DNA of 64,000 nucleotides from positions 1-64,000 of the forward strand of contig JABURQ010000203.1 of NCBI GenBank assembly GCA_014762625.1, in the 5' to 3' direction. Both the position numbers and the translations under genes were made by a program. Below, piece after piece: positions 1-64,000 of this stretch. Origin of the DNA: Planctomycetaceae bacterium (GTDB taxonomy: Bacteria; Planctomycetota; Planctomycetia; Planctomycetales; Planctomycetaceae). Each line of letters starts with the position of its first letter. The stretch's first letter is position 1. The notes beneath the pieces were generated by a model. It ran no database searches. It saw nothing but the letters and a program-made list of their open reading frames with translations, and had not been told where the DNA came from.

Positions 1-241
1 CCCCCGACATTTTGTGGTCGAAAAATGCTTGCAAATTCCCGTCCCCAGATCCATAATCACTGCGTAAGTGAACGAGATTACACCTTATCGAATAGGATGC
101 CAAGATGGTGTTCAGTGCTCCCCACATCCGGCCGGGCCGGGCCTCCCACGCAGAGAGTGCGGTGGGAGAATCAAGCGATGTGTCGAATCTTTGAAGATTG
201 CGGTTGCGAGACCGAGGGTTTCCCGGTAGCGTTTAGCGAAC

Positions 242-271
242 AAAAAAAAGCCGCCCCTTATGGGAACGGCT
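242..271 (-). terminator. Rho-independent terminator, minus direction
   Basis: On the minus strand the arms AGCCG and CGGCT (271-267 and 253-249) flank an inner TTCCC/GGGG pairing with a short loop. A run of eight T follows at 249-242. No minus-strand gene upstream explains it, so it may end an unrecognised small RNA or be the leftover of a lost gene. Confidence 0.6.
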
Positions 272-476
272 CTCCGAGGAATCAGTCGGTTTTCCGCCAA
301 GTCCACCGCCTGATCCCCTTGCCAACAACCGAGAAGAATGGACCTTCACGGATGATGACTCTGATTTCAGGCGGCGACCGAGCGCCGAACATTGATATTT
401 CTTCTAACTGGCCCCGCACGCTTGCGCGACCACCTCCCCATCTGCAACGCATGGATTGCGTAATTTCCTGCGCGGG

Positions 477-517
477 AAAAGAGAAACCCCGGAAGAGGCG
501 GCAACCTGCTTCCGGGG
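477..517 (-). terminator. Hairpin with T-rich tail, minus direction
   Basis: A perfect 9-bp stem (487-495 with 509-517, CCCCGGAAG/CTTCCGGGG) is followed on the minus strand by a T-rich tract (486-477). It lies about 50 bases upstream of the excisionase-like start codon and reads away from it. It could insulate the recombination module from outside transcription. No protein gene feeds it from the minus strand. Confidence 0.45.
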
Positions 518-564
518 CGAATTCTCGTGCTTAATTTGATTCCCTTGGTCGGGGAGACATTCAA

Positions 565-786
565 ATGTCTGCACAAGATTCTAACGAATCTGGTGACAGG
601 GGCAAGGATATTTTGCCCTTTGATCCCACAAAATGGTATTCCGGTCCAGAACTCATGCGGGTCCTCAGGATCGGTAAACATCGCCTTAACGACTGGAAGC
701 GTAACGGTTTGAAGCGTGTGCCATTGAAGCCAGAACAGTTCTGGGGTGGTGATGTTCACGAATTTCTCATGAAACTCCGGGAGTAG
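565..786 (+). CDS. Excisionase-like small DNA-binding protein
   Basis: This 73-residue protein probably acts as the directionality factor or regulator of the recombinase that follows 3 bases later. After a polar N-terminus it carries a short segment (about residues 23-72) that reads as a winged or MerR-type helix-turn-helix: a WYSGPELMRVL helix, then a basic IGKHRLNDWKRNG helix, then a small wing with aromatic residues. This resembles HTH_17/excisionase proteins in size and in position just upstream of an integrase. The start is supported by GGGGAG 8 bases upstream. The stop overlaps the GGGAG that serves the integrase, so the two genes are probably co-translated. The assignment rests on context and fold impression; there is no diagnostic catalytic motif. 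Confidence 0.6.
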   Translation: MSAQDSNESGDRGKDILPFDPTKWYSGPELMRVLRIGKHRLNDWKRNGLKRVPLKPEQFWGGDVHEFLMKLRE

Positions 787-789
787 CCG

Positions 790-1953
790 ATGAATGTGTG
801 GGTCTCTTGCTACAAGCCGAAAGGCTCGCTCGTGTATTACATCCAGGTCCGCCACAAAGAGAGTGGAAAAATCCTCGCCACGCGATCGACGGGGAAAAAG
901 CGGAAGCGAGACGCGGACCGCGTGACTCCCGGTCTCGTCGAAGAGATACTGGACGGGGATCGCGAGCAGATGGAGATCCTCACCTTCTCCGAATTCTGCG
1001 ACCGCTACGAGCGGGAGGAACTTTCGACGCAACGCAAGAGTACTCAGGATAATATGCAGTCGATCATCCGCCGCATCAAGCGACAGATGAAGCCGAGTCT
1101 GGTGAAAAACATCACGGCAGCGAAGTGTTCCGCCTTTCGTGCCAGTCTGATCGAGGAAGGCCTGTCGCTCTATTCGGTCAAGCGGAACCTCTCGGGATTG
1201 CGGAAGCTTCTCAACTGGGCGCAGCAGATGGGATATATCGAATCGGTCCCACACATCAAAGTTCCCCAGAAAAAAGACCTGGTCCGCACAAAGGGCCGAG
1301 CCATTTCCACGGAAGAGTTCGAGCGGATCCTCTCGAAGGTGGAGCAGGAGGTCGGCTCGAAGCGAGCTCCGTTCTGGGAATCCGATCTGCGAAAGCTCTG
1401 GGTTTCCGGTCTCAGGCTCGACGAAGCGGGGCGTTTGGACTGGACGGAGGGAGACTTTCGCGTCGATCTGTCCGGCGTCCATCCACGATTTCTGATTGCT
1501 TCGACCGGCCAGAAAAATAAAAAAGCAATGCGTCACCCGATGACGCCAGACTTCTTCGAGTTGCTGATGAAAACCCCCGAGTCCGAACGAGTTGGCCCTG
1601 TCTTCAAATTCGTCGCCGTTGACACTTCGAAGCGTTTGACGGCACACACGGCCGGAAAAGTGATTGCGGCCATCGGTAAGCTGGCCGGCGTGAAGGCTGG
1701 CAAAGGTCGCGGAGGGGTCCAACGGTACGCTTCCTCTCACGATTACCGACGTTCTTTCGGCACTCGCTGGTCGCGGATCGTGGAGCCGGAGGAACTCCGT
1801 CGTTTGATGCGACACGTTTCCCTGGAGATTACGCTCGAGTTCTACGTCGATGGCATCGACGACGATTTGGCGGAAGATGTCTGGCAACATGCGACAGACT
1901 CGCAAAAGGCCTCGTTGCAGGAATACGCTAAGAATCACGCTAATGATTCTTGA
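790..1953 (+). CDS. Tyrosine recombinase / phage-type integrase
   Basis: A 387-residue site-specific recombinase that should catalyse strand exchange at an attachment site, most likely the adjacent tRNA-Arg gene. An N-terminal Arm/SAM-like domain (about residues 60-160) with a basic linker precedes the catalytic domain. The expected catalytic set is visible: Arg209 in SGLRL, a Lys in the GQKNKK turn (242-245), His317-x-x-Arg320 in SHDYR, His342 in MRHVS and the nucleophile Tyr352 in EFY. Nothing appears broken. The start follows GGGAG by 6 bases and sits 3 bases after the excisionase-like gene. The gene stops 40 bases before the 3' end of the tRNA, the usual arrangement for an integrase at one end of an island or prophage. 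Confidence 0.9.
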   Translation: MNVWVSCYKPKGSLVYYIQVRHKESGKILATRSTGKKRKRDADRVTPGLVEEILDGDREQMEILTFSEFCDRYEREELSTQRKSTQDNMQSIIRRIKRQMKPSLVKNITAAKCSAFRASLIEEGLSLYSVKRNLSGLRKLLNWAQQMGYIESVPHIKVPQKKDLVRTKGRAISTEEFERILSKVEQEVGSKRAPFWESDLRKLWVSGLRLDEAGRLDWTEGDFRVDLSGVHPRFLIASTGQKNKKAMRHPMTPDFFELLMKTPESERVGPVFKFVAVDTSKRLTAHTAGKVIAAIGKLAGVKAGKGRGGVQRYASSHDYRRSFGTRWSRIVEPEELRRLMRHVSLEITLEFYVDGIDDDLAEDVWQHATDSQKASLQEYAKNHANDS

Positions 1954-1993
1954 TCTCCCTCTCTTCTGTGAAGGATTCGGTCTTCTATAACAG

Positions 1994-2067
1994 TACACCC
2001 GAAGGGATTCGAACCCCTAACCCTCGGTTCCGAAGACCGATGCTCTATCCAGTTGAGCTACGGGTGC
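1994..2067 (-). tRNA. tRNA-Arg (anticodon TCG)
   Basis: On the minus strand a complete cloverleaf can be folded. It has an acceptor stem GCACCCG/CGGGTGT (one G-U pair) and a D arm with AGCTCAACTGGATAGAGC. The anticodon stem TCGGT/ACCGA encloses loop CTTCGGA, giving anticodon TCG, and there is a T arm with GGTTCGAATCCC. The discriminator is A and CCA is not encoded. The 3' end faces the integrase, so this gene is the probable integration target. Confidence 0.95.
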
Positions 2068-2220
2068 AAAGTGAAATCCTGTTTGATTTCTGCCGTCTAC
2101 TTTAGCAAGTCGTCGAGTCGAGCGGAACCGAAAACCGCTTCCGAATCCACCCGGTTTTCAGACACAATAAACTCACCACCGGTTCGGACAAGGAAAATGC
2201 TTTAAGGAGCCTCACTGCCG

Positions 2221-2691
2221 TCAGACGGGGATGTATTGATCCCCCAATCTCGTCACGGCGTCTTCGGGGTTCATATTGAAGAGCGCCCGGCCTCCCGTGC
2301 CCCAGGCTCCCTCCTGATAGTGGAATACCGCCGCACACTCGCGTAGCAGGCCGACCGCTTCGACTTCCTCCATGTCGCCTCCCTCCACCGCTTCGAAACT
2401 GACATTCACAGCGGCGAAAGCGGTGAGCAAGCCGGTTTGGGCATCGCGGGCGAAGGTCACGTTGGGTTGCCAGTCGCATTCAACCCAAGTCAGGTCGCGG
2501 GGTTTGCCGAGTTGACGTGCCAGGTCGAAAAATTTGGCTTCCAGGGTTTCCCGCTGGTGCCGGAATTGTTCGCGAGCCTTACGTTCCTCTTTCTGATAGA
2601 CCCAGCGTCTGAGTGGACGATTCAGAACCGCCGCCAGAACGAAGAGGGCGACGAGGATACCGATTGTCCAGAAGAGAATTTGCAGAAACAT
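2221..2691 (-). CDS. Membrane-anchored hypothetical protein
   Basis: A 156-residue protein I cannot assign. Residues 3-24 form one hydrophobic segment, probably an N-terminal membrane anchor. A basic, charged helix with coiled-coil character (about 33-62, rich in Arg, Lys and Glu) follows. The C-terminal half is soluble and mixed alpha/beta, with several aromatic residues and two cysteines that are not close together. The topology suggests a cytoplasmic or periplasmic domain tethered by one helix. It is transcribed away from the endonuclease IV gene, with about 170 bases between the two starts. No enzyme motif is visible. Confidence 0.6.
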   Translation of the reverse strand: MFLQILFWTIGILVALFVLAAVLNRPLRRWVYQKEERKAREQFRHQRETLEAKFFDLARQLGKPRDLTWVECDWQPNVTFARDAQTGLLTAFAAVNVSFEAVEGGDMEEVEAVGLLRECAAVFHYQEGAWGTGGRALFNMNPEDAVTRLGDQYIPV

Positions 2692-2860
2692 GATGTACGT
2701 TGCTTAGGAATAAATCTTGCGTCTGTTTATGGTAGGCATTGAAGTGGAATTCTGCGACTCTCCATGGGGAGATCACTGAAAATTCTGTTCGGAATGGTTG
2801 TGAAACCAAATCAGGACCTCTAACGTCTCTATACCAAACTGGTCGACCTTTTAAGACGGG

Positions 2861-3742
2861 ATGACGCGGATGCCATTACTCGGAGCTCACATGTCGATTG
2901 CCGGCGGTTATTACAAAGCCGTCGAAGCGGCCGCCGAATGTCAGATGGATTGCGTCCAGCTCTTCACAAAAAACAACAATCAGTGGCGCGCCAAACCGAT
3001 CACCGATGACGATGTGCGACTGTTTCGAGAATCGATGGAGGAGACCGGGATTCAGAAACCGTGCGCTCACGCCAGCTATCTCATCAATCTGGCCAGTCCC
3101 AAAGATGAACTGTGGGAGAAGTCGATCGATGCCTTTGCGATCGAACTGGAACGTGCTGAAATGCTCGGCTTGTTGGGTGTTGTGCTGCATCCGGGGAGTT
3201 ATGTGAAATCGTCACCCGAAGAAGGGTTGAACCGCATCGTCGCTGCGCTCGATGAGATCCATCGCCGCGTGCCGGGGCTCTCCACCGAAACCTGGCTCGA
3301 GACGACTGCCGGGCAGGGTACGAATCTCGGTTACCAATTCGAAGAGCTGCAATTTCTGCTGGAAAATGTCAACGAGAACGATCGACTCGGCGTTTGTGTG
3401 GATACCTGTCACATTTTCGCGGCCGGTTATCCTCTGCAAGAGAAGTCTGATTACGAGGCGACTTTCGACAAGTTCGATGAGACGGTGGGGATCGACTCGA
3501 TTCGAGGCTTTCACCTGAACGACAGCAAGAAAGAGTTCGGGAGTCGCGTGGACCGTCACGAACACATCGGCGAAGGATATCTGGGCCTGGAACCGTTTCG
3601 TCATCTCTTGAACGACAAGCGGTTTCGCGAACATCCGATGTATCTGGAGACTCCCAAAGAAGAGGGAGACCGCCAGATGGATCCCGTGAACCTGAAAACG
3701 CTTCGCGCGCTGATCAAATCGGCTCCCGCGCGAAAAAAGTAG
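2861..3742 (+). CDS. nfo: Endonuclease IV (AP endonuclease)
   Basis: Cleaves the DNA backbone 5' of abasic sites in base excision repair, using a trinuclear zinc centre in a TIM barrel. All family signatures are present in order: LGAHMSIAGG near the N-terminus, LHPGSY, ETTAGQG, CVDTCHIFAAGYP, FHLNDSK, RVDRHEHIGEGYLG and LETPKE. These supply the His, Glu and Asp zinc ligands. At 293 residues the length is normal. Two ATGs compete: 2861 and 2870. The only SD-like stretch (GACGGG) ends directly before the first and sits about 9 bases before the second, so translation may really start at 2870. The gene stands alone. Confidence 0.95.
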   Translation: MTRMPLLGAHMSIAGGYYKAVEAAAECQMDCVQLFTKNNNQWRAKPITDDDVRLFRESMEETGIQKPCAHASYLINLASPKDELWEKSIDAFAIELERAEMLGLLGVVLHPGSYVKSSPEEGLNRIVAALDEIHRRVPGLSTETWLETTAGQGTNLGYQFEELQFLLENVNENDRLGVCVDTCHIFAAGYPLQEKSDYEATFDKFDETVGIDSIRGFHLNDSKKEFGSRVDRHEHIGEGYLGLEPFRHLLNDKRFREHPMYLETPKEEGDRQMDPVNLKTLRALIKSAPARKK

Positions 3743-3987
3743 GGTCCCAAATTGCGGGGATTTCCTCTCGGTGAATTCTCTGCCGCAGCTCCCGGACCGT
3801 TAAAGTCTTCCCAGATTACCGGAAAAGAACGCTTTCTCGGACTGTTTTGCAAATTAGTTGAAACAGCCCGAATGTGGTTAATTGTTATAACCGGACCGGT
3901 CGATGCAAGCGAAGAGAGAACATGGCAGTCCATCTCGGATTCCACTGCGCGATCTCGGAAGCATCATATTAGAGAGAGAGATTCAAG

Positions 3988-6030
3988 ATGTTGATCTCCA
4001 AAGACCTTCGCAAACAATTGACGGTACTGGCTCTTGGAAGCAGCTTAATGGCAGGCTGTTCGTCCGGGCCGGAGATGCGTTTCACCCGTTTTTGGCCGGG
4101 ACGCGACAAACCGAAATCAGCCGCCGAAGATGAGGCGATGGCTGATAAATGGCGCGAGCGACTTGCTGCGTCCGGTTCATCTCGGGGGGAAGAGGGGCTG
4201 AAGTCAGCCAATGCTTTTGACGTTGCTAAAGCGGAGCAGGAGACGCAAGAGTCTCGTGACGGCGGTTTAAATCTGTTTCGACGATTCAGTCGCCGAAACG
4301 AAGAGGAAAATAAGGACATTTCCGACGCACAAAGAGCAGCGCTGGAACGTCGCATTGCGGAGTTGGAGGCCGAACAAAAAGACCTGATGGTTCGTCGCTC
4401 AGCACAGCAAGATCGCCGTCTCACCGAGGCATCACGCCCCGAGGCATCACGGCCGGATCCTTCAAGCGATCCGTTTCTAGCGGCCTCCCGACGCAATCAA
4501 TTAACCACTCCACAAAATCCCGTGAAGCAAACAGTCTCGGAGACACTGCCGGCTTGGGCGCGTGAGAATGATCAGACGAATGCCACCGCAGCCGCTCCGA
4601 TCAAGGAATCGGCCCCGTCGAACGCCGGAAATAAGTTCGATCCCAGCTTCGAAGAAACACTGCGTGAATTGCAGGCCTCCGCCGAAGCCGCAGAAGAAGC
4701 TGAGGAGTTGGCGGAAGAGCGAGACGAAGTTGCTGTCACTGAAGAGCCGTCAGTGGCTGCTCCCTTCCCGGCTCGAAAATACCCCGAGAATCTGGAAACC
4801 GAACAAACAGTCGCGAAACATCTGATGCAGGATGTAGAAGCCGAACGGAACCCGTTCGCAGACCAGAATCCGTTCGCGGAGCAGGATGTGGCTCGTAGCG
4901 AACCATCTGATGTCGCCGTTTCGGAACCCCAACCACATTTGGAAACACCGATCACCGAACCGGGAGACGAGCATCCGCTCACGAATCACAAAACCACCGA
5001 AGAACAACGTTTGGCTTACGCTCACCTGGAAGTCCAACAGTTGATGAAACGCTCTCGTATTCAGGCGCGTGCCGGACAATTCGAGGACGCCTTGGCGACC
5101 GCAATTTCCGCCGAGCAACTGGCGAACAACGCTGACGTGGAATTCGGTCGCCTGGAGCAGACACCAGCCCAATTGATCAGTCTGATCAAAATGAAATCCG
5201 GCGAAAGCCAAAACATCGCCGCCCGTGAGCCCGTTCAACAGCCGGGACGAGCCAAAGTGATTACTCGCCCGATGCCTCAATCCGAGAAATCCGCCTTTGC
5301 GGTTCGTCCGCAAGTCGATACAGACTCACCGTTGCCGGAATGGCCCGGAAACCAGGCTGTGACGCAACCGAAGCAGGTCGTCGATAATAGCCAGCCTGCG
5401 TCCACGACGCGATTCCCGAGGTCCTCTGCTGCGGACGATCAGTTCAGAACGGCAGAGTTTTTGAATCCTCGTCCTTCGCAAGCGACTTCTCCAGCGACGA
5501 CAGCCTCCACGGAAAACTGGTCGTCGCGGAAAGAGTTCGATACTCCCCAGTCCACCGGGCGTTTCATGGAATTGAGAAGTGCTCCAGCACGAGGAAACAA
5601 AATCCAGGCTCAGTTGGTCAGCTCGTCTAACATTTACTCTCCGGAAAACCTGCAATGGACGAAACTCGATGCTTCGCTGGCAACGATTCGCGAAAACGAT
5701 CCAGTTCCGATGCCGGCGAAGAAAGAAAGTTTTAACGAGCGTCCCGTTTTCGCGGACGAAGTGGCGGATTCCGAAATGTCGCTCGAGGAAGAGAACCCTT
5801 TCGACGGTTTCGATGAAGCCGAGATTGTGGAGACGACGTTGGTCTCAGACGCTCCGTTGAGCGAAGACGCTCCCGAGGCCCCGGTGGTGGATGCCGAAAG
5901 TACCGAGACGGCTGTCAAAACGATCTTCGGGATTCCCGTTCAGAAACTGGGATTGGTTGGATTGGCCGGGTTGATTTTGATGGCCGCCATTTACCATCGT
6001 CGTCGAACCTTTGGGATTCACGAACACTGA
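3988..6030 (+). CDS. Large acidic lipoprotein with C-terminal membrane helix
   Basis: A 680-residue protein of unknown function. The N-terminus is a lipoprotein signal with lipobox MAGC (Cys24). Most of the rest is low-complexity, Glu/Ala/Pro-rich and probably disordered, with a coiled-coil stretch (about 105-135). One ordered helical segment (about 340-405) resembles a TPR-like helix pair. The C-terminus has a hydrophobic helix (about 655-671) followed by HRRR. A lipidated N-terminus together with a C-terminal membrane helix is unusual and could tether two membranes or hold the chain along one. A GAGAGAG run precedes the start and a clear terminator follows at 6058-6092, so it is probably monocistronic. 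Confidence 0.7.
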   Translation: MLISKDLRKQLTVLALGSSLMAGCSSGPEMRFTRFWPGRDKPKSAAEDEAMADKWRERLAASGSSRGEEGLKSANAFDVAKAEQETQESRDGGLNLFRRFSRRNEEENKDISDAQRAALERRIAELEAEQKDLMVRRSAQQDRRLTEASRPEASRPDPSSDPFLAASRRNQLTTPQNPVKQTVSETLPAWARENDQTNATAAAPIKESAPSNAGNKFDPSFEETLRELQASAEAAEEAEELAEERDEVAVTEEPSVAAPFPARKYPENLETEQTVAKHLMQDVEAERNPFADQNPFAEQDVARSEPSDVAVSEPQPHLETPITEPGDEHPLTNHKTTEEQRLAYAHLEVQQLMKRSRIQARAGQFEDALATAISAEQLANNADVEFGRLEQTPAQLISLIKMKSGESQNIAAREPVQQPGRAKVITRPMPQSEKSAFAVRPQVDTDSPLPEWPGNQAVTQPKQVVDNSQPASTTRFPRSSAADDQFRTAEFLNPRPSQATSPATTASTENWSSRKEFDTPQSTGRFMELRSAPARGNKIQAQLVSSSNIYSPENLQWTKLDASLATIRENDPVPMPAKKESFNERPVFADEVADSEMSLEEENPFDGFDEAEIVETTLVSDAPLSEDAPEAPVVDAESTETAVKTIFGIPVQKLGLVGLAGLILMAAIYHRRRTFGIHEH

Positions 6031-6057
6031 TCCTTCGCGACCTACCGTACCTTCTCT

Positions 6058-6092
6058 CCCCGAGCAGATCTCAGATCGCATCGGGGTTTTTT
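6058..6092 (+). terminator. Rho-independent terminator after the large lipoprotein gene
   Basis: Arms CCCCGA (6058-6063) and TCGGGG (6081-6086) form a stem followed by six T (6087-6092), 28 bases after the stop codon at 6030. Confidence 0.8.
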
Positions 6093-6394
6093 ATGCGCGG
6101 ACTTCTTTGCGGGAAGAGAGCGAGTCGACTTTTCGGATTAAGCAGACTGGTGATTGAGGGAGGACTCTTCGGAACCCGTAATCATTTCGGATCTCTTAAA
6201 CCAATCCTGCTGCGGAGACTATTCTCGATTACTGACGGAGAGCCCTCCTGTTTAAGATTCAGATTCTCCGATCAATGTCCGATGACTTTGGGGAGGCCTG
6301 AGCTTGACATCCAGCGATGCAGAGAGTGAGGCCGGGTTGGCGAGTTGCCGCGCTCCGCCTTTTCCCTGCTCATTTCGTTTCGGGAATTGACCTT
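6093..6394. other. Intergenic region before the RND exporter gene
   Basis: No convincing gene. The exporter frame stays open upstream to 6317, but that extension (arginine-rich, no conserved look) is probably leader sequence. A TTGACA hexamer at 6304 has no matching -10 element. Confidence 0.4.
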
Positions 6395-8593
6395 ATGTGG
6401 TCGGAGTTTTATCAAACACATAGCCGCAAACTACTGTGGTTTCTGGTCATCACTTTCCCGGTGCTGTACATCGAATCAAATTCGATGCCTTCTAATAACG
6501 ATATCGAGACCTGGCTCCCGGATCAGCAGGCCGTCCGCGAGGACTACGATCAATTCAAACTCGAGTTTGGTGCGGAAGAAATCATCATCATCGCGATGTC
6601 GGCGGAGATGGAAGAGTCCGGTCTTTCCGAAGCGATCGCCAATCGGATCTCCGAATTACCGGGAATCTCGGAATGCTACTCCCCGCAGACGCTGCATACC
6701 GCGATGTCTCAGATGGGGATTGATGAGTCGGAAATCGATCATCGCCTGAAGGGCCTCTGTCGCTCGCGGGACGGTGAGATGTTGGCTCTGATGGCGATTC
6801 TGAGCGCGGAAGGGACGTCTCATCGGGCTGACCTGGTGGAAGAGATACGCGGCGAACTCGCCTATTGTCAGTTCGAAGACGACGATTATCATCTGGCGGG
6901 AGCTCCCATCATCGTCACCGAACTGGATCGTCTCGGCGGACAGGACGAAGGCTCGAAGTTCTTTATGCTGACGATGCTGATCAGTTTATTGCTGCTGTAT
7001 TACACTTTGAAGGACTGGAAACTCACGTTCGCCTTGCTGGGGCAGACCTTATGGGCAATTCAGTTGAGCGGGGCGTGTATCAAATGGGCGGGAGGAGAAG
7101 CCAACTTCATCCTCGGCGCTCTATCGATCATGGTGATGGTCTTCACGCTCGCCGCTTCCATTCATTTGACGCATTATTACCAACAGTGTCACGGGGCGAA
7201 TCGTCTCGATAAAGCCCTGCGCTTGGCATGGAAGCCGTGTTTTCTGGCGATGTTGACGACGGCGATCGGTCTGGCGTCGCTGATGGTCAGCGAGATGGCA
7301 CCCGTTCGGCAGTTCGGCTTTGGAGCCGCGTTGGGAGCGATCGTATCGCTGTTGGTTGGATTCGGAGTGACTCCGGCGGCGTTGACCATGTGGCCGTTAC
7401 CTCCGGGAAAACATGCCAGCAGTCATCAAAGACTCTCCCGATTTGCTTTCTGGGTGGTCGATCATTCCCGGTCCGTTGTCGGCGTAACGCTGCTCGTGAT
7501 TGCAGCATGCAGCATCGGTTTGACGTCCTTGAACTCGCGGATCAACGCCCTGGATTTCCTTCCCCAGGATGGAAAAGTCATCCAAGACACACAGCTGCTA
7601 GAAGAAAAGTTTGCCAGCACGTCGTCCATCGAGGCGGTGGTCGATTTCGGCGGACTGGAGATGCCGTTCGCCGATAAACTCGAACACATTCAGCAGGTCT
7701 GCCGAACTCTGGAAGCTCATCCTTCCATCGAGTATGCGGTCTCCGCGGCGACATTCTTCCCCGAACGATTGCCCTCCGATCCATTTGAGGCCGCGGCGCT
7801 GTTGAGTCAGGCTCAGGAATCGCACGGCGACAGTGATTTCATTTCCCGAGGTGAGCGACTGTGGCGAATTTCGGCTCGTTTCGCGGAAAACCTTGAACTG
7901 TCCGACAAACAAACGATTGAGGATCTGGTCGCGGCGACCGAGGGTCCGATTCCGATTCGATTTACGGGGATGGAAATCCTACTGGAACACGCCCAGCAAC
8001 AAATCTTTGTCGGATTCTGGGAGAGCTTCGCGACGGCGTTCCTGATTATCACCGCGGTGATGGTGGTCTCGCTACGGTCGTTGAAAGCCGGATTGATCGC
8101 CATGATTCCCAACCTGACGCCGGTTTGTCTGATCTTCGGGCTGCTCGGTTGGTTTGGAATTCCGGTAGAGATCGGGACGATGATGACCGGCAGTATCGCG
8201 CTGGGATTGGCTGTGGACGGGACGTTCCATTATCTGGTTCGGTATAACGAAGCGTATCGTTCCGGAGATTGCTCCACGCGGGCCGCTCGTCGGGCGCTGC
8301 TGATGACCGGGGGAGCCATCCTGAACGCGTCGATGATTACCGCCATCGGGATGACCGCTTTGGGGCTGAGCAGTTTTGCTCCGACCGCACGGTTCGGATT
8401 CATGATGACGGCGCTCATGTTGGCCGCCGTCGTCGGCGATTTGATTCTGCTGCCGGCCCTGCTGAGCTTGAGACCTCAGCGTCGCGGAAGCGAACGGCAC
8501 GATTCTCGTTTGCAAGGGCCACACGCACCGATGCACGAAGCTTCGGAATCGCAGGTTTCTACGTCTCGGGAATTGCGACGTAAAGCGGGATAA
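6395..8593 (+). CDS. RND-superfamily exporter, MMPL family
   Basis: A proton-driven exporter of the inner membrane with the internal duplication typical of the family. Each half has one helix (about residues 10-28 and 370-390, numbered from 6395), a large periplasmic domain and then a block of five helices. The N-terminal block runs about 195-345 and the C-terminal block about 555-690. Polar residues within the helices, such as the GLAVDGTFHYL stretch, fit the proton-relay region. No periplasmic adaptor or outer-membrane partner is adjacent, so the substrate is unknown; lipids or hopanoids are exported by relatives. An upstream in-frame ATG (6317) would add 26 Arg-rich residues. I prefer 6395, which starts directly before the first membrane helix and has GGGAA about 9 bases upstream. 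Confidence 0.85.
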   Translation: MWSEFYQTHSRKLLWFLVITFPVLYIESNSMPSNNDIETWLPDQQAVREDYDQFKLEFGAEEIIIIAMSAEMEESGLSEAIANRISELPGISECYSPQTLHTAMSQMGIDESEIDHRLKGLCRSRDGEMLALMAILSAEGTSHRADLVEEIRGELAYCQFEDDDYHLAGAPIIVTELDRLGGQDEGSKFFMLTMLISLLLLYYTLKDWKLTFALLGQTLWAIQLSGACIKWAGGEANFILGALSIMVMVFTLAASIHLTHYYQQCHGANRLDKALRLAWKPCFLAMLTTAIGLASLMVSEMAPVRQFGFGAALGAIVSLLVGFGVTPAALTMWPLPPGKHASSHQRLSRFAFWVVDHSRSVVGVTLLVIAACSIGLTSLNSRINALDFLPQDGKVIQDTQLLEEKFASTSSIEAVVDFGGLEMPFADKLEHIQQVCRTLEAHPSIEYAVSAATFFPERLPSDPFEAAALLSQAQESHGDSDFISRGERLWRISARFAENLELSDKQTIEDLVAATEGPIPIRFTGMEILLEHAQQQIFVGFWESFATAFLIITAVMVVSLRSLKAGLIAMIPNLTPVCLIFGLLGWFGIPVEIGTMMTGSIALGLAVDGTFHYLVRYNEAYRSGDCSTRAARRALLMTGGAILNASMITAIGMTALGLSSFAPTARFGFMMTALMLAAVVGDLILLPALLSLRPQRRGSERHDSRLQGPHAPMHEASESQVSTSRELRRKAG

Positions 8594-8613
8594 TCTTCCT
8601 GATAGCTCTCGAT

Positions 8614-9279
8614 TCAGCGACGATCTGTGTCGAGGTGCGGTTTGATGACCTTTGTCCAAACCTCATAGCCGGCCTTATTCAGATGCAAGCCGTCTTTGGC
8701 AAACAGGTCCGGTTTGGGAGTGCCGACTTCGCCCAGCATCGGAGTGGCGATGTCGAGATAGGTCAGCAGCGGGTTGGCGGCACATTGTTTCGCGATACGC
8801 TTGTTGGCGTCGGCCATCTTCGGATACATCTCCCATCGCTTGAGGCTCGGTTTGATGGCAATGTACATGATCCGCGTCTCGGGTAATTCCGCATGCACTT
8901 TCTGTTGGAACGTTTGAAAGTCCTTCGCCACCGTTTCTGGCGATTTGCCGGCAGCGATATCGTTGTCGCCCGCATACATCAGGACTACTTTGGGACGATG
9001 CTTGAGCACTAACTGGTCGAGATAAGCGATCGAGTCGGCGATTTGCGAGCCCCCGAACCCTCGATTGATGTAACCTTTGTCCGGGAAGGATTCGTTCAAA
9101 TCCCACATTCGAATACTCGAACTGCCGACGAACAGGACACCCTCTTTGGGGGGAGGATTTTGCTCATCCTGCTGCTCGAATTTCTGGATGGCGGATTCCC
9201 ACTTCGCCGACGGATTTTGAGCCACGGCGGGTGAAACGATAAGTGCCAACAGAGCAGCGGAAAACAGAAGTCGGCGCAC
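8614..9279 (-). CDS. Secreted SGNH/GDSL-family hydrolase
   Basis: A 221-residue secreted hydrolase, probably an esterase or acetylhydrolase acting on carbohydrate or lipid esters. A Sec signal peptide ends about AVAQ (residue 21). The SGNH blocks are present: GSSSIRMW with the nucleophile Ser (about 53-55), NRGFGGSQ with the block II Gly, GDND with the block III Asn, and DGLHLN with the catalytic Asp and His near the C-terminus. It resembles the sialate O-acetylesterase/acetylxylan esterase branch common in planctomycetes, but the sequence alone does not give the substrate. It ends 20 bases from the exporter stop, tail to tail. Confidence 0.88.
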   Translation of the reverse strand: MRRLLFSAALLALIVSPAVAQNPSAKWESAIQKFEQQDEQNPPPKEGVLFVGSSSIRMWDLNESFPDKGYINRGFGGSQIADSIAYLDQLVLKHRPKVVLMYAGDNDIAAGKSPETVAKDFQTFQQKVHAELPETRIMYIAIKPSLKRWEMYPKMADANKRIAKQCAANPLLTYLDIATPMLGEVGTPKPDLFAKDGLHLNKAGYEVWTKVIKPHLDTDRR

Positions 9280-9357
9280 GGTATACCCCCGATGGTAGAG
9301 TGAAGCAAAAGCGGGCTGCGAATCTTCGCTGTGTTCAGTTTTCGCTCAGGACTGTGT

Positions 9358-9525
9358 TCAGCTCTCGCCCAGCAAAGTGAACGGGCTGATTTTGGAGACT
9401 TTCTCCTGGATTTCCTGACGTTCAGGCTCAGTTTTGGCCGCAGCGTACAGTTTACGGTACTTTTTGAGCTTTTCTTTACGCTTCCGCTTTTGTGCGAGCT
9501 CGCGATCTTTGTGTCGACGTCCCAT
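9358..9525 (-). CDS. Small, very basic protein (resembles DUF6800)
   Basis: A 55-residue protein with a highly basic first half (a MGRRHKDREL start followed by runs of Lys and Arg) and a short helical second half ending in a KISPF motif. It looks like the small planctomycete proteins grouped as DUF6800, whose function is unknown; I am recalling this family rather than proving it. The frame stays open upstream to 9633, but that extension runs close to the terminator at 9648. The ATG at 9525 has GAGAG 4 bases upstream. A nucleic-acid-binding or ribosome-associated role would fit the charge, but that is speculation. Confidence 0.6.
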   Translation of the reverse strand: MGRRHKDRELAQKRKRKEKLKKYRKLYAAAKTEPERQEIQEKVSKISPFTLLGES

Positions 9526-9647
9526 ATTACTCTCGATAGATGTGAAAAAAGGTCTTCTCAAACGTACGTGTGAAGAACCTTTAGGGTAACGCGCGTTACG
9601 AGTTCGGTCAATTCTACCGCCCCGACTCTCCATCGATTCCAGACCAT

Positions 9648-9679
9648 AAAAAAACGGGGCGACGCCATGCGCCGCCCCG
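9648..9679 (-). terminator. Rho-independent terminator of the oxidoreductase gene
   Basis: On the minus strand CGGGGCG (9679-9673) pairs with CGCCCCG (9661-9655) around a GC-rich inner stem, followed by seven T (9654-9648). It lies 29 bases after the stop of the Tat-exported oxidoreductase. Confidence 0.88.
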
Positions 9680-9707
9680 AGTCGGTTTGTGACTTTCTTG
9701 ACCGAGA

Positions 9708-11030
9708 TTACATCACTTTCATGCCGGTTCCCGGCGTCGGAATCGGGTATCGACCGTCATCATCCGGCAAGGTCGGCGGAGCGGCATCCCAGGACAATTC
9801 GCTCGGGAACAAACTCAGATCGGAGTTCAAAGCGTCCTCCCAGGTGACAGTTTTTCCGCTGTAAGTGGCGAAACGTCCCATGATGGCGGTCATGGTACTT
9901 TTCGCACCGTATTCCCCTTCGTTGTAAGGGATATCGTTCCGAATCGCGGCGAACAGGTCGTCGTGTTCGGTCTGGTACGGGTTGTTCTTCGGCCCGCGAT
10001 AACGCCATTTCGTTTCACCCGAGGTATAGGAACTTCCGCTGATGTCGGCGCTCCCTTTGGTCCCGTGAGCGTGTTCGCTGACACTGTTCCAACAACGGGG
10101 AATGTGTCGGCATTGGCTGAACATCTTCGTCCCGTTGGGGTAGGTGAATTCGACCGCGTGATGGTCGTAGATTTCACCGTACTTTTTGTCGGTGCGATAG
10201 ATACGTCCGCCCATGCCGTTTGCCACGGCGGGAAAGTCGTCCATCAACCAGTTACAGACATCGATATTGTGGATGTGCTGTTCGTTGATGTGATCGCCGC
10301 AGAGCCAGTTGTAGTAGTACCAGTTGCGGATTTGATACTCCATTTCGGTGCTGACTTCTTCGCGAGTTTTTCGCGGATCCCACACGCCGCCACTATTCCA
10401 GTAACAACGCAGGGCGACTAAGTCACCGATGGCTCCCGACTTCAACTCTTCCATGGTCGCCAGATAGGTATTCTGGTGATGGCGTTGCAGTCCGACACCC
10501 ACCTTCAGGTTTTTCTGCTTGGCGATTTCAACGTTCTGCAGAACCTTGCGAACTCCCGGAGCATCGGTGGCGACCGGTTTTTCCATGAAAACGTGCTTGC
10601 CGGCAGCAACGGCAGCTTCAAACATAATGGGACGGAAGCCGGGGGGAGTCGCCAGGATCACCAGATCGATGTCACTGGCCATCATCTGCTGGAACGATGT
10701 CAGGCCGATGAATTTGTGATCTTCGTCAACTGCGACGCGATCGGCTTTCTCTCCGAGTTGCTTTTCGATGCGGCTCTTGCTGCTTTCGAGCTGATCGGGA
10801 AAGGCATCCGCCATCGCGATCAGTTTGATCGGTCCTTCGGTGGAAAGCGCTTGAGTCGCGGCACCTGTTCCGCGACCGCCGCAACCGATCAGCCCGATTT
10901 TGACCGCATTATCTTCTTGAGCGTAGGCTCCTGCAGGCGTGGTCACATGACCGAGCACCGACGCACCAACCGCCGCTGCGGTCGATTTTTTGAGGAAGTC
11001 ACGCCGATCGGCGTTGCTGGGGTCACTCAT
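9708..11030 (-). CDS. Tat-exported Gfo/Idh/MocA family oxidoreductase
   Basis: A 440-residue NAD(P)-dependent sugar or cyclitol oxidoreductase. The N-terminus is a twin-arginine signal (RRDFLKK, residues 9-15, then a hydrophobic stretch), so it is exported folded, presumably with its cofactor. The Rossmann domain follows, with the glycine-rich GLIGCGGRGTG loop (about 46-56) and the family EKP motif (about 150). The C-terminal domain carries the long beta-sheet region, including EYQIRNWYYYNWLCGDH, where substrate residues lie. Secreted members of this family are typical of planctomycetes; the substrate is unknown. A strong terminator follows directly, suggesting a single-gene transcript. Confidence 0.9.
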   Translation of the reverse strand: MSDPSNADRRDFLKKSTAAAVGASVLGHVTTPAGAYAQEDNAVKIGLIGCGGRGTGAATQALSTEGPIKLIAMADAFPDQLESSKSRIEKQLGEKADRVAVDEDHKFIGLTSFQQMMASDIDLVILATPPGFRPIMFEAAVAAGKHVFMEKPVATDAPGVRKVLQNVEIAKQKNLKVGVGLQRHHQNTYLATMEELKSGAIGDLVALRCYWNSGGVWDPRKTREEVSTEMEYQIRNWYYYNWLCGDHINEQHIHNIDVCNWLMDDFPAVANGMGGRIYRTDKKYGEIYDHHAVEFTYPNGTKMFSQCRHIPRCWNSVSEHAHGTKGSADISGSSYTSGETKWRYRGPKNNPYQTEHDDLFAAIRNDIPYNEGEYGAKSTMTAIMGRFATYSGKTVTWEDALNSDLSLFPSELSWDAAPPTLPDDDGRYPIPTPGTGMKVM

Positions 11031-11146
11031 CGTTGTCTCCTGTGTGTGAAAGTGAGGGCCAAAAAGGGAAAGCTGGCCAGTAAAAATTCCAGAAAGCCGG
11101 TCTCCTGAAAGGCGCTGGAAACCGGCAGGTTAGATTCTCTCGTTTA

Positions 11147-11171
11147 CACAGTGTGAAGGATCGACACTGTG
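11147..11171 (-). terminator. Inverted repeat after the SUMF1-domain gene
   Basis: A perfect 8-bp stem, CACAGTGT (11147-11154) with ACACTGTG (11164-11171), lies 10 bases after the stop codon at 11182. There is no T tract, so termination by itself is doubtful; it may stabilise the 3' end. Confidence 0.4.
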
Positions 11172-11181
11172 GAGTCAATTA

Positions 11182-12240
11182 TTACTTATTCCCGCCATCC
11201 GCGGTAATCTTCGAGGTCCGGGCTCCTTCTGGAATGATCGGTCCCAGAACTTTGAGCTCAATCTCTTCGGCGGTCGGTGTTTTCAGCGGCCGAACCACAC
11301 GGAAACCGAGGAACTGAGCGTCGGTGTGATACCACACGCTCTTCGGCAGTTGCGGATCCTGAATCTTCCAGTCTTCGTGCGAACCGCGTCGAGCCGCCGA
11401 ACGGAGACGGTCTGGATCGTCGTCCCACGAACCACCTCGCACCGAGCGGGGGTAAAGTTCCGTCGGGACGAAGTGCGGGTTGTCGGTCATTTTTTTATCG
11501 GCGATCTGTTGATGGGCATCTTCGTGATATTGATCCAGACACCATTCCGCCACGTTGCCGTGCATGTCGTACAGACCCCAGGGATTCGGTTTTTTCAATC
11601 CGACCTTGTGATAGGTATCGTCCCCGTTGTCGAAGAACCAGCCGTATTCCACTAGCTTCTCAGGATCGTCCCCGAACGAATAAGCCGAGGTGGTGCCTGC
11701 GCGACAGGCGTATTCCCATTCGGCTTCCGTCGGTAACCGATAGTAATGACCGGTCTTTGCCGACAGCCATTTGCAATACATCTTGGCTGCCAGTTGCGTC
11801 ATGCTGATCGCCGGGTATTGATCGCGTCCCATGTTGAAGGTCATGTCGGTGTAGGGTTTGGTCGGTCGCGTGACGGCGTCGGACTCTTTTTCGTTTTCGT
11901 TGGTGCCGAGTTTCAGACGCAGACGGTCTTCATATTCGAGCGAGAACATCCAGAGTTCGTACTCGTTCCAGGTCACTTCGTGTTTACCCATCCAGAACGG
12001 ATCGATTTTGACCTTTACCTGAGGCCCTTCATCGTCCTTTCGGTCGGGTTCCGAAGCGGGACTCCCCATCAGAAATTCTCCGCCGGGGATCGGAACCATG
12101 TCGAATGTGACGTCGGTTCCGCGAATTTTCTCCGTGTAGGGCTTCATCTCCACATCTTCGGCTTGGGCCGCCAGACCGCTGGAGAGTAGGATAAGTAATG
12201 CCAGAATGTGTTTCGTGATCTGAGAATCCGGGTGAATCAA
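11182..12240 (-). CDS. Secreted SUMF1-fold protein lacking the FGE cysteines
   Basis: A 352-residue exported protein with the formylglycine-generating-enzyme fold. A signal peptide (cleavage near AAQAED, residue 27) is followed by the typical start VPIPGGEFLMGS, then HEVTWNEYE, RLPTEAEWEYACRAG, GLYDMHGNVAEWC and RGGSW. In true sulfatase-activating enzymes two cysteines follow the last motif (GGSxxC...C). Here the region reads RGGSWDDDPDRLRSAARRG, with no cysteine, so it is unlikely to convert Cys to formylglycine. Non-catalytic relatives bind ligands or partners. The start codon is TTG, supported by AGGAG 8 bases upstream, and it shares base 12240 with the start codon of the divergent apbE. 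Confidence 0.85.
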   Translation of the reverse strand: MIHPDSQITKHILALLILLSSGLAAQAEDVEMKPYTEKIRGTDVTFDMVPIPGGEFLMGSPASEPDRKDDEGPQVKVKIDPFWMGKHEVTWNEYELWMFSLEYEDRLRLKLGTNENEKESDAVTRPTKPYTDMTFNMGRDQYPAISMTQLAAKMYCKWLSAKTGHYYRLPTEAEWEYACRAGTTSAYSFGDDPEKLVEYGWFFDNGDDTYHKVGLKKPNPWGLYDMHGNVAEWCLDQYHEDAHQQIADKKMTDNPHFVPTELYPRSVRGGSWDDDPDRLRSAARRGSHEDWKIQDPQLPKSVWYHTDAQFLGFRVVRPLKTPTAEEIELKVLGPIIPEGARTSKITADGGNK

Positions 12241-13295
12241 TGCAGGGTCTCCTGATATTTATAATGTGTCTCTTGGGAGGAGGGAGCCTATGGGCGGGAG
12301 GCGACGCCTACGCACAGTCTCCAGTCAACTCGAAATCATTGTCTCGCTTCGAGCGGACAGAGGCACAAATGGGCGTGCCGTTTCGTCTTGTAGTATACGC
12401 GACCGATCAGCGCGCAGCAAACAAAGCTCTCGACGCCGCCTTCAAACGGATCAGCGACTTAAACGATATTTACAGTGATTACGACCCCAATAGTGAACTT
12501 TCCCGGTTGTCCCGATCGTCCGGCACGGGCGAAAAAGTGTCCATCAGCCACGAATTGTTTGATATTTTGCGGATTTCCGAGCGTATTTCGCGGCAATCAC
12601 AAGGGGCCTTCGATGTGACCGTCGGTCCTTACGTCCGCCTGTGGCGTCGTGCCCGACGACAAAAACAGCTTCCCGACACTGAACGAATGGCCGAAGCCAA
12701 AGCCGCTGTCGGTTACCAATACATCCGGATGGATGCGAAACAGCAAAGCGTCGAACTGTTGCGGGAAAACATGCGTCTCGATTTGGGAGGCATTGCCAAG
12801 GGTTACGCCGCCGATGAAGCGATGCGTGTGCTCAGGGAACACGGTATTGAGTCCGCGCTGATCGATGCGTCGGGAGATCTCCTGTTGAGCGATCCACCGC
12901 CGGGAGAATCCTCTTGGACGATCGGCATTGCCGCCCTGAAATCTCCCGAGGGAGAACCGACGGAGTATCTCAAGGTGGCGAATTTGGCGGTGGCAACTTC
13001 GGGAGACGCCTATCGATATGTGGAAATCGACGGCACCCGATATTCGCATATCGTCGATCCGCAGACCGGCAAGGGATTGACGACTCAAAGTAGCGTGACG
13101 GTCGTTGCTCCGACCGCGACTTTGGCCGATGCCTGGGCGTCGGCGGTTTCGGTGCTGGGACCCGGGCGAGGTTTGCGCGTCCTGGCCGCTCGTGACAAAA
13201 TATCCGCTCTCATTACGACACGACAGGAGAATCAGACGCGGACAGTTCGTTCGTGTGATTTTCCAAAGACCGTCAAAACGATTCAACAGCCGTAA
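12240..13295 (+). CDS. apbE: FAD:protein FMN transferase (ApbE)
   Basis: Transfers FMN from FAD to a Thr of target flavoproteins such as Na+-pumping NADH dehydrogenase or Rnf subunits, acting outside the cytoplasmic membrane. A hydrophobic N-terminal signal (to about AYAQ, residue 26) precedes the ApbE domain. Signature segments are GAFDVTVGP, LDLGGIAKGYAAD, IDASGD, AVATSGDAYRY, YSHIVDPQTGK and ADAWASAV, which carry the FAD- and Mg2+-binding residues. The 351 residues match the family length. The chosen ATG has GGGTGA about 6 bases upstream; a later ATG at 12264 would shorten the signal. No nqr or rnf gene is visible, so the target lies elsewhere. Confidence 0.92.
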   Translation: MQGLLIFIMCLLGGGSLWAGGDAYAQSPVNSKSLSRFERTEAQMGVPFRLVVYATDQRAANKALDAAFKRISDLNDIYSDYDPNSELSRLSRSSGTGEKVSISHELFDILRISERISRQSQGAFDVTVGPYVRLWRRARRQKQLPDTERMAEAKAAVGYQYIRMDAKQQSVELLRENMRLDLGGIAKGYAADEAMRVLREHGIESALIDASGDLLLSDPPPGESSWTIGIAALKSPEGEPTEYLKVANLAVATSGDAYRYVEIDGTRYSHIVDPQTGKGLTTQSSVTVVAPTATLADAWASAVSVLGPGRGLRVLAARDKISALITTRQENQTRTVRSCDFPKTVKTIQQP

Positions 13296-13586
13296 CAGCT
13301 ATTTGAGGCTCATCAATCAGTTACGATGCAGATTCCGTCCTTAGCAAAGCTTGATCGTCATAATCGGTTTAATCCGTACAGTGTGACGGAAATGTCACGC
13401 TAATCCGACATCAATTTGATTCGAGGGAATTCACCCAGATGATCTAACTTCTTATTGACCCGTCAAATGCCGAAGGGTTATCATATAAGTAACCGGAAAT
13501 GTGTTATTTCGCCCGCCGACACACTTCCATCACCAGCATGAAGCTGGCCCGCCTAAATTCGCCTCCCCCGACCTAGAGGCTTCAAT
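13296..13586. other. Intergenic region carrying a candidate promoter
   Basis: No gene is visible. The stretch is comparatively AT-rich and contains the candidate promoter at 13455-13484 that would serve the three-gene operon downstream. Confidence 0.5.
13455..13484 (+). promoter_or_regulatory. Candidate sigma-70 promoter for the DUF1549 operon
   Basis: TTGACC (13455-13460) and TATCAT (13479-13484), spaced by 18 bases, each match the consensus at five of six positions. Transcription would begin near 13491, giving a leader of about 95 bases before the start codon at 13587. Confidence 0.45.
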
Positions 13587-16451
13587 ATGTCCCGCCTGAA
13601 ATCTGTGAAACTGATTGTGGCTCCCGTTGCGCTGATCGTCTTTTCGTTGACGACGATGCTTTCCGCCGAGGAGCCGTTGCATGTCCGTATCGATGACACG
13701 ATCGACCAGACGACCAACGCGCCTCAAGCTGACATCGTCAACGATCACGAATTCATTCGGCGCGTTTCGATTGACCTGACCGGAATGCCGCCTTCGATCG
13801 AGGAACTGAATGCGTTCCTGGCGGACGGCAGTTCGGATAAACGCGTCAAACTGGTGGATCGTCTGCTGAATTCGAACGAATACGTTCGCCACATGACGAC
13901 GTCTCTCAATATCATGTTGATGGAACGTCGTCGTAACCAGCACATCAAGGAAGAAGAATGGCTCGCGTGGTTGCACAAATCCGTGCAACAGAACAAACCC
14001 TGGAACGTCCTCGCCAAAGAGATCCTGGGTTCCGACGGCGTCGATCCCGAAACTCGTCCCGCCGTCCGGTTTTATCTCGACCGGGGCAGTGAACCGAACC
14101 TGATCACCCGCGACGTGGCTCGAATATTCTTTGGACGCGATCTGCAATGTGCCCAGTGCCACGATCATCCGATCATCGACGACTATAAACAGGCGGACTT
14201 CCACGGTCTGTATGCGTTTCTCGCCACGGGATATGAATTCAAAGCTCCCGATAAGAAGACCTACTACGCGGAGAAGGCAGGGGGCGAGGAGATTTTTGAA
14301 TCGGTCTTTCTGCCGGACTTCCCGGATGAAACCGCCCCGAAGTTGCCGCTCGGACCGGAGATTGCCGAACCGAAGTTTTATCCGGGAGACGAGTATAAGG
14401 TCAAACCGGACAAAACGGTTCGCCCGGTCCTGAAATACTCACGACGGGCCAAACTCGCCGAGTTGGCGGCTGCCGGAGACAATCCCGCCTTCAATGAAAA
14501 TATCGCCAATCGACTCTGGGCTCATGTGATGGGACGCGGTCTGGTCGACCCGATCGATCTGCACCACTCGATGAATCCCCCGTCTCATCCCGCACTGATG
14601 AAATTGCTGGGTGAAGCAATCGCCCGTATGAATTTCGACATGAAAGCGTTTCTGCGCGAAATTGTCCTGTCGAAGGCTTATCAACGCTCCATCGATCTGC
14701 CCGGCGAACTGGTTGTGAAATCACAGCAAGCGAGCGAGAAAGTTCCCGCGCTGGAACAACAGGTTGCCGAACTGAAACAACAAGCCGAGGCCCAGACGGA
14801 CGCCTACGAAGAAGTTCGTTCCGCCTGGGGGGAAGCGAAGTCAGCTCTCGAACCGGTCAAGAAAGAACTCCGGGATGCCCGCAAGAAAGCCGCCGAGCTT
14901 CACAAACCGTATGCGGCCGCTGAGAAAGCTCTCGCCGACGCGAAAGCCAAACTCCAGCCACAACTCGATCTGATCGCCAAATACCAAACCATCACCAATC
15001 CTGCCGACAATGCCCTCGCCCTGTTGAAAACGGACGAGGAATTGACGAAGGCATTGGCTCCGATTAAAGCCAAGATTGCCGCTGTGCAGAAAAAGGCGGA
15101 ACCGCTTCGCAAAGCGGTCGCCGACAAGGAAGCGGCGTTGGTCAAACCTCGCGACGAACTGCACGCTCAATGGAAAGTGATCGATGAAATTCGCGGACGC
15201 CTCACGCCACTGGAAAAGGCTGCCTTTGCCAAACAGGCGGAGGTCGCCAAAGCCCGGCTTGTTTATCTCGATGCCTGGAACGCGCTGAATCGACGGACGT
15301 CGCAATTGGAGACCGCAAAAGTCTTCGCCTCTTACGGCCCGGCGGAAACGACAGCCATCGCAGCCGCCGAAAAACATCAACAGACACTCGCTCAGTTTCG
15401 TGCCGCCACCAAGGCCGTCGAACAATTTACCGCCGAGTTTCAGACCCAACAGAAATCCTGGCAAACAGTCTCGGCAGAACACAATCAGGCCACTCAACGT
15501 CTGGCGGCGGCGGAAGCCGATATGGATCGTCTCCCGTCTGCGGTTGAGAATCTGAAGGCCGCTCGTCAAAGCATGGCCGATGCGGTCACGACGATGAAGT
15601 CGGACGACGAACTGACTCAGTTAGTCAGCTTCTTTGAGGTTAAAGCGGAAAACTATCAGCAACAACTGGCCTCCGCCGAAAAGACCGCCGGGGAGATGCA
15701 GACGCTGATCGAAGAATTGCAGCCGCAGTTCGAGCAAGCGAAGCAGAAATTCTCCGTTGCGGAAGCGGAAATGAAAAAACGACTCGCCGCGAAGAATCAA
15801 TTGGCGACCGCTCTGAAGACCGCGGAAACGGAAGCCACCAAAACTCGGGAATCGGCGGATGCCCTGCAGCAGGAATTGACCGCTGATTGGGCGGCCCAGT
15901 TTGCGGTTTCCCCGCTCAAACCGTTAATGCCGGAACAGTTCGCCTGGTCGGTGTTGGAAGTGACCGGCGTCCGTCAGCGTTATCTCGATATTGCCCGTGC
16001 CGAATTGGAGAAAAAGTCTCCGCTCTCCGACGAAGATAAAAAAGATCCCGCCAAAGTGGCGGCTCGGGAAGCGGAAGTCGAACAATTGATGTACGACAAG
16101 CTCAAAGGGAGCGTCGGGGCTTTCGTGAACGTCTACGGAGCCGGCGACGGCCAGAATCAATACGACTTTTTCGCCACCGTCGATCAGGCCCTGTTCGCCG
16201 CAAACGGCGGATCGATCATCGGCTGGGTCTCTCCCTCAGGCGGGAACGTCACCCAGCGTATGATGCAAACCGACGACCTGGCGGCTGCTGCGGAAGACTT
16301 GTATCTGACCTATCTGACACGACCTCCGAGCGCTGCCGAGAAGCAGGCGGTCGTGGACTACATTCAATCCCGTCCCGAGGAGAAGCAGGCCTGCGTCATT
16401 GAAGTTGCCTGGGCATTGCTCAACTCGGCGGAATTCCGATTCAATCATTAG
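13587..16451 (+). CDS. DUF1549/DUF1553-type secreted protein with long coiled-coil insertion
   Basis: A 954-residue exported protein of the large planctomycete family whose function is unproven. A signal peptide (to about LSAEE, residue 28) leads into the DUF1549 domain (about 35-240), with a CAQCHDHP motif at 188-195 that has the CxxCH form of a haem-attachment site. A DUF1553-like segment starts about 290. From about 370 to 790 the chain turns into Ala/Lys/Glu/Gln-rich heptad-like sequence, clearly coiled coil. The end (about 800-954), with TYLTRPPSAAEKQ and ALLNSAEFRFNH, is the usual DUF1553 C-terminus. The coiled coil thus splits DUF1553. The gene leads an operon with DUF1501 and WD40 genes. 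Confidence 0.85.
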   Translation: MSRLKSVKLIVAPVALIVFSLTTMLSAEEPLHVRIDDTIDQTTNAPQADIVNDHEFIRRVSIDLTGMPPSIEELNAFLADGSSDKRVKLVDRLLNSNEYVRHMTTSLNIMLMERRRNQHIKEEEWLAWLHKSVQQNKPWNVLAKEILGSDGVDPETRPAVRFYLDRGSEPNLITRDVARIFFGRDLQCAQCHDHPIIDDYKQADFHGLYAFLATGYEFKAPDKKTYYAEKAGGEEIFESVFLPDFPDETAPKLPLGPEIAEPKFYPGDEYKVKPDKTVRPVLKYSRRAKLAELAAAGDNPAFNENIANRLWAHVMGRGLVDPIDLHHSMNPPSHPALMKLLGEAIARMNFDMKAFLREIVLSKAYQRSIDLPGELVVKSQQASEKVPALEQQVAELKQQAEAQTDAYEEVRSAWGEAKSALEPVKKELRDARKKAAELHKPYAAAEKALADAKAKLQPQLDLIAKYQTITNPADNALALLKTDEELTKALAPIKAKIAAVQKKAEPLRKAVADKEAALVKPRDELHAQWKVIDEIRGRLTPLEKAAFAKQAEVAKARLVYLDAWNALNRRTSQLETAKVFASYGPAETTAIAAAEKHQQTLAQFRAATKAVEQFTAEFQTQQKSWQTVSAEHNQATQRLAAAEADMDRLPSAVENLKAARQSMADAVTTMKSDDELTQLVSFFEVKAENYQQQLASAEKTAGEMQTLIEELQPQFEQAKQKFSVAEAEMKKRLAAKNQLATALKTAETEATKTRESADALQQELTADWAAQFAVSPLKPLMPEQFAWSVLEVTGVRQRYLDIARAELEKKSPLSDEDKKDPAKVAAREAEVEQLMYDKLKGSVGAFVNVYGAGDGQNQYDFFATVDQALFAANGGSIIGWVSPSGGNVTQRMMQTDDLAAAAEDLYLTYLTRPPSAAEKQAVVDYIQSRPEEKQACVIEVAWALLNSAEFRFNH

Positions 16452-16483
16452 AGAGTCACTTTTACCCTCGAAAGGGGTGCAAC

Positions 16484-17773
16484 ATGGCTATCAAGTACAC
16501 CTGTAACAACAACGAACATCAATTTGCCCGCCGGACGTTTCTCGGCGGCATGCTGACCGGTGCATCGGCGGTCGTCGGCGGACTGGGGGCTTTCGCCAAT
16601 CCGCAAGCCTACGCGAAGTTGAATCGCGATCAGAAGCGGATCGTGGTGTTCAACATGCACGGTGGTTTGAGCCAGTTGGAAAGCTGGGACCCGAAACCGG
16701 GAACCGATACCGGCGGACCGACGCGAGCCATCGCCACCAGCGTGCCGGGCATTCACATCGCCGACACTCTACCGCACACCGCGAAGCAGATGCATAACCT
16801 CTGTCTGGTTCGTAGCGTCAACACCCGCAACGGCGATCACGGTAAAGGCCGTTACATGATGCTGACCGGTCGCGCCCAAACACCCGCCGCCGATTACCCG
16901 GAAATTGGTGCCGTCGCCGCCAAAACATTGAATCCTCCGCAATCCTCTCTTCCCGGGCACATCCGCATCACGCCGGGCGGAAGCGGCGGACGCGGGAACG
17001 ACTCGGCTTACCTTGGTCCCAAATACGCCAGTATCTCTCTCGACGGCGGTAAGCCGCCCCAGAATACGACCTTACCGAAATCGGTGACGGAAGCCGGCGA
17101 TCAGAAGCGGAATCAGTTCCGTCAGTTCGCGAACACGAGTTTCCTCGAACGTCGTCGCACTGCGATGACCGACGCGTTCACCTACAGTTACGAGCAAGCC
17201 GAGCAGTTGATGCAGCAACGCGACATCTTCGATATCTCGAAAGAATCGGAGAAAGACGCCGCTCGTTACGGGACTCACGACTTCGGTCGGCACTGTCTGC
17301 TCGCACGTCGTCTGCTGGAAAACAACATCAGCTTCGTGCAAGTGTCGCACTCCAACTACGATACCCACAACGAGAACTTCAACTTTCACCTCGAACAACT
17401 GGACGAGTTCGATTCCCCGTTCGCGACCTTCGTCGGCGATCTGGCCGACCGGGGCATGCTCGAATCGACCCTGATCGTGGTATTGTCTGAATTCGGACGT
17501 ACGCCGCGCATCAACGACCGTTACGGTCGCGATCACTGGGGGAACGCCTGGTCGGTGGCACTCGGCGGATGCGGCGTGACCAACGGTGCCGCTTTCGGAG
17601 CCACCAACGAAAACGGAACGAAAGTGGTCGATGGAGAAATCGATCACCGTCATCTGTTCCATACGTATCTGGCGGCGGTTGGAGTCGATCCGACGGGCAG
17701 CTTCGATATCGGTGGACGCGACATGCTGATGGCCGATCCGGAGGGACACGCCATCAAAGAAATTCTGGTGTGA
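16484..17773 (+). CDS. DUF1501 protein, Tat-exported, alkaline-phosphatase-like fold
   Basis: A 429-residue protein of a family that travels with DUF1549/DUF1553 proteins in planctomycetes. The N-terminus has a twin-arginine signal (ARRTFLGG, residues 15-22, then a hydrophobic run to about 45). The core shows sulfatase/phosphatase-superfamily traits: NMHGGLSQLESWDPKP near the start, RSVNTRNGDHGKGRYMMLTG, VSHSNYDTHNENF, LSEFGRTPRIN, GRDHWGNAWSVALGG and IDHRHLFHTYLAAVG. The conserved Asp and His residues could bind metal. Its biochemical activity is unknown. AAAGGGG lies 6 bases before the start. The stop is followed after one base by the WD40 start, showing tight coupling. Confidence 0.9.
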   Translation: MAIKYTCNNNEHQFARRTFLGGMLTGASAVVGGLGAFANPQAYAKLNRDQKRIVVFNMHGGLSQLESWDPKPGTDTGGPTRAIATSVPGIHIADTLPHTAKQMHNLCLVRSVNTRNGDHGKGRYMMLTGRAQTPAADYPEIGAVAAKTLNPPQSSLPGHIRITPGGSGGRGNDSAYLGPKYASISLDGGKPPQNTTLPKSVTEAGDQKRNQFRQFANTSFLERRRTAMTDAFTYSYEQAEQLMQQRDIFDISKESEKDAARYGTHDFGRHCLLARRLLENNISFVQVSHSNYDTHNENFNFHLEQLDEFDSPFATFVGDLADRGMLESTLIVVLSEFGRTPRINDRYGRDHWGNAWSVALGGCGVTNGAAFGATNENGTKVVDGEIDHRHLFHTYLAAVGVDPTGSFDIGGRDMLMADPEGHAIKEILV

Positions 17774-17774
17774 T

Positions 17775-18785
17775 ATGACTGAGATACCGGCGAATCGCGA
17801 CATCAAACAGGCAAACGTCACGCATCAATGGAAACACGATCGTCCGTTGATCGCCTGTCGATTCGATCCGCTCGGTCGGTACGTCTTCGCCAGTTCGGAA
17901 GACAACTCGATCCAGCGCTGGACTCTCGCCGACGAAGCGAAGGTGTCGCTCCAGGGGCACGATAGTTGGGTCTTTGCGCTGGAACACAGTCTCGACGGAA
18001 ACTGGACCGTCTCGGGAGGCGGCGACGGACGTTTGATCTGGTGGGAAACCGCCTCAGCCGAACCGAAACCGGTCCGTACGCTCGACGCTCATCACGGCTG
18101 GATCCGGACTCTCGCCGTCAGCCCGGACGGCAAAACGCTGGCATCCGCCGGCAACGATCACGTCATCCGCTTGTGGAACATTCAGGAAGGGACGCCGCTG
18201 GGCGAACTCCACGGCCACGAACGACACGTCTATTGCGTCCGCTTTCATCCGACCGATTCCAACATCCTCCTCTCGGGAGATATCATGGCGTCCCTCAAGC
18301 AGTGGGATCTCGCCAAGGAAGCAGTCTCCAGAGAGTTTGACTGCAAGTCCCTGCATACCTACAACAGCGGACAGAAGGTCGATTTCGGCGGAGTACGGGC
18401 AATCGCCGTCTCTCCCGACGGCAAATATCTGGCAGCGGGCGGACTTCACAAAGCCTCCAACCCGCTCGGTTCGGTTCACGAACCGCTCGACCTGATGTTC
18501 GACTGGGAATCGCAGAAGCTGTTGCAGTCGTGCGTGGCGGAAAATATCCGCAGTGTGATCTGGCGACAACTGTTCCTCGACAACAAAACCGTGATGGCGG
18601 TCTCCGGCGGCACGAGTGGCGGCTTTCTACACTTCTGGACTCCCGAAGCGGCGAAGGAAGCCCATCAATTCAAACTGCCGAGACTTGCCCGCGACATGGA
18701 TCTCCACTCGGACGGCTTACAGGTCGCCACCGCCCATTCCGACAGCCAGCTCCGCATCACCAAGCTGGCGAAAAAAGAGGCTTAA
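17775..18785 (+). CDS. WD40 beta-propeller protein
   Basis: A 336-residue protein made of WD40 repeats, each about 40 residues. Clear units contain CRFDPLGRYVFASSEDNSIQRW, FALEHSLDGNWTVSGGGDGRLIWW, LAVSPDGKTLASAGNDHVIRLW, VRFHPTDSNILLSGD and IAVSPDGKYLAAGG, with later ones weaker, enough for a six- or seven-blade propeller. I see no signal peptide, although its operon partners are exported, so it may stay in the cytoplasm or leave by another route. It likely serves as a binding platform. It starts one base after the DUF1501 stop codon. Confidence 0.9.
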   Translation: MTEIPANRDIKQANVTHQWKHDRPLIACRFDPLGRYVFASSEDNSIQRWTLADEAKVSLQGHDSWVFALEHSLDGNWTVSGGGDGRLIWWETASAEPKPVRTLDAHHGWIRTLAVSPDGKTLASAGNDHVIRLWNIQEGTPLGELHGHERHVYCVRFHPTDSNILLSGDIMASLKQWDLAKEAVSREFDCKSLHTYNSGQKVDFGGVRAIAVSPDGKYLAAGGLHKASNPLGSVHEPLDLMFDWESQKLLQSCVAENIRSVIWRQLFLDNKTVMAVSGGTSGGFLHFWTPEAAKEAHQFKLPRLARDMDLHSDGLQVATAHSDSQLRITKLAKKEA

Positions 18786-18967
18786 TCAGATCGCCTCCGG
18801 CACGTTCTGTCGGATGCATTTCCATCTGCGAAGCGGAGGACTTGCTAATCCCCCCGCAGAAGAAGTGCAGCGAGATCAGAAAGCCTCTGGATATTCTCGA
18901 CGCCTTCCGCAAAGCTAAGAGCTTACACGGAATTAGCAAAGCGAGAGAATATCTTCAAGGAATCCAC

Positions 18968-20296
18968 ATGCAGCTCAAACGGTCTCTCATCTGTTTATTC
19001 CAGGTACTGAGTACGATTGGGGTCTCTATCCTCTCGATGGCATCGGCAGACGCCGGTAAGCCCAACATCCTCTTCATCCTGGCGGACGATCTTGGATATG
19101 GAGATTTGGGATGCTACGGAGCGACCGATTTGGAGACTCCTCACCTCGACCGCTTGGCGGCGGACGGCGTGCGATTCACCGACTTTTACGCCAATGGCGC
19201 CATCTGCTCTCCGACTCGCGTGGCGTTTCTCACTGGACGTTATCAACAACGCGTCGGGATGGAAAACGCACTCTACTATCAGGAAAAAGGGCGAGGGCTT
19301 CCAAGCCAAGGGGAGACGATCGCCGATGCGCTCCACTCTGCCGGATACACCACGGGAATCTCTGGAAAGTGGCATGTCGGCTACGACCGCATTCGACAGC
19401 CGATACAGCAAGGGTTCGATCACTTTTTCGGGATGCTGGGCGGTAACCACCACTACTTCGAACACATGGACCGGATCGGCGTGCCGGATCTCTGGCTCGA
19501 TAATGCGCCGATCAAGCGCGAGGGCTACACCACAGACCTGATTACGGAAGATGCTCTGCAATTCATCGAGCAAAACCAGGATGGTCCGTTCTTTCTCTAT
19601 CTGTCCCACGCCGCCCCCCATTTTCCGTGGCAGGGTCCGAAGGATCGAGAGAAAGACATCCGGCCCAAAAAGCCCTCCTGGCAGATTGGCGATCGCGCCA
19701 CCTACGTGGCGATGGTGGAGCAGATGGACGCGGGAATCGGAGAGGTGCTCCAAAAACTCGATGAACTCGATCTCCGTGACCGGACCCTGGTCGTTTTCAC
19801 TTCCGATAACGGCGGCCATACCTATTCCCGCAACGCTCCTTTACGGGGTGCGAAGGGGGAACTCTGGGAAGGTGGAATCCGCGTCCCCTGTATCGCCAGC
19901 TGGCCGGGAAAACTTCCCGCGGGAAAAGTCAGCAATCAGGTGGGTATCACGATGGATTGGACGGCAACCTTTCGTCGTCTGGCGGGCTTGCAGACTGAGC
20001 CGGAGAAAGAGGACGGAATCGACCTGCTGCCGCTTCTGACCGGCAAGCAAAATGAGCGGCGGACGTTATTCTGGCGGCGAAAGAGAGGGCCGGTGCGGAA
20101 AGGGTTTGAGGAAAGCCGTGCCGTGCGTCACGGTCGCTGGAAGCTGATCGAACAGTCAGAAAGCGGCGAGAAGTTTCTCTTCGATCTGAGCCAGGACCGC
20201 GACGAATCGCAAAACCTGATTCGACAGCATCCCGACCTGGTCACCGAATTGCACAAACGCCTCGACGCCTGGGAAAAGTCCGTCGCTACGAAATGA
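18968..20296 (+). CDS. Secreted sulfatase, Cys type
   Basis: A 442-residue exported arylsulfatase-family hydrolase that removes sulfate esters, probably from sulfated polysaccharides. A signal peptide covers about residues 1-29. The catalytic core is intact: ILADDLGYGD supplies the metal-binding Asp pair (about 40-41), CSPTR (80-84) carries the cysteine to be converted to formylglycine, and GKWHVGY and FTSDNGGH give further active-site residues. The frame is open from 18530, but that part overlaps the WD40 gene; the ATG at 18968 has AAGGA 7 bases upstream and begins the signal peptide. A true formylglycine-generating enzyme is needed for activity; the SUMF1-fold protein at 11.2 kb lacks its cysteines, so the activator must lie elsewhere. 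Confidence 0.93.
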   Translation: MQLKRSLICLFQVLSTIGVSILSMASADAGKPNILFILADDLGYGDLGCYGATDLETPHLDRLAADGVRFTDFYANGAICSPTRVAFLTGRYQQRVGMENALYYQEKGRGLPSQGETIADALHSAGYTTGISGKWHVGYDRIRQPIQQGFDHFFGMLGGNHHYFEHMDRIGVPDLWLDNAPIKREGYTTDLITEDALQFIEQNQDGPFFLYLSHAAPHFPWQGPKDREKDIRPKKPSWQIGDRATYVAMVEQMDAGIGEVLQKLDELDLRDRTLVVFTSDNGGHTYSRNAPLRGAKGELWEGGIRVPCIASWPGKLPAGKVSNQVGITMDWTATFRRLAGLQTEPEKEDGIDLLPLLTGKQNERRTLFWRRKRGPVRKGFEESRAVRHGRWKLIEQSESGEKFLFDLSQDRDESQNLIRQHPDLVTELHKRLDAWEKSVATK

Positions 20297-20312
20297 GCTT
20301 CTTCCGATTGAT

Positions 20313-21527
20313 TCAGAGGCTCTTGACGACCATGCGCAATGTGTACAACGCTAGAAAGATTGTGAACGCACACAATCTTCGACTCGGCAAGCGACCGCTC
20401 AACAACATGATTACCAACGCGTGCAGCGCCCATTCCAGCGAAATCCGCATATAGCCGTAATAATGAATCCAGATTGCTTCGGACAGCAAGCTCCCGAAGA
20501 TCGTCCAGTTCACCCAGGCGACCAGACTCCACCACAGCGTCAAACTGATCTCCTGGGAAGATTTCCAGAGAGAGCGAATCGCCGCACCGGTTTCGATTCC
20601 CACCCAGATCAGCCAGCCGAGCATCAGCAAACCGGCTCGCTCTGCGCTTCCCAATCGCTCGGGCCAGTTCAAACGCGCCGCTTCGATCATCCCGCCAAAG
20701 GGGGGTTCGAATAAGAATCCCTTCGACTCCGCCGATAACAGTCCCCAGTTCTGTTTCAGATACAACTGCCAGGCGATGAAGAAGGGAAGCGGCGCGAGCG
20801 GAACCAGAATCAACATCCAGCTTCGCTCCCGTCCGCGAACCAGTTGTCCGACGACAACCATTCCCAGAGAAGCGCTGGTGATCAGACTCGGTTCTCGCGT
20901 AAACATCGCGAGCACCAGAAAACACGCGCACGCCACATAACGCCGGGTCTGACAACTCAGCAGCGCCCAGGAGAGCAGGGCGATGCAGAGTGGTTCCGCC
21001 AGATCGCGGGACATCGCCAAAATCATGCCGCTGGCCAGACCGGCAGCGAGCCCCCAGTAAGCGGATTGACCGGCGTTGATCGCGATACGCGACAGTGCCA
21101 GGGAGGCAGCGGTGATCGAGAGCACATTCACGGCCAGCAACCAGAACGGAACCCATCCCGGCTCCCCCCCGCTCAGGCACCAGACCAGAAAAGGGTACAG
21201 TATTCGTTGCTGCCTGTAGGCTCCCGAATTATTGAATTTGATTCCAAAGTCCTCGGGGACAGACGTCAGCGGATCGAACGCCAGCCTGGCGAAATAAACT
21301 CCGTCGTATCCATCTTCCGAGGTCACCAGAATCGGAACGGGCGTCTCATCAGAGTCGACAAGTCTCTCCCCCGCCACAATAAAATAGGTCCAGTCTCGCC
21401 CGCCAGAGTTCCAACGCAATCCAACCACCAACAGAACAAACAGCAAAGTGACCAGAGAAACTGCCAGCGGCGACCGTTCAAGCCAGTCAGAGATGGTCGT
21501 TTTCTGCGGCGAATTGATGTCTGTCAC
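20313..21527 (-). CDS. Polytopic membrane protein, possibly GT-C-like
   Basis: A 404-residue integral membrane protein with roughly ten hydrophobic helices, starting at about residues 23-40 and continuing to LYTLRMVVK at the end. Between the first and second helices lies a loop of about 75 residues with acidic positions and several aromatics, and a TREPS segment sits in a later loop. This arrangement recalls membrane glycosyltransferases of the GT-C or DUF2029 type, but I see no diagnostic catalytic motif, so that is only a suggestion. Another open frame on the same strand (20128-21180) has no coding character. The gene ends 17 bases from the sulfatase stop, tail to tail. Confidence 0.65.
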   Translation of the reverse strand: MTDINSPQKTTISDWLERSPLAVSLVTLLFVLLVVGLRWNSGGRDWTYFIVAGERLVDSDETPVPILVTSEDGYDGVYFARLAFDPLTSVPEDFGIKFNNSGAYRQQRILYPFLVWCLSGGEPGWVPFWLLAVNVLSITAASLALSRIAINAGQSAYWGLAAGLASGMILAMSRDLAEPLCIALLSWALLSCQTRRYVACACFLVLAMFTREPSLITSASLGMVVVGQLVRGRERSWMLILVPLAPLPFFIAWQLYLKQNWGLLSAESKGFLFEPPFGGMIEAARLNWPERLGSAERAGLLMLGWLIWVGIETGAAIRSLWKSSQEISLTLWWSLVAWVNWTIFGSLLSEAIWIHYYGYMRISLEWALHALVIMLLSGRLPSRRLCAFTIFLALYTLRMVVKSL

Positions 21528-21918
21528 GCATTTGCCCTTGTTCCAGGGAGAGGCCGGAAAAATTTGAAGACTGGCTCTGTTGAGATCCGTCGGCGGAAAT
21601 AATCGAAGGCGGAATAATAAGCGTTCTTCGTCGAATCACAAAGTTCAGTTCCGGGGGTTGAGATTCTCAGCCACCAGGGCGGAAAACCATCTGACACCAA
21701 CGACTTATCAGCGACACCTTGAAAACCTTAATGAAGCGAGACGATCACACACTGTCGAACTGGATTGATTCCCGCCAATTCTCATAATCCCTTTGGTGTG
21801 AAGCTCCCGAACGGTTATTATGTATAGCACGAAGGGCAATTTGGATTTAACCCCTGTACCCAAAAACTCAAACGCATAAAATGATTTTAGCGAGCCATTC
21901 CTGTTCTGGATTTTCAAC
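21528..21918. other. Divergent intergenic region, no gene seen
   Basis: About 390 bases between the starts of the membrane-protein gene (minus) and the zinc-ribbon VWA gene (plus). Promoters for both must lie here. TTATTATG and GCATAAAATG are -10-like words on the plus strand without good -35 partners. I see no structured RNA. Confidence 0.4.
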
Positions 21919-23598
21919 ATGCTGCCAGGCTCCACCAGTCAACCACAGACCGATCAGACGGCAACGGAATGCGTGCATTGCGGATTTTCGATCGATCAAG
22001 CTGCGTCCTTCGAACGTTGCCCGCGCTGCTGGCGTCCACTCCCTCTCGAAAGTCCGACAGAAGGCTCTGCCTCACCGCAAGAGTTGATCTTTGCAGAAGC
22101 AGCGCCGGAAGAGAGTCTCGATGAGACTCCTGCCTGGCTGATCGCGGTTCCCGGCGAAGAGGAAGTCCTGACGGACGAGGATCCCTCTCGCTTGAAACGC
22201 TGGCTGGCAGGATACGGCGCGTCGTTTCTGGTGCACAGCATCCTCATGATCGCTCTGGCCTTGATCGTCTATCAGGTGCAAGTGTTTCAATGGCACGACG
22301 CCATTCAATCCTCCATGACGGACGGCGTGGATGTGCTGGGGCAATCGGGCGGACTCGAATTGATGAAACCGGTTGATTTCCAGATCAAGACCGCGCACGA
22401 TCCCGAATCATTGACCAACGCCGCCTATCAGGCGACCAACGTTCCGAATGCCGGCCAGGGCGGAACCGCGACCGGCTCGGGAGATGGTGGCATCGGTTTT
22501 TTCGGAACCCGCGCCAAGGGGGATTCGTTCGCCTTCGTGGTCGATATCTCCGGCAGTATGAACGGCGAATTCAAGGCAATGGATCCCCAGAACGCCGGGG
22601 CCACTCGAATCATCTCACGTTGGGACAAAGCTCGCGAAGAACTGATCGCCGCCATCGACTCCATGACCGAGGACCAGTCCTACTGTGTCGTGTTGTACAA
22701 TAATAATCACCTGCCGATGATCGAGCGCGGCGAGGCGGTGGGGCTGCGCAAAGCCTCGCCCGCCAATAAACGAGAGACGAAACTCTGGCTCGAACGGATG
22801 AGCGCCTACGGCGGAACCAATCCTCAGGAATCGCTCGCCTTTGCGCTGGAGTTGCATCCCGATGTGCTCTACTTCCTGACCGACGGCGCGATTCCGCCCG
22901 ATTCGAGAGATGTGGCGGCGGCGTTCACTGACGGAAAAACCGTCATCCATACCACCTGCATCGGTTATCCGCAGAACGACATTCTGCAACTGATTGCCGC
23001 CGATCATCGCGGTCAGTTTCGTGCCGTCACACCCCAAGGAGATTCCGCAACTCCGAGCGGGGTCTCGCTGATCCTCTTCGTCCGGAGAGCCGGCTCACAA
23101 CGGCAAAAAACATTACGACTCGAAAAAGACTACGAACGGCTGGTCGAATGGATTGAGGATCCCGATATCGACTTTCAACAACCAAACACACACACCCTGC
23201 TCCTGCTGCACAATGGGATCTCCTCCGTTCCGGAGTTCAACGTCGAACTGCTCAAATTCGTGCGGAGCCTGAACACGGAAGGGGTCCAGGGCTTCCAGCG
23301 TTCCCTCCGTGGCGGCTTGCTGGGTGTCGAAGTTCCGCTCGATCCTGAACGACGATTGACCGAGCCTGCTGAGATTGAAGCGGCCCGGAAAAAGCTGTTG
23401 CGCGTGAATCAGATTCTGAAAACGGCGGTTTCGGAATCCGACTATGATTCCTACGAGCATCACGTGCGGGCCATTTACCTGTTCGGCGACGTCGAAGCGA
23501 AAGCGGAACTGACGGCCGCCCTCGAAGTGTTCGATCTTTACAACGGCTCTCAGATCCAGATCATCGACGGCGACCAGTTCGTCCGCGAGAACCGCTGA
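21919..23598 (+). CDS. Zinc-ribbon / membrane helix / VWA-domain protein
   Basis: A 559-residue protein. The N-terminus is a cytoplasmic zinc ribbon with CVHC (18-21) and CPRC (34-37). One membrane helix follows (about 100-120), then a Gly-rich linker, then a von Willebrand A domain beginning at FAFVVDISGSM (about 204-214), whose DxSxS MIDAS motif (Asp209) binds a divalent metal. The domain continues through YGGTNPQESL and YFLTDG; the last 200 residues are not recognised. The membrane helix contains Ser102-x3-His106, the spacing seen in TonB and TolA helices that engage ExbB/ExbD-type motors. The VWA protein of the operon at 46.4 kb has the same motif. The gene stands alone and has no clear Shine-Dalgarno site. 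Confidence 0.8.
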   Translation: MLPGSTSQPQTDQTATECVHCGFSIDQAASFERCPRCWRPLPLESPTEGSASPQELIFAEAAPEESLDETPAWLIAVPGEEEVLTDEDPSRLKRWLAGYGASFLVHSILMIALALIVYQVQVFQWHDAIQSSMTDGVDVLGQSGGLELMKPVDFQIKTAHDPESLTNAAYQATNVPNAGQGGTATGSGDGGIGFFGTRAKGDSFAFVVDISGSMNGEFKAMDPQNAGATRIISRWDKAREELIAAIDSMTEDQSYCVVLYNNNHLPMIERGEAVGLRKASPANKRETKLWLERMSAYGGTNPQESLAFALELHPDVLYFLTDGAIPPDSRDVAAAFTDGKTVIHTTCIGYPQNDILQLIAADHRGQFRAVTPQGDSATPSGVSLILFVRRAGSQRQKTLRLEKDYERLVEWIEDPDIDFQQPNTHTLLLLHNGISSVPEFNVELLKFVRSLNTEGVQGFQRSLRGGLLGVEVPLDPERRLTEPAEIEAARKKLLRVNQILKTAVSESDYDSYEHHVRAIYLFGDVEAKAELTAALEVFDLYNGSQIQIIDGDQFVRENR

Positions 23599-24096
23599 CG
23601 GCACTCGGCAGAGTCAATCTTCGGATCCGTCGAATCGTACTGGGGCAGTGCCTCCTCTGATTTTGACTGCCGTCTTCGCACAAGTGTTTTTCTTCTTCTC
23701 TCGTGTTCTCGGAAATTTCTCCGCATCATCCGAGGTTGGAAACAGTTTTCAGTGTGAGGTGTTGAGTTTTCAGCTTCCTAATTCAAAAACGGGAACACTA
23801 ATAAACACTGATTCTCACTAATCTGGATCATCGTTTCAGGTGAGTGTTGATGAGTGAAGATGAGAGTACTTTCTTTTTATCGCTGCGTCGCCGCGCCGCT
23901 GCGTGATCCTTCTTATTTCTCCTTCTCTTGTATTTTCGAAATCTATCCGAGAAATCCGCGTCATCGGCGGTCTCTCAACTTGGGATTTTTGAGTTTTGAT
24001 TTTGGAACGGTGCCTAGCCTCTTGTGCTCACGCCACCCGGTTGGCACTCATGGTTTGTTTCAAAATTCCCTGTGAGAAACAATCTACGTCGCTCAT

Positions 24097-24126
24097 GCCG
24101 ACACGGAGTGTCGGCCCACAGTGGGC
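24097..24126. repeat. Pair of adjacent palindromes
   Basis: GCCGACAC and GTGTCGGC (24097-24104, 24108-24115) form an 8-bp stem with a 3-base loop. This runs into a second palindrome, GCCCAC-A-GTGGGC (24114-24126). Two short palindromes back to back are typical of REP-like extragenic elements. Confidence 0.65.
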
Positions 24127-24409
24127 GCGAATGTTGATCCTTTTCTCTGCGCCGCTGCGCCTCTGCGCGAGACTTTTTTTCCCTGGCTCGTGTCGTCGGG
24201 AATTCATCAGCGAAATCCGCGGTTCCTCAAATGATTGATTCGTATCCGCGGCAACTTGTTCCATTCGTGTCATTGGTTTGATTCGTGGTCTCTTTTTCCT
24301 TGGCGTTTCTTTGTCTCTTTGCGACTTTGCGACAGAATCTTTTCCAATCTGCTGAGATCCGTTTCGATCGGCGTCATCGGCGTTTCATCCACTTCAGCCA
24401 CGATTTGCA

Positions 24410-24432
24410 CACTGGCGGGCAAGCCGCCAGTG
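24410..24432. repeat. Palindrome CACTGGCGG/CCGCCAGTG
   Basis: A perfect 9-bp inverted repeat with a 5-base loop. A related phrase, GGGCAAGCC followed by a CAGTGGCACCC variant, recurs about 50 bases later (24462-24487), giving an imperfect direct repeat of the right half. It looks like an extragenic repeat family. Confidence 0.65.
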
Positions 24433-24543
24433 CCACCCGATCTTGATTACCACACCCTGGAGGGCAAGCCCCACAGTGGCACCCAAGATTGGTCTTGTTC
24501 TCGGACTCGTACCAGTGTTAGCGTTCGGGGTTCTTCGATTGTG

Positions 24544-24584
24544 GATTTTGGATTTCCGATTTTGGATTTCCGATTTTGGAATCC
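24544..24584. repeat. Short tandem repeat, 14-bp unit
   Basis: Two exact copies of GATTTTGGATTTCC (24544-24557, 24558-24571) are followed by a near-copy of 13 bases (24572-24584). Confidence 0.85.
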
Positions 24585-25075
24585 GGTGATCCACAACGCG
24601 ATCTTTGGCAATTTAGTATTTGTTAGTCGTTATTGGTCAGTGGTCAGTTGCTGAGAAGAAACTAGAAACTGGCAATTAGCAACTAGAGAAAGGCAAGGAG
24701 GTCACATCACTGATATCTGTCTCCTGACTCCCGATTCCTGATTCCTTACATCCCCCAATCTTCTGATGTGGTCTCACAATTGACTGTAAACGCAGCACAA
24801 CGGGCCATTCCCAGACAGACCTGATTTCAGATTTTGCGGCGGATGGTCCCAAAACCGGGCAAATCCATCGGGTTTCGTTCGAAGATGAGAACTTGAGAAG
24901 TTGAGGACTTGCAAAAAGCTCATCTTCGAAAACCCTCGGAAGTTTTCCATAAAACAACCAAATCTTTTCCGAACACGAAAAACAAAAATTCCTCGCGAGG
25001 CCATGTCTGCCAACACTGACATGGCCGATTTGCTGGAGTCACTAAAATGAAGCAACCATTTCCGGAGAATCGACC

Positions 25076-25423
25076 ATGCGCAAAACCCTCTTTCTGCTGT
25101 TCACTCTCATCCTCGTCGGTATGCTGGCGGTCACGACACGGGCCTTCCTCCAGGAAGGGATCTTCGCACAGGGAGCGAAACTGTGGCCGCTGTGGTGGTT
25201 TCGAGCCACTCTCGCCGACGCCTATTTCGGCTTCCTCACCTTCTATGCCTGGGTGTATTACAAAGAATCCTCAGCCCTCTCACGTCTCGGCTGGTTGGTG
25301 TTGATCGGCTGTCTCGGGAATATCGCCATGGCGATCTACATGCTCCGGCGGCTGTGGAAGCTGGAAAGCGATCATCCCGCGGAATTACTGCTCCGCCCCG
25401 AACATCGACAGCACCCTCTCTGA
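25076..25423 (+). CDS. Small membrane protein (DUF1475-like)
   Basis: A 115-residue membrane protein with three hydrophobic helices: about 5-25 (N-terminal), 38-60 (WFRATLADAYFGFLTFYAW) and 70-92. The middle helix, with its ATLADAYFGFLTFY pattern and the following WVYYKE, matches my memory of the DUF1475 family found in bacteria and plants, whose function is unknown. The tail is polar. GGAG lies 8 bases before the ATG. It is isolated between the repeat-rich region and the VIT-VWA gene, and the 255 bases after it show nothing I can name. Confidence 0.65.
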   Translation: MRKTLFLLFTLILVGMLAVTTRAFLQEGIFAQGAKLWPLWWFRATLADAYFGFLTFYAWVYYKESSALSRLGWLVLIGCLGNIAMAIYMLRRLWKLESDHPAELLLRPEHRQHPL

Positions 25424-25678
25424 ACCGGCTTCATTTTCTCAAGTCCTTTCGTGATCTCAGGTTCCACACCCCAACGCTCCCGATTTCAGAATTCTATCCC
25501 AAAACGGCGTGAGAATTATTTAGCGTTCTCGCCTGATATCCCATGGCGAACACGATCAGGTCGGATGGAACGCCGGCCGGCGAGAAAGTCCTCCTGTTGT
25601 GGTGCTTTCTGATTCCTGCAGACCGATCGATCGCGAATCGCATGAAAAATTCAAAACCTGTTCAAGGAGATTCATGCT

Positions 25679-27832
25679 ATGTGGAACACCATCAAAACCT
25701 CAGTATTGGCTCGATCCTGCCTGATTCCTGCCCTCATCTGCACCGTTGGTCTGACGGTTATGAATTCCGAGGCCGATGCCTCGGGAATGCTCATCGCGGA
25801 TGGAGGCTTCGGTGGAGTTCTCACGATCGAGGAACATTCCGCGAAAGTGACCATCAACAACGGTATCGCGGTCACCGAAGTGACTCAGGTCTTTCGCAAC
25901 ACAGAAAATCGCCAGGTCGAAGCCTTGTATCTGTTCCCCGTGCCGAAAAACGCCTCGGTCGCGAATTTCAGTATGTGGATTAACGGCAAGGAGATGGTGG
26001 GTGAAGTTCTGGAGAAGAAACGAGCTCGCGAAATCTATAACAGCTACAAACGACGACGTCGCGATCCGGGCTTACTGGAACAAGTCGACTACAAAAATTT
26101 CGAGATGCGAATTTTCCCCATCGGTCCTCAAGCCGAGCAGCGGGTCCAGATTGCCTACTATCAGGAACTCGATTATGACCATGACTGGGCCAGCTACGTC
26201 TACCCCCTGGCGACCGCTCCACGACCGGGACTGAATGCGAAGACGGAAGGCAAATTTGCGCTCACCATGCAGATCAAATCTGAAGTGCCTCTCCTGGAGA
26301 TTGAAAGCAGCAGCCATCCCGACGACTTCGTCTTCGTCAAACATACCGACAAGTATTACGAAGCAAGTCTCGAAACCGACGGTGGGGACCTGAACCGCGA
26401 TCTGGTGCTGGCGTATCACGCTTCGCGCCCGCATACCGGACTCGATCTGGTAACGTCAAAACCGGAAAACGAGGACGGATATTTTCAACTCACCTTAACG
26501 GCGGGAGAAGAACTGGCCCAACAGGACATCGGCATGGATTACGTGTTCGTCCTCGATATCTCGGGAAGCATGGCCCACGACGGAAAGCTGCGCGTTTCCC
26601 GCGAGTCGATCGGAGCGTTCGTCTCCGAACTCGGACCGGACGATCAGTACGAAGTCATCACCTTCAACATGGCTGCCGAGACCTTGTTCGGCGGGCTACA
26701 ACCGATCTCGCCTGAGAATCAGGCCGAGGCGTTGCGTTACCTCGAATCGCAACAGGGACGCGGCGGAACTCGATTGCGTCCCGCCGTCAAAGCCGCCTAT
26801 GCCTACGGCGATCCCGACCGTCCCCTGAACGTCGTCATTTTGAGCGACGGGATGACAGAACAGAATGAACAGCGTGAACTGCTGGCGTTGATCAACGAAC
26901 GCCCCGCGCAGGCTCGCGTGTTCTGTATTGGGGTCGGCAACGAGGTCAATCGTCCGCTGCTCTCGCAACTCGCCGAAGGGGCGGGGGGACTCTCCGCTTT
27001 TCTGTCACGAGGGGACAATTTTGAACGGCAGGCAAAGGCTTTCCGCCGTAAGTTGATGCGACCGGCGGCCGCTAATTTGAAAATTGAAATCGACGGGGCG
27101 GATGTCTACGACGTCGAACCTCGACAACTTCCCGATCTGTATCACGGCATGCCGTTACGAATCTACGGACGCTATCGGAATCCGGGGATCGCCCAGGTAA
27201 CCGTCAACGCGGAAATTAACGGAGCCCCGCTCGAGCAACAGGTCGAGATGACTTTCCCGAAGACCGACCAGGGAAATCCGGAGATCGAACGGATGTGGGC
27301 TTCACGAAAAGTGGAGCGCCTGCTGAAAGAAGCCGACCGCTCCGGTTCCCGGAGCCCCGTGATTGGAGAAATCGTCCGGCTCGGAGAAACGTATTCGATT
27401 GTGACGGAGTATACGTCGTTTCTCGTGTTGGAAAATGACGCCGAGTATCGACGCTGGAAGATCGATCGTCGGAACCTGCAACGGATCAGGCGCGATCGAC
27501 GCAGTCAGCAACAGGTCGAAGCGGAGCTGGCGGAATTGAGAGAACGAGCGATGTCGGAACTGGGGCCGAAATTGGCAGACGCCGAAAAACAATCGGCTCA
27601 GCCGGTCTCGCGTCCCACATCGTCCTCTCCCACTCGGACTACTCCAAGCTCGAGTCAGCCATCGTCACGTCCCTCTTCCACTCCTTCTCCGTCCCCGAGA
27701 CCTTCCCGCAACCGGGATATCTCCTTCGGTGGCGGTGGCGGCGGAGCCATCGATCCGATCACGGGAACGTTGGGATTGTTACTGGCGGGATGCGGCTTTG
27801 CAGCCCGTCGTCGACGCAAGGACGAGGAGTGA
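25679..27832 (+). CDS. VIT-VWA surface protein with GlyGly-CTERM-like tail
   Basis: A 717-residue secreted protein built like inter-alpha-trypsin inhibitor heavy chains. A signal peptide (to about residue 35) is followed by a VIT domain (about 40-170, with VTQVFRNTENRQVEALY and FPVP) and a VWA domain (about 287-460) with an intact MIDAS motif DISGSM (293-298). A beta-rich part and a charged helix come next (about 590-650). Then a Ser/Pro/Thr-rich stalk (about 655-680), six glycines (684-689), a short hydrophobic stretch (about 694-709) and RRRRK end the chain. Glycine run, hydrophobic helix and Arg cluster make up a GlyGly-CTERM-type sorting tail cleaved by rhombosortases. The next gene encodes such a protease 3 bases downstream. 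AAGGAG lies 10 bases before the start. Confidence 0.88.
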   Translation: MWNTIKTSVLARSCLIPALICTVGLTVMNSEADASGMLIADGGFGGVLTIEEHSAKVTINNGIAVTEVTQVFRNTENRQVEALYLFPVPKNASVANFSMWINGKEMVGEVLEKKRAREIYNSYKRRRRDPGLLEQVDYKNFEMRIFPIGPQAEQRVQIAYYQELDYDHDWASYVYPLATAPRPGLNAKTEGKFALTMQIKSEVPLLEIESSSHPDDFVFVKHTDKYYEASLETDGGDLNRDLVLAYHASRPHTGLDLVTSKPENEDGYFQLTLTAGEELAQQDIGMDYVFVLDISGSMAHDGKLRVSRESIGAFVSELGPDDQYEVITFNMAAETLFGGLQPISPENQAEALRYLESQQGRGGTRLRPAVKAAYAYGDPDRPLNVVILSDGMTEQNEQRELLALINERPAQARVFCIGVGNEVNRPLLSQLAEGAGGLSAFLSRGDNFERQAKAFRRKLMRPAAANLKIEIDGADVYDVEPRQLPDLYHGMPLRIYGRYRNPGIAQVTVNAEINGAPLEQQVEMTFPKTDQGNPEIERMWASRKVERLLKEADRSGSRSPVIGEIVRLGETYSIVTEYTSFLVLENDAEYRRWKIDRRNLQRIRRDRRSQQQVEAELAELRERAMSELGPKLADAEKQSAQPVSRPTSSSPTRTTPSSSQPSSRPSSTPSPSPRPSRNRDISFGGGGGGAIDPITGTLGLLLAGCGFAARRRRKDEE

Positions 27833-27835
27833 CCG

Positions 27836-28516
27836 ATGATGGAATTCGCCAGGCGAATTTGGACGGCCGTCCCAGGGAGAGAGATCGTTCTCTCCCTGGG
27901 CCTGGCCCTGTTCACAGGTGTGATTGCCGTCGTTCCCGGACTGTCGGAGTCTTTGCAGTTCGATCGGTCTGCGGTCGCCGGAGGAGAAATCTGGCGTCTT
28001 TTGACCGGTCACTTCTGCCATTGGAACGTCGATCATCTGTTCTGGGACCTGAGCATGTTTCTGGTCCTGGGAACGATACTGGAGCGGGACGAACGTCCGC
28101 GGATGTGGCTTTGTCTGGGACTTTGCTTCGCGTCGATCGTCCCCGCGATTGCAATTTGGATGCCTGAATTTCAGACGTACCGAGGCTTATCGGGCATCGA
28201 TTCCGGTCTGTTCATCCTGTTGATGACCCTCATCCTCAAAGAGAACTGGAACAGTTCGAAACCGATCCTGGTGGGAGGAGCGTTTCTGGGGATGGCGGGA
28301 TTGGCGGCGAAAACTCTGTATGAAATGAAAACGGGGGCTACGCTATTTGTCGATCACGAAGCTGCCGGTATGATCCCGATCCCGCTTTCTCATTTGGCCG
28401 GCGGAATCGCGGGACTGCTGGCCGGGATGTGGCCAATTCGAGAAGTAGAGTTAAAAACGTATTTCTCAAAAGACAATCTGCTCATTTCCGCTTGGAACGG
28501 ACGAGATGCACGATGA
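27836..28516 (+). CDS. Rhombosortase-type rhomboid protease
   Basis: A 226-residue membrane serine protease with about six helices. Rhomboid hallmarks are present: GEIWRLLTGHFCHWNVDHLFWDL (about 50-72, read in two parts), the catalytic serine in GLSG (Ser119) and the catalytic histidine in PLSHLAGG (His186). The WRLLTGH...H.N..H pattern and YRGLSGIDSGLF resemble rhombosortases, which cleave GlyGly-CTERM tails, more than housekeeping GlpG-type enzymes. The substrate is most likely the preceding VIT-VWA protein. GAGGAG within that gene's last codons serves the start, only 3 bases after its stop, so the pair should be made together. The 3' end overlaps a convergent gene by 35 bases. Confidence 0.82.
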   Translation: MMEFARRIWTAVPGREIVLSLGLALFTGVIAVVPGLSESLQFDRSAVAGGEIWRLLTGHFCHWNVDHLFWDLSMFLVLGTILERDERPRMWLCLGLCFASIVPAIAIWMPEFQTYRGLSGIDSGLFILLMTLILKENWNSSKPILVGGAFLGMAGLAAKTLYEMKTGATLFVDHEAAGMIPIPLSHLAGGIAGLLAGMWPIREVELKTYFSKDNLLISAWNGRDAR

Positions 28517-28742
28517 TCATGGCGGAACCGATAAAGAATCCCAACAGCATGACGATCAATCGACCGAGAGCTTGCCCTCGTCGTTCGGCGGAAGAGGAGG
28601 CTTCCATCGGAACGAAATTCATGATGATGTTCGACATCACCGCGCTGAAGATGACGATCAGTCCCCATTGCCAGAGCGCGATCTTTTTCAGGCGATCCAT
28701 CCCCGTTTCTTCGGGAGCTATTTTCTTTTTCTTCTTCCCCAT
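28482..28742 (-). CDS. Small two-helix membrane protein
   Basis: An 86-residue protein of unknown function. A very basic N-terminus (MGKKKKK) is followed by two hydrophobic helices, about residues 26-46 and 62-80, and a basic tail. The charge pattern places both ends in the cytoplasm. Its stop lies inside the last 35 bases of the convergent rhombosortase gene. The gene for a KaiC-like ATPase lies 27 bases upstream on the same strand, so the two may be co-transcribed. Confidence 0.6.
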   Translation of the reverse strand: MGKKKKKIAPEETGMDRLKKIALWQWGLIVIFSAVMSNIIMNFVPMEASSSAERRGQALGRLIVMLLGFFIGSAMIIVHLVRSKRK

Positions 28743-28769
28743 CTCTCATTCCCCTTTCGCGTCGACAGA

Positions 28770-29651
28770 TCAACCTCCGATGACGAGTCCGCCCTCATTG
28801 ATCTTGTATTCGACGATCGATTCTTCGCAGGCGGAACCGCGATGCTTGGCAACGTGCAAGCCGCGCTTCATCGTCATGCCGTCCCGGATTTTCCCCATTA
28901 CAATAATGGTATTGGCATTAGAGAGCATATCCCCGGTTTCGATGGGACGCGACAACAAATCATCGAGCATGGTTTCGTGAGTCGTCAGCATCAGCATGCA
29001 ACTGATGTCGTTCTCGTCGTAGCCGTGCTGCTGAATGCGTTCTTCATTCTCCCGAAAGTTGGAGCGGAAGAGATCGCGAGCGACCCAATCGTGCTCTTTG
29101 CGTAAGACCTGATGATAGACGTATTCGAAAACATGGAACTGGAAGGAGTCACTGGCGCGTTCCACCGGTTCGACGCCGTCAATCACGCAGCGACGAACCC
29201 CGTGGGCAAAATTACTGTAAAAGAAGGCAATCGACTGATCGATTTTTTTCATGAATTCGACCCGCCACTCCTGCCATTCGTCGCGGTCGAGATCGTCCAG
29301 CGTGACCTTGCGTCCCGTCCGTTCGAAGATATGCAGATAATCATCGCGAATCCCGGGATCCCACAACTGGTCGAGATTCGGCTTGGCGTCCGGTTTCCGC
29401 GTTCGCAGGTCCCACTCGAACATCCGCTCGGCGTATGCGGCGTGATTCTGGGCATCGCCTCGAGAGGTCAGATCAAACAGAATCCCGGTTTCCCCTTCCT
29501 GTTGTTTCCCCGCATGAGCGAATTGCAGCCCAAGTTGCGTTTTTCCGATGCCGGTCGCCCCGAGCACCACGGTCATGGTGCCGGGAATCAATCCGCCTCC
29601 CAGCATCTGATCCAGTTCGGGAAGCCCGGTCGTGTGTCGTTCTGTCGTCAT
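28770..29651 (-). CDS. KaiC-like RecA-superfamily ATPase
   Basis: A 293-residue ATPase. The N-terminus has the KaiC/RadA-style opening TGLPELDQMLGGGLIPG followed by the Walker A loop GATGIGKT (31-38). A Walker B-like strand, RRCVIDGVE, lies near residue 160. The C-terminal region is acidic and I do not recognise it. Single-domain KaiC relatives act as signalling or gene-regulatory ATPases, and this one has no clock partner nearby. An earlier in-frame ATG at 29786 would overlap the upstream gene by more than 100 bases; the ATG at 29651 starts right before the conserved opening and leaves a 23-base gap. Confidence 0.78.
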   Translation of the reverse strand: MTTERHTTGLPELDQMLGGGLIPGTMTVVLGATGIGKTQLGLQFAHAGKQQEGETGILFDLTSRGDAQNHAAYAERMFEWDLRTRKPDAKPNLDQLWDPGIRDDYLHIFERTGRKVTLDDLDRDEWQEWRVEFMKKIDQSIAFFYSNFAHGVRRCVIDGVEPVERASDSFQFHVFEYVYHQVLRKEHDWVARDLFRSNFRENEERIQQHGYDENDISCMLMLTTHETMLDDLLSRPIETGDMLSNANTIIVMGKIRDGMTMKRGLHVAKHRGSACEESIVEYKINEGGLVIGG

Positions 29652-29674
29652 GATGAATCTCGGTGTGTCAGTTC

Positions 29675-30796
29675 TCAGATCGTGATTTTTCGATTGCGTG
29701 ATGTCACTTCCCATTCTCCCGTCACGTTTCCATTTTCCACGACATACACCCACGCGTGCAGGGCTGTCGTTGGACAGACGTGCCACGGGATGGCGATCAG
29801 TTCATCGCCGACCTGATAGTCGTCCGCGCGATCCGTTTCCAGGACGAGATGCTCTTCATTCTGGAGTACTTGTTTCGCATCGGGTAGTTCGGGGAAAAAC
29901 GCCCGCTTACCGGCAGGAGGATCTGAAGCGACTGCTTTGTAACCGAGGTCAAGCGTGATCCGATTCCCTTCCGGTTTACTGATCACTCTCGTCAATAACA
30001 CCGCCGCGGCGGGGAATTTCAAATCCGGGAAGTTCTCCGTATAACTCGCATCACCGAAGACGATGGTTCCGGGGGAAAGTTCGATCGTCGGATCGACATA
30101 CTCGGCGTAAACGGGAAAGGACCCCGTCCCGCCACAGACAAGTCGCGGAACTTTCAAACCGTCTCGCGACTCGATCTCGTCGCGCATCGCCAACACCTTC
30201 TCGAATTCCTCCCGAACGGCGGCTTTCCGATCCTCGTACGCCACCTGATGCTGATGCCCGTCGTAGACATGAAATCCCGCCGCGATCAGTCCGGGCAACT
30301 CGTCAATTTGCCGGTATCGTTCCATCGCCTGCTCGCTGGAGACAACGCCCGTGCGATGTTGACCGCAATCGACATCCAGGAGCACGTTAATATCGGTCCC
30401 CGCATCAACCATCGTCTCGGAGAGTCGCTTGAGATTCTCGAAATCGTCCGCCGTCACGATGAACGTCACATCGGGATATTTCTGGCGGAAGGCGACCGCT
30501 CGTGGCAAATTTGGTCCCACGAGAGAATACGCAAGGAGAATGTCTTTCACCCCCGCATCGGCCAGCATTTCGGCTTCGGCAAATGTGGCGGCTTTGTGCT
30601 TGGTGATTCCGCGCGCGAGTTCGATTTTCGTCACTTCCGCCATCTTGTGCGTTTTGCAATGGGGGCGCAGGCGATCCGCGGAACCGGCAATCTCAATAAT
30701 GCCGTCCAAATTGCGTTCCAGTTGCTCGCGGAACACAATCATCGAGGGTGAGAGTAATTTGGATGTGTCGTCAATGTGATAGTCGGGGGTGGTCAT
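29675..30796 (-). CDS. D-threonine aldolase / D-serine dehydratase family PLP enzyme
   Basis: A 373-residue fold-type III PLP enzyme with an alanine-racemase-like N-terminal barrel and a C-terminal beta domain. The PLP lysine sits in RPHCKTHK (Lys48); DGHQHQ and CGGTGSFP belong to the cofactor pocket. Near the C-terminus PWHVCPT supplies His339 and Cys341. In the eukaryotic D-serine dehydratase branch a His-x-Cys pair binds zinc, whereas D-threonine aldolases usually have His-x-Asp, so this copy leans towards D-serine dehydratase. The actual substrate cannot be read from the sequence. It is followed after 23 bases by the KaiC-like gene. Confidence 0.85.
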   Translation of the reverse strand: MTTPDYHIDDTSKLLSPSMIVFREQLERNLDGIIEIAGSADRLRPHCKTHKMAEVTKIELARGITKHKAATFAEAEMLADAGVKDILLAYSLVGPNLPRAVAFRQKYPDVTFIVTADDFENLKRLSETMVDAGTDINVLLDVDCGQHRTGVVSSEQAMERYRQIDELPGLIAAGFHVYDGHQHQVAYEDRKAAVREEFEKVLAMRDEIESRDGLKVPRLVCGGTGSFPVYAEYVDPTIELSPGTIVFGDASYTENFPDLKFPAAAVLLTRVISKPEGNRITLDLGYKAVASDPPAGKRAFFPELPDAKQVLQNEEHLVLETDRADDYQVGDELIAIPWHVCPTTALHAWVYVVENGNVTGEWEVTSRNRKITI

Positions 30797-30887
30797 CGAT
30801 GGTCCTCAATTCAGATTTTCCCGTCAAAGTCCCAACAGCCGGGAAACTGCCATTGTTTGAGGCGGCTCGACAAAACACAATCGTATC

Positions 30888-32360
30888 ATGATGAAAATTC
30901 GATACTTACAACATGAATCTTGTCGGCAACGTCTCCTGAATTCGCTGTTCGCAGTCGTGATTTGTTCGCACGTGGGATGTGGAACAGATAACAAACCGGC
31001 TCCTCCCCCATCTCCGCCCGACACACAGTCTTCTGCGTCGGTTGAGCTGAGCCAGGAACCACAGATTGACCTGACGAATCTGAAATCGGACGATCCGACC
31101 CACGAAGTACCGGAAGAGCCGCGACATGTCGGAACCATCCGTCGTCCCGTCAGTCCGGAACCGAGTCAGTCGCAGGACACTCTGAATCGTCACGGCTATC
31201 ATCGATATACTTCAAAACATCTGGTTCTCTTCACCGATATCGAACCGGAAATCGCCCAACGACTTGTGGCCATGGTCGATCAGGAATACGAGGCCTGGAT
31301 TAAAGGGTTCGGCCCATTGCCCGAAGCGGCCGACCAATCGGAATTTCGGATGATCGGTTATCTCATGCGCGATATGGGAGCCCTCGTTGAGTTGGGGCTC
31401 GTACCGCGACTCTATCTTAATATGCGTACCGGCGGTCATATCGGAGATCGATTCTGGATGCTCGATCAGGCCACCGATTATTACCGCCGGCATTTGTTGT
31501 TCCACGAAGCGACCCACTGCTTCATGACGATCATGCCCGACACCAGCCTGCCGAAATGGTATCTGGAAGGAATGGCCGAGATGGTCGCCACACACCGTCT
31601 GCAGGAAGACGGAACGATTGTGTTCGGTGTGCTCCCCGAGAATCGAGAGGACTATGACGGCTGGGGAAGGATTAAAACGATCCAGGAAGAAGTCGCGGCG
31701 GGACGCTTCAAATCGATCGCCCAATTAAGGTCCATCGAGCGGATCGACCCGGTGGATGAAGTCCGCGACTACGCCTGGTCGTGGGCGCTCTGTTACTTTC
31801 TCGAAAAACATCCTCGCTATCAGGAACGTTTCCACAGTTTGCAAACTCACTGGCGCAGCGGAGCCTTCGTCGACGAATTCGACCGTCTCTTCATGGAAGA
31901 CATGGAGAAACTGAATACCGAATGGTTGCTGTTCGTCACTTCATTGATGGAGGGATACGATCTCCAACGCGCGGCCATGGTCTGGAATCCAGAATCAGAC
32001 GGAGGCAACGCGATCGTCCAGGCCGATCGAGGCTGGCAATCGACCGGCTGGACCATCACTGAGGGAGAAACCTACCGCATCATCGCCGACGGCGAAGTCA
32101 CACTCGCTAACGAACCGAAACCTTGGGTCTCTCAGCCCAACGGGATTACGCTCGAATATTTTTCCGGTCAACCGATCGGACGACTGTTCGGCATCGTCGT
32201 CGATCCCGCGTTCGATCGGACTCCACAAGTGATCGAATTTGGTCGCGAGTCCTCCTGGACCGCGACGACTTCGGGAACACTGTTCCTGCGGGTGAACGAT
32301 GCCTGGAACTCTCTGTACAACAACAGCGGCAGCTATCGGGTCACTCGGGAGCAAAAATGA
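30888..32360 (+). CDS. Lipoprotein with HExxH metallopeptidase domain
   Basis: A 490-residue secreted protein. The N-terminus looks like a lipoprotein signal, with SHVGC giving Cys31, then a Pro/Ser-rich linker. The middle holds a gluzincin-like site, FHEATH (His206, Glu207, His210) followed by WYLEGMAE (Glu227 as probable third zinc ligand), as in peptidase MA-like and DUF1570 proteins. The last 110 residues form a separate beta-rich domain ending in GTLFLRVNDAW...NNSGSYRV, which resembles the PA-IL-like lectin domain found on many planctomycete secreted proteins. It may degrade surface or extracellular protein. Its stop codon overlaps the start of the VOC gene in ATGA. Confidence 0.75.
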   Translation: MMKIRYLQHESCRQRLLNSLFAVVICSHVGCGTDNKPAPPPSPPDTQSSASVELSQEPQIDLTNLKSDDPTHEVPEEPRHVGTIRRPVSPEPSQSQDTLNRHGYHRYTSKHLVLFTDIEPEIAQRLVAMVDQEYEAWIKGFGPLPEAADQSEFRMIGYLMRDMGALVELGLVPRLYLNMRTGGHIGDRFWMLDQATDYYRRHLLFHEATHCFMTIMPDTSLPKWYLEGMAEMVATHRLQEDGTIVFGVLPENREDYDGWGRIKTIQEEVAAGRFKSIAQLRSIERIDPVDEVRDYAWSWALCYFLEKHPRYQERFHSLQTHWRSGAFVDEFDRLFMEDMEKLNTEWLLFVTSLMEGYDLQRAAMVWNPESDGGNAIVQADRGWQSTGWTITEGETYRIIADGEVTLANEPKPWVSQPNGITLEYFSGQPIGRLFGIVVDPAFDRTPQVIEFGRESSWTATTSGTLFLRVNDAWNSLYNNSGSYRVTREQK

Positions 32361-32824
32361 ACCTCTCCAGAAAAGAATCGATGAACTTCCTCCACACCGG
32401 ACTCGTCGTCCGCGATCTCGACAAGATGCGCGAGTTTTATACGAGCATTCTTGGACTCACCGTCCTCAACGAAATTGAGTCCATCGCTCCCGCAGGCGGC
32501 GATCATACCGGCTTTCCCCATGCACGCCGAAAGCTGGTCTTCCTCGGTTTCGGTGACGGTCACCAACTCGAACTGGTGAAATATATCGAACCGGAATCTC
32601 CCGAAGCGGGCTGCGACCGTCACGAACGGGGCAGCCTGCATGTTTGCTTTCAGGTCACCAATCTCCAACAGCGGTATGAGGAATTGACCGCAGCAGGAGT
32701 CTCTTTTCTGACGGAACCGAAATTCAATACTCTCGACGATGGACAATCTGTGGGAGTTGTTTACTTTCAGGATCCGGAAGGAAACTGGCTCGAATTCGTC
32801 GAATACGGAGGACAATCTTCATGA
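32357..32824 (+). CDS. VOC-superfamily (glyoxalase/dioxygenase-like) protein
   Basis: A 155-residue single-unit protein of the vicinal oxygen chelate fold. It shows FLHTGLVVRDLDKMREFYTSILGL at the start of the fold (about 10-33), HVCFQV in the centre and FQDPEGNWLEFVEY at the end, which supply His and Glu residues for a metal site. The substrate is not evident; relatives include glyoxalase I, methylmalonyl-CoA epimerase and dioxygenases. Translation begins in the stop codon of the upstream metallopeptidase gene and its own stop overlaps the next gene, so the three are probably one coupled unit. An internal ATG (32381) is a possible alternative start. Confidence 0.85.
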   Translation: MNLSRKESMNFLHTGLVVRDLDKMREFYTSILGLTVLNEIESIAPAGGDHTGFPHARRKLVFLGFGDGHQLELVKYIEPESPEAGCDRHERGSLHVCFQVTNLQQRYEELTAAGVSFLTEPKFNTLDDGQSVGVVYFQDPEGNWLEFVEYGGQSS

Positions 32825-33297
32825 GCGCTCCCCTGTGGCAACAACCGGACTGGATCGCCCAGACGCAACTCATTCTCGACTCCTTCGCCAATCTACTGGA
32901 ACGAGAACTGATCGACCGCAGCGGATCGGAACTGGAACAATCGCAACGACTCTTCGAGGCCGACTTTGTCGTCGTCTCGCATAATACTGCCGACGATCCG
33001 ATCCTGAACTACGGCAATCAGGCGGCATTTAACCTCTGGGAGACCGATGCGGAAACGTTACTCGCGATGCCGTCCCGCAAAACCGCGGAACCGGTCCATC
33101 GCGACGAGCGGGCGGAACTCATGCGCCGAGTGACTGAAGACGGCTTTATCGACGACTATCAGGGAATCCGTATCTCAGCGAAGGGCAAACGATTTCGTAT
33201 CGATCAGGCCATCGTCTGGAATCTGACGGACGAATCAGGGCAGCCTGCGGGACAGGCGGCGACGTTTTCCGAATGGAAAATACTGGCAGCCACTTGA
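32821..33297 (+). CDS. MEKHLA-domain (PAS-like) protein
   Basis: A 158-residue soluble protein whose whole length fits the MEKHLA domain, a PAS-related sensor module also found at the end of plant HD-ZIP III proteins. Recognisable features are DFVVVSHNTADDPILNYGNQAAFNLWE (about 48-75) and MPSRKTAEP, then RFRIDQAIVWNL. The ligand is unknown. It starts inside the stop codon of the VOC gene (ATGA overlap), which suggests a functional link with the VOC protein, perhaps sensing and processing the same small molecule. It ends 4 bases before the stop of a convergent esterase gene. Confidence 0.8.
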   Translation: MSAPLWQQPDWIAQTQLILDSFANLLERELIDRSGSELEQSQRLFEADFVVVSHNTADDPILNYGNQAAFNLWETDAETLLAMPSRKTAEPVHRDERAELMRRVTEDGFIDDYQGIRISAKGKRFRIDQAIVWNLTDESGQPAGQAATFSEWKILAAT

Positions 33298-33301
33298 GGC
33301 G

Positions 33302-34105
33302 TCACTTTTTCGGCTTGGGAGCGGAGAGCGGTTTTGGTGCCTTGGACGTCAGATCGAGATGATCGTCCCGTGTCTGATTCAACAACCAGTCGTAAACCGC
33401 GAGATTGTTGTACGTCTCGGTCCATGAGTCATGTTCGGTTTCGGGATAGATCGTGAATTTCGGCTGTCCGCCAACCGCTTTCATCGCTTCAACAATGACT
33501 TCCGATTCTTCGAGTGGAACGGCAGGGTCTTTGGCACCATGAAACACCCAAGTCGGCAAATGAGCGACTTTCCGGCCCCACTCGGGTTCAGTTCGTCCGC
33601 AGATCGGGAGGATCGCCGCGAAGCGAATCGGATCCTGAGACGCCCAGTACCAAGTTCCCTGTCCTCCCATGCTCAAGCCGGTCAGATAAATACGATCGAT
33701 ATCGACGGAATATCGCTGTTTCAATTCACGCAACATTCCCTGCAATGCGGGGAATACCGGATCTTCGCTCCAACGCACATCAGACGGACACTGCGGCGAG
33801 ACTAGAATAAACGGGAAGCCTTCCGACTCGGCCAGTTTCGGCGGGCCGTGTATTTCAACCTTGGAGAGGTTGTGCCCCCGTTCACCCGAGCCATGCAGAA
33901 AAATGACTAACGGCCAGGCCTCTTTTCCGCGACCGTAACCTTCCGGAAGATAAAGCAGATACTCGAGCTTCTCCGCCGGATTGTCGGGGGACTGATAGGT
34001 TTGTGGAACCTGCGATCCGGGACGGGGCGGTTGGTCGGCGGAAAGGGCATCCGAAACGATAAAAACCGCCACACAGGCTGAGAACACGCTCACGAAACGT
34101 CGCAT
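33302..34105 (-). CDS. Secreted alpha/beta-hydrolase (esterase/depolymerase-like)
   Basis: A 267-residue exported hydrolase. The signal peptide ends near ALSAD (residue 23). The nucleophile elbow is GLSMGG (Ser145), the acid is in GAKDPAVP (Asp193) and the histidine is in TEHDSW (His225), giving a complete triad; VIFLHGSGERG supplies the oxyanion hole. The layout matches the PHB-depolymerase/feruloyl-esterase-like group often annotated as phospholipase or dienelactone hydrolase in planctomycetes. The true ester is unknown. A Lys/Pro-rich tail ends the chain. It is oriented tail to tail with the MEKHLA gene. Confidence 0.86.
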   Translation of the reverse strand: MRRFVSVFSACVAVFIVSDALSADQPPRPGSQVPQTYQSPDNPAEKLEYLLYLPEGYGRGKEAWPLVIFLHGSGERGHNLSKVEIHGPPKLAESEGFPFILVSPQCPSDVRWSEDPVFPALQGMLRELKQRYSVDIDRIYLTGLSMGGQGTWYWASQDPIRFAAILPICGRTEPEWGRKVAHLPTWVFHGAKDPAVPLEESEVIVEAMKAVGGQPKFTIYPETEHDSWTETYNNLAVYDWLLNQTRDDHLDLTSKAPKPLSAPKPKK

Positions 34106-34135
34106 TAGAGGGCCTTCCTGAATCTCAAAGATCGG

Positions 34136-34579
34136 TCAGCCGGCTGCCGGGGTTTCTTCTTTCGGACTCAGTCGACTTTCGATCTCTTTCAATGTTTGAA
34201 TCATTTTGGAGACACCCACCTCCAACTGAGCCAGCATATCGCTCGCACCGGGATCGTTCGAGAGCGATTTTCGTTCCTGTTCGATCTCTTTGAGAACCGT
34301 TTGCTGATCGCCGATCAGACGACCGATCAAATACGACAACGACAAATATTGAAGATCGGTGTATTCGGCGGGATAGTTCGTCCTCGGAACGAAACCGTGT
34401 CGATTCACGATGAAGTCAGCCAGACGTTGAATCTGGGCTCTTTGCAGTTTGACCACCGCGTCAAGTTGTTCGGCGACGGCTTCGTCGGTGCTGGAGGTCC
34501 AGGGAGAGTTCTCACCGACGTATTGCAACAGACTACAATTGAGCGTCACGAAAGCCTGATTCAAGTGGTCCTGACTCAT
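34136..34579 (-). CDS. Hypothetical helical protein
   Basis: A 147-residue protein I do not recognise, predicted to be almost entirely helical, with about four amphipathic helices and no signal peptide. Conserved-looking segments are NCSLLQYVGENSPW and LQRAQIQRLADFI. The C-terminal third is coiled-coil-like with many Glu and Lys residues. The size and helix count recall four-helix bundles such as DinB or ferritin-like proteins, but a metal-binding set is not obvious. An upstream in-frame ATG (34642) would run to within 4 bases of the nuoN stop; I prefer 34579. It lies directly downstream of nuoN and may be co-transcribed with it. Confidence 0.55.
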   Translation of the reverse strand: MSQDHLNQAFVTLNCSLLQYVGENSPWTSSTDEAVAEQLDAVVKLQRAQIQRLADFIVNRHGFVPRTNYPAEYTDLQYLSLSYLIGRLIGDQQTVLKEIEQERKSLSNDPGASDMLAQLEVGVSKMIQTLKEIESRLSPKEETPAAG

Positions 34580-34645
34580 AATTCTGACTGACCTGGGTCT
34601 GAAGAGAGGAAATTGAATTGATCGATAAGTTGATCGCCCCACGGA

Positions 34646-36256
34646 TTAGGGAAATAGGACCGAGGCAACATTCTGTGCCGTCGAACTGAGCCCCTGCACC
34701 AGAACTCCCAGGACCACCACCGGAGCCGTTACCAGCATAGTATAGAACCCGGGAAGACTTCCCCAACGCACATCGACATCCGGGGCACCGGCGGGACGCG
34801 GATCAAGGAACATCACCTTGAGGACTTTCAGGTAGTAGAACAGGCTGAACACCGTGTTCAAACCACCGGCCACGAGAATCAGCCACATCACCCAGTGGAT
34901 GTTACCCGCTTCAAACAGCGAGGCGAAAATCATGAACTTGCCGACGAAGCCTCCGAACGGAGGCATCCCGATCAAGGAGAACATACAGATCAGCATGCAG
35001 ACACACAGGATCGGCGTCACCGAAATCAAGCCGGCGTAATCCTCGATCTCTTCGCTGAAAATGGAGTTCCGAATGAACGCCACCACGGCGAACGCACCGA
35101 GATTCATAAACAGGTAAACGGCCAGATAATACAACAAGCCTTCGAGAGCCTGTGTCGCGTTGGCGGTCGCGGCAGCGGTATCCTCTCCGGGAGCATTCAT
35201 CAGAACGATGACCGAGGCCACGCCCATCAGCATATAACCGGCGTGGGCAATCGTTGAATACGCCAAAAGTCGCTTAACGTTCGTCTGCATGTAGGCGGCG
35301 AGGTTGCCGTAAGTCGCCGTAATGGCGGCAATCACTCCGACACCAAGACCGATGTAAAGAAACGTCGGCTGTAACGCACCCGCGTCACCCGCACTAAACG
35401 CCAGAGCAAATCGGACCAGCAAAGCAAACGCCCCCGCTTTGGAAGCGACCGACAAAAATCCAGCCACTTCCGCAGAAGCCCCTTCGAACGCATCCGGACA
35501 CCAGAAGTGAAACGGAAACACCGAGAGTTTGAACGCCAGTCCGACCATCACCATCAAAATCATGACCGAAATCGCGGTTCCGGAAACAATCGGTTCACCA
35601 GATGAAGAGATCATCTGGAGGCGTTCGGCGATCAGTGACATATTGCCCGTACCGAGCAATCCCGCCAACAGACTGATTCCGTACAGCATCACGCCGGAGG
35701 CACCCGCCCCGTACACCACGTATTTGAAAGAGGCTTCACTACTGACTCGTTTCCCTTTGAGGAAGCCGACCATCACATAACTCGGAACCGACGTCATCTC
35801 GACACCGAGAAATAGAATCAGCAGGTGATTTGACGACGCCATCACCATCATGCCGATGGTGGAGCCGAAGAGTAACGTATAAAAGTCGGGACCGTCTTCC
35901 AGATCGGGCAATCCGCTGAGAATCGTCAGCGTCACCACCAGCACGAGAAACAGGAGCAGAAAGATCCGGAAAAACGCGGTAAACCGGTCGAAGATCAACA
36001 AGCCGGTAAAGATTTCCTGAACCGTGTCTCCGCCCGCTTCCTTGAGAACCATAAAGTCGTTCGCGGCGAAGCCGAACGCAACAAACGCCCCGACCAGCGC
36101 GACCCAACTCGGTGTGATCCAGCGATCGATGGAGAACAGACGAACGAACAACAGCGAGAGAATCGTACCGCACAGAATCAGTTCGGGACGAATCAGACCC
36201 ACCGACGTATCCGCCGTGTCCTGAATGAACAGATTGAGAATTTCTTCGAAGTTCAT
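34646..36256 (-). CDS. nuoN: NADH-quinone oxidoreductase subunit N
   Basis: An antiporter-like proton-pumping subunit of respiratory complex I. The 536 residues contain about 14 membrane helices. The proton-channel core is visible in the helix bearing FKLSVFPFHFWCPDAFEGA, and the lysine-bearing segment NVKRLLAYSTIAHAGYMLMG is well conserved. GMPPFGGFVGK near residue 430 is another family signature. It is the last gene of the nuoH-J-K-L-M-N run, 42 bases after nuoM. Confidence 0.95.
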   Translation of the reverse strand: MNFEEILNLFIQDTADTSVGLIRPELILCGTILSLLFVRLFSIDRWITPSWVALVGAFVAFGFAANDFMVLKEAGGDTVQEIFTGLLIFDRFTAFFRIFLLLFLVLVVTLTILSGLPDLEDGPDFYTLLFGSTIGMMVMASSNHLLILFLGVEMTSVPSYVMVGFLKGKRVSSEASFKYVVYGAGASGVMLYGISLLAGLLGTGNMSLIAERLQMISSSGEPIVSGTAISVMILMVMVGLAFKLSVFPFHFWCPDAFEGASAEVAGFLSVASKAGAFALLVRFALAFSAGDAGALQPTFLYIGLGVGVIAAITATYGNLAAYMQTNVKRLLAYSTIAHAGYMLMGVASVIVLMNAPGEDTAAATANATQALEGLLYYLAVYLFMNLGAFAVVAFIRNSIFSEEIEDYAGLISVTPILCVCMLICMFSLIGMPPFGGFVGKFMIFASLFEAGNIHWVMWLILVAGGLNTVFSLFYYLKVLKVMFLDPRPAGAPDVDVRWGSLPGFYTMLVTAPVVVLGVLVQGLSSTAQNVASVLFP

Positions 36257-36298
36257 AGTGATGATTCGACTCTCGAGTAAACCGCGACGCGGATGTGA

Positions 36299-37879
36299 TT
36301 ACTGGTTGAGACTCACGGCAGCGATGTCCGCCACGCGTTGGTATCCTTCATCCATCGACTGCACCAGTTCAGCGATTGAACCGTCCATCACGTCAAGCAT
36401 GGTGGAGGGATAAATTCCGAACCAGATGGCAAAGATCAACAGGATGGAGGCAATGGCGGCTTCGCGCGGCTCAATCGGGGTAATGGCTTCCGGATGCGGA
36501 CCTTTGTATTCAGGTCCGAGGTAGACACGTTGAATCGCCCAGAGGATATAACCCGCCGTCAGGATCACCCCTGAGGCTGCGAGGATCGCCAGGGCTTTCG
36601 AGTACTGCCACGACGACAGCACGACAAAGACCTCACCGATAAACCCGCATAGTCCGGGAAGTCCGAGGCCGGCGAAGAACAGACCGATGGAAAGTCCGCC
36701 GTACAGCGGCATTTTTCCAATCAGACCGCCGAATTTGTTCAGATCGCGATGATGAACTCGGTCGTAAATGACTCCCACCATGAAGAACATACCGGCGGAG
36801 GAGACTCCGTGAGCGATCATCTGGAACATTGCACCGTTAAGCCCCATTTGCCAATACTGCAAATTGACTCCGGCTCCGGTAGCTTCGCTGATACTCCAGA
36901 CTCCCATCCCGATCAACACATATCCCATGTGAGAGACGGAACTGTACGCCACCAGACGTTTGAAGTCGGTTTGAGCGAGAGCCGCAAAGGCCCCGTAAAT
37001 GATGCTCCAGGCTCCAATCGCGACCAGCGCCCAGGCAGCGGTTTGAGCGCCGTAAGGACAGAGAGGAAACGCGATGCGAATGATTCCGTAACCGCCCATT
37101 TTCAGCAGCACACCCGCCAGGATCATCGAGATCGGTGTGGGGGCTTCGACGTGAGCGTCCGGCAACCAGGTATGGAACGGGAAGGCCGGCAGTTTGATGG
37201 CAAACCCGATGAACAACAGAATGAACGCGATCAATTGAGTCGTCTGATCAAAACCGTAGCCCTGTTCGAGGCCTTGTCCGACGCGAGCCAGATAAAGCAG
37301 ATCGAAGCTGCGACCGCTATTGAAGTAGAACATCAACATCGCGATCAGCATCAGCACCGATCCGACCAGCGTGTACAGGAAGAATTTGATCGCCGCGTAT
37401 TCGCGACGCGGACCGCCCCAGATTCCGATCAGGAAGTACATCGGGAGCAGCATCACTTCCCAGAAAATGTAGAACAGGAAGAAGTCGAGCGAGACGAACA
37501 CACCCAACATCCCCGATTCCAGCAACAGGAAGAGAATCAGATAGCCCTTCACAGCTTTCGTGATGCTTTTGGAGGCCATCAACGCCAGTAGAGAGATACC
37601 GCTCGTCAGCATCACCAGCGGTAGGCTGATGCCGTCCACACCGACTTTGAAGCGGATATTCCAGTTCGCGATCCAGTCCCAGTCGGTCACCATCTGCATG
37701 CCGGCGACCGTGGAATCAAAATTGACCCAGACCTGCAGCGTCAGAAAGAAGGTCACCGCAGAGACCGCGATGGCAAACATTCGCATCGCGTCTTCTTGCG
37801 CTTTGTTGAAAATGTTAATCGCGACGGCACCGAGAGCCGGAAGTGCGACAATTGCCGGGATGAGGTATTCCGAATTCAT
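36299..37879 (-). CDS. nuoM: NADH-quinone oxidoreductase subunit M
   Basis: A second antiporter-like subunit of the complex I membrane arm, 526 residues, about 14 helices. Typical segments are FYIFWEVMLLPMYFLIGIWGG, EYAAIKFFLYTLVGS, KLPAFPFHTWLPDAHVEAPTP (read in parts), DFKRLVAYSSVSHMGYVLIG and GLPGLCGFIGE, which together carry the Glu and Lys residues of the proton path. Length and order are normal. It lies 68 bases downstream of nuoL. Confidence 0.96.
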   Translation of the reverse strand: MNSEYLIPAIVALPALGAVAINIFNKAQEDAMRMFAIAVSAVTFFLTLQVWVNFDSTVAGMQMVTDWDWIANWNIRFKVGVDGISLPLVMLTSGISLLALMASKSITKAVKGYLILFLLLESGMLGVFVSLDFFLFYIFWEVMLLPMYFLIGIWGGPRREYAAIKFFLYTLVGSVLMLIAMLMFYFNSGRSFDLLYLARVGQGLEQGYGFDQTTQLIAFILLFIGFAIKLPAFPFHTWLPDAHVEAPTPISMILAGVLLKMGGYGIIRIAFPLCPYGAQTAAWALVAIGAWSIIYGAFAALAQTDFKRLVAYSSVSHMGYVLIGMGVWSISEATGAGVNLQYWQMGLNGAMFQMIAHGVSSAGMFFMVGVIYDRVHHRDLNKFGGLIGKMPLYGGLSIGLFFAGLGLPGLCGFIGEVFVVLSSWQYSKALAILAASGVILTAGYILWAIQRVYLGPEYKGPHPEAITPIEPREAAIASILLIFAIWFGIYPSTMLDVMDGSIAELVQSMDEGYQRVADIAAVSLNQ

Positions 37880-37947
37880 GATCGTCAGGTGTTCCTGGAA
37901 CCGAAAAATGAAATTGAGTGTTTCTTCGAATCGCGTCGTCTAATGAT

Positions 37948-40725
37948 CTAGTGCGGGAACCAGACAAAAAGAACGACACTGAGGGTCACCACCGCAACGG
38001 CGATGAACATCACATACTGACGCAATTGACCGGTTTGCAACTTGCGAAAACTGCCGCCGACACGGAATGTCGCAGCCCCCAGCAGGTTGACCAATCCATC
38101 GACAAACTTCTCGTCGAACAGACGGTCCCACTTGCTGATCCACAGAGTCGCACGACTCAACCAGTGCAAAAATGCGTCAAAGACATATTTATCAATCGCG
38201 GCACAGAACCGAGCCACGATATGAGCGGGCTTCATGAACATCGTGTCGTACAGTTCATCGAAGTACCACTTGTGGGAAAGGTAGCTGTGAACGCCTTTCA
38301 GTGAGCTTTTAATATCAGCCGGATTGATCAAACCGAGTCCGTAGATGACAAACGCGATGAGTGTCCCTGTGACTGCGGCGATTGTTGCCAAATTGCCGGC
38401 GCTTGAGTGATTCGTCAGGACATCGATATGGCCTGGCAGATTCAGCGACACGGTGCTTCCAACACCAGCCATCACGGCATGTGTCATCGCGGGGGCTGAT
38501 TCTGAGAGCATGACGAATAGCTTTCCGCCTTCACCACCGACAGCACAAATCGCCGCCAGAACCGACAACGCCACCAACGGTCCCGTCATCACCAGAGGAG
38601 ACTCGTGACAGTGGTCGTAAAGGTGCTCGTCGCGAGGCTTACCGAGGAACGTATAGAACCAAAGGCGGAACATGTAAAAGGCCGTCAAACCGGCGGTAAT
38701 CAACGGCAGAATGAACAGCAGCAGGTGAGCCGGATTCATCTTGAAGTAGGTTAACGCGGTGGCGACGATTGCGTCTTTGGAGTGGAAACCGGAAAAAGCA
38801 GCTTTCGCATTCGCCAGCCCTGTGTAAGAGAGCATCAAACCGACAACCACCAGCGTTGCGACCAGAGGCAATTTCGTCCGTTCGCGTTTGTAGATATCGA
38901 ACAAAGCAAACAATAAACCGAGGATCAACAGAATGTAGCCGATGACTCCGAAGCTCACCCCCGGCACCGACAAACCAGCAATAGCAATTACACCCACCAG
39001 CATCGCAGACCCGGTGATCGGCAACTTGCGGATCAATCCACCCATCTTGGGCATTTCCTGCTCGTGATGGCAGGCCGCTATCACACTTCCCGAGCATAGG
39101 AACAACAGTGATTTGAAGAACGCGTGAGTAACCAAATGGAACAGCCCCGCCGCCCAGCCAAATATTCCCAGACCGAGCATCATATAGCCGAGCTGACTGA
39201 TGGTGGAGTAAGCGAGCACCTGTTTCAAGTCGGTCACAACCATCGCAATGGTCGCCGCCACAAACAGCGTGATCGCTCCTACATAGGCAATGACGAGCAA
39301 CACTTCCGGCGTAAACATCGGATAGAAACGTCCGGCAAGATAAACACCCGCCGCGACCATCGTCGCCGAGTGAACCAAGGCCGAAACCGGAGTGGGGCCC
39401 TCCATCGCGTCGGGCAACCAGGTTTGCAAAGGGAACTGGGCCGACTTACCGATACAGCCCCCGAAAACGCCGAGACCCGCTACCACCAGCAACCAGTAAG
39501 GCATGCTGGCGGGAAGGCCTTCGTCATTTTTCAGGCGACCGCCGTGGCCGTCCTGGAGGTAAACAACACCTGCTTCTTCATCGACATCCAATTCGCCTCC
39601 CGGCGTGCGAATCATCTGAAACAGACCAGCCGGTTTGTCCGCATGAGCGAGATCAGGCTCGGCAAACTTGAACGTTCCGAAGGTGGTCCAGATCGCCATC
39701 AATCCAATCAGGAACCCGAAGTCGCCAACGCGGTTCATGATGAACGCCTTGTTGGCGGCGGTGCTGGCGGACTTCCGCTCGACGTAGAAGCCAATCAGGA
39801 AATAGGAACAGACACCGACCAGTTCCCAGAAAACGAAGACCTGGAAAATGTTTCCGGCGATCACCAATCCGAGCATCGAGAAACAGAACAGCGACAGGAA
39901 CGCGAAAAACTTGTAGAAGCGGCCCGGTCGATGAACGTGCTTGCCGTTTGCGTAATGAGCTTCGTGATCGACATATTCGTCGGTCAATTCATCAGACATG
40001 TAACCCATCGCGAAGATGTGGATACAGGTCGCGATGAACGTCACCATTGTGAACATCACGAGCGTCAATGTATCGATGTAGTATTCGATATTGATCTCAA
40101 GATCGCCGAATTTCGCGAGACGGTAGTAGACTCCGCTGAAGACGGCGGGACCTTCGTGCTTCGCCTCGGCGTCTTCCTCGTGATCGTGACCGTGTTCCTC
40201 GTGGCCATGTTCGGCATGTTCGGCATGTTCGCTGTCCGGTTTTTCAGCGGCAATCGGATCGGCGATGGCGAATTGAGCGAGAGCCGCATCTTTCGGCGTG
40301 ATCGCGGTTTGCTTTTCGCTCTCTTCAGCCTTGTGCTCGCCGTCGTGATGTTTTTCTTCGTGGTGACCCTCTTCATGTTCATGATGGGCGTCGTCGTGAT
40401 GCCCGTCCCCATGCCCTTCTTCGTGGTGACCATGACCGGGCAGAGGCTTTCCTTCTTCGATCGCGGCGACGAGTTCTTTGTGATGAGCCGATTCGTGTTC
40501 GTAACGTTCGTTCCAGCCGGTCGCCTGCACGTAGGTCATGAGTGCCCAACTGCTGAACAGAAAGCCGAGCCCGATGCAGCCGACAGCCATCTGGGCGGCC
40601 GCTTTGCTCAAGCGATCCCGCTGCCAGTATCCGGCAAAGATCTCAACGGCAAACCCGAGCAGCGGCAACAGCCACGCCAAAGTCAGCAGCGTCTTGATGG
40701 TTTCGCCCGTAGTCTGGTAATCCAT
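37948..40725 (-). CDS. nuoL: NADH-quinone oxidoreductase subunit L with His-rich insertion
   Basis: The distal antiporter-like subunit that also carries the long lateral helix of complex I. At 925 residues it is much longer than the usual 600-650. Core motifs are intact: VFVFWELVGVCSYFLIGFY, KAFIMNRVGDFGF, FPLQTWLPDAMEGPTPVSAL (read in parts), DLKQVLAYSTISQLGYMMLG and HAFFKSLLFL. The extra length comes partly from residues about 77-190, a His/Glu/Asp-rich loop with 24 histidines in residues 81-190, placed between the second and third helices. By analogy with other NuoL proteins this loop should face the periplasm. A second insertion (about 360-415) contains GGELDVDEEAGVVYLQDGHGG. Confidence 0.95.
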   Translation of the reverse strand: MDYQTTGETIKTLLTLAWLLPLLGFAVEIFAGYWQRDRLSKAAAQMAVGCIGLGFLFSSWALMTYVQATGWNERYEHESAHHKELVAAIEEGKPLPGHGHHEEGHGDGHHDDAHHEHEEGHHEEKHHDGEHKAEESEKQTAITPKDAALAQFAIADPIAAEKPDSEHAEHAEHGHEEHGHDHEEDAEAKHEGPAVFSGVYYRLAKFGDLEINIEYYIDTLTLVMFTMVTFIATCIHIFAMGYMSDELTDEYVDHEAHYANGKHVHRPGRFYKFFAFLSLFCFSMLGLVIAGNIFQVFVFWELVGVCSYFLIGFYVERKSASTAANKAFIMNRVGDFGFLIGLMAIWTTFGTFKFAEPDLAHADKPAGLFQMIRTPGGELDVDEEAGVVYLQDGHGGRLKNDEGLPASMPYWLLVVAGLGVFGGCIGKSAQFPLQTWLPDAMEGPTPVSALVHSATMVAAGVYLAGRFYPMFTPEVLLVIAYVGAITLFVAATIAMVVTDLKQVLAYSTISQLGYMMLGLGIFGWAAGLFHLVTHAFFKSLLFLCSGSVIAACHHEQEMPKMGGLIRKLPITGSAMLVGVIAIAGLSVPGVSFGVIGYILLILGLLFALFDIYKRERTKLPLVATLVVVGLMLSYTGLANAKAAFSGFHSKDAIVATALTYFKMNPAHLLLFILPLITAGLTAFYMFRLWFYTFLGKPRDEHLYDHCHESPLVMTGPLVALSVLAAICAVGGEGGKLFVMLSESAPAMTHAVMAGVGSTVSLNLPGHIDVLTNHSSAGNLATIAAVTGTLIAFVIYGLGLINPADIKSSLKGVHSYLSHKWYFDELYDTMFMKPAHIVARFCAAIDKYVFDAFLHWLSRATLWISKWDRLFDEKFVDGLVNLLGAATFRVGGSFRKLQTGQLRQYVMFIAVAVVTLSVVLFVWFPH

Positions 40726-40783
40726 GGGTGATCCGTGAAGTCTTGGTGGTAAATCTGTCTCTGAGGTCTGCCGCTCGTCCGCC

Positions 40784-41086
40784 TCAGCCTTTCAGTTCGT
40801 CGCCTCGGTCCACATCGATGGTGAGGTGGTTATTGTAGAAGTTGAGTGCGATGGAGAGGGCAACGGCAGCTTCCGCAGCCGCCAGTACAATCACAAACAA
40901 CGACACGATCTGGCCGTCCAGTCCGAGCGATGTGAATCGCGAAAACGCGACGAAGTTAACGTTCGCTCCGTTCAGAACCAGTTCCACACCCATCAGCAGT
41001 CCGATGCCGTTTCGTTTGGTCGCCATACAGACCACCCCCGAAACAAACAGAACCGCTCCAACTAACAAATAACTTTCCAAACCCAT
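40784..41086 (-). CDS. nuoK: NADH-quinone oxidoreductase subunit K
   Basis: A three-helix membrane subunit of complex I, 100 residues, the normal size. The key glutamates in helices two and three are present: GLLMGVELVLNGANVNFV and VLAAAEAAVALSIALNFYN. It lies between nuoJ (54 bases upstream) and nuoL (58 bases downstream) in the membrane-arm operon. Confidence 0.96.
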   Translation of the reverse strand: MGLESYLLVGAVLFVSGVVCMATKRNGIGLLMGVELVLNGANVNFVAFSRFTSLGLDGQIVSLFVIVLAAAEAAVALSIALNFYNNHLTIDVDRGDELKG

Positions 41087-41140
41087 ATCAGTGACTCATT
41101 CTGATCGATGTAAAATCGTAATGGTGTTACCGAAGTGTTG

Positions 41141-41755
41141 TCATTCCGACGCCTGCGCTCGACGTTTGGCACGAGCCAGATAAGAGGCCCCCACGAGCAC
41201 GACGAGCAGGTGAATCGAGACAATTTCAAACGGGAACAAATACCCGGAACTGAGACCGGCTTCTTCCGGAGCGCCGAGATCCTTATCGGGTCGCAATCCG
41301 AGTAACGCCATTCCCAGCGGGCGAATCGTATTCCCCTGTCCTTGCGGGTTATATCCTTGACCTTCCGCGGGAACGAACTCTCCCTGAGAGGTCACCACGG
41401 CTGCTTGGTTCCAGTCAACCGATCGTACGGTCCCCTGAATCAGGAACAGCAGCATCAGGCCGACGCCCGCCCCGAGAACTAGTTCTCCCGGCGACGTTTG
41501 AATATTGACGTGAGGTCCGCTGGCGGTGAGCATGATCCCGAAGATCAACAACACCAGCGTTCCGCCGACGTAAATAATGATTTGAGTCGCCGCCACGAAG
41601 TCGGCGTGCAACATAAAGTACAGCCCGGCAGTCGATCCGAGCGAGACAATCAACCAGAACGCCATCCGAGCCACTCGCTGAGCGAGTACCACACCCAAAG
41701 CACCGCCGCAGGTGGACAACGCGAATATTAAAAACAAGAGCTTTTCGTAGGTCAT
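41141..41755 (-). CDS. nuoJ: NADH-quinone oxidoreductase subunit J
   Basis: A five-helix membrane subunit of complex I, 204 residues. The conserved helix segment HADFVAATQIIIYVGGTLVLLIFGIML is characteristic. The loop after the fourth helix is longer than usual and polar (about 115-165). The start overlaps the nuoH stop in an ATGA, so nuoH and nuoJ are directly coupled; nuoI, often found between them, is absent here. Confidence 0.94.
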   Translation of the reverse strand: MTYEKLLFLIFALSTCGGALGVVLAQRVARMAFWLIVSLGSTAGLYFMLHADFVAATQIIIYVGGTLVLLIFGIMLTASGPHVNIQTSPGELVLGAGVGLMLLFLIQGTVRSVDWNQAAVVTSQGEFVPAEGQGYNPQGQGNTIRPLGMALLGLRPDKDLGAPEEAGLSSGYLFPFEIVSIHLLVVLVGASYLARAKRRAQASE

Positions 41756-43056
41756 CGGGTTCCTCCGGCGACCTTCCGGTCGTCATCGGCGACTGCCATG
41801 CGGTCATCCGGTGTCGAGTTGGGAAGAATAAATTGTGAGGTTTCTGCGTCTTCGTCGGGAGTGGAAACTGCGGGCTTCACCCAGTTTTCGGCTTTGGGAG
41901 AAGCGAACGACGTTTGAGCTCCTCCGGTCATTTTGTAAACCAAAAGCGGCCAGGCGATCACGCCGAGGAATAGAGCACAGCTGATCGGTATCAGATATTT
42001 CAAACAGGTAATCATCACCTGGTCGATTCGCAGACGCGGCAGAGTCCAGCGGACCCAGACCTGCACAAAGACCAGCACCCAGGCTTTGGAAATCAGGATT
42101 CCCATCCCGATCGCGTTTGCCAGATAAGCCATCGGCTCGAAGCTGCCGTCCGCCGACAAGCCTCGCATTTGATTCAAGGTCGCATCGAGTGGAGGAATGC
42201 CGCTATTCCAGCCTCCCAGGAAGAGGATCGAGGCGACCGCACAAACGACAAACATCGCCGCGTACTCGCCCATAAAGAAGAACGACCATCGCATCCCCGA
42301 GTATTCGGTGTGAAAACCACCCACCAGTTCGGACTCAGCTTCCGCCAAGTCGAATGGGGCACGTTTACAGCTCGCCGTCGCGACAGTGAAATACACGAAG
42401 AATGCGACCAGCGTAAAGGGATCGTTAAAGATCAACCAGTTTTGAAATCCGCCCGACTGCAACTGGGCAATCTCAACCAGATTGAGTGAACCGGCAACAG
42501 TGACCGGAATAATAGCACAGATCGCGAGAGGAATTTCGTAGCTCACCATCTGAGCCGCTTCACGCATCCCCCCGAACAGCGACCACTTCGAGCCGCTCGA
42601 ATAACCGGCGAGAATAATGCCGATCACTTCCAGCGAGAGAATCGCCACCAGCACATACAGGCCGATATCAGAAGCGACCGCGACCCAGGTATCACCGAAA
42701 GGAAGCACCATAAAGGTCGCAAAGGAAGCGACACAGACCATATAAGGAGCCATCCGAAACAACATTGAGTCGGCGGCGGGAGGAACCAGGTCCTCTTTTT
42801 GAATCAGTTTGATACCGTCCGCGATCGATTGCAGCCAGCCGAAGCGGCCACCGACGCGGGTCGGTCCCATGCGGTCCTGGATTCGCCCGGCGATTTTTCG
42901 TTCGCCCCAAATCCAGAAAACAGGAGTCCCCATAAAAATCGCCACCAGCAGGGAACCGTGGATAATTGCAGCCAATACCATGGCGATTCCGTTGGTCAAA
43001 CCGAGAGAATCCCGCAGGTAATCGGCGATATTCGTGGCTATTGGTAAGAAGTTCAT
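41752..43056 (-). CDS. nuoH: NADH-quinone oxidoreductase subunit H
   Basis: The membrane subunit that forms the quinone chamber of complex I with the peripheral arm. The signature loop GPTRVGGRFGWLQSIADGIK and LAEAESELVGGFHTEYSGM are present, with eight to nine helices. At 434 residues it is longer than many homologues because of a polar C-terminal tail of about 70 residues (PKAENW to the end). A TTG at 43074 would add six residues; I prefer the ATG at 43056. It is the first gene of the nuoH-J-K-L-M-N unit, with 530 bases upstream containing no gene. Confidence 0.95.
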   Translation of the reverse strand: MNFLPIATNIADYLRDSLGLTNGIAMVLAAIIHGSLLVAIFMGTPVFWIWGERKIAGRIQDRMGPTRVGGRFGWLQSIADGIKLIQKEDLVPPAADSMLFRMAPYMVCVASFATFMVLPFGDTWVAVASDIGLYVLVAILSLEVIGIILAGYSSGSKWSLFGGMREAAQMVSYEIPLAICAIIPVTVAGSLNLVEIAQLQSGGFQNWLIFNDPFTLVAFFVYFTVATASCKRAPFDLAEAESELVGGFHTEYSGMRWSFFFMGEYAAMFVVCAVASILFLGGWNSGIPPLDATLNQMRGLSADGSFEPMAYLANAIGMGILISKAWVLVFVQVWVRWTLPRLRIDQVMITCLKYLIPISCALFLGVIAWPLLVYKMTGGAQTSFASPKAENWVKPAVSTPDEDAETSQFILPNSTPDDRMAVADDDRKVAGGTR

Positions 43057-43586
43057 CAGCGCATCCGTCCTCAATGGACCGGTCTGGGCTCAAACACGCA
43101 GCGGGTTCATCGCGAACAGTCCCTGTCCGCACCGCGCGTACAACTAAAGCGTGAACTATGCCACAACGGAAATGGCGTTTCAAGTGACCCGGAAATCAAT
43201 TTCTCCAAGCCAGCCAAACACTTGCGCCGGATTTCTCTCAAATTTGAGAAGCTGGGAAATCCTGCGGAGTGGACGAAGGGGACGCGACTGTGATCAACTT
43301 CATCCAGACAACTTTTGGCGGAGGGCTTACTCTCGAATTCCGACCCCGGTTTTCCCCAATCAGTCCGAGTACCCCTGTTTCGTCAAGCAATTCTCACGAA
43401 CGGGAATCTTTCAGTATGGTCAGGGTGTCCGTGAGCATCGGGCCTCAATAGCTTTGTAGGTCGGGTTAGCCGAACGCAGTGAGTCGTAACCCGACAAGCC
43501 TGTGCAACACTGCGCAAACTGTCGAGATACGCTGCGCTATCCCGGCCTACCACATTCACGAGTGGAGAAAAAGAAATTGTGACCGA
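43057..43586. other. Intergenic region between nuoH and the ExbD genes
   Basis: No gene is seen. It must contain the promoter of the nuo operon (minus strand), but I find no convincing -35/-10 pair. The part next to the ExbD stop holds the palindromic element at 43456-43550. Confidence 0.5.
43456..43550. repeat. Palindromic extragenic element (GTCGGGTTA type)
   Basis: The segment begins GTAGG and ends CCTAC. Inside, GTCGGGTTA (43460-43468) pairs perfectly with TAACCCGAC (43487-43495). This motif pattern, with a GCCGAACGCAGTGAG loop, resembles dispersed extragenic repeats known in many bacterial genomes. It lies 36 bases beyond the last ExbD stop codon and could act as a weak transcription end, but there is no T tract. 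Confidence 0.65.
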
Positions 43587-44066
43587 TCACGGCGTGACCT
43601 TCGGCTTCACGGACCGTGTCTTCGGCGGATCGATGGCAAAATTGATTGTCTCGAAATCGACCGAGCGACAGAGGTCGTACAGCTCGATCATATCCCCCAG
43701 AGGAACGTCGTCCCCCGTCTCGATCACCACCGGAATATCGGGAGCGACCGTCGCCAGATCGATCAGCAAGCCCCGCACCCGTTCCGGCTCTTCAATCAAC
43801 GTGCCGTTCAAATCGGTCACGGTTTCACCGCCAATTCGCAAGAGCTTCAGATAGGCACGATCCGGTTTCGGTTGATCGAGGTTTTCGGGCGGAGTTCCCG
43901 ATTTCACACCGGCTCCAGAAATCGGCGTCGAAAGCAGCATCTCTTTCTGTTGCCCGATTGACGCGCAGACAAAAAAGATCAACAGCAGAAACACGACGTC
44001 GATCATCGGTGTCATCGACATCGCTTCGTCCCGCTCGTCGTGCCGGGTGAAGGAAGGGATCTTCAT
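43587..44066 (-). CDS. ExbD/TolR-family protein, second copy
   Basis: A 159-residue inner-membrane protein that, with ExbB, forms a proton-driven motor. One N-terminal helix carries the proton-binding aspartate in MTPMIDVVFLLLIFF (Asp about residue 23), followed by a periplasmic domain with GDDVPLGDMIELYDLC. Its start codon overlaps the previous ExbD stop in ATGA. The C-terminal ten residues are basic. As the fifth gene of the VWA-repeat-ExbB-ExbD-ExbD unit it probably forms a heteromeric pair with the first ExbD. An upstream ATG (44123) is less likely. Confidence 0.9.
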   Translation of the reverse strand: MKIPSFTRHDERDEAMSMTPMIDVVFLLLIFFVCASIGQQKEMLLSTPISGAGVKSGTPPENLDQPKPDRAYLKLLRIGGETVTDLNGTLIEEPERVRGLLIDLATVAPDIPVVIETGDDVPLGDMIELYDLCRSVDFETINFAIDPPKTRSVKPKVTP

Positions 44067-44488
44067 CGCGATTCTCCCGGCATCGTTCCGAACTTGATTT
44101 GCGTCACCCCGGCGCGGGCACATTCCACCATCAACGGTTCGATCACTTTGAAGGGGACCGACTTATCGCCGCGAATCCGGACTTCAAATTTCTCACCGTC
44201 TTTCGCGATGCCATCGGTCAACAGCGGCAGAATTTCTTCCAGCGCGAGAAATCCGCCTCCGACTTTGTATTGTCCTTCCGAGTTGACCGTCACGACGAGC
44301 CGCCCCGCGGACGTCTTCTCTTCATCTTCTCCGGTGACCGCTTCGGGTAACGCCACTTCATCGCGCGATTCATTCCGCACGAAGTGGCTCGCCGCCAGAA
44401 AGAAAATGATCAATAGAAAGATCACATCAATTAACGGCGTTATATTGACGGAGACTCCGAGTTGTCGGCTGCGCGCCGGTAATCGCAT
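44063..44488 (-). CDS. ExbD/TolR-family protein, first copy
   Basis: A 141-residue inner-membrane protein. The single helix contains the essential aspartate in ITPLIDVIFLLIIFFL (Asp about residue 21). A periplasmic domain ends the chain, with FEVRIRGDKSVPFKVIEPLM matching the usual ExbD core. Its ATG overlaps the ExbB stop by one base (TGATG), and its own stop overlaps the second ExbD start. Stacked overlaps of this kind point to fixed ratios of motor parts. Confidence 0.92.
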   Translation of the reverse strand: MRLPARSRQLGVSVNITPLIDVIFLLIIFFLAASHFVRNESRDEVALPEAVTGEDEEKTSAGRLVVTVNSEGQYKVGGGFLALEEILPLLTDGIAKDGEKFEVRIRGDKSVPFKVIEPLMVECARAGVTQIKFGTMPGESR

Positions 44489-45324
44489 CAGCGGGCTCCT
44501 CGCTCCGGAACAATGGGAGGCACGCCGGAACTCGATGCGGGGGAGGATTTCCGTCCGCGTCGCGACGACACGAGGGCTCGTTTGTAATCAGCAAAAACAT
44601 GCTCGGCGAGGAGCGCGGCTTCGGCAACGAGACCATCCACACGATTTCGAAAGATAGCGAACGACGCGACTGCCGGTACGGCGACGCCCAGTCCCATCAA
44701 AGTCGTCACCAACGCTTTGTAAATCCCGGGAGCCAGTTCCGAGACCTGGGGATTGGCTTTCGATTCAAATTCGAGAAACGCCAGGATCATCCCCCATACC
44801 GTTCCCAGCAATCCCAGCATGGGGGCGATCGACCCGATCACCGAGAGGTATTCGATTTTACGCAGCAACCGCGACGATTGCTCCACGCTCGCGTCTTCCA
44901 TCCCTTTTTCGATCGCTTCGTATTCGAGTCCCGCTTCCGACAACCCGGCCTGCAAAATCTCTCCCAGCAGACTCGGATTCTGTCGGCAGAGTTCTTCCGC
45001 CTGCTTGAACTGTTTTTGAGCGATCATCCCGTGAACCTGTTGAGCGAGCCCGTCGGGCATCAATGCCCCGCGCCGAATCGTCAGCAGATGCTCGATGATG
45101 AGCGCGATCAGAATCACACTCATCCCGGCGATGATCATGCCGATATATCCCCCCGCGAGAGCCAGTTCCCGCAGATCGACTTTCGGAGCGACGACGGTTT
45201 CCTCGCCGGCGGTTTCCTGAGCCCAGGCGATGACCGGTATCGAGAGACAGGACGCCGTTGAAAAGAGCAGAAACAGCATCCTGCGAATCGAGGTCGTCTG
45301 CTGTTTGATCCGTTGATTTCTCAC
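44488..45324 (-). CDS. ExbB/TolQ/MotA-family proton channel protein
   Basis: A 278-residue inner-membrane motor protein. A cleavable signal peptide (to about AWAQ, residue 36) precedes three helices: about 55-80, 163-190 (IGSIAPMLGLLGTVWGMI) and 203-230 (LVTTLMGLGVAVPA). The Thr and Gly residues of the last two line the proton pore in relatives. The chain ends in a basic Ser-rich tail. The GTG start at 45324 has AAGGA about 9 bases upstream. The partner is unlikely to be a classical TonB, because no tonB is present; the VWA protein two genes upstream is the better candidate. Confidence 0.92.
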   Translation of the reverse strand: MRNQRIKQQTTSIRRMLFLLFSTASCLSIPVIAWAQETAGEETVVAPKVDLRELALAGGYIGMIIAGMSVILIALIIEHLLTIRRGALMPDGLAQQVHGMIAQKQFKQAEELCRQNPSLLGEILQAGLSEAGLEYEAIEKGMEDASVEQSSRLLRKIEYLSVIGSIAPMLGLLGTVWGMILAFLEFESKANPQVSELAPGIYKALVTTLMGLGVAVPAVASFAIFRNRVDGLVAEAALLAEHVFADYKRALVSSRRGRKSSPASSSGVPPIVPERGAR

Positions 45325-45359
45325 GTCTTCGATCCTTCGTTTATTCGCGAGCGCGATTA

Positions 45360-46409
45360 TTATTCAGCGAGTGATTTCAAGACAGCGTCCGCTTTCCCTG
45401 CGGCGTCCGTCCCCTGATAACGGGCGACCAGCTCCCGGTAAATGGTGATCGATTCCTGTCCCCGTCCGGCAGACCGTAACACTTCCGCAGCCGACAACAA
45501 CGATTGAGCCGATAACAGGCGATCGTGGGGATACAACACGGGAATTCGAAGATAGGTCAAGGCGGCTTCATCGCGCAGCAACTTGAAATCGTAGGCTTGC
45601 GCCAGCAGATAATAGGGGCCGCCTCGTTCCCGAGTCGGCAGGCGTTCGATATGCCGTTGCCATTGTTCGATCGTAAACACCGACAGGTCTTTTGCCTTCA
45701 ACTCCAAACGCCACAATTGCGATTCGGCCAGCGGCTGCAAACGCCGATGTCCGGTGTTTTTGAATTCCAGCAAAATCTGCTTTGAAGTCTCTTCAAAACC
45801 GGGCTGAAAGAGCAGGATCGACGCCGCCACCAGACGTTCGATCTGAGACTCTCCCCCGATCAAATCCGCCGCGCTCCTGATTTGCGACTTTGTCAGGACC
45901 TTCTCAGTCCAGACGGCGGGTAACAGTTCGAGATGATGCGTGGTTTCATCGCTGGCGAAGATTCGGTCCATCCGTGTGGCGGCAGTGACGTAATCTCCCC
46001 GGAACAAAGCCGCCCGGACCAGATCGGCCAGAATCTCCCGTTTTACCCATTCGCGGGGATCGAGCGTTAATGCTTCCAGCAGCTTTGCTTCCGCTGCGGA
46101 CGCTTCTCCTGCCGCCAGTAATTTCAGGCCGTCCTGTTGTTGTCGAGATTGCGGCGTCTCGACGCGCGTCACTTCGCTGGTCGCGTAAGTTTTATTCGCA
46201 TTGGCGTCCACTTCGCGGACTGTGACTGCTTCTCCCGTGTAGTCGATGATGCGGCAGCGAATCCGTTTTTTCCCCGTACTCAATCGGGGCTGCACCAGAA
46301 TCTGATCGGGATAGTTCCCCTCCTGGGTTACCGCACTCGATTGTCCCCATGCGACGGGTGCCGTCAGGAGCATAGACAGGGTCAGCAGCATCGCTTTGAT
46401 CAACCGCAT
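45360..46409 (-). CDS. Secreted TPR-like repeat protein of the ExbB/D operon
   Basis: A 349-residue exported protein of unknown role. A signal peptide (to about AWGQ, residue 22) is followed by a short beta domain (about 35-80, with IRCRIIDYTGEAVTVREV) and then helical repeats (about 90-345) that read as degenerate TPR units, such as LKLLAAGEASAAEAKLLEALTLDP and a last unit with SITIYRELVARYQGTDAAG. It probably binds a partner in the periplasm. A GTG at 46415 overlaps the stop of the VWA gene; the ATG at 46409 has AGAGG 5 bases upstream and is preferred. It sits between the VWA and ExbB genes. Confidence 0.75.
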   Translation of the reverse strand: MRLIKAMLLTLSMLLTAPVAWGQSSAVTQEGNYPDQILVQPRLSTGKKRIRCRIIDYTGEAVTVREVDANANKTYATSEVTRVETPQSRQQQDGLKLLAAGEASAAEAKLLEALTLDPREWVKREILADLVRAALFRGDYVTAATRMDRIFASDETTHHLELLPAVWTEKVLTKSQIRSAADLIGGESQIERLVAASILLFQPGFEETSKQILLEFKNTGHRRLQPLAESQLWRLELKAKDLSVFTIEQWQRHIERLPTRERGGPYYLLAQAYDFKLLRDEAALTYLRIPVLYPHDRLLSAQSLLSAAEVLRSAGRGQESITIYRELVARYQGTDAAGKADAVLKSLAE

Positions 46410-46411
46410 CG

Positions 46412-47434
46412 TCACCTCTGCTCATTCAATTTAGTGACGTCGCGATAACTGTAAGTCCCTTTGTTTTGTCGAGCGAGAGTTTTGAGAAAGTTGTCGATCC
46501 CTTTATCCAACTCCTGGCCGATGCCGAATTCGATGCAATGAATTCGGGCTCCGCTCTGATTCTGTTTTTGGATATACGCCAACTCGCTTTTGTTGAGAGA
46601 CGGCTCACGAGCATCGGTCAGAAAGAAAATCACATCGGGTTGATACTTGAGCGCCGCCAGTAACGCCGGCATGTGTCGAGTTCCCAGCGTCGGACGGACG
46701 CTGCCGACGAATCGTTTCGCCCGATTTCGGTTCACGTCGGTCGCGGGATAGAGGCCGAGCGGTTGATTGGGGATCTGAAAGCGTTTGATTTCCTCGTTGT
46801 AGAAAATGACCTGAAATTTTTGTCGAGGAGTCAGTCCCTGAAGCGACGCCATCAGTTCCGCCTTGGCGAAGTCGAGCGCGTTGTAGTCTCCCATACTGCC
46901 GGAACAGTCGATGATGTAGACGAACTTCTTCCCGTTATCGATGGCTCCCAGAAAACGAACCGGTCCGTCCCCCTGTCCGAAGGCAGCCTCCATCGGAATC
47001 TGTGAGGAAGACGACTGTATTTTGGAAGGAGTCGGATTCGGCAAACCGACTGCCGGTGACAACGCCCCAGGGCCGAGCAGGTCGCTCCCGATCTCGGGTA
47101 ACGAGACATCGACCGGCGGTTTGTCGGGAACTTCGAGGACTTCCGTCTCTTCGTTGATGACTTCTTCCCGATCCGTCTCCGAATCGTTCTGCTCGGTATT
47201 TTCATTGAATCGCGGTGTGTCGGAATCCTTCATCACGAGCCCGACAGTCCGGTATTCTCCTTCGCCAGTACCGGTCGTCACGCCACCGCAACTTTTCAGT
47301 TGGGTGCTCAGCAACACCAGAAACAGGGCGTGGAGAATCAACGACAGCCCCCACCCCGGTATCGCCGCCCATCGATAGCGCGTTTCCTGCCAGGAAAGAT
47401 GCGATTCAGCTTGTGTGGGAGTGGTTTGGGACAT
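46412..47434 (-). CDS. VWA-domain protein with TonB-like membrane helix
   Basis: A 340-residue protein. After about 25 cytoplasmic residues one helix (about 29-45) reads WGLSLILHALFLVLL, with Ser31 and His35 in the S-x3-H arrangement that TonB and TolA use to couple to ExbB/ExbD or TolQ/TolR. A long acidic, Pro-rich linker (about 60-150) follows, as in TonB. The C-terminal part is a VWA domain with MIDAS motif DCSGSM and VIFFLTDAREPS, rather than a TonB fold. The gene heads the operon with ExbB and two ExbDs. A TTG at 47440 is in frame; the ATG at 47434 is preferred. A candidate promoter lies at 47498-47526. Confidence 0.85.
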   Translation of the reverse strand: MSQTTPTQAESHLSWQETRYRWAAIPGWGLSLILHALFLVLLSTQLKSCGGVTTGTGEGEYRTVGLVMKDSDTPRFNENTEQNDSETDREEVINEETEVLEVPDKPPVDVSLPEIGSDLLGPGALSPAVGLPNPTPSKIQSSSSQIPMEAAFGQGDGPVRFLGAIDNGKKFVYIIDCSGSMGDYNALDFAKAELMASLQGLTPRQKFQVIFYNEEIKRFQIPNQPLGLYPATDVNRNRAKRFVGSVRPTLGTRHMPALLAALKYQPDVIFFLTDAREPSLNKSELAYIQKQNQSGARIHCIEFGIGQELDKGIDNFLKTLARQNKGTYSYRDVTKLNEQR

Positions 47435-47782
47435 GATCAAATCTCGACGTGTGTTGAGCGCAGAAAACCGCCCATGATCGCGAATGCGTCTGCTGGAAGT
47501 TTAGGAGGACCTGAAAATCCAGTCAATGTGGATCAAATTGGACTGAACCTCCTTGCATTCCCTATCTCTCGTCATAGTAGGGACTTACCCCTCTATCGTC
47601 CTTTCTGACGAGAAAAAACGAACACAAGCCCCTCAAAACCGGCATTCCGGGCTGAAAAGTGTCGGCAACCGCCTGTTTTTCCTCGCCTTGCATTGGCCTG
47701 CTCGCACACGTCAGTCACAATCAATTCGAGCGACCGGACGAGTTTTCGGATTTTCTCTTTTGACATCAGCGGTATTCCAACC
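47435..47782. other. Divergent intergenic region, VWA operon / epimerase
   Basis: About 350 bases with no gene. It contains the candidate promoter of the VWA operon at 47498-47526. The epimerase frame stays open upstream to 47693, but the added residues lack a Rossmann look and are probably leader. Confidence 0.5.
47498..47526 (-). promoter_or_regulatory. Candidate sigma-70 promoter of the VWA-ExbB/D operon
   Basis: On the minus strand TTGACT (47526-47521) and TAAACT (47503-47498) are separated by 17 bases and match the consensus at five and four positions. Transcription would start about 50 bases before the VWA start codon. Confidence 0.4.
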
Positions 47783-48799
47783 ATGCAACTCACTTCAGAC
47801 GATCTGATTTTGGTCACCGGTGCGACGGGGCTCGTCGGCAGCCATGTCGTGGAACGTGCCCGTCACCTGGGAGTGCCGGTCCGCGTGCTGGTTCGCGAAT
47901 CGAGCGACACATCGCTCCTCGATGAATGGGGTGTCGAAAAAGTGGTCGGCAGCATGTCGATCCCCGACGACATGAAGAAAGCCGCCGAGGGAGTGACGGT
48001 TGTTGTCCACTGTGCCGCGAAAGTGGGAGACTGGGGCCCGGTCGAGGACTATCGGAAAGTCAATGTCGGCGGTACCGAGAACCTCCTCAACGCCGTGGAG
48101 CAGAACGGTACTTTGAAAAGTTACATCCAGATCAGTTCTCTCGGGGTTTACGAAGCCCGCGATCATTACGGCACCGACGAGTCGGAACCGCCCAACGTCA
48201 GCGGCATCGATGGCTACACGCTCACGAAAGCCGAATCCGAAAAGCTCGTTTTGCAGCACGTCCGCGACAACCAACTTCCCGCGACCGTGATTCGTCCGGG
48301 GTTCATCTACGGTCCGCGCGATCGCACCGTCCTGCCGCGTTTGCTGGAAAAGCTCCAAGGGGGACAGGTCAAGTATCTCGGTTCCACCGACAAGCTGATG
48401 AATAACACCTACGTAAAGAATTTGGTCGATGCCATTTACCTGGCGATCGAACGGGACGACTTGCGGGGAGAAATTTTCAACATCCGCGACGACCGACTCG
48501 TCAGCAAACGTGAGTTTATGGAAACCATCTGCGAACTGGCGGGCTACGAAAATCCGCCTCTCAAACCGGTTCCAATGGGAGTGGCGAAGGGATTGGCCAA
48601 ATTTCTCGAAGGCCTGTATCGTTTGCTGGGCAAAGATCACGCTCCCATTTTGTCCAGTGCCCGCATCAAATTTCTGGCGCTGAATCTGGATTACTGCATC
48701 GATAAAGCCAAGCGAGAGCTGAAGTACGACCCGCAGGTCGATTTCAAAGAGGGCATGAAAGAGACCATCGACTGGTTTCGCGGACAGGGGATGATTTGA
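47783..48799 (+). CDS. NAD(P)-dependent epimerase/3-beta-HSD-type SDR
   Basis: A 338-residue extended short-chain dehydrogenase. The cofactor loop LVTGATGLVGSHV (about residues 9-21) and the catalytic set are present: SSLGVY for Ser and YTLTKAESE for Tyr-x3-Lys, followed by VIRPGFIYGPRD. Relatives act on nucleotide sugars, sterols or flavonoid-like ketones; there is no neighbour to decide. ATG 47783 begins the Rossmann fold; an earlier ATG at 47693 would add a 30-residue non-Rossmann extension and is not preferred. A weak ribosome site precedes the chosen start. Confidence 0.88.
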   Translation: MQLTSDDLILVTGATGLVGSHVVERARHLGVPVRVLVRESSDTSLLDEWGVEKVVGSMSIPDDMKKAAEGVTVVVHCAAKVGDWGPVEDYRKVNVGGTENLLNAVEQNGTLKSYIQISSLGVYEARDHYGTDESEPPNVSGIDGYTLTKAESEKLVLQHVRDNQLPATVIRPGFIYGPRDRTVLPRLLEKLQGGQVKYLGSTDKLMNNTYVKNLVDAIYLAIERDDLRGEIFNIRDDRLVSKREFMETICELAGYENPPLKPVPMGVAKGLAKFLEGLYRLLGKDHAPILSSARIKFLALNLDYCIDKAKRELKYDPQVDFKEGMKETIDWFRGQGMI

Positions 48800-48864
48800 A
48801 TAGCCCAAGATCCTTCATCGATTTCCCCTTTGACCCGGTTTGGCGGTCTCCCTAGACTGAATCC

Positions 48865-49167
48865 ATGTCCGCCTCGAACACCTCATCTCAATCTCTCGAG
48901 TCTCTCCCGAAGGAACGGGCCGAGACCGATAAGCCTCGTCGCGGATTAACGCCTCTCGAATTCGCCGCCAGCGTCTACAATCGCGTTCTCATTCTGATGA
49001 TGATCTACGTGCTCTCCATCGGGCCGATGTACTGGCAGTGGGTCGATTCGATGTACCTTCAAGGGCCACCGGCGGTCGCCCGATTTTATTATCCCTTACT
49101 GGTTTTATGCGACCTCATTCCCCCTTTGGGAAAACTGGTCAACTGGTATCTTAGCTTCTGGATCTGA
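48865..49167 (+). CDS. Small membrane protein
   Basis: A 100-residue protein I do not recognise. The first 30 residues are polar, ending in a basic RRGLTPLEF segment. A hydrophobic stretch follows (about 40-60), then a second one after a short YLQGPPAVARF loop (about 73-98, rich in Leu, Trp and Tyr). Two membrane helices are likely. It lies between the epimerase and the convergent uvrB, whose stop is 7 bases away. Confidence 0.55.
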   Translation: MSASNTSSQSLESLPKERAETDKPRRGLTPLEFAASVYNRVLILMMIYVLSIGPMYWQWVDSMYLQGPPAVARFYYPLLVLCDLIPPLGKLVNWYLSFWI

Positions 49168-49174
49168 TTCCCGG

Positions 49175-51274
<2,100 letters not shown>

Positions 51275-51363
51275 CAGAGATTTCTTACGCAATCAGGAGA
51301 TGGTTCACCCTTGATTGTGGGCAAGAGGTCCCCTCTCGGCAAGCCGTGCGAAAGAATGTTCGC

Positions 51364-52776
51364 TCAGATATCGTAATACATCGCAAATTCGTACGGGTGA
51401 GGTCGCTGCCGCAGGGCTTCCACCTCTTTCTCGGTCTTGTACCAGATCCAGGTGTCGATGACGTCCTCGGTAAACACGTCTCCCAAGAGCAAATATTCGT
51501 GATCCTCGCGCAAAGCCTGTAATGCCGCTTCGAGAGACACCGGCGTCTTCGGCACATCCTGGAGTTCTTCCGGCTTGAGGTCGTAGATATCCTTGTCGAG
51601 AGGTTGACCGGGGTGAATTTTGTTTTGAATCCCGTCGATCGCCGCCATCAACACCGCCGACATCGCCAGATAAGGATTGGACGACGAGTCGGGACAGCGA
51701 AACTCAAACCTTTTGGAAGTCGCATCCGGACTGTGAACGGGGATCCGCACTGCCGCCGAGCGATTCCGGTAGCTGTACGTCAAATTGATCGGTGCTTCGT
51801 AGCCCGCGACCAGTCGCTTGTAACTGTTCGTCGTGGGGCAGCAGAACGCCATCAGGGAAGCGGCGTGTTTGAGAATGCCACCCATCGCAAACATCGCCGT
51901 ATCGCTCAACCCGCCATATCCGGAGCCGGCAAATAGCGATTCACCATCCTTGAACAGCGACAGATGCAAGTGCAGTCCGGAACCGTTGTCGTTCCACAGA
52001 GGCTTGGGCATGAAGGTTGCCGTCTTTCCGTATTTGGCGGCGATATTTTTGACGACATATTTATAAATCAGCAGATGGTCGGCCATGGTCAGCATCGGCC
52101 CGTATTTCAGATCGATTTCACACTGCCCGGCGGTGGCAACTTCGTGATGCTGTCCTTCCACGCTGACACCGCAATTCAGCAGCGTCATCATGATTTCGGT
52201 CCGCACCCCTTGCAGGGTGTCGGTCGGCGGGACGGGGAAATATCCCTCTTTGTGTCGTATCTGGTAACCGGCATTCGGCCCCTGTCCCGATCGGCCGCGG
52301 TTCCACTGTCCCTCGATACTATCTACGTGGTAATACGACTCGTGCTCGTTGGAATCGAACGCCACGTCATCGAATAAAAAGAACTCCGCTTCCGGTCCAA
52401 AATTGGCCGTATCGGCAATTCCCGTCGATCTGAGATAATTTTCGGCTTTGCGGGCGACGTTGCGCGGATCTTTGGCATAATCTGCGCGCGTAATAGGATC
52501 CTGAATGTTGCAGGTCATCACCAGGGTGCGATCCATGAAAGGATCGACAAACGCGGTTTCCGGTTGGGGCACAACCAGCATGTCGCTTTCATTGATCGCC
52601 TGCCATCCCCGCATTGACGAACCATCGAACGCAAATCCGTCTTCAAATGAAGCGGGAGTCAACGCGTTCACAGGAATCGTAAAGTGTTTCTGTGTCCCGG
52701 GGAAATCCATAAACCGCAGGTCCACGGCCTGGACTTCTTTCTCTCGGCAGAGCGCTAATACTTCACGGGGGGTCAT
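51364..52776 (-). CDS. glnA: Glutamine synthetase, type I
   Basis: Makes glutamine from glutamate, ammonia and ATP; the main entry of nitrogen into metabolism. The 470 residues match GSI. FDGSSMRGW, the metal-binding GPEAEFFLFDD and EGQHHEVATAGQCEIDL (read in parts), the glycine loop NGSGLHLHLSL, and PTTNSYKRLVAGYEAP with the substrate residues are all present. A tyrosine in DIYDLKPEE near residue 400 corresponds to the adenylylation site, so this is the GSI-beta type that may be controlled by adenylyltransferase. Nothing regulatory such as glnB is adjacent. Confidence 0.97.
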   Translation of the reverse strand: MTPREVLALCREKEVQAVDLRFMDFPGTQKHFTIPVNALTPASFEDGFAFDGSSMRGWQAINESDMLVVPQPETAFVDPFMDRTLVMTCNIQDPITRADYAKDPRNVARKAENYLRSTGIADTANFGPEAEFFLFDDVAFDSNEHESYYHVDSIEGQWNRGRSGQGPNAGYQIRHKEGYFPVPPTDTLQGVRTEIMMTLLNCGVSVEGQHHEVATAGQCEIDLKYGPMLTMADHLLIYKYVVKNIAAKYGKTATFMPKPLWNDNGSGLHLHLSLFKDGESLFAGSGYGGLSDTAMFAMGGILKHAASLMAFCCPTTNSYKRLVAGYEAPINLTYSYRNRSAAVRIPVHSPDATSKRFEFRCPDSSSNPYLAMSAVLMAAIDGIQNKIHPGQPLDKDIYDLKPEELQDVPKTPVSLEAALQALREDHEYLLLGDVFTEDVIDTWIWYKTEKEVEALRQRPHPYEFAMYYDI

Positions 52777-52930
52777 ACAGGTGAATCCTCAGTAATGATG
52801 ACTGACCTATTTATCAGCCTGATTGCTATAATGACGAAACATAGCTCTTAAGAAAAGCAAATGGTGTACCACTGCCCAAATTTGAGGCAACGAGTGCTTT
52901 TCCTGACCACAAATTGGCCCTAAATTCCTC

Positions 52931-53299
52931 ATGATCGCTCGATTCGTCATCCTGACTCACGACCATCCGCATCTTCATTGGGACCTGATGCTCGAAGATG
53001 AGACATCTCTGCTCACCTGGCGGTTATCTGAGGAACCGAACCGCACCGGCTCCATTCCCGCCGAAGCACTTCCCCCGCATCGGAAACATTATCTCGATTA
53101 CGAGGGGCCGGTGAGCGGGAACCGGGGGTCGGTGACGCGCTGGGACGCGGGAACCTATGAAGTCACTCACCAGTCGGAATACGAGCTGTCAATTGTCTTG
53201 AACGGAGAGAAACTCCACGGACCGGCAACTCTCTCACAGCTCGATTCAAATGGTAAATGGAAGCTTCAGTTATCGACCGAGGACTCTTCGGACTCCTGA
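52931..53299 (+). CDS. Stand-alone 3'-phosphoesterase (LigD PE-like) domain
   Basis: A 122-residue protein consisting almost entirely of the phosphoesterase domain otherwise found at the N-terminus of bacterial LigD. The start motif RFVILTHDHPHLHWDLMLE corresponds to the canonical R.V...H....HWD..LE pattern, supplying metal-binding His and Asp residues. LDYEGPVSGNRGSVTRWDAGTYEV matches the later catalytic strand (DYEG and WD.GTYE). It probably removes 3'-phosphate or a 3'-ribonucleotide from broken DNA ends. No ligase or polymerase domain is attached, and no Ku is nearby. The stop region overlaps a convergent gene by 34 bases. Confidence 0.78.
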   Translation: MIARFVILTHDHPHLHWDLMLEDETSLLTWRLSEEPNRTGSIPAEALPPHRKHYLDYEGPVSGNRGSVTRWDAGTYEVTHQSEYELSIVLNGEKLHGPATLSQLDSNGKWKLQLSTEDSSDS

Positions 53300-54060
53300 G
53301 TCTCCTCCTGGAGGGACGCCGAATCCCGCGATTTTTCGAGCCGGCGCCCCTGAAATGTCAACGCGTTGTCTTCAATCTGGACAGACAGCATTTCAATCGG
53401 CCATGAAACCCCTTCGGCAGGAGAGATCGTGAAAGCTCCTTCAACATTAACTCTATCCTGTGGGGATGCTTGCCAGTCGATGTCCACTTGAGGGAGGACC
53501 GATCCATCCTCGTGCAGTTCCTGAAACGCCTCGTCGATCAACGTTTCCAGAGGCAGGGGAATCTGCCCGACCCTCGCCGACAGCACCTGCAGCGATAATT
53601 GATGGGGTGTCTCGATTTGCGGTCGAACAACGAAACTGACAACCCCCGAAAATTTTTCCGTGTCCAATCGGCATCCGAGCAGAATGCGATCCTCTTCAAA
53701 ATGAATCCGGGGATCCGAAAGACCTTCTCTCTCCGCGTCCGGAAACAGTTTGGGAAATTCATACGCCAACCAGGCATTACATTCCCGATCGGTGAGAGTT
53801 TCCGTCCAGACCCGCTCATCCGCTTCCGTACTTTCGATCTCCTGAATCAGATTCTGAGTTCGTTCTTTCACCTCCACCGCAATCTCGGGAGTCACTTCGG
53901 GATCGTCGAGAGCCGCGCCATAGAACTCGGGGACGGATTGCGACGATTGCCAGAGGAGCCAGAAAGCGACTCCCAGAAGAACTCCGCCTCCCAGGAGCAA
54001 GAGGAGACAACGTCTCCTCCATTTACTCTTTTTCGGATGAGCGATCGAGTCATCATTCAT
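53266..54060 (-). CDS. Membrane-anchored hypothetical protein
   Basis: A 264-residue protein with a basic N-terminus (KKSKWRRR), one hydrophobic anchor helix (about 18-37, GG-rich) and a soluble extracytoplasmic domain. That domain contains an acidic helix (about 60-85), then a beta-rich part with LTDRECNAWLAYEFPKLFP and ISPAEGVSWPIEMLSVQIE. I do not recognise the family. Ser/Glu-rich residues end the chain. An upstream ATG (54222) would enter the region before gltX; 54060 begins right before the basic anchor. Its last 34 bases overlap the convergent phosphoesterase gene. Confidence 0.65.
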   Translation of the reverse strand: MNDDSIAHPKKSKWRRRCLLLLLGGGVLLGVAFWLLWQSSQSVPEFYGAALDDPEVTPEIAVEVKERTQNLIQEIESTEADERVWTETLTDRECNAWLAYEFPKLFPDAEREGLSDPRIHFEEDRILLGCRLDTEKFSGVVSFVVRPQIETPHQLSLQVLSARVGQIPLPLETLIDEAFQELHEDGSVLPQVDIDWQASPQDRVNVEGAFTISPAEGVSWPIEMLSVQIEDNALTFQGRRLEKSRDSASLQEETQESEESSVDN

Positions 54061-54187
54061 AGTGAAAATCGTAGGGAGGGCCGCTCGAAGCGTCAATGGG
54101 GGTGACTTGGGTTTCCACGCGCGTCTCACTAAGATATCGGCCTGTCGTTTGATATTCCGTTCGCCAATTTCATGAAGTTCTCCGATT

Positions 54188-55759
54188 ATGTCTGTTCGCA
54201 CACGTTTCGCTCCCAGTCCCACAGGTTACATGCATATTGGCGGTATGAGAACGGCGTTATTCAACTGGCTTTATGCCCGCCGTCACAAAGGCCAGTTTGT
54301 TCTGCGCATCGACGACACCGATCAACAACGAAACCTCGACGAAGCACTCGGCCCGATTCTAAACGCCTTCAAATGGATGGGGATGGACTGGGACGAAGGA
54401 CCAGAAGTCGGAGGAGATCACGGTCCGTACTTCCAATCGGAACGCTCGGAGCTGTATCAAAAGTCGCTCGCCAGACTTCTGGAAGCCGGTAAAGCCTATA
54501 AATGCTTCGATCCTCCCGAGGTGATTCAGGCCGATCGCGAAGCCGCCCAGGCGGAGAAAAAACAATACCTCAACATACGCCGCTCACTCGATCTGACCGC
54601 GGAGCAAATCGCCGAGTACGAAGCCGAGGGACGAAAGCCGGTGATCCGCTTTCTCGTACCGCGCGATGAGAAAATCACCTTTACCGATGCGGTACGGGGA
54701 GAGATGGAATTCGATGCCGGACTGATTTCCGACCCCGTAATCGCTCGCGCGGACGGGTCGCCCCTGTATAACTTCGCCACAACGGTCGATGACGCCGATC
54801 TGGAAATCACCCATGTGATTCGCGCGGAAGAACATCTCTCGAACACTCCTATTCAGATTTTGATCTACCAGGCGTTCGGCTGGGAGGTCCCCACGTTCGC
54901 CCACATTCCCTTCGTCGCGGCGCCGGGAACCAAAGAAAAATTGAGCAAACGAAAGCTCGACAAGTACCGCAAGAACCCGCAGTTCAAAAAAATGTTCGAA
55001 GCCGCCGATCGCATTTTCCCCCGCATCGGCCTGGGAGGCGAGGCGGGACTCGATCCCGTGATGGTGGAATACTACGAGAAAATCGGCTATCTCCCCGACG
55101 CCGTCTTCAATGCACTCGCTCGCATCGGTTGGTCGCTGGACGACAAAACCGAAATCATGTCGCGCGACACGATCGTAGAAAACTTTTCTCTGGAGCGTGT
55201 AGTCAAAAGTCCGGCGGGTCTCGATCCTGATAAACTGGACAGCCTGCAACAACACTGGATGGGCGAACTTTCTCTCGACGATAAAGCGGCGGGCTGCCTC
55301 CCGTATCTGGTCCAAGCCGGTCTCCTCTTTGAACCGGTTTCAGAAGAGAGCCGGCAGTTACTGAAACGAGTGCTCGAAGCGCTCGGAGACCGCGTTACCA
55401 TCTTCGGCGACATTCTCGACGCGGATTACTTCTTCAAAGAGGAACTCCTCGAAAGCGATCTCGACGAAAAAGGATTTCGGAAGAAAGTGGCTAAAGGGGA
55501 CGTCCCGCAATTGCTGGTGGAATTCTCAGAAACGCTGGAAAATCTGACTGATTGGACGGGTACAAATATTGAAGCGGCTCTGAAGGCGTTTGCAGACGAG
55601 AAAGAAATTTCCCCCGGCTTGATGATGCCGGCATTGCGGATCTGCGCGACGGGGCAGAGTTCCGGTCCCGAGATGTATCCGACGTTGGAACTGGTCGGCA
55701 AAGAGAAGTGTCTGACAAGAATCCGGTCTGCCGCGGAACGAGCCGCCGAGCAGGAGTAA
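54188..55759 (+). CDS. gltX: Glutamyl-tRNA synthetase
   Basis: Charges tRNA-Glu (and, in bacteria lacking glutaminyl-tRNA synthetase, tRNA-Gln) with glutamate. The class I signatures are present: [20 protein letters not shown] contains the HIGH-type motif (read in parts) and KEKLSKRK the KMSKS-type loop (about residue 250). The 523 residues span both the catalytic domain and the C-terminal anticodon-binding helical domain. Segment LRIDDTD is the usual substrate strand. The gene stands alone on the plus strand, with its start about 130 bases from the divergent anchored-protein gene. Confidence 0.96.
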
Positions 55760-55821
55760 GTCCTCTCGAGCCGACCGATCGCGAAATTCTCTTTACCCTG
55801 CATCCGGTAGAGCCGACGGAT

Positions 55822-56892
55822 TCAGGAAAGCTCCGCCAACACCAGATCCCCCATCTCGACGGTGCTGACAAAGTCGCCGCCCGCCGCGATGTCTTTGGTG
55901 CGGTGTCCTGCTTTGATCACGGCATCGACGGCCGCTTCAATCGCGGAGGCTTCCTCCTCAAGTTGGAGAGAATGTCGCAGTAACATCGCCGAGGAGAGAA
56001 TCGTTGCCAGCGGATTGGCGATACCCTGTCCCGCGATATCGGGAGCGGAACCGTGGATCGGTTCGTACAGTCCCGGTCCGTCTTCTCCGAGCGAGGCAGA
56101 TGCCAGCAATCCCAGAGATCCCGGCAGCATCGACGCCTCGTCCGTCAGAATATCGCCGAACATATTCCCCGTGACCACGACGTCAAAGTCGCTAGGCCGG
56201 GAAATAAGGTGCATCGCCATTGCATCGACGAGTACGACTTCGTATTCGAGATCAGGGAATTCCTCTTTCACGATGCGTTCGGCGGTCTGTCGCCAGAGAC
56301 GCGACACTTCGAGCACGTTCGCTTTATCGACGGAGGTCAGTTTACCGCGTCGTCCCTGAGCGGCTTTGGCCGCCAGACGAATCACCCGCTCCACCTCGCC
56401 GGTGTTGTAGGTCATGATGTTAAAGGCTTCTTCGCCCGAATCATGCGGCTTCCGTCCGGAATCACCAAAGTAGATGCCGCCCGTCAATTCGCGGACAAAC
56501 AGAATGTCGGTCCCTTCGAGACGATCCCGCTTCAGCGGAGACGCATCGAGCAGATCGGAATGCGGGTTGATCGGCCGCAGATTGGCGAACAATCCCAGTT
56601 CTTTCCGAATCGCCAGCAACCCTTTTTCCGGTCGCGTTTTGGCAGTCGGATCGTCCCACTTTGGACCGCCGACTGCTCCTAACAGGATCGCATTCGCTCC
56701 CCGGCACGCTTCCAGAGTTTGCGGCGGCAGGGGATCACCGAACTCGTCAATCGCACAACCACCGATGGGGCAACTCTCGTACTCAAAGTCGTGCCCGAAC
56801 TTATCGGCGACACGCTGCAAAACACGGTGAGCTTGAGACACGATTTCGGGGCCGATGCCGTCTCCCGGCAGTAAAACAATCTTGGCTTTCAC
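55822..56892 (-). CDS. leuB: 3-isopropylmalate dehydrogenase
   Basis: Oxidatively decarboxylates 3-isopropylmalate in leucine biosynthesis, using NAD+ and Mg2+. At 356 residues it is a normal Leu[12 protein letters not shown] opens the protein, followed by [11 protein letters not shown], the substrate-binding [34 protein letters not shown], and the family signature [14 protein letters not shown] carrying the Asp residues that bind Mg2+. [19 protein letters not shown] closes the active site. No other leu genes are adjacent, so the pathway is dispersed in this genome. Confidence 0.96.
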
Positions 56893-57196
56893 GGAAGGAC
56901 CTCAGCTAGCAAACGCGGTGAACTCGGAAACGATGGTCGAAATTGACTTGGACTGAATAAGTTACCGCTTGCTGCACGGATTCTCCAGTCCACCCGAAAA
57001 GTCCCCGCCAGCGTGCCCGGAATTCGTACTTCTCGTGAAATTTCCAGAACATTTTCAAAACGCGTGTCCGCCGCCGAGAATCTTTCGGATGAACGTGAGG
57101 ATGACGAGATTTTCATCCAGGGAACAAATCACGAGGGAGTATCCGGCCCAAACCCGCCGGGTTGTTCGACGTCACCCATCATCTCGGAGTTCCAGC
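56893..57196. other. Intergenic region upstream of leuB, no gene seen
   Basis: About 300 bases between the divergent leuB and small membrane protein starts. The frame of the downstream small gene stays open to 56969, but the extension is basic and without conserved features. No riboswitch or leader peptide with leucine codons is apparent. Confidence 0.45.
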
Positions 57197-57517
57197 ATGC
57201 GATCTGCGTTTTTTGCGACCGGTTTGTTTCTGTTTTTGTGGGGTTTTCTCTTTTTGTTGACTCAGCAAATCCAAATCCAGTTCCTCCACGAGTTATCACC
57301 GTTGTCCGGATGGTGGACGCTCTGGAGTGCCCGGCAGGGGGTCTTTTATCCGCCGGAGTGGGCAGGTTTCAGCCTCGGAAGTGCGGGAGCGCTGATGATG
57401 ATCTACGCCGTCGCTCTTCCCCGCCGACAATTCGCGCGTCCCGCGATTTTCACGGTCGATCGCTGGCGGTCAGCAGGTCCTCTGGTAACGAGCCCGCTCT
57501 TAGAGAAAAACATTTAA
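57197..57517 (+). CDS. Small membrane protein
   Basis: A 106-residue protein with a hydrophobic N-terminal helix (about 5-24) and a second one (about 55-74), separated by a loop containing FLHELSPLSGWWTLWSARQGV (read in parts). I do not recognise it. GGAG lies 7 bases before the ATG at 57197; an upstream extension (from 56969) is basic, low in hydrophobic residues and unlikely. Its last 68 bases overlap the 3' end of the convergent PQQ-propeller gene, an unusually long overlap. Confidence 0.55.
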   Translation: MRSAFFATGLFLFLWGFLFLLTQQIQIQFLHELSPLSGWWTLWSARQGVFYPPEWAGFSLGSAGALMMIYAVALPRRQFARPAIFTVDRWRSAGPLVTSPLLEKNI

Positions 57518-58841
57518 GAAACTTCTCGTTCCGCACATAGAGCAAACCATGCGAGAGGACCGGCTGCGTAAAGCAATTCGGTTCGAGAACCGGCTCCTCG
57601 ACCCAGGAAATCAATCGCGGTCCTTCACGTGACGGAGCCAACGAAAAAAGCTGCCCTTCCTGACTGAGCGCGATGACGTACTTTTCGCCGACCTGAATCG
57701 ACATCGATCTCCGCAGCGTGTGTTCTCGATGCCAGGCCCAGAGCACTTCACCATTTTCGAGATCGATGCACCGCAGTTCGCAGGAAGTGAGTGGGGAAAA
57801 CGCCAGCACGCGATCGTCCTGCAACAGGAGATTCGTGTACTGGCTTTCGAGACCTCCACGTCTCGTCGACCACACCGTTTCGTGTGAGCCGTCTGCCGAC
57901 AATTGGAACAATCGAGCCCCCGGCCCCGGACCGAACGTAATCAGAACCCGGTCTTTCCCGACCAACAGCGGCGAGACCGCATTGATCCGTTCGCGACTGT
58001 TGCGGATTCCGAATTCCTCTTTCCAGAACACCTCTCCCGTCGCGGGATCGAGGCAGACCAGATTCATCTTCGTCAGTACCAGAACGAATCTCTGATCGCC
58101 GACGGTCGTCGCGACAGGCGTACAATACGACGCGAGTTCTTCCGTCGCGGTCCACAGCGTGTCCCCCGTCATTTTGTCCACGGCGATAATTCCGGAGGGT
58201 CCCCGTTGTCCACCCAAATTGATGATCAATCGATCGTCTTCCAGAAGCGGCGTGGCTCCGAATCCGTAGGGAAGTTCTTCCGGATCGTAATCCTGCTCCA
58301 TATCGCGCGTCCAGATTCTGGAACCGTCATCCAGAGAGAGACAAAGCAACTGACAGGTCGCTCCCAGAACATAGATCCGATCATCGTCGATCACCGGTGT
58401 GGTGTAGGTTCCATCACTGTACTCGTAGAGATTCCGATAGCTGGCCGGCCAGGCCGTTTCCCAGAGCAGCTGTCCCCTTTCGGAGTCGTAGCACGTCGCC
58501 AGTTCCCAGTCATCCAGACGATGCAGGAGAATCAGTTTCCCCCGCGCGATGACCGGCTGACTGTACCCGCGACCGATTTTTATTTCCCACAGCAACTTAG
58601 GTCCGGCGGCGGGCCATAGGACATTCACCCATTCCTCAGGAGACCGACTGTTCCCGTCGGGACCGAACATCCTCGGCCAATCCGCCACTTTCTGAGCGTC
58701 TCGCGAACCGGTATTCAACTCTGATAACGTTTCCTGAGTCGCCTGTTCCTGGAGGGGAACGGAAGATTGATCCTGACAACCCGCCAGTAGCCCCGAGGTG
58801 ATCAGGAAAAGAATTGCCAAATGTATTTTATTTAGGTGCAT
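57450..58841 (-). CDS. PQQ-like beta-propeller lipoprotein
   Basis: A 463-residue secreted lipoprotein, signal peptide with lipobox LAGC (Cys22). The rest is a series of PQQ-enzyme-like repeats, each with a turn and a Trp: PKLLWEIKIGRG, GQLLWETAWPAS, DDGSRIWTRDM, TGDTLWTATEE, TGEVFWKEEFG and NGEVLWAWHRE, giving a propeller of perhaps six to eight blades. No dehydrogenase active-site set is obvious, so it is probably a scaffold or an outer-surface assembly factor like BamB rather than an enzyme. Its stop end overlaps a small convergent gene by 68 bases. Confidence 0.85.
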   Translation of the reverse strand: MHLNKIHLAILFLITSGLLAGCQDQSSVPLQEQATQETLSELNTGSRDAQKVADWPRMFGPDGNSRSPEEWVNVLWPAAGPKLLWEIKIGRGYSQPVIARGKLILLHRLDDWELATCYDSERGQLLWETAWPASYRNLYEYSDGTYTTPVIDDDRIYVLGATCQLLCLSLDDGSRIWTRDMEQDYDPEELPYGFGATPLLEDDRLIINLGGQRGPSGIIAVDKMTGDTLWTATEELASYCTPVATTVGDQRFVLVLTKMNLVCLDPATGEVFWKEEFGIRNSRERINAVSPLLVGKDRVLITFGPGPGARLFQLSADGSHETVWSTRRGGLESQYTNLLLQDDRVLAFSPLTSCELRCIDLENGEVLWAWHREHTLRRSMSIQVGEKYVIALSQEGQLFSLAPSREGPRLISWVEEPVLEPNCFTQPVLSHGLLYVRNEKFLKCFSLRAGSLPEDLLTASDRP

Positions 58842-58964
58842 TCAGGCATTGTTCCCGAACCGCGTCCAGCCGGGGAGAGAAGAGAGACTTTCTTCATCGA
58901 AAATTGATGAAAGAAATACTTCGACTATCAGAGGAGACGGTTTCCTCAGCGGACAGAGTGAGAA

Positions 58965-59456
58965 TCACTTTTTCCCCTTTGCCCGTTGGTCGGCGAAAAA
59001 CTGTTGCAGGATCGATTTACAATCCTCGCGCAGCACGCCTCCCATCACCGTGCAGCGATGATTCAATCGCTCGTCCTCGGTGATCTGATACATTGAATGA
59101 CAGGCTCCCGCTTTCGGATCCGTCGTGCCGTAGATCACCGTCGGTATCCGGGCCTGCACGATGGCTCCCGCGCACATCGGACACGGTTCGAGCGTCACAT
59201 ACAGCACGCAATCGAGGAGTCGCCAGGAACCGAGCGATTCCGCGGCCTGGGTGATGGCGATCATTTCGGCGTGGGCGGTGGGATCGTTGAGCGTCTCTCG
59301 CTGATTGTATCCTTCCGCGATAATACGTCCCTCGTGGACGATCACTGCTCCAACGGGAACTTCGTCCTGATCGTAGGCAATCTGCGCCTGCGCGAGTGCG
59401 AACCGCATCCATTGATTGTGCGGCTGCAGGATTTCGGGAGGCGTGAGGTCGGTCAT
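58965..59456 (-). CDS. tadA: tRNA-specific adenosine deaminase
   Basis: Deaminates A34 to inosine in tRNA-Arg(ACG), needed to decode CGN codons. The 163-residue zinc deaminase has HAE (in PTAHAEMIA) with the catalytic glutamate and PCPMC with the two cysteine ligands. [15 protein letters not shown] and the C-terminal helix fit TadA better than cytosine or guanine deaminases. The last residues are basic (QRAKGKK). The start faces the divergent deoxyhypusine-synthase-like gene 123 bases away. Confidence 0.93.
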
Positions 59457-59579
59457 GTGAACCAGTTTAGCGAAACCGTTTTATCAACGTAAGCGATGCC
59501 GTTTCTGTGTGTCGCGCTTGAGCATTACTCTCCCAATCTGGATACTGAGACACTCAACGAATCACCTACGGAGATACTG

Positions 59580-60665
59580 ATGCAGCATCGAAAACTTCAC
59601 GACGGACGCGACGACGGACTCACCCCTCTCGAAAGCCTCAACCTCGATGCGGTCGCTTCCTGCCGGGAGTTGATCGCCGCGATGTCCCGGACGGCGTTCG
59701 CGGGACGCAATCTCGGCGAAGCGTATGAGGTGTTGCTGGAGATGATTGACGATCGTGACGCCCGCGTTGTGATGACCATCACGGGGGCGATGACCGTCGC
59801 CAAGCAGGGAAAAATCGTCTGCGATCTGATCGACCGGGGCATCGTGCACGCGGTCGTGGCGACCGGAGCCCTCATGGCGCACGGTCTCACTGAATCGATC
59901 GGTTTAACCCACTACCGCTATAATCCTGAAGATGACGACACCACCCTGTTCGAGAAAGGGTACAACCGCATCTACGATACGCTGGAAATGGAAGAGAACC
60001 TCAACAGCGTCGAGGAGTTGATGACTTATGTCCTGACGAATACTGAGCCGGAGGGGGGCGTCTGGAGTTCGGCGCGTTTATGTCGCGAGATCGGAGCGAT
60101 CCTGCATCAGAAAAACGAAGGACCGGGGATTCTGAAGAGCGCCTACGAGAAAAACGTTCCCGTCTTCATTCCCGCGTTTACGGATAGTGAACTGGGACTC
60201 GATGTCTCAACCTGGGCGATGAACAAACACCTGCAGGAGACCGGCAAGTCAGCCGCCGACCTCACTCCTGAGGAAATGTATCAGGTCGTCCCACCCTTTA
60301 ATCCGTTTCTCGATTTGCAGGAATACGCTCGCTTCATCGGCTCCTCCGACCGAGTCGGGATTTTCACCATCGGCGGAGGCGTCCCGCGCAACTGGGCGCA
60401 ACAAGTCGCTCCCTATTACGACATTACGAATCATCGAGTCGGCACGAACTTCAAAGTCCCCCGCTACCGTTACGGCGTTCGCATCTGCCCCGAACCGGTT
60501 CACTGGGGCGGCCTGTCCGGCTGCACCTATTCGGAAGGAGTCAGTTGGGGCAAGTTCATGCCGGTGAGTGAAGGAGGGCGGTACTCGGAAGTCTACTCCG
60601 ATGCGACGGTTGTTCTTCCTCTGTTGGTCAAAGCGCTGTTTGAAGAACTCGACGGTCGGGAATAA
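59580..60665 (+). CDS. Deoxyhypusine-synthase-like NAD-dependent enzyme
   Basis: A 361-residue member of the deoxyhypusine synthase family, which transfers the aminobutyl group of spermidine through a lysine intermediate. The catalytic lysine is present in SWGKFMP (Lys325 in this numbering, close to the position of human Lys329). TGAMTVAKQGKIVCDLI and VVATGALMAHG belong to the NAD-binding core, and VYSDATVVLPLLV is typical of the C-terminus. Bacteria lack eIF5A, so this enzyme probably makes a polyamine such as homospermidine. An earlier ATG at 59496 adds 28 residues without a good ribosome site; the ATG at 59580 has GGAG 6 bases upstream and gives the usual length. No polyamine genes adjoin it. 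Confidence 0.85.
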   Translation: MQHRKLHDGRDDGLTPLESLNLDAVASCRELIAAMSRTAFAGRNLGEAYEVLLEMIDDRDARVVMTITGAMTVAKQGKIVCDLIDRGIVHAVVATGALMAHGLTESIGLTHYRYNPEDDDTTLFEKGYNRIYDTLEMEENLNSVEELMTYVLTNTEPEGGVWSSARLCREIGAILHQKNEGPGILKSAYEKNVPVFIPAFTDSELGLDVSTWAMNKHLQETGKSAADLTPEEMYQVVPPFNPFLDLQEYARFIGSSDRVGIFTIGGGVPRNWAQQVAPYYDITNHRVGTNFKVPRYRYGVRICPEPVHWGGLSGCTYSEGVSWGKFMPVSEGGRYSEVYSDATVVLPLLVKALFEELDGRE

Positions 60666-60686
60666 ACCGGAAAACTTTGGAAGTGA

Positions 60687-61169
60687 TCAGTACCCCTCGC
60701 TATCGTCCTGTTCGACGATTTCTCCTTCCGAAGTGAGATCGAGGAAATCGATCGTCTGGCTACCAGGTTCGACGACGGCGGTGAGCTCCGAGTTGACATT
60801 GTATTGCGCCGGGACTTTTTCACCCGTCTCTCCCGAGCCCTCTCCGTCCGCACCGTATTCCCCTGATTCCATCCCCGCGGTGGAAATGGTGACCTGGTGT
60901 TTGCCGAGCATCACACCGGTCTCCCGCAAAGAATATTTCAGTTCGTAGAAGCCTTCCTCATCGGTGGTCCCAACCGATTGTCGAGCGGTTTCGTGGTCCT
61001 GCGGTCTAAAGGTAACAAGCGCGTTCTTGAGCGGCTTGCCGTCCATCTTGATGGTTCCGGTGACGTAGCCCATTTCGGGAGTATCGCTGGCCCCTCCACA
61101 GCCGGAAAGCATGATCAGGCTCCCCGCCATCAGGCAACAGAATCGTAGAAAATATGTATGTTTGGTCAT
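60687..61169 (-). CDS. Lipoprotein with carboxypeptidase-regulatory-like domain
   Basis: A 160-residue secreted lipoprotein; the signal ends in MLSGC (Cys about residue 24). The mature part is one beta-sandwich of the carboxypeptidase regulatory-like/transthyretin type: YVTGTIKMDGKPLKNALVTFRP and TTDEEGFYELKYSL. Such small lipoproteins occur by the dozen in planctomycetes, often next to DUF1559 genes, as here. The C-terminus is acidic. The DUF1559 gene lies upstream on the same strand with a terminator between them. The frame is open upstream to 61508, but the ATG at 61169 starts the signal peptide. Confidence 0.82.
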   Translation of the reverse strand: MTKHTYFLRFCCLMAGSLIMLSGCGGASDTPEMGYVTGTIKMDGKPLKNALVTFRPQDHETARQSVGTTDEEGFYELKYSLRETGVMLGKHQVTISTAGMESGEYGADGEGSGETGEKVPAQYNVNSELTAVVEPGSQTIDFLDLTSEGEIVEQDDSEGY

Positions 61170-61207
61170 TGAAGTCCGGTCCTTGCGCAAAGGATGTCTG
61201 TGTTTAG

Positions 61208-61248
61208 GAAGAGAAAACAAGCCGGACCGGCGCCATCGCCAGTCCGGC
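61208..61248 (-). terminator. Terminator after the DUF1559 gene
   Basis: On the minus strand GCCGGAC (61248-61242) pairs with GTCCGGC (61227-61221), with further GC pairing inside, and TTGTTTTCTCTTCC follows (61220-61207). It lies 45 bases after the DUF1559 stop codon and 39 bases before the lipoprotein start, so it should separate the two or give partial readthrough. Confidence 0.75.
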
Positions 61249-61293
61249 AGAAGGAGAATGTTGATCGGACATCGATCAACACGAATGTCTTCA

Positions 61294-62349
61294 TCAGAAG
61301 TCGCCGGTTGGGAACCCGTCATTTCGACGGGCCAGACGTTGATAGACAGAAAACCATGACCACCTGTCATCGCCCGGTGTAAATATAGCCCAGGCAGCTC
61401 TCCCATTCGGCCCGCGATCAAGCGGATTGGAATCGATGTTCTCGCTGATGAAATGAACCGAGCCGTCTCCAAACAGGAACTGAGCTCCCCCCGTATGCAT
61501 GGAGGCAAAGCCTTCGCCGCATCCTTTGTTGGCAGACCAGCTTGCCACCGGAGAATTGATCAGCGCCCGGGCATGGGCGGTGACGTACCAGATCCCGCGT
61601 CCCCCCGATCCGCGCGGATTCCGCACTCCAACCCAAGATCCGGAGCGGCAATTCGGTGTTTCCCGTTCACCTACGACAAACGTATTACTGGTGCCGTCAA
61701 TGAAATCCCGAAACTTGACGCTACTGTTATGAAAGAACGCACCGTGCGTGTCGTTTCGGCTTTGAGGTTGATCGCGCGTCCCGCGGTTCGAGATATAGTT
61801 GGTGATCCCGGGCCGCCAATTTCCCAAGCCCCCCGCATTGGTGCCTTGCCCGCCTCCGAAGTGGCGATTCCGGTGAGCGATTCCTTCATTCGAATCGCTG
61901 GGACACATCATCACCGACAGTCGACTTTGCAAAAGTGTCTGAGCCTGCTGGGGCGTCAAATTGGGATTTTCTCCGGCGAGCGTTTTATCGAGATGATACC
62001 CGTTGACGTCGAGTTGATTGAACAGCGGAGCTTGATCGAGATACGGCAACAGAGAAACATGCCAGCCGTACGCTTCGACGCTACCTGACCCGCTCCAGTA
62101 ATTGTTGGTGGTGTTTGGATCGTCGGGACGAGAATGTCGCCAGAAGTTGGCAGGCAAGCTCTTATAAGTATCGTGATAATTGTGTAACGCCAACCCGATC
62201 TGCTTCAGATTGTTCTTGCAGGAAGACCGCCGTGCCGCTTCGCGTGCCTGCTGAACCGCCGGTAATAGCAGGGCGACCAGAACCGCGATGATGGCGATCA
62301 CCACCAGTAGTTCGATGAGAGTGAATCCCTTTTTCGTGCGTCGAAACAT
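61294..62349 (-). CDS. DUF1559 pseudopilin-like protein
   Basis: A 351-residue exported protein of the planctomycete DUF1559 family. The N-terminus is a type IV pilin-like signal: KKGFTLIELLVVIAIIAVL (about 6-25), with the Gly-Phe cleavage site and Glu+5, followed by QQAREAARRSSC, the typical conserved helix. The long C-terminal domain ends with the family's H-x9-DG signature, HTGGAQFLFGDGS (about 307-318), and a beta-rich tail. Family members are numerous in these genomes and probably form a pseudopilus or matrix component; the role is unknown. AGGAG lies 6 bases before the ATG at 62349. Confidence 0.95.
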   Translation of the reverse strand: MFRRTKKGFTLIELLVVIAIIAVLVALLLPAVQQAREAARRSSCKNNLKQIGLALHNYHDTYKSLPANFWRHSRPDDPNTTNNYWSGSGSVEAYGWHVSLLPYLDQAPLFNQLDVNGYHLDKTLAGENPNLTPQQAQTLLQSRLSVMMCPSDSNEGIAHRNRHFGGGQGTNAGGLGNWRPGITNYISNRGTRDQPQSRNDTHGAFFHNSSVKFRDFIDGTSNTFVVGERETPNCRSGSWVGVRNPRGSGGRGIWYVTAHARALINSPVASWSANKGCGEGFASMHTGGAQFLFGDGSVHFISENIDSNPLDRGPNGRAAWAIFTPGDDRWSWFSVYQRLARRNDGFPTGDF

Positions 62350-62370
62350 GTCAATCTCCTCAATGCGTGG

Positions 62371-62400
62371 AAAGAAAAAGCGAGCCGCCGAACGACGGCT
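62371..62400 (-). promoter_or_regulatory. Leader hairpin with T tract upstream of DUF1559 start
   Basis: On the minus strand AGCCGTCG and CGGCGGCT (62400-62383, one G-U pair, tight loop) form a stem followed by GCTTTTTCTTT (down to 62371), about 22 bases before the start codon. The shape is that of an intrinsic terminator inside the untranslated leader, so it could act as an attenuator; it could also be an mRNA-stabilising element. Confidence 0.4.
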
Positions 62401-62479
62401 ATTCAAATATTTATTGAAGTGTGCGCTCCAAGTATTTTTAGAAATGAAATGGCATGAAAAACAATGCAGCGAAAACCGC

Positions 62480-62499
62480 CTGTGGCTGTTAAGCCACAG
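62480..62499. repeat. Perfect 8-bp inverted repeat
   Basis: CTGTGGCT (62480-62487) and AGCCACAG (62492-62499) enclose the 4-base loop GTTA. There is no T tract on either side. It may be an operator or a stable RNA hairpin in the DUF1559 upstream region. Confidence 0.5.
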
Positions 62500-62868
62500 T
62501 CATGCACGTCAATATAAATTGATGGAGTTGTTTCGAGTTTGCCCATTCCGCGAGAGATTTGCGGACAAGATGGGATTTAAAATGCGGGCAACTTGATTGA
62601 GATTAGTAAAACGATCTGTGTACTTCAAACATTATTTTGAATATTTTGTGAATGTCTCTCCGTAAAATGTTGCGCACACGATACTTCAGTTTATTTTTTA
62701 ATTATTTACCCCCCCAAAGCCCAGCAGGGGGAACCTCCTACGAAATCCCCTCATCATAAAAGACGAACCGCCGTTGGAGATTCGGGGCGGCCTGAAAGTC
62801 ACGATGAAGTTCTGAAGCATGCTTCCCAATTTATTTTCCAGTTACCAGTCCAGCCATTTAAGAACGCG

Positions 62869-63222
62869 ATGAACGACCAACTCCCCGTATTTGTCTTTGG
62901 AACGCTCCGTCACGGCCGCGAAAATCATCATCTCCTCGCGGGGCGGTTTGAGAGATTCCTCGTCGCTACACTCTCCGATTACCAGCGGGTTCCCAGTACG
63001 CACGGCTATCCGCTAATTGACGTTCGCGAAGGTGAGAGTGTGGAGGGAGAGCTCTACTTTCTTTCCGAGGAGACACGAAGGGAGACAATGATCGATCTCG
63101 ATCATCTCGAAGGCCTGCCGCCGGGAGGGTTGGTGGGAGAATGGTACGAACGGGTAAAACGCGTTGTGGCGACGGAAGAAGGAGATTTTCTCGCCTGGGT
63201 CTATGTGAAACCGAGGGAGTAA
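62869..63222 (+). CDS. Gamma-glutamylcyclotransferase-like (AIG2) protein
   Basis: A 117-residue protein of the GGCT/AIG2 fold. The substrate loop is VFGTLRHG (about 8-15, the YGTL-type motif), and the acidic catalytic position is in DLDHLEG (about residue 79). GELYFLSEET and WVYVKP match the remaining strands. These enzymes cyclise gamma-glutamyl peptides to 5-oxoproline or act as cyclotransferases in polyamine or glutathione turnover; the substrate here is unknown. It lies 90 bases before an unrelated secreted protein. Confidence 0.85.
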   Translation: MNDQLPVFVFGTLRHGRENHHLLAGRFERFLVATLSDYQRVPSTHGYPLIDVREGESVEGELYFLSEETRRETMIDLDHLEGLPPGGLVGEWYERVKRVVATEEGDFLAWVYVKPRE

Positions 63223-63312
63223 GGAGACATCGCACGTTACTACATTTTCTTGAACCACTGATATTTTCACGGGTACGATAAAAAATCATACTCCGATCAA
63301 TAGGCGATACCT

Positions 63313-63825
63313 ATGAGAATCGTGTTGATTGTGATCTGTTGTATTGGTTCTTTGTCCGTCGCTCATGCCGAGGATGAAAAACTGATTCCCATTCACGCCT
63401 TTCGGAGGAAAACCGCCCCTGAGATGGTCTATACAATCGATACCGAGGAAATTGCCCGGCTGAAACGAACTGATGGCTGGGAGGATCGGGGAATTCTGGG
63501 GCTGGGCTCTGCGAAAGCGGGAGAGAACCTCATTAAGCTTCAGCGCGCTCACCGCGGACGTTGGCATGTCTTCTACACCAAGGCTCCCGCAAAACTCCCC
63601 ACAGGAACCGAAGTGGAGGAATTCGATGTTTGGGTCTGGGAGACAGAGAGGGAGGATCTGGTTCCCGTCTACGGCACCAGCCTGCCTGATTGGCGCGACA
63701 TGGTGTTCAGCACCGATAAAGCGAAGATCAAAGAGGCCGTAGAAGAATCGTGGAACGCCGCCAAAATCAAACGCCTCGATCACGGCGTGATGTTTTACGT
63801 CAAACCCGCGAAACCGAAAGAGTGA
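63313..63825 (+). CDS. Secreted hypothetical protein
   Basis: A 170-residue exported protein of unknown function. A signal peptide ends about AHAED (residue 20). The mature part is mixed alpha/beta with a charged character; the WHVFYTK and EEFDVWVWETE segments suggest a beta-sheet core. There is no catalytic motif that I recognise. A Lys/Pro-rich end closes the chain. It ends one base before the stop codon of the convergent biotin synthase gene. Confidence 0.6.
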   Translation: MRIVLIVICCIGSLSVAHAEDEKLIPIHAFRRKTAPEMVYTIDTEEIARLKRTDGWEDRGILGLGSAKAGENLIKLQRAHRGRWHVFYTKAPAKLPTGTEVEEFDVWVWETEREDLVPVYGTSLPDWRDMVFSTDKAKIKEAVEESWNAAKIKRLDHGVMFYVKPAKPKE

Positions 63826-63826
63826 A

Positions 63827-64000
63827 CTACCGGTCCAAGAGCGCCTTCGTTTCCGCGTCGCCAGAGACAATCTCGAAACCGAGATCGCGAACCATCTGGA
63901 AATCCATTTCGGCAGCCTGACCGGCGGTCGTCAGGTAATCGCTGACGAACATGGAATTCGCCGCGTAGAGACCAAACGGCTGCAAACTGCGAAGTTTGAC
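63827..64000 (-). CDS. bioB: Biotin synthase, 3' end (partial)
   Basis: The last 57 codons and the stop of a gene that enters from the right edge, read on the minus strand. The peptide starts [19 protein letters not shown], then [19 protein letters not shown], then DLGFEIV and a short polar tail. The AANSxFVxDYLTT segment followed by an acidic helix and DLGF is the C-terminus of BioB, the radical SAM enzyme that inserts sulfur into dethiobiotin. The radical SAM and iron-sulfur cysteines lie outside the window. Confidence 0.82.

What the first reader, a model, noticed from the sequence alone, without database searches (positions are those of the whole stretch)
25679..28516. VIT-VWA surface protein paired with its own rhombosortase
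The sequence shows a VIT-VWA protein with an intact MIDAS motif, a Ser/Pro stalk, six glycines, a short hydrophobic helix and RRRRK. Only 3 bases later comes a rhomboid protease with Ser119/His186 and rhombosortase-like segments. Established knowledge: GlyGly-CTERM tails are processed by rhombosortases, and in marine proteobacteria related VIT-VWA proteins pair with a sortase. Inference: here a dedicated rhombosortase replaces the sortase for one client, so the pair could be a minimal display or release system for a calcium-dependent adhesin. I do not know of a description of this pairing in planctomycetes.
Basis: partly seen in the sequence, partly recalled or inferred. Interest (0 to 1): 0.75.

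Follow-up and report, generated by a model that had tools for sequence, protein, structure and literature searches.

The report
Surface protein with dedicated rhombosortase gene
A planctomycete gene for a VIT-VWA surface protein with a glycine-arginine tail sits directly before the gene for the membrane protease predicted to cut that tail; the pair is real and widespread in Planctomycetota and Verrucomicrobiota, but this kind of one-client pairing was already published in 2011.

Summary
A 717-aa VIT-VWA protein (complete MIDAS, disordered Ser/Pro stalk, GGGGGGAIDP, hydrophobic helix, RRRRK) is followed 3 bases later by a rhomboid that scores 118.7 bits on the rhombosortase model (cut-off 84), against 26.9 of 250 for GlpG. 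It is the only rhombosortase and the only clear tail of this type in the genome. The pair is conserved: 24 of 30 above-cut-off rhombosortases in about 390 Planctomycetota genomes have the VIT-VWA gene upstream (a 25th is split between contigs), as do 73 of 80 named loci. The module is patchy: two congeners have a clean empty site. The idea is not new: Haft & Varghese (2011) described dedicated one-client pairs, listed the planctomycete Rhodopirellula baltica, and showed VIT-VWA proteins with GlyGly-CTERM, LPXTG or PEP-CTERM tails. Possibly new: most VIT-VWA-paired rhombosortases carry Ser/Thr/Cys where nearly all described ones have His; tails share GGGA[ILF]DP; a divergent sigma-54 activator gene flanks 36 of 83 testable cassettes, though not this one. 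Most likely mechanism: cleavage in the glycine run, with the ectodomain kept, probably lipid-linked, on the envelope. The calcium-dependent adhesin role remains a guess.

The parts
25679..27832 (+). VIT-VWA protein, 717 aa: signal-peptide-like N-terminus, VIT (aa 50-160), VWA with full MIDAS (aa 289-448), disordered Ser/Pro stalk (about aa 640-691), C-terminal tail
27734..27829 (+). GlyGly-CTERM-like tail: glycine run, AIDP, hydrophobic helix, RRRRKDEE
   Evidence: TIGR03867; profile of other genomes' tails, E = 8.5e-12; GGG invariant in 27 homologues
27836..28516 (+). rhombosortase, 226 aa, Ser119/His186 dyad, loop YRGLSGIDSGLF
   Evidence: TIGR03902 118.7 bits; invariant S119, H186, K159, E163; GlpG-like predicted fold
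25424..28481 (.). cassette segment missing from two congeners, where the flanking genes (25076-25423 and 28482-28742) are adjacent

Best explanation
This is a dedicated (one client, one enzyme) rhombosortase system. The VIT-VWA protein is exported by Sec and held in the inner membrane by its C-terminal helix. The neighbouring rhombosortase recognises the GGGGGGA(I)DP junction and cuts in or next to the glycine run with Ser119/His186. The freed C-terminus is then probably joined to an ethanolamine-containing lipid, as for VesB in V. cholerae, so that the ITIH-like ectodomain stays on the envelope on a flexible Ser/Pro stalk and may be carried over the outer membrane by a type II secretion-like machine. 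Shown here: gene identities, tail, adjacency, one-to-one conservation, single client. Inferred from the V. cholerae system: cleavage site, lipid transfer, secretion route. Guessed: the metal-dependent binding role.
For: The enzyme is over the rhombosortase cut-off and far below GlpG. The pair is conserved across Planctomycetota, Verrucomicrobiota, Lentisphaerota, Kiritimatiellota, Acidobacteriota and some Proteobacteria. Tail matches with E < 1e-4 in the 392-genome survey come only from genomes with a rhombosortase match, and those checked end the adjacent VIT-VWA protein. The window genome has no second clear tail. Enzyme and client divergence correlate over 31 pairs (Spearman 0.39, Mantel p 0.004). 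Genes overlap or nearly abut in many pairs. Experimental precedent: RssP cleaves VesB at G383 and the new C-terminus carries glycerophosphoethanolamine (PMC6219818, PMC11389362); GlyGly-CTERM plus RssP suffices for membrane association (PMC13393428).
Against: No experiment on any planctomycete member is known to me or was found. The residue four after the catalytic Ser is Ser123 rather than the His of 'virtually all' rhombosortases described in 2011, so specificity or chemistry may differ. TIGR03501 is not hit. GspD-like and GspE-like matches in the genome stay below the curated cut-offs, so a complete type II machine is not proven.
Confidence: 0.82

Rival explanations
1. Release rather than display: the rhomboid cuts the tail and water, not a lipid, resolves the acyl-enzyme, so the VIT-VWA ectodomain is shed as a soluble protein.
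For: Rhomboids normally hydrolyse; VesB with its tail cut by GlpG, and VesC after autoproteolysis, are released. Ser123 replaces the usual His, so transfer chemistry may be lost.
Against: In the one studied rhombosortase the product stays on the surface with a lipid-like C-terminal moiety; sister VIT-VWA lineages use other sorting enzymes (sortase, exosortase) instead.
Confidence: 0.25
2. The tail is only a transmembrane stop anchor and the adjacent rhomboid acts on other substrates.
For: Cleavage has not been shown in any planctomycete; the tail scores below the cut-off of TIGR03867 in one of two search modes.
Against: Tail and protease are coupled in about 100 loci, while the inspected VIT-VWA homologues of other subfamilies in relatives lack the tail.
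Confidence: 0.05
3. On origin, not function: the pair arrived in the window's species as a pre-formed cassette by horizontal transfer, as against loss in the two congeners.
For: Clean empty site in two congeners; closest VIT-VWA relatives (56-66% identity) lie in other families and classes; only one other of 36 sampled family members has a pair, of a different subfamily.
Against: No compositional difference (GC 0.558 against 0.549) and no flanking repeats; loss cannot be excluded.
Confidence: 0.5

Closest known systems
GlyGly-CTERM / rhombosortase dedicated pairs (Haft & Varghese 2011, PMC3237569; TIGR03902, TIGR03501/TIGR03867)
   Same: Adjacent target and rhombosortase with a single target in the genome; listed for Rhodopirellula baltica SH 1 and Opitutus terrae; VIT-VWA ('vault') homologues with GlyGly-CTERM shown in their Fig. 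3C; Rhodopirellula and Opitutaceae relatives have VIT-VWA pairs here (L165, L141).
   Different: Loop SGIDS instead of SGMLH; tail GGGA[ILF]DP not recognised by TIGR03501; much wider distribution seen here.
Vibrio cholerae RssP-VesB
   Same: Ser-His rhombosortase, glycine-helix-basic tail, client exported by Sec.
   Different: RssP has six clients, mostly hydrolases; here there is one VIT-VWA client encoded next door.
Marine proteobacterial sortase target (TIGR03788) with its dedicated sortase (TIGR03784)
   Same: VIT-VWA client, one-to-one cassette; a second cassette subfamily (Rhodopirellula L165) scores 526.6 of 551.65 on this model.
   Different: The window protein scores only 262.7, has no LPXTG-type tail and no sortase neighbour.
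Inter-alpha-trypsin inhibitor heavy chain H1 (PDB 6fpy)
   Same: Predicted VIT-VWA ectodomain fold matches over about 590 columns, E = 1e-37.
   Different: Animal serum protein; no membrane tail or rhomboid.

Membership tests
rhombosortase (TIGR03902) | score over the curated cut-off of 84 bits | tested here: met
   118.7 bits, 119.7 in genome search
rhombosortase (TIGR03902) | Ser-His catalytic dyad in TM4/TM6 | tested here: met
   S119 and H186 invariant in 34 homologues; rhomboid fold by model
rhombosortase (TIGR03902) | His four residues after the catalytic Ser (SGMLH; 'virtually all' rhombosortases; a discriminating trait, not the formal definition) | tested here: not met
   Ser123 here; among 31 VIT-VWA pairs found by model search S 19, T 3, C 4, N 1, H 3, Y 1; trait
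GlyGly-CTERM | tripartite Gly-rich motif, hydrophobic helix, basic cluster at the extreme C-terminus | tested here: met
   sequence; helix 693-716
GlyGly-CTERM | match to general model TIGR03501 | tested here: not met
   no hit at E <= 10; two HMMs for variant forms exist beside it
GlyGly-CTERM | match to variant model TIGR03867 over 19.7 bits | tested here: inconclusive
   15.4 bits, 21.6 bits
GlyGly-CTERM | co-occurrence with rhombosortase in the genome | tested here: met
rhombosortase pathway | cleavage at the glycines and C-terminal lipid adduct | not testable with these tools
   needs mass spectrometry
rhombosortase pathway | type II secretion system in the same genome | tested here: inconclusive
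   GspE-like up to 620.1 of 630.25 bits, GspD-like pieces up to 221.7 of 351.35
marine sortase target TIGR03788 | score over 551.65 bits and adjacent sortase | tested here: not met
   262.7 bits; neighbours are a DUF1475 protein and an 86-aa protein

The most novel reading that the evidence does not exclude
VIT-VWA-dedicated rhombosortases form a distinct enzyme class of Planctomycetota, Verrucomicrobiota and scattered other phyla: a SG[IL]D(S/T/C) active-site loop without the usual His, a cognate GGGA[ILF]DP tail, and in many lineages a divergently transcribed sigma-54 activator that switches the cassette on. Its cleavage or transfer chemistry could differ from that of RssP.
Probability: 0.4. 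Interest if true: 0.5.

Novelty: new member of a known kind. Interest (0 to 1): 0.36.

Why it matters
Planctomycete cell-surface display is poorly known. One enzyme with one adjacent client, conserved over phyla, is a simple test case for whether rhombosortases anchor or release proteins. The Ser/Thr-for-His change at a position credited with rhombosortase specificity could be tested directly. The sigma-54 activator next to many cassettes suggests regulated display.

Tried and rejected
First genome-contig scan with P0002 alone found nothing; an alignment query worked. A co-variation between the enzyme loop (SGxD) and the tail residue (GGGA.D) was looked at and dropped: Opitutaceae and other Verrucomicrobiota enzymes with SGIDS pair with tails such as ALPP, ALER or ALRP, and related sequences confound the count. 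The sigma-54 activator as a strict cassette part was rejected: the same regulator family sits beside other genes in genomes without the cassette and is absent from the window's genome at E 1e-20. A generic GlpG-like identity was rejected. Paper searches for VIT-VWA plus rhomboid, sortase or Planctomycetes found no relevant paper beyond the 2011 one. R. baltica's listed pair (GI 32476015/32476016) could not be opened here; that its client is a VIT-VWA protein is inferred from Rhodopirellula sp. MED661 and Rubripirellula (L165, L172, L196).

Full report
What is there. The window encodes a 717-aa VIT-VWA protein (25679-27832) and, 3 bases downstream, a 226-aa rhomboid (27836-28516). Pfam gives VIT 112.5 bits and VWA_3 66.1 bits. 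The rhomboid scores 118.7 bits on the rhombosortase model TIGR03902 (cut-off 84) and 26.9 of 250 on GlpG. AlphaFold gives a confident rhomboid fold (mean pLDDT 88.5) whose solved matches are GlpG structures, and a VIT-VWA ectodomain like inter-alpha-inhibitor heavy chain 1 (E about 1e-37), with a disordered segment at about 640-691 and a C-terminal helix 693-716.

Not chance. A tail profile built from other genomes finds this tail at E = 8.5e-12, with the next window frame at 0.014. In the genome, TIGR03902 has one hit over cut-off, TIGR03867 one, and the tail profile one strong hit (1.1e-12).

Conservation. In the sampled phylum (392 genomes) 30 matches exceed the TIGR03902 cut-off. In 24 the gene upstream is a VIT-VWA gene with a Gly-rich, hydrophobic, mostly basic tail; in one of these (G398) a small gene intervenes. 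In a further one (G171) the pair is split between two contigs. Five have other or no recognisable clients, among them lipoprotein-like proteins with a tail. Among 80 named loci found by the enzyme motif, 73 have the VIT-VWA gene upstream; six of the other seven are cut at a contig end close to the enzyme gene, and the seventh (L190) shows a short frame ending in GGGPIGP and a basic tail, also near a contig end. Some named loci are the same contigs as phylum-survey genomes. Hosts are Planctomycetota, Verrucomicrobiota, Lentisphaerota, Kiritimatiellota, Acidobacteriota, Elusimicrobiota, Desulfobacterota-type and Proteobacteria records, many of them metagenome bins whose labels may be wrong. VIT-VWA sequences of cassettes fall into at least three well-separated groups; one, with Rhodopirellula, nearly reaches the sortase-target model TIGR03788 (526.6 of 551.65). 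Enzyme and client distances correlate.

Patchiness. Both congeners lack the pair, and there the genes at 25076-25423 and 28482-28742 lie next to each other, so segment 25424-28481 is an insertion here or a loss there. Composition gives no hint of recent transfer. The rhombosortase reading frame overlaps the 3' end of the convergent gene by 35 bases.

How it likely works. For V. cholerae, RssP cleaves VesB at Gly383, and the new end carries ethanolamine or glycerophosphoethanolamine; the protein stays at the surface after type II secretion (PMC6219818, PMC11389362, PMC13393428). The same order of export, intramembrane cut at the glycines and lipid-linked display is the best model here. The Pro after GGGA(I/L/F)D could serve as a helix-kinking residue of the kind the VesB tail needs (inference). 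Type II-like ATPases and secretin pieces occur in the genome but below curated cut-offs.

What differs. In SO_2504 the motif is SGMLH, and His at that place is found in virtually all rhombosortases of the 2011 study. Here it is SGIDS. Among 31 VIT-VWA pairs found without using this motif the residue is S 19, T 3, C 4, N 1, H 3, Y 1; the larger named set was selected by the motif and is not independent. A divergent sigma-54 activator (PF00158) lies directly upstream of 36 of 83 testable cassettes. In the 392 genomes the activator and the pair co-occur (20 of 29 against 23 of 363, Fisher p 3e-15, not corrected for relatedness). Sites resembling -24/-12 promoters with at least 9 of 10 matches occur in 13 of 85 upstream regions against 0.8 expected from base shuffles. 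The window has neither the activator nor such a site.

Novelty. Haft & Varghese (2011) already reported adjacency in one-client genomes, a planctomycete and a verrucomicrobial example, and VIT-VWA proteins with three kinds of sorting tail. The finding is therefore a new member of a known kind, with a possible subclass on top.

Noticed in passing
L124:970-2592 (minus) and 35 other cassette loci: A sigma-54 activator of about 510 aa with no receiver domain found (N-terminal NPFLPERIELER region, GAFTGA motif) is encoded divergently, mostly 10-220 bases upstream of the VIT-VWA gene; promoter-like -24/-12 sites are enriched there. No description was found.
   Followed up: partly
L100 (G236), L103 (G370), L110 (G386), L116 (G071): Rhombosortase next to a roughly 310-360 aa protein (some with a lipoprotein-like N-terminus) that ends in a Gly-rich tail, hydrophobic stretch and Arg cluster: a second kind of one-client pair in Planctomycetota, possibly the known rhombotarget lipoprotein type.
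   Followed up: no
window 21919-23598 +: A 559-aa protein with an N-terminal zinc-ribbon-like segment, a membrane helix and a divergent VWA domain with DISGSM, 2 kb upstream of the cassette; not part of it.
   Followed up: no
window 28482-28516: The rhombosortase reading frame overlaps the 3' end of the convergent 86-aa gene by 35 bases, consistent with insertion at that gene's end.
   Followed up: partly
L117 (G368, second rhombosortase-like match): A genome with two rhombosortase-like genes: one paired with VIT-VWA, the other downstream of a long frame ending in a glycine run, PVDPF and a basic tail.
   Followed up: no

Follow-up and report, generated by a model that had tools for sequence, protein, structure and literature searches.

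A family of vWA force transducers with members in Planctomycetes has recently been described (Williams-Jones et al. 2025, Mol Biol Evol 42:msaf138, PMC12204202). The gene set of this family includes a TPR gene, tolQ and paired tolR genes, and an AF3 model in that study docks the vWA helix on the motor through a conserved histidine, which is numbered His35 there, as in the protein analysed here. The same study introduced the concept and name of the motor box, and reports no phenotype for the vWA transducer family. Our literature search found no other account of the family. Here we analyse a five-gene operon located in a 64,000-nucleotide stretch of planctomycete DNA (the window), which belongs to a 6.23-Mb genome assembled in 208 contigs. 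The operon is a member of the published vWA family, and the original prediction, which placed a vWA protein in the TonB position of an ExbB/ExbD motor, had reached this already published idea independently.

As in the described family, the operon encodes a transmembrane (TM) helix with Ser and His, a disordered Pro-rich linker and a C-terminal vWA domain, adjacent to genes for a TPR protein, a TolQ-type subunit and two TolR-type subunits. However, the vWA gene lies downstream of the motor genes in the described family, whereas it comes first here; the downstream order also occurs at loci L070–L077, which belong to another family of the class. Moreover, only the S-x3-H half of the SHLS motif is conserved across the members that we examined. 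The Ton system likewise has an ExbB and ExbD motor and a single N-terminal S-x3-H helix followed by a Pro-rich linker, whereas the operon has a vWA domain rather than a TonB C-terminal domain, two ExbDs and an extra TPR protein, and the occurrence of the vWA system does not track that of TonB or TonB-dependent receptors. Tol-Pal shares a TolQ-like motor, the S-x3-H helix and an operon-encoded periplasmic TPR protein reminiscent of CpoB, but the operon lacks a TolA C-terminal domain, TolB and Pal, and its TPR protein resembles YbgF/CpoB weakly. The Bat operon (BatA, BatB and BatC) also encodes membrane vWA and TPR proteins, and BatB (3ibs) is among the fold matches of the vWA domain. To our knowledge, Bat operons have neither an ExbB/ExbD motor nor an S-x3-H helix.

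Operon layout and its vWA and TPR proteins

The five genes lie on one strand, from 47434 down to 43587 (−), in the order vWA, TPR, ExbB, ExbD1 and ExbD2, and are tightly packed or overlapping (Table 1). The earliest possible start of the TPR frame, a GTG at 46415, overlaps the vWA stop codon, and the overlaps between ExbB and ExbD1 and between ExbD1 and ExbD2 are 1 base and 4 bases (ATGA), respectively. Pfam matches were obtained for ExbB (MotA_ExbB, E-value 2.6e-30), ExbD1 (3.2e-20), ExbD2 (9.7e-14) and the vWA protein (VWA_3, 1.3e-7). The coordinates, overlaps and family matches bear out the predicted five-gene operon with overlapping ends. The operon is followed closely on its downstream side by nuo (complex I) genes (37948–43074, −), one of which encodes a NuoL-like protein with an unusual insertion, roughly 100 residues long and rich in His, Glu and Asp. 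DUF1501-like and sulfatase-like genes are also present, and this gene content, together with the cited literature, points to a planctomycete.

Table 1 Features of the operon and of a paralogous gene in the window
Feature	Coordinates	Strand	Length	Evidence
vWA force-transducer protein	46412..47434	-	340 aa	translation, Pfam VWA_3, conservation, AlphaFold2, Foldseek
Secreted periplasmic TPR protein	45360..46409 (about)	-		translation, NCBIfam, AlphaFold2, Foldseek
ExbB/TolQ-family motor channel subunit	44488..45324	-		Pfam, conservation, alignment to solved TolQ
ExbD1, ExbD/TolR-family subunit 1	44063..44488	-		Pfam, conservation
ExbD2, ExbD/TolR-family subunit 2, diverged from ExbD1	43587..44066	-		Pfam, conservation
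Ser31-x3-His35 codons within the vWA TM helix	47330..47344	-		translation; S 61/61, H 60/61
Candidate motor box (EYRTVGLVMK, residues 60–69), just past the vWA helix	47228..47257	-		column counts
Paralogous vWA protein, candidate motor-orphan transducer	21919..23598	+		no ExbB/ExbD alongside

The vWA protein comprises a cytoplasmic N-terminal tail (residues 1 to 26), a TM helix (residues 27 to 49), a linker (residues 50 to 157) and a vWA domain (residues 158 to 340). In the AlphaFold2 model, computed with a 52-sequence alignment, the helix is confident, the linker is disordered over about 108 residues and the vWA domain is confident, with pLDDT values mostly above 90; the predicted layout of helix, disordered linker and vWA domain is TonB-like. 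The linker is acidic and Pro-rich, with 11 Pro and 20 Asp/Glu within residues 52 to 152. The vWA domain carries DCSGSM at residues 176 to 181 and a complete MIDAS (D176, S178, S180, T252 and D274), and its vWA fold is matched both by a sequence profile and by Foldseek, with hits to inter-alpha-inhibitor heavy chain 1, BatB and integrin I domains. Translation of the gene confirmed the Ser31/His35 pair, the acidic Pro-rich linker and the DCSGSM site of the original prediction. No TonB or TolA model matched the vWA protein in the Pfam and NCBIfam family searches, and no TonB C-terminal domain (TonB_C, PF03544) was found in the window genome or its genus; a canonical TonB is thereby ruled out, given that TonB_C is missing from both the protein and the genome. 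Just past the helix, a conserved segment with the family consensus [FY]-R-x-V-G-[IL] (R in 35/52, V in 32/52, G in 40/52 and I/L in 46/52 sequences) has low pLDDT and constitutes a candidate motor box.

The TPR protein has a Sec-type signal peptide and no lipobox, followed by a small β domain (residues 35 to 84) and a helical-repeat array of about 260 residues. AlphaFold2 predicted the small β domain and the subsequent helical repeats with a pLDDT of 92. The identification of this protein as CpoB was rejected, since its match to the NCBIfam model tol_pal_ybgF (1e-4) is far below the cut-off and the Foldseek hits are generic TPR proteins and BamD.

Conservation of the helix motif and the motor

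In an alignment of 61 vWA homologues and paralogues, Ser31 is present in every sequence and His35 in all except one, and the MIDAS residues D176, S178, S180 and D274 occur in 61/61 and T252 in 59/61 of the same sequences. Judged from these residue counts, the Ser31/His35 pair equals the vWA metal site in its invariance. In the 52-sequence alignment, which has a mean column identity of 24%, the invariant columns are S31, D176, S178, S180, M181, T252, D274 and G326, whereas the other helix positions vary among hydrophobic residues, with Trp at −3 and Pro at −5 frequent at the cytoplasmic edge. Of 627 hydrophobic helices from other open reading frames in the same DNA, 6 have the S-x3-H spacing, as compared with 60 of 61 vWA homologues, a contrast that is large, although it is not a formal probability because the sequences are related; the idea that S-x3-H is simply common among hydrophobic helices is ruled out by this control. 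By contrast with S-x3-H, the remainder of the SHLS motif of TonB and TolA is poorly kept (Leu at S+11 in 23/52 and Ser at S+15 in 7/52), and the full motif was dropped as a description of the vWA helices.

The idea of motor coupling also survived a search for orthologues that retain the operon and have lost Ser or His. The sole exception among the 61 sequences (locus L074, 2851–3918, genome G058) carries Asn where the others have the helix His, and lies beside an intact ExbB–ExbD–ExbD set. According to the title of a study cited in PMC8928145, Asn can fully substitute for TonB His20, and the His-to-Asn change beside a motor that is intact fits a role of the His as a structural contact and not as a proton carrier. 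Among homologues from other classes, S-x3-H is kept in seven loci (L177–L181, L183 and L184), four of which have an adjoining ExbB gene (L177, L178, L179 and L181), and is missing in L182 and L185, both of which are distant.

The motor subunits retain the corresponding residues. The best solved-structure matches of ExbB are TolQ, and ExbB Ser69, Thr175, Thr208 and Pro217 are each conserved in 31/31 sequences. In the alignment to solved TolQ, Thr175 and Thr208 align with the pore threonines, Pro217 with TolQ Pro187 and Ser69 with TolQ Ser28, which is among the residues that touch the essential TolA His22 in the cryo-EM structure from E. coli (PMC12215075). The essential Asp is present in all sequences of both ExbD proteins (Asp21 in 19/19 for ExbD1 and Asp23 in 18/18 for ExbD2). 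The counterpart of TolQ Trp32, the other TonB/TolA contact, is replaced by Val, Ile, Leu or Ala in ExbB. Because neither Trp32 nor the Leu-Ser of SHLS is kept, the docking site appears TonB-like and not identical to those of Ton and Tol.

Distribution of the vWA system and of Ton and Tol parts

The five-gene order was found to be conserved: the full vWA–TPR–ExbB–ExbD–ExbD arrangement recurs in 17 genomes, including that of the window, which span 14 genera. The vWA–TPR–ExbB order was found in four further genomes and vWA–TPR alone in seven, and nine loci have other motor-adjacent layouts, mostly ExbB–ExbD followed by vWA. Among 16 genomes checked in which the vWA gene has no adjoining motor, 14 encode a close ExbB elsewhere (45–65% identity to that of the operon), and 11 of these 14 unlinked ExbB genes are directly followed by at least one detected ExbD. 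The operon breaks up, yet its components usually remain within one genome; the orthologous ExbB genes in 14/16 rule out the idea that a genome whose vWA gene is unlinked from a motor has lost the system.

Of the 59 genomes of the class, 56 encode a homologue of the vWA protein, as do 216 of 294 genomes of the phylum, the latter being a permissive count that takes in other vWA proteins. ExbB-family genes are present in all 59 class genomes, TonB_C in 14 and TonB-dependent receptor barrels in 22. TolB_N was found in 0/59, as was TolA (PF06519), for which the test is narrow, given that this model matched only E. coli among 14 control genomes. On these counts, the vWA system does not track TonB, and the known Tol-Pal system is not visible in the class. 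Genome G000, in which no TonB C-terminal domain was detected, carries one TonB-dependent receptor barrel (contig C5:5073–6362).

The window genome encodes at least four vWA proteins with S-x3-H, namely the operon protein, the paralogue at 21919–23598 and one on each of contigs C190 and C200, and has three loci with ExbB and two ExbDs; no vWA protein with an S-x3-H helix was seen near the other two. The paralogue has a putative N-terminal zinc ribbon (CxxC...CxxC), a TM helix with S-x3-H (GASFLVHSI) and a vWA domain, and a similar protein is encoded in a genome of the same genus (G001, L090). A different, VIT/vWA-type protein (25679–27832, +) has an inter-alpha-trypsin-inhibitor-like layout and a Gly-rich, hydrophobic C-terminal tail with RRRR that resembles a protein-sorting signal, and its gene is followed by a rhomboid-like gene (27836–28516).

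Two additional loci were noted in G000. On contig C33 (L135, 731–7600), the genome's second ExbB and two-ExbD set is preceded by genes for TPR proteins of 1194 and 347 residues, with no vWA gene. On contig C63 (L139, 4410–7077), a lone ExbD gene directly precedes that of a 745-residue protein with two N-terminal helices, the second of which contains S-x3-H (SFVVSVLAHLGF), and a weak squalene-hopene-cyclase-like repeat domain; this protein is possibly another non-TonB partner of a motor.

A proposed trans-envelope machine with a vWA head

We consider it highly probable that the operon encodes a proton-driven trans-envelope machine of the Ton/Tol kind with a vWA head, in which the motor would move the docked helix and the linker would transmit tension to the vWA ligand. 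In this mechanism, an ExbB pentamer would hold ExbD1 and ExbD2, probably as a heterodimer, and convert proton flow into movement, while the single vWA helix would use Ser31 and His35 to dock externally on an ExbB subunit, as in TonB and TolA. The disordered linker would span the periplasm and carry the tension to the vWA domain, which may grip a partner in the periplasm or the outer membrane, probably by means of its metal site, and the secreted TPR protein may scaffold or load this partner. The predicted docking of the helix on the motor, and with it the motor coupling of the original prediction, is well supported by the conserved operon, the Ser/His pair with its single Asn exception, the invariant ExbB Ser (31/31) and the published AF3 model. 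Pulling on a ligand across the envelope is plausible in view of the intact metal site, the linker of about 108 residues predicted to be disordered and the Sec-type signal of the TPR protein.

The vWA protein could instead regulate the ExbBD motor or assist its assembly, for instance as a metal-dependent clamp, with the real transducer encoded elsewhere. vWA domains can act as scaffolds or chaperones, as in ViaA and BatA/B, no ligand or force is known for the vWA protein and further ExbB and ExbD loci are present in the genome, all of which would suit such a role. However, the protein is laid out as a transducer and has the invariant S-x3-H of one, its linker has the length needed to cross a periplasm, and the genome offers no TonB_C, TolA or TolB as an alternative transducer system, which makes a regulatory role unlikely.

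Since S-x3-H is also kept in vWA proteins that have no motor gene nearby, the motif by itself is no proof that the helix couples to this particular motor, and the motor-orphan paralogues would fit a helix that is a lineage trait of planctomycete membrane vWA proteins, serving oligomerization or another partner, with motor neighbours by coincidence. This explanation is very improbable: it is opposed by the recurrence of the five-gene order in 14 genera and of motor-adjacent layouts at nine other loci, by the identity of the helix motif with that of TonB and TolA, by the invariance of the contacting ExbB Ser and by the nature of the single exception, an Asn that, as far as the cited title goes, replaces TonB His20 in full. 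Finally, an ExbD-like rotor with its helix in the ExbB pore, as proposed for a second vWA family that adjoins tolQ without tolR (PMC12204202), is next to impossible here, as it is contradicted by a helix that lacks Asp and has S-x3-H and by the two Asp-bearing ExbDs in the operon.

Relative to the published description, the present analysis adds the class-wide test of the Ser/His pair and the observation that TonB_C, TolA and TolB_N are mostly absent while ExbB motors occur in 59/59 and vWA transducers in 56/59 genomes. A more tentative but real possibility is that the class relies chiefly on vWA machines for force transduction in the envelope, which would perform the jobs done elsewhere by Tol-Pal and perhaps by Ton, and that the motor-orphan S-x3-H paralogues share a few motors, in which case one motor would drive several different heads. 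If the trans-envelope machine is as proposed, a whole diderm class would power its outer envelope by a head unrelated to TonB or TolA. With Ser31/His35 and the metal site invariant across the class, clean point mutants could separate coupling from grip in a genetically tractable planctomycete, and the question of how outer-membrane upkeep, feeding and constriction proceed without Ton or Tol-Pal would become directly testable.
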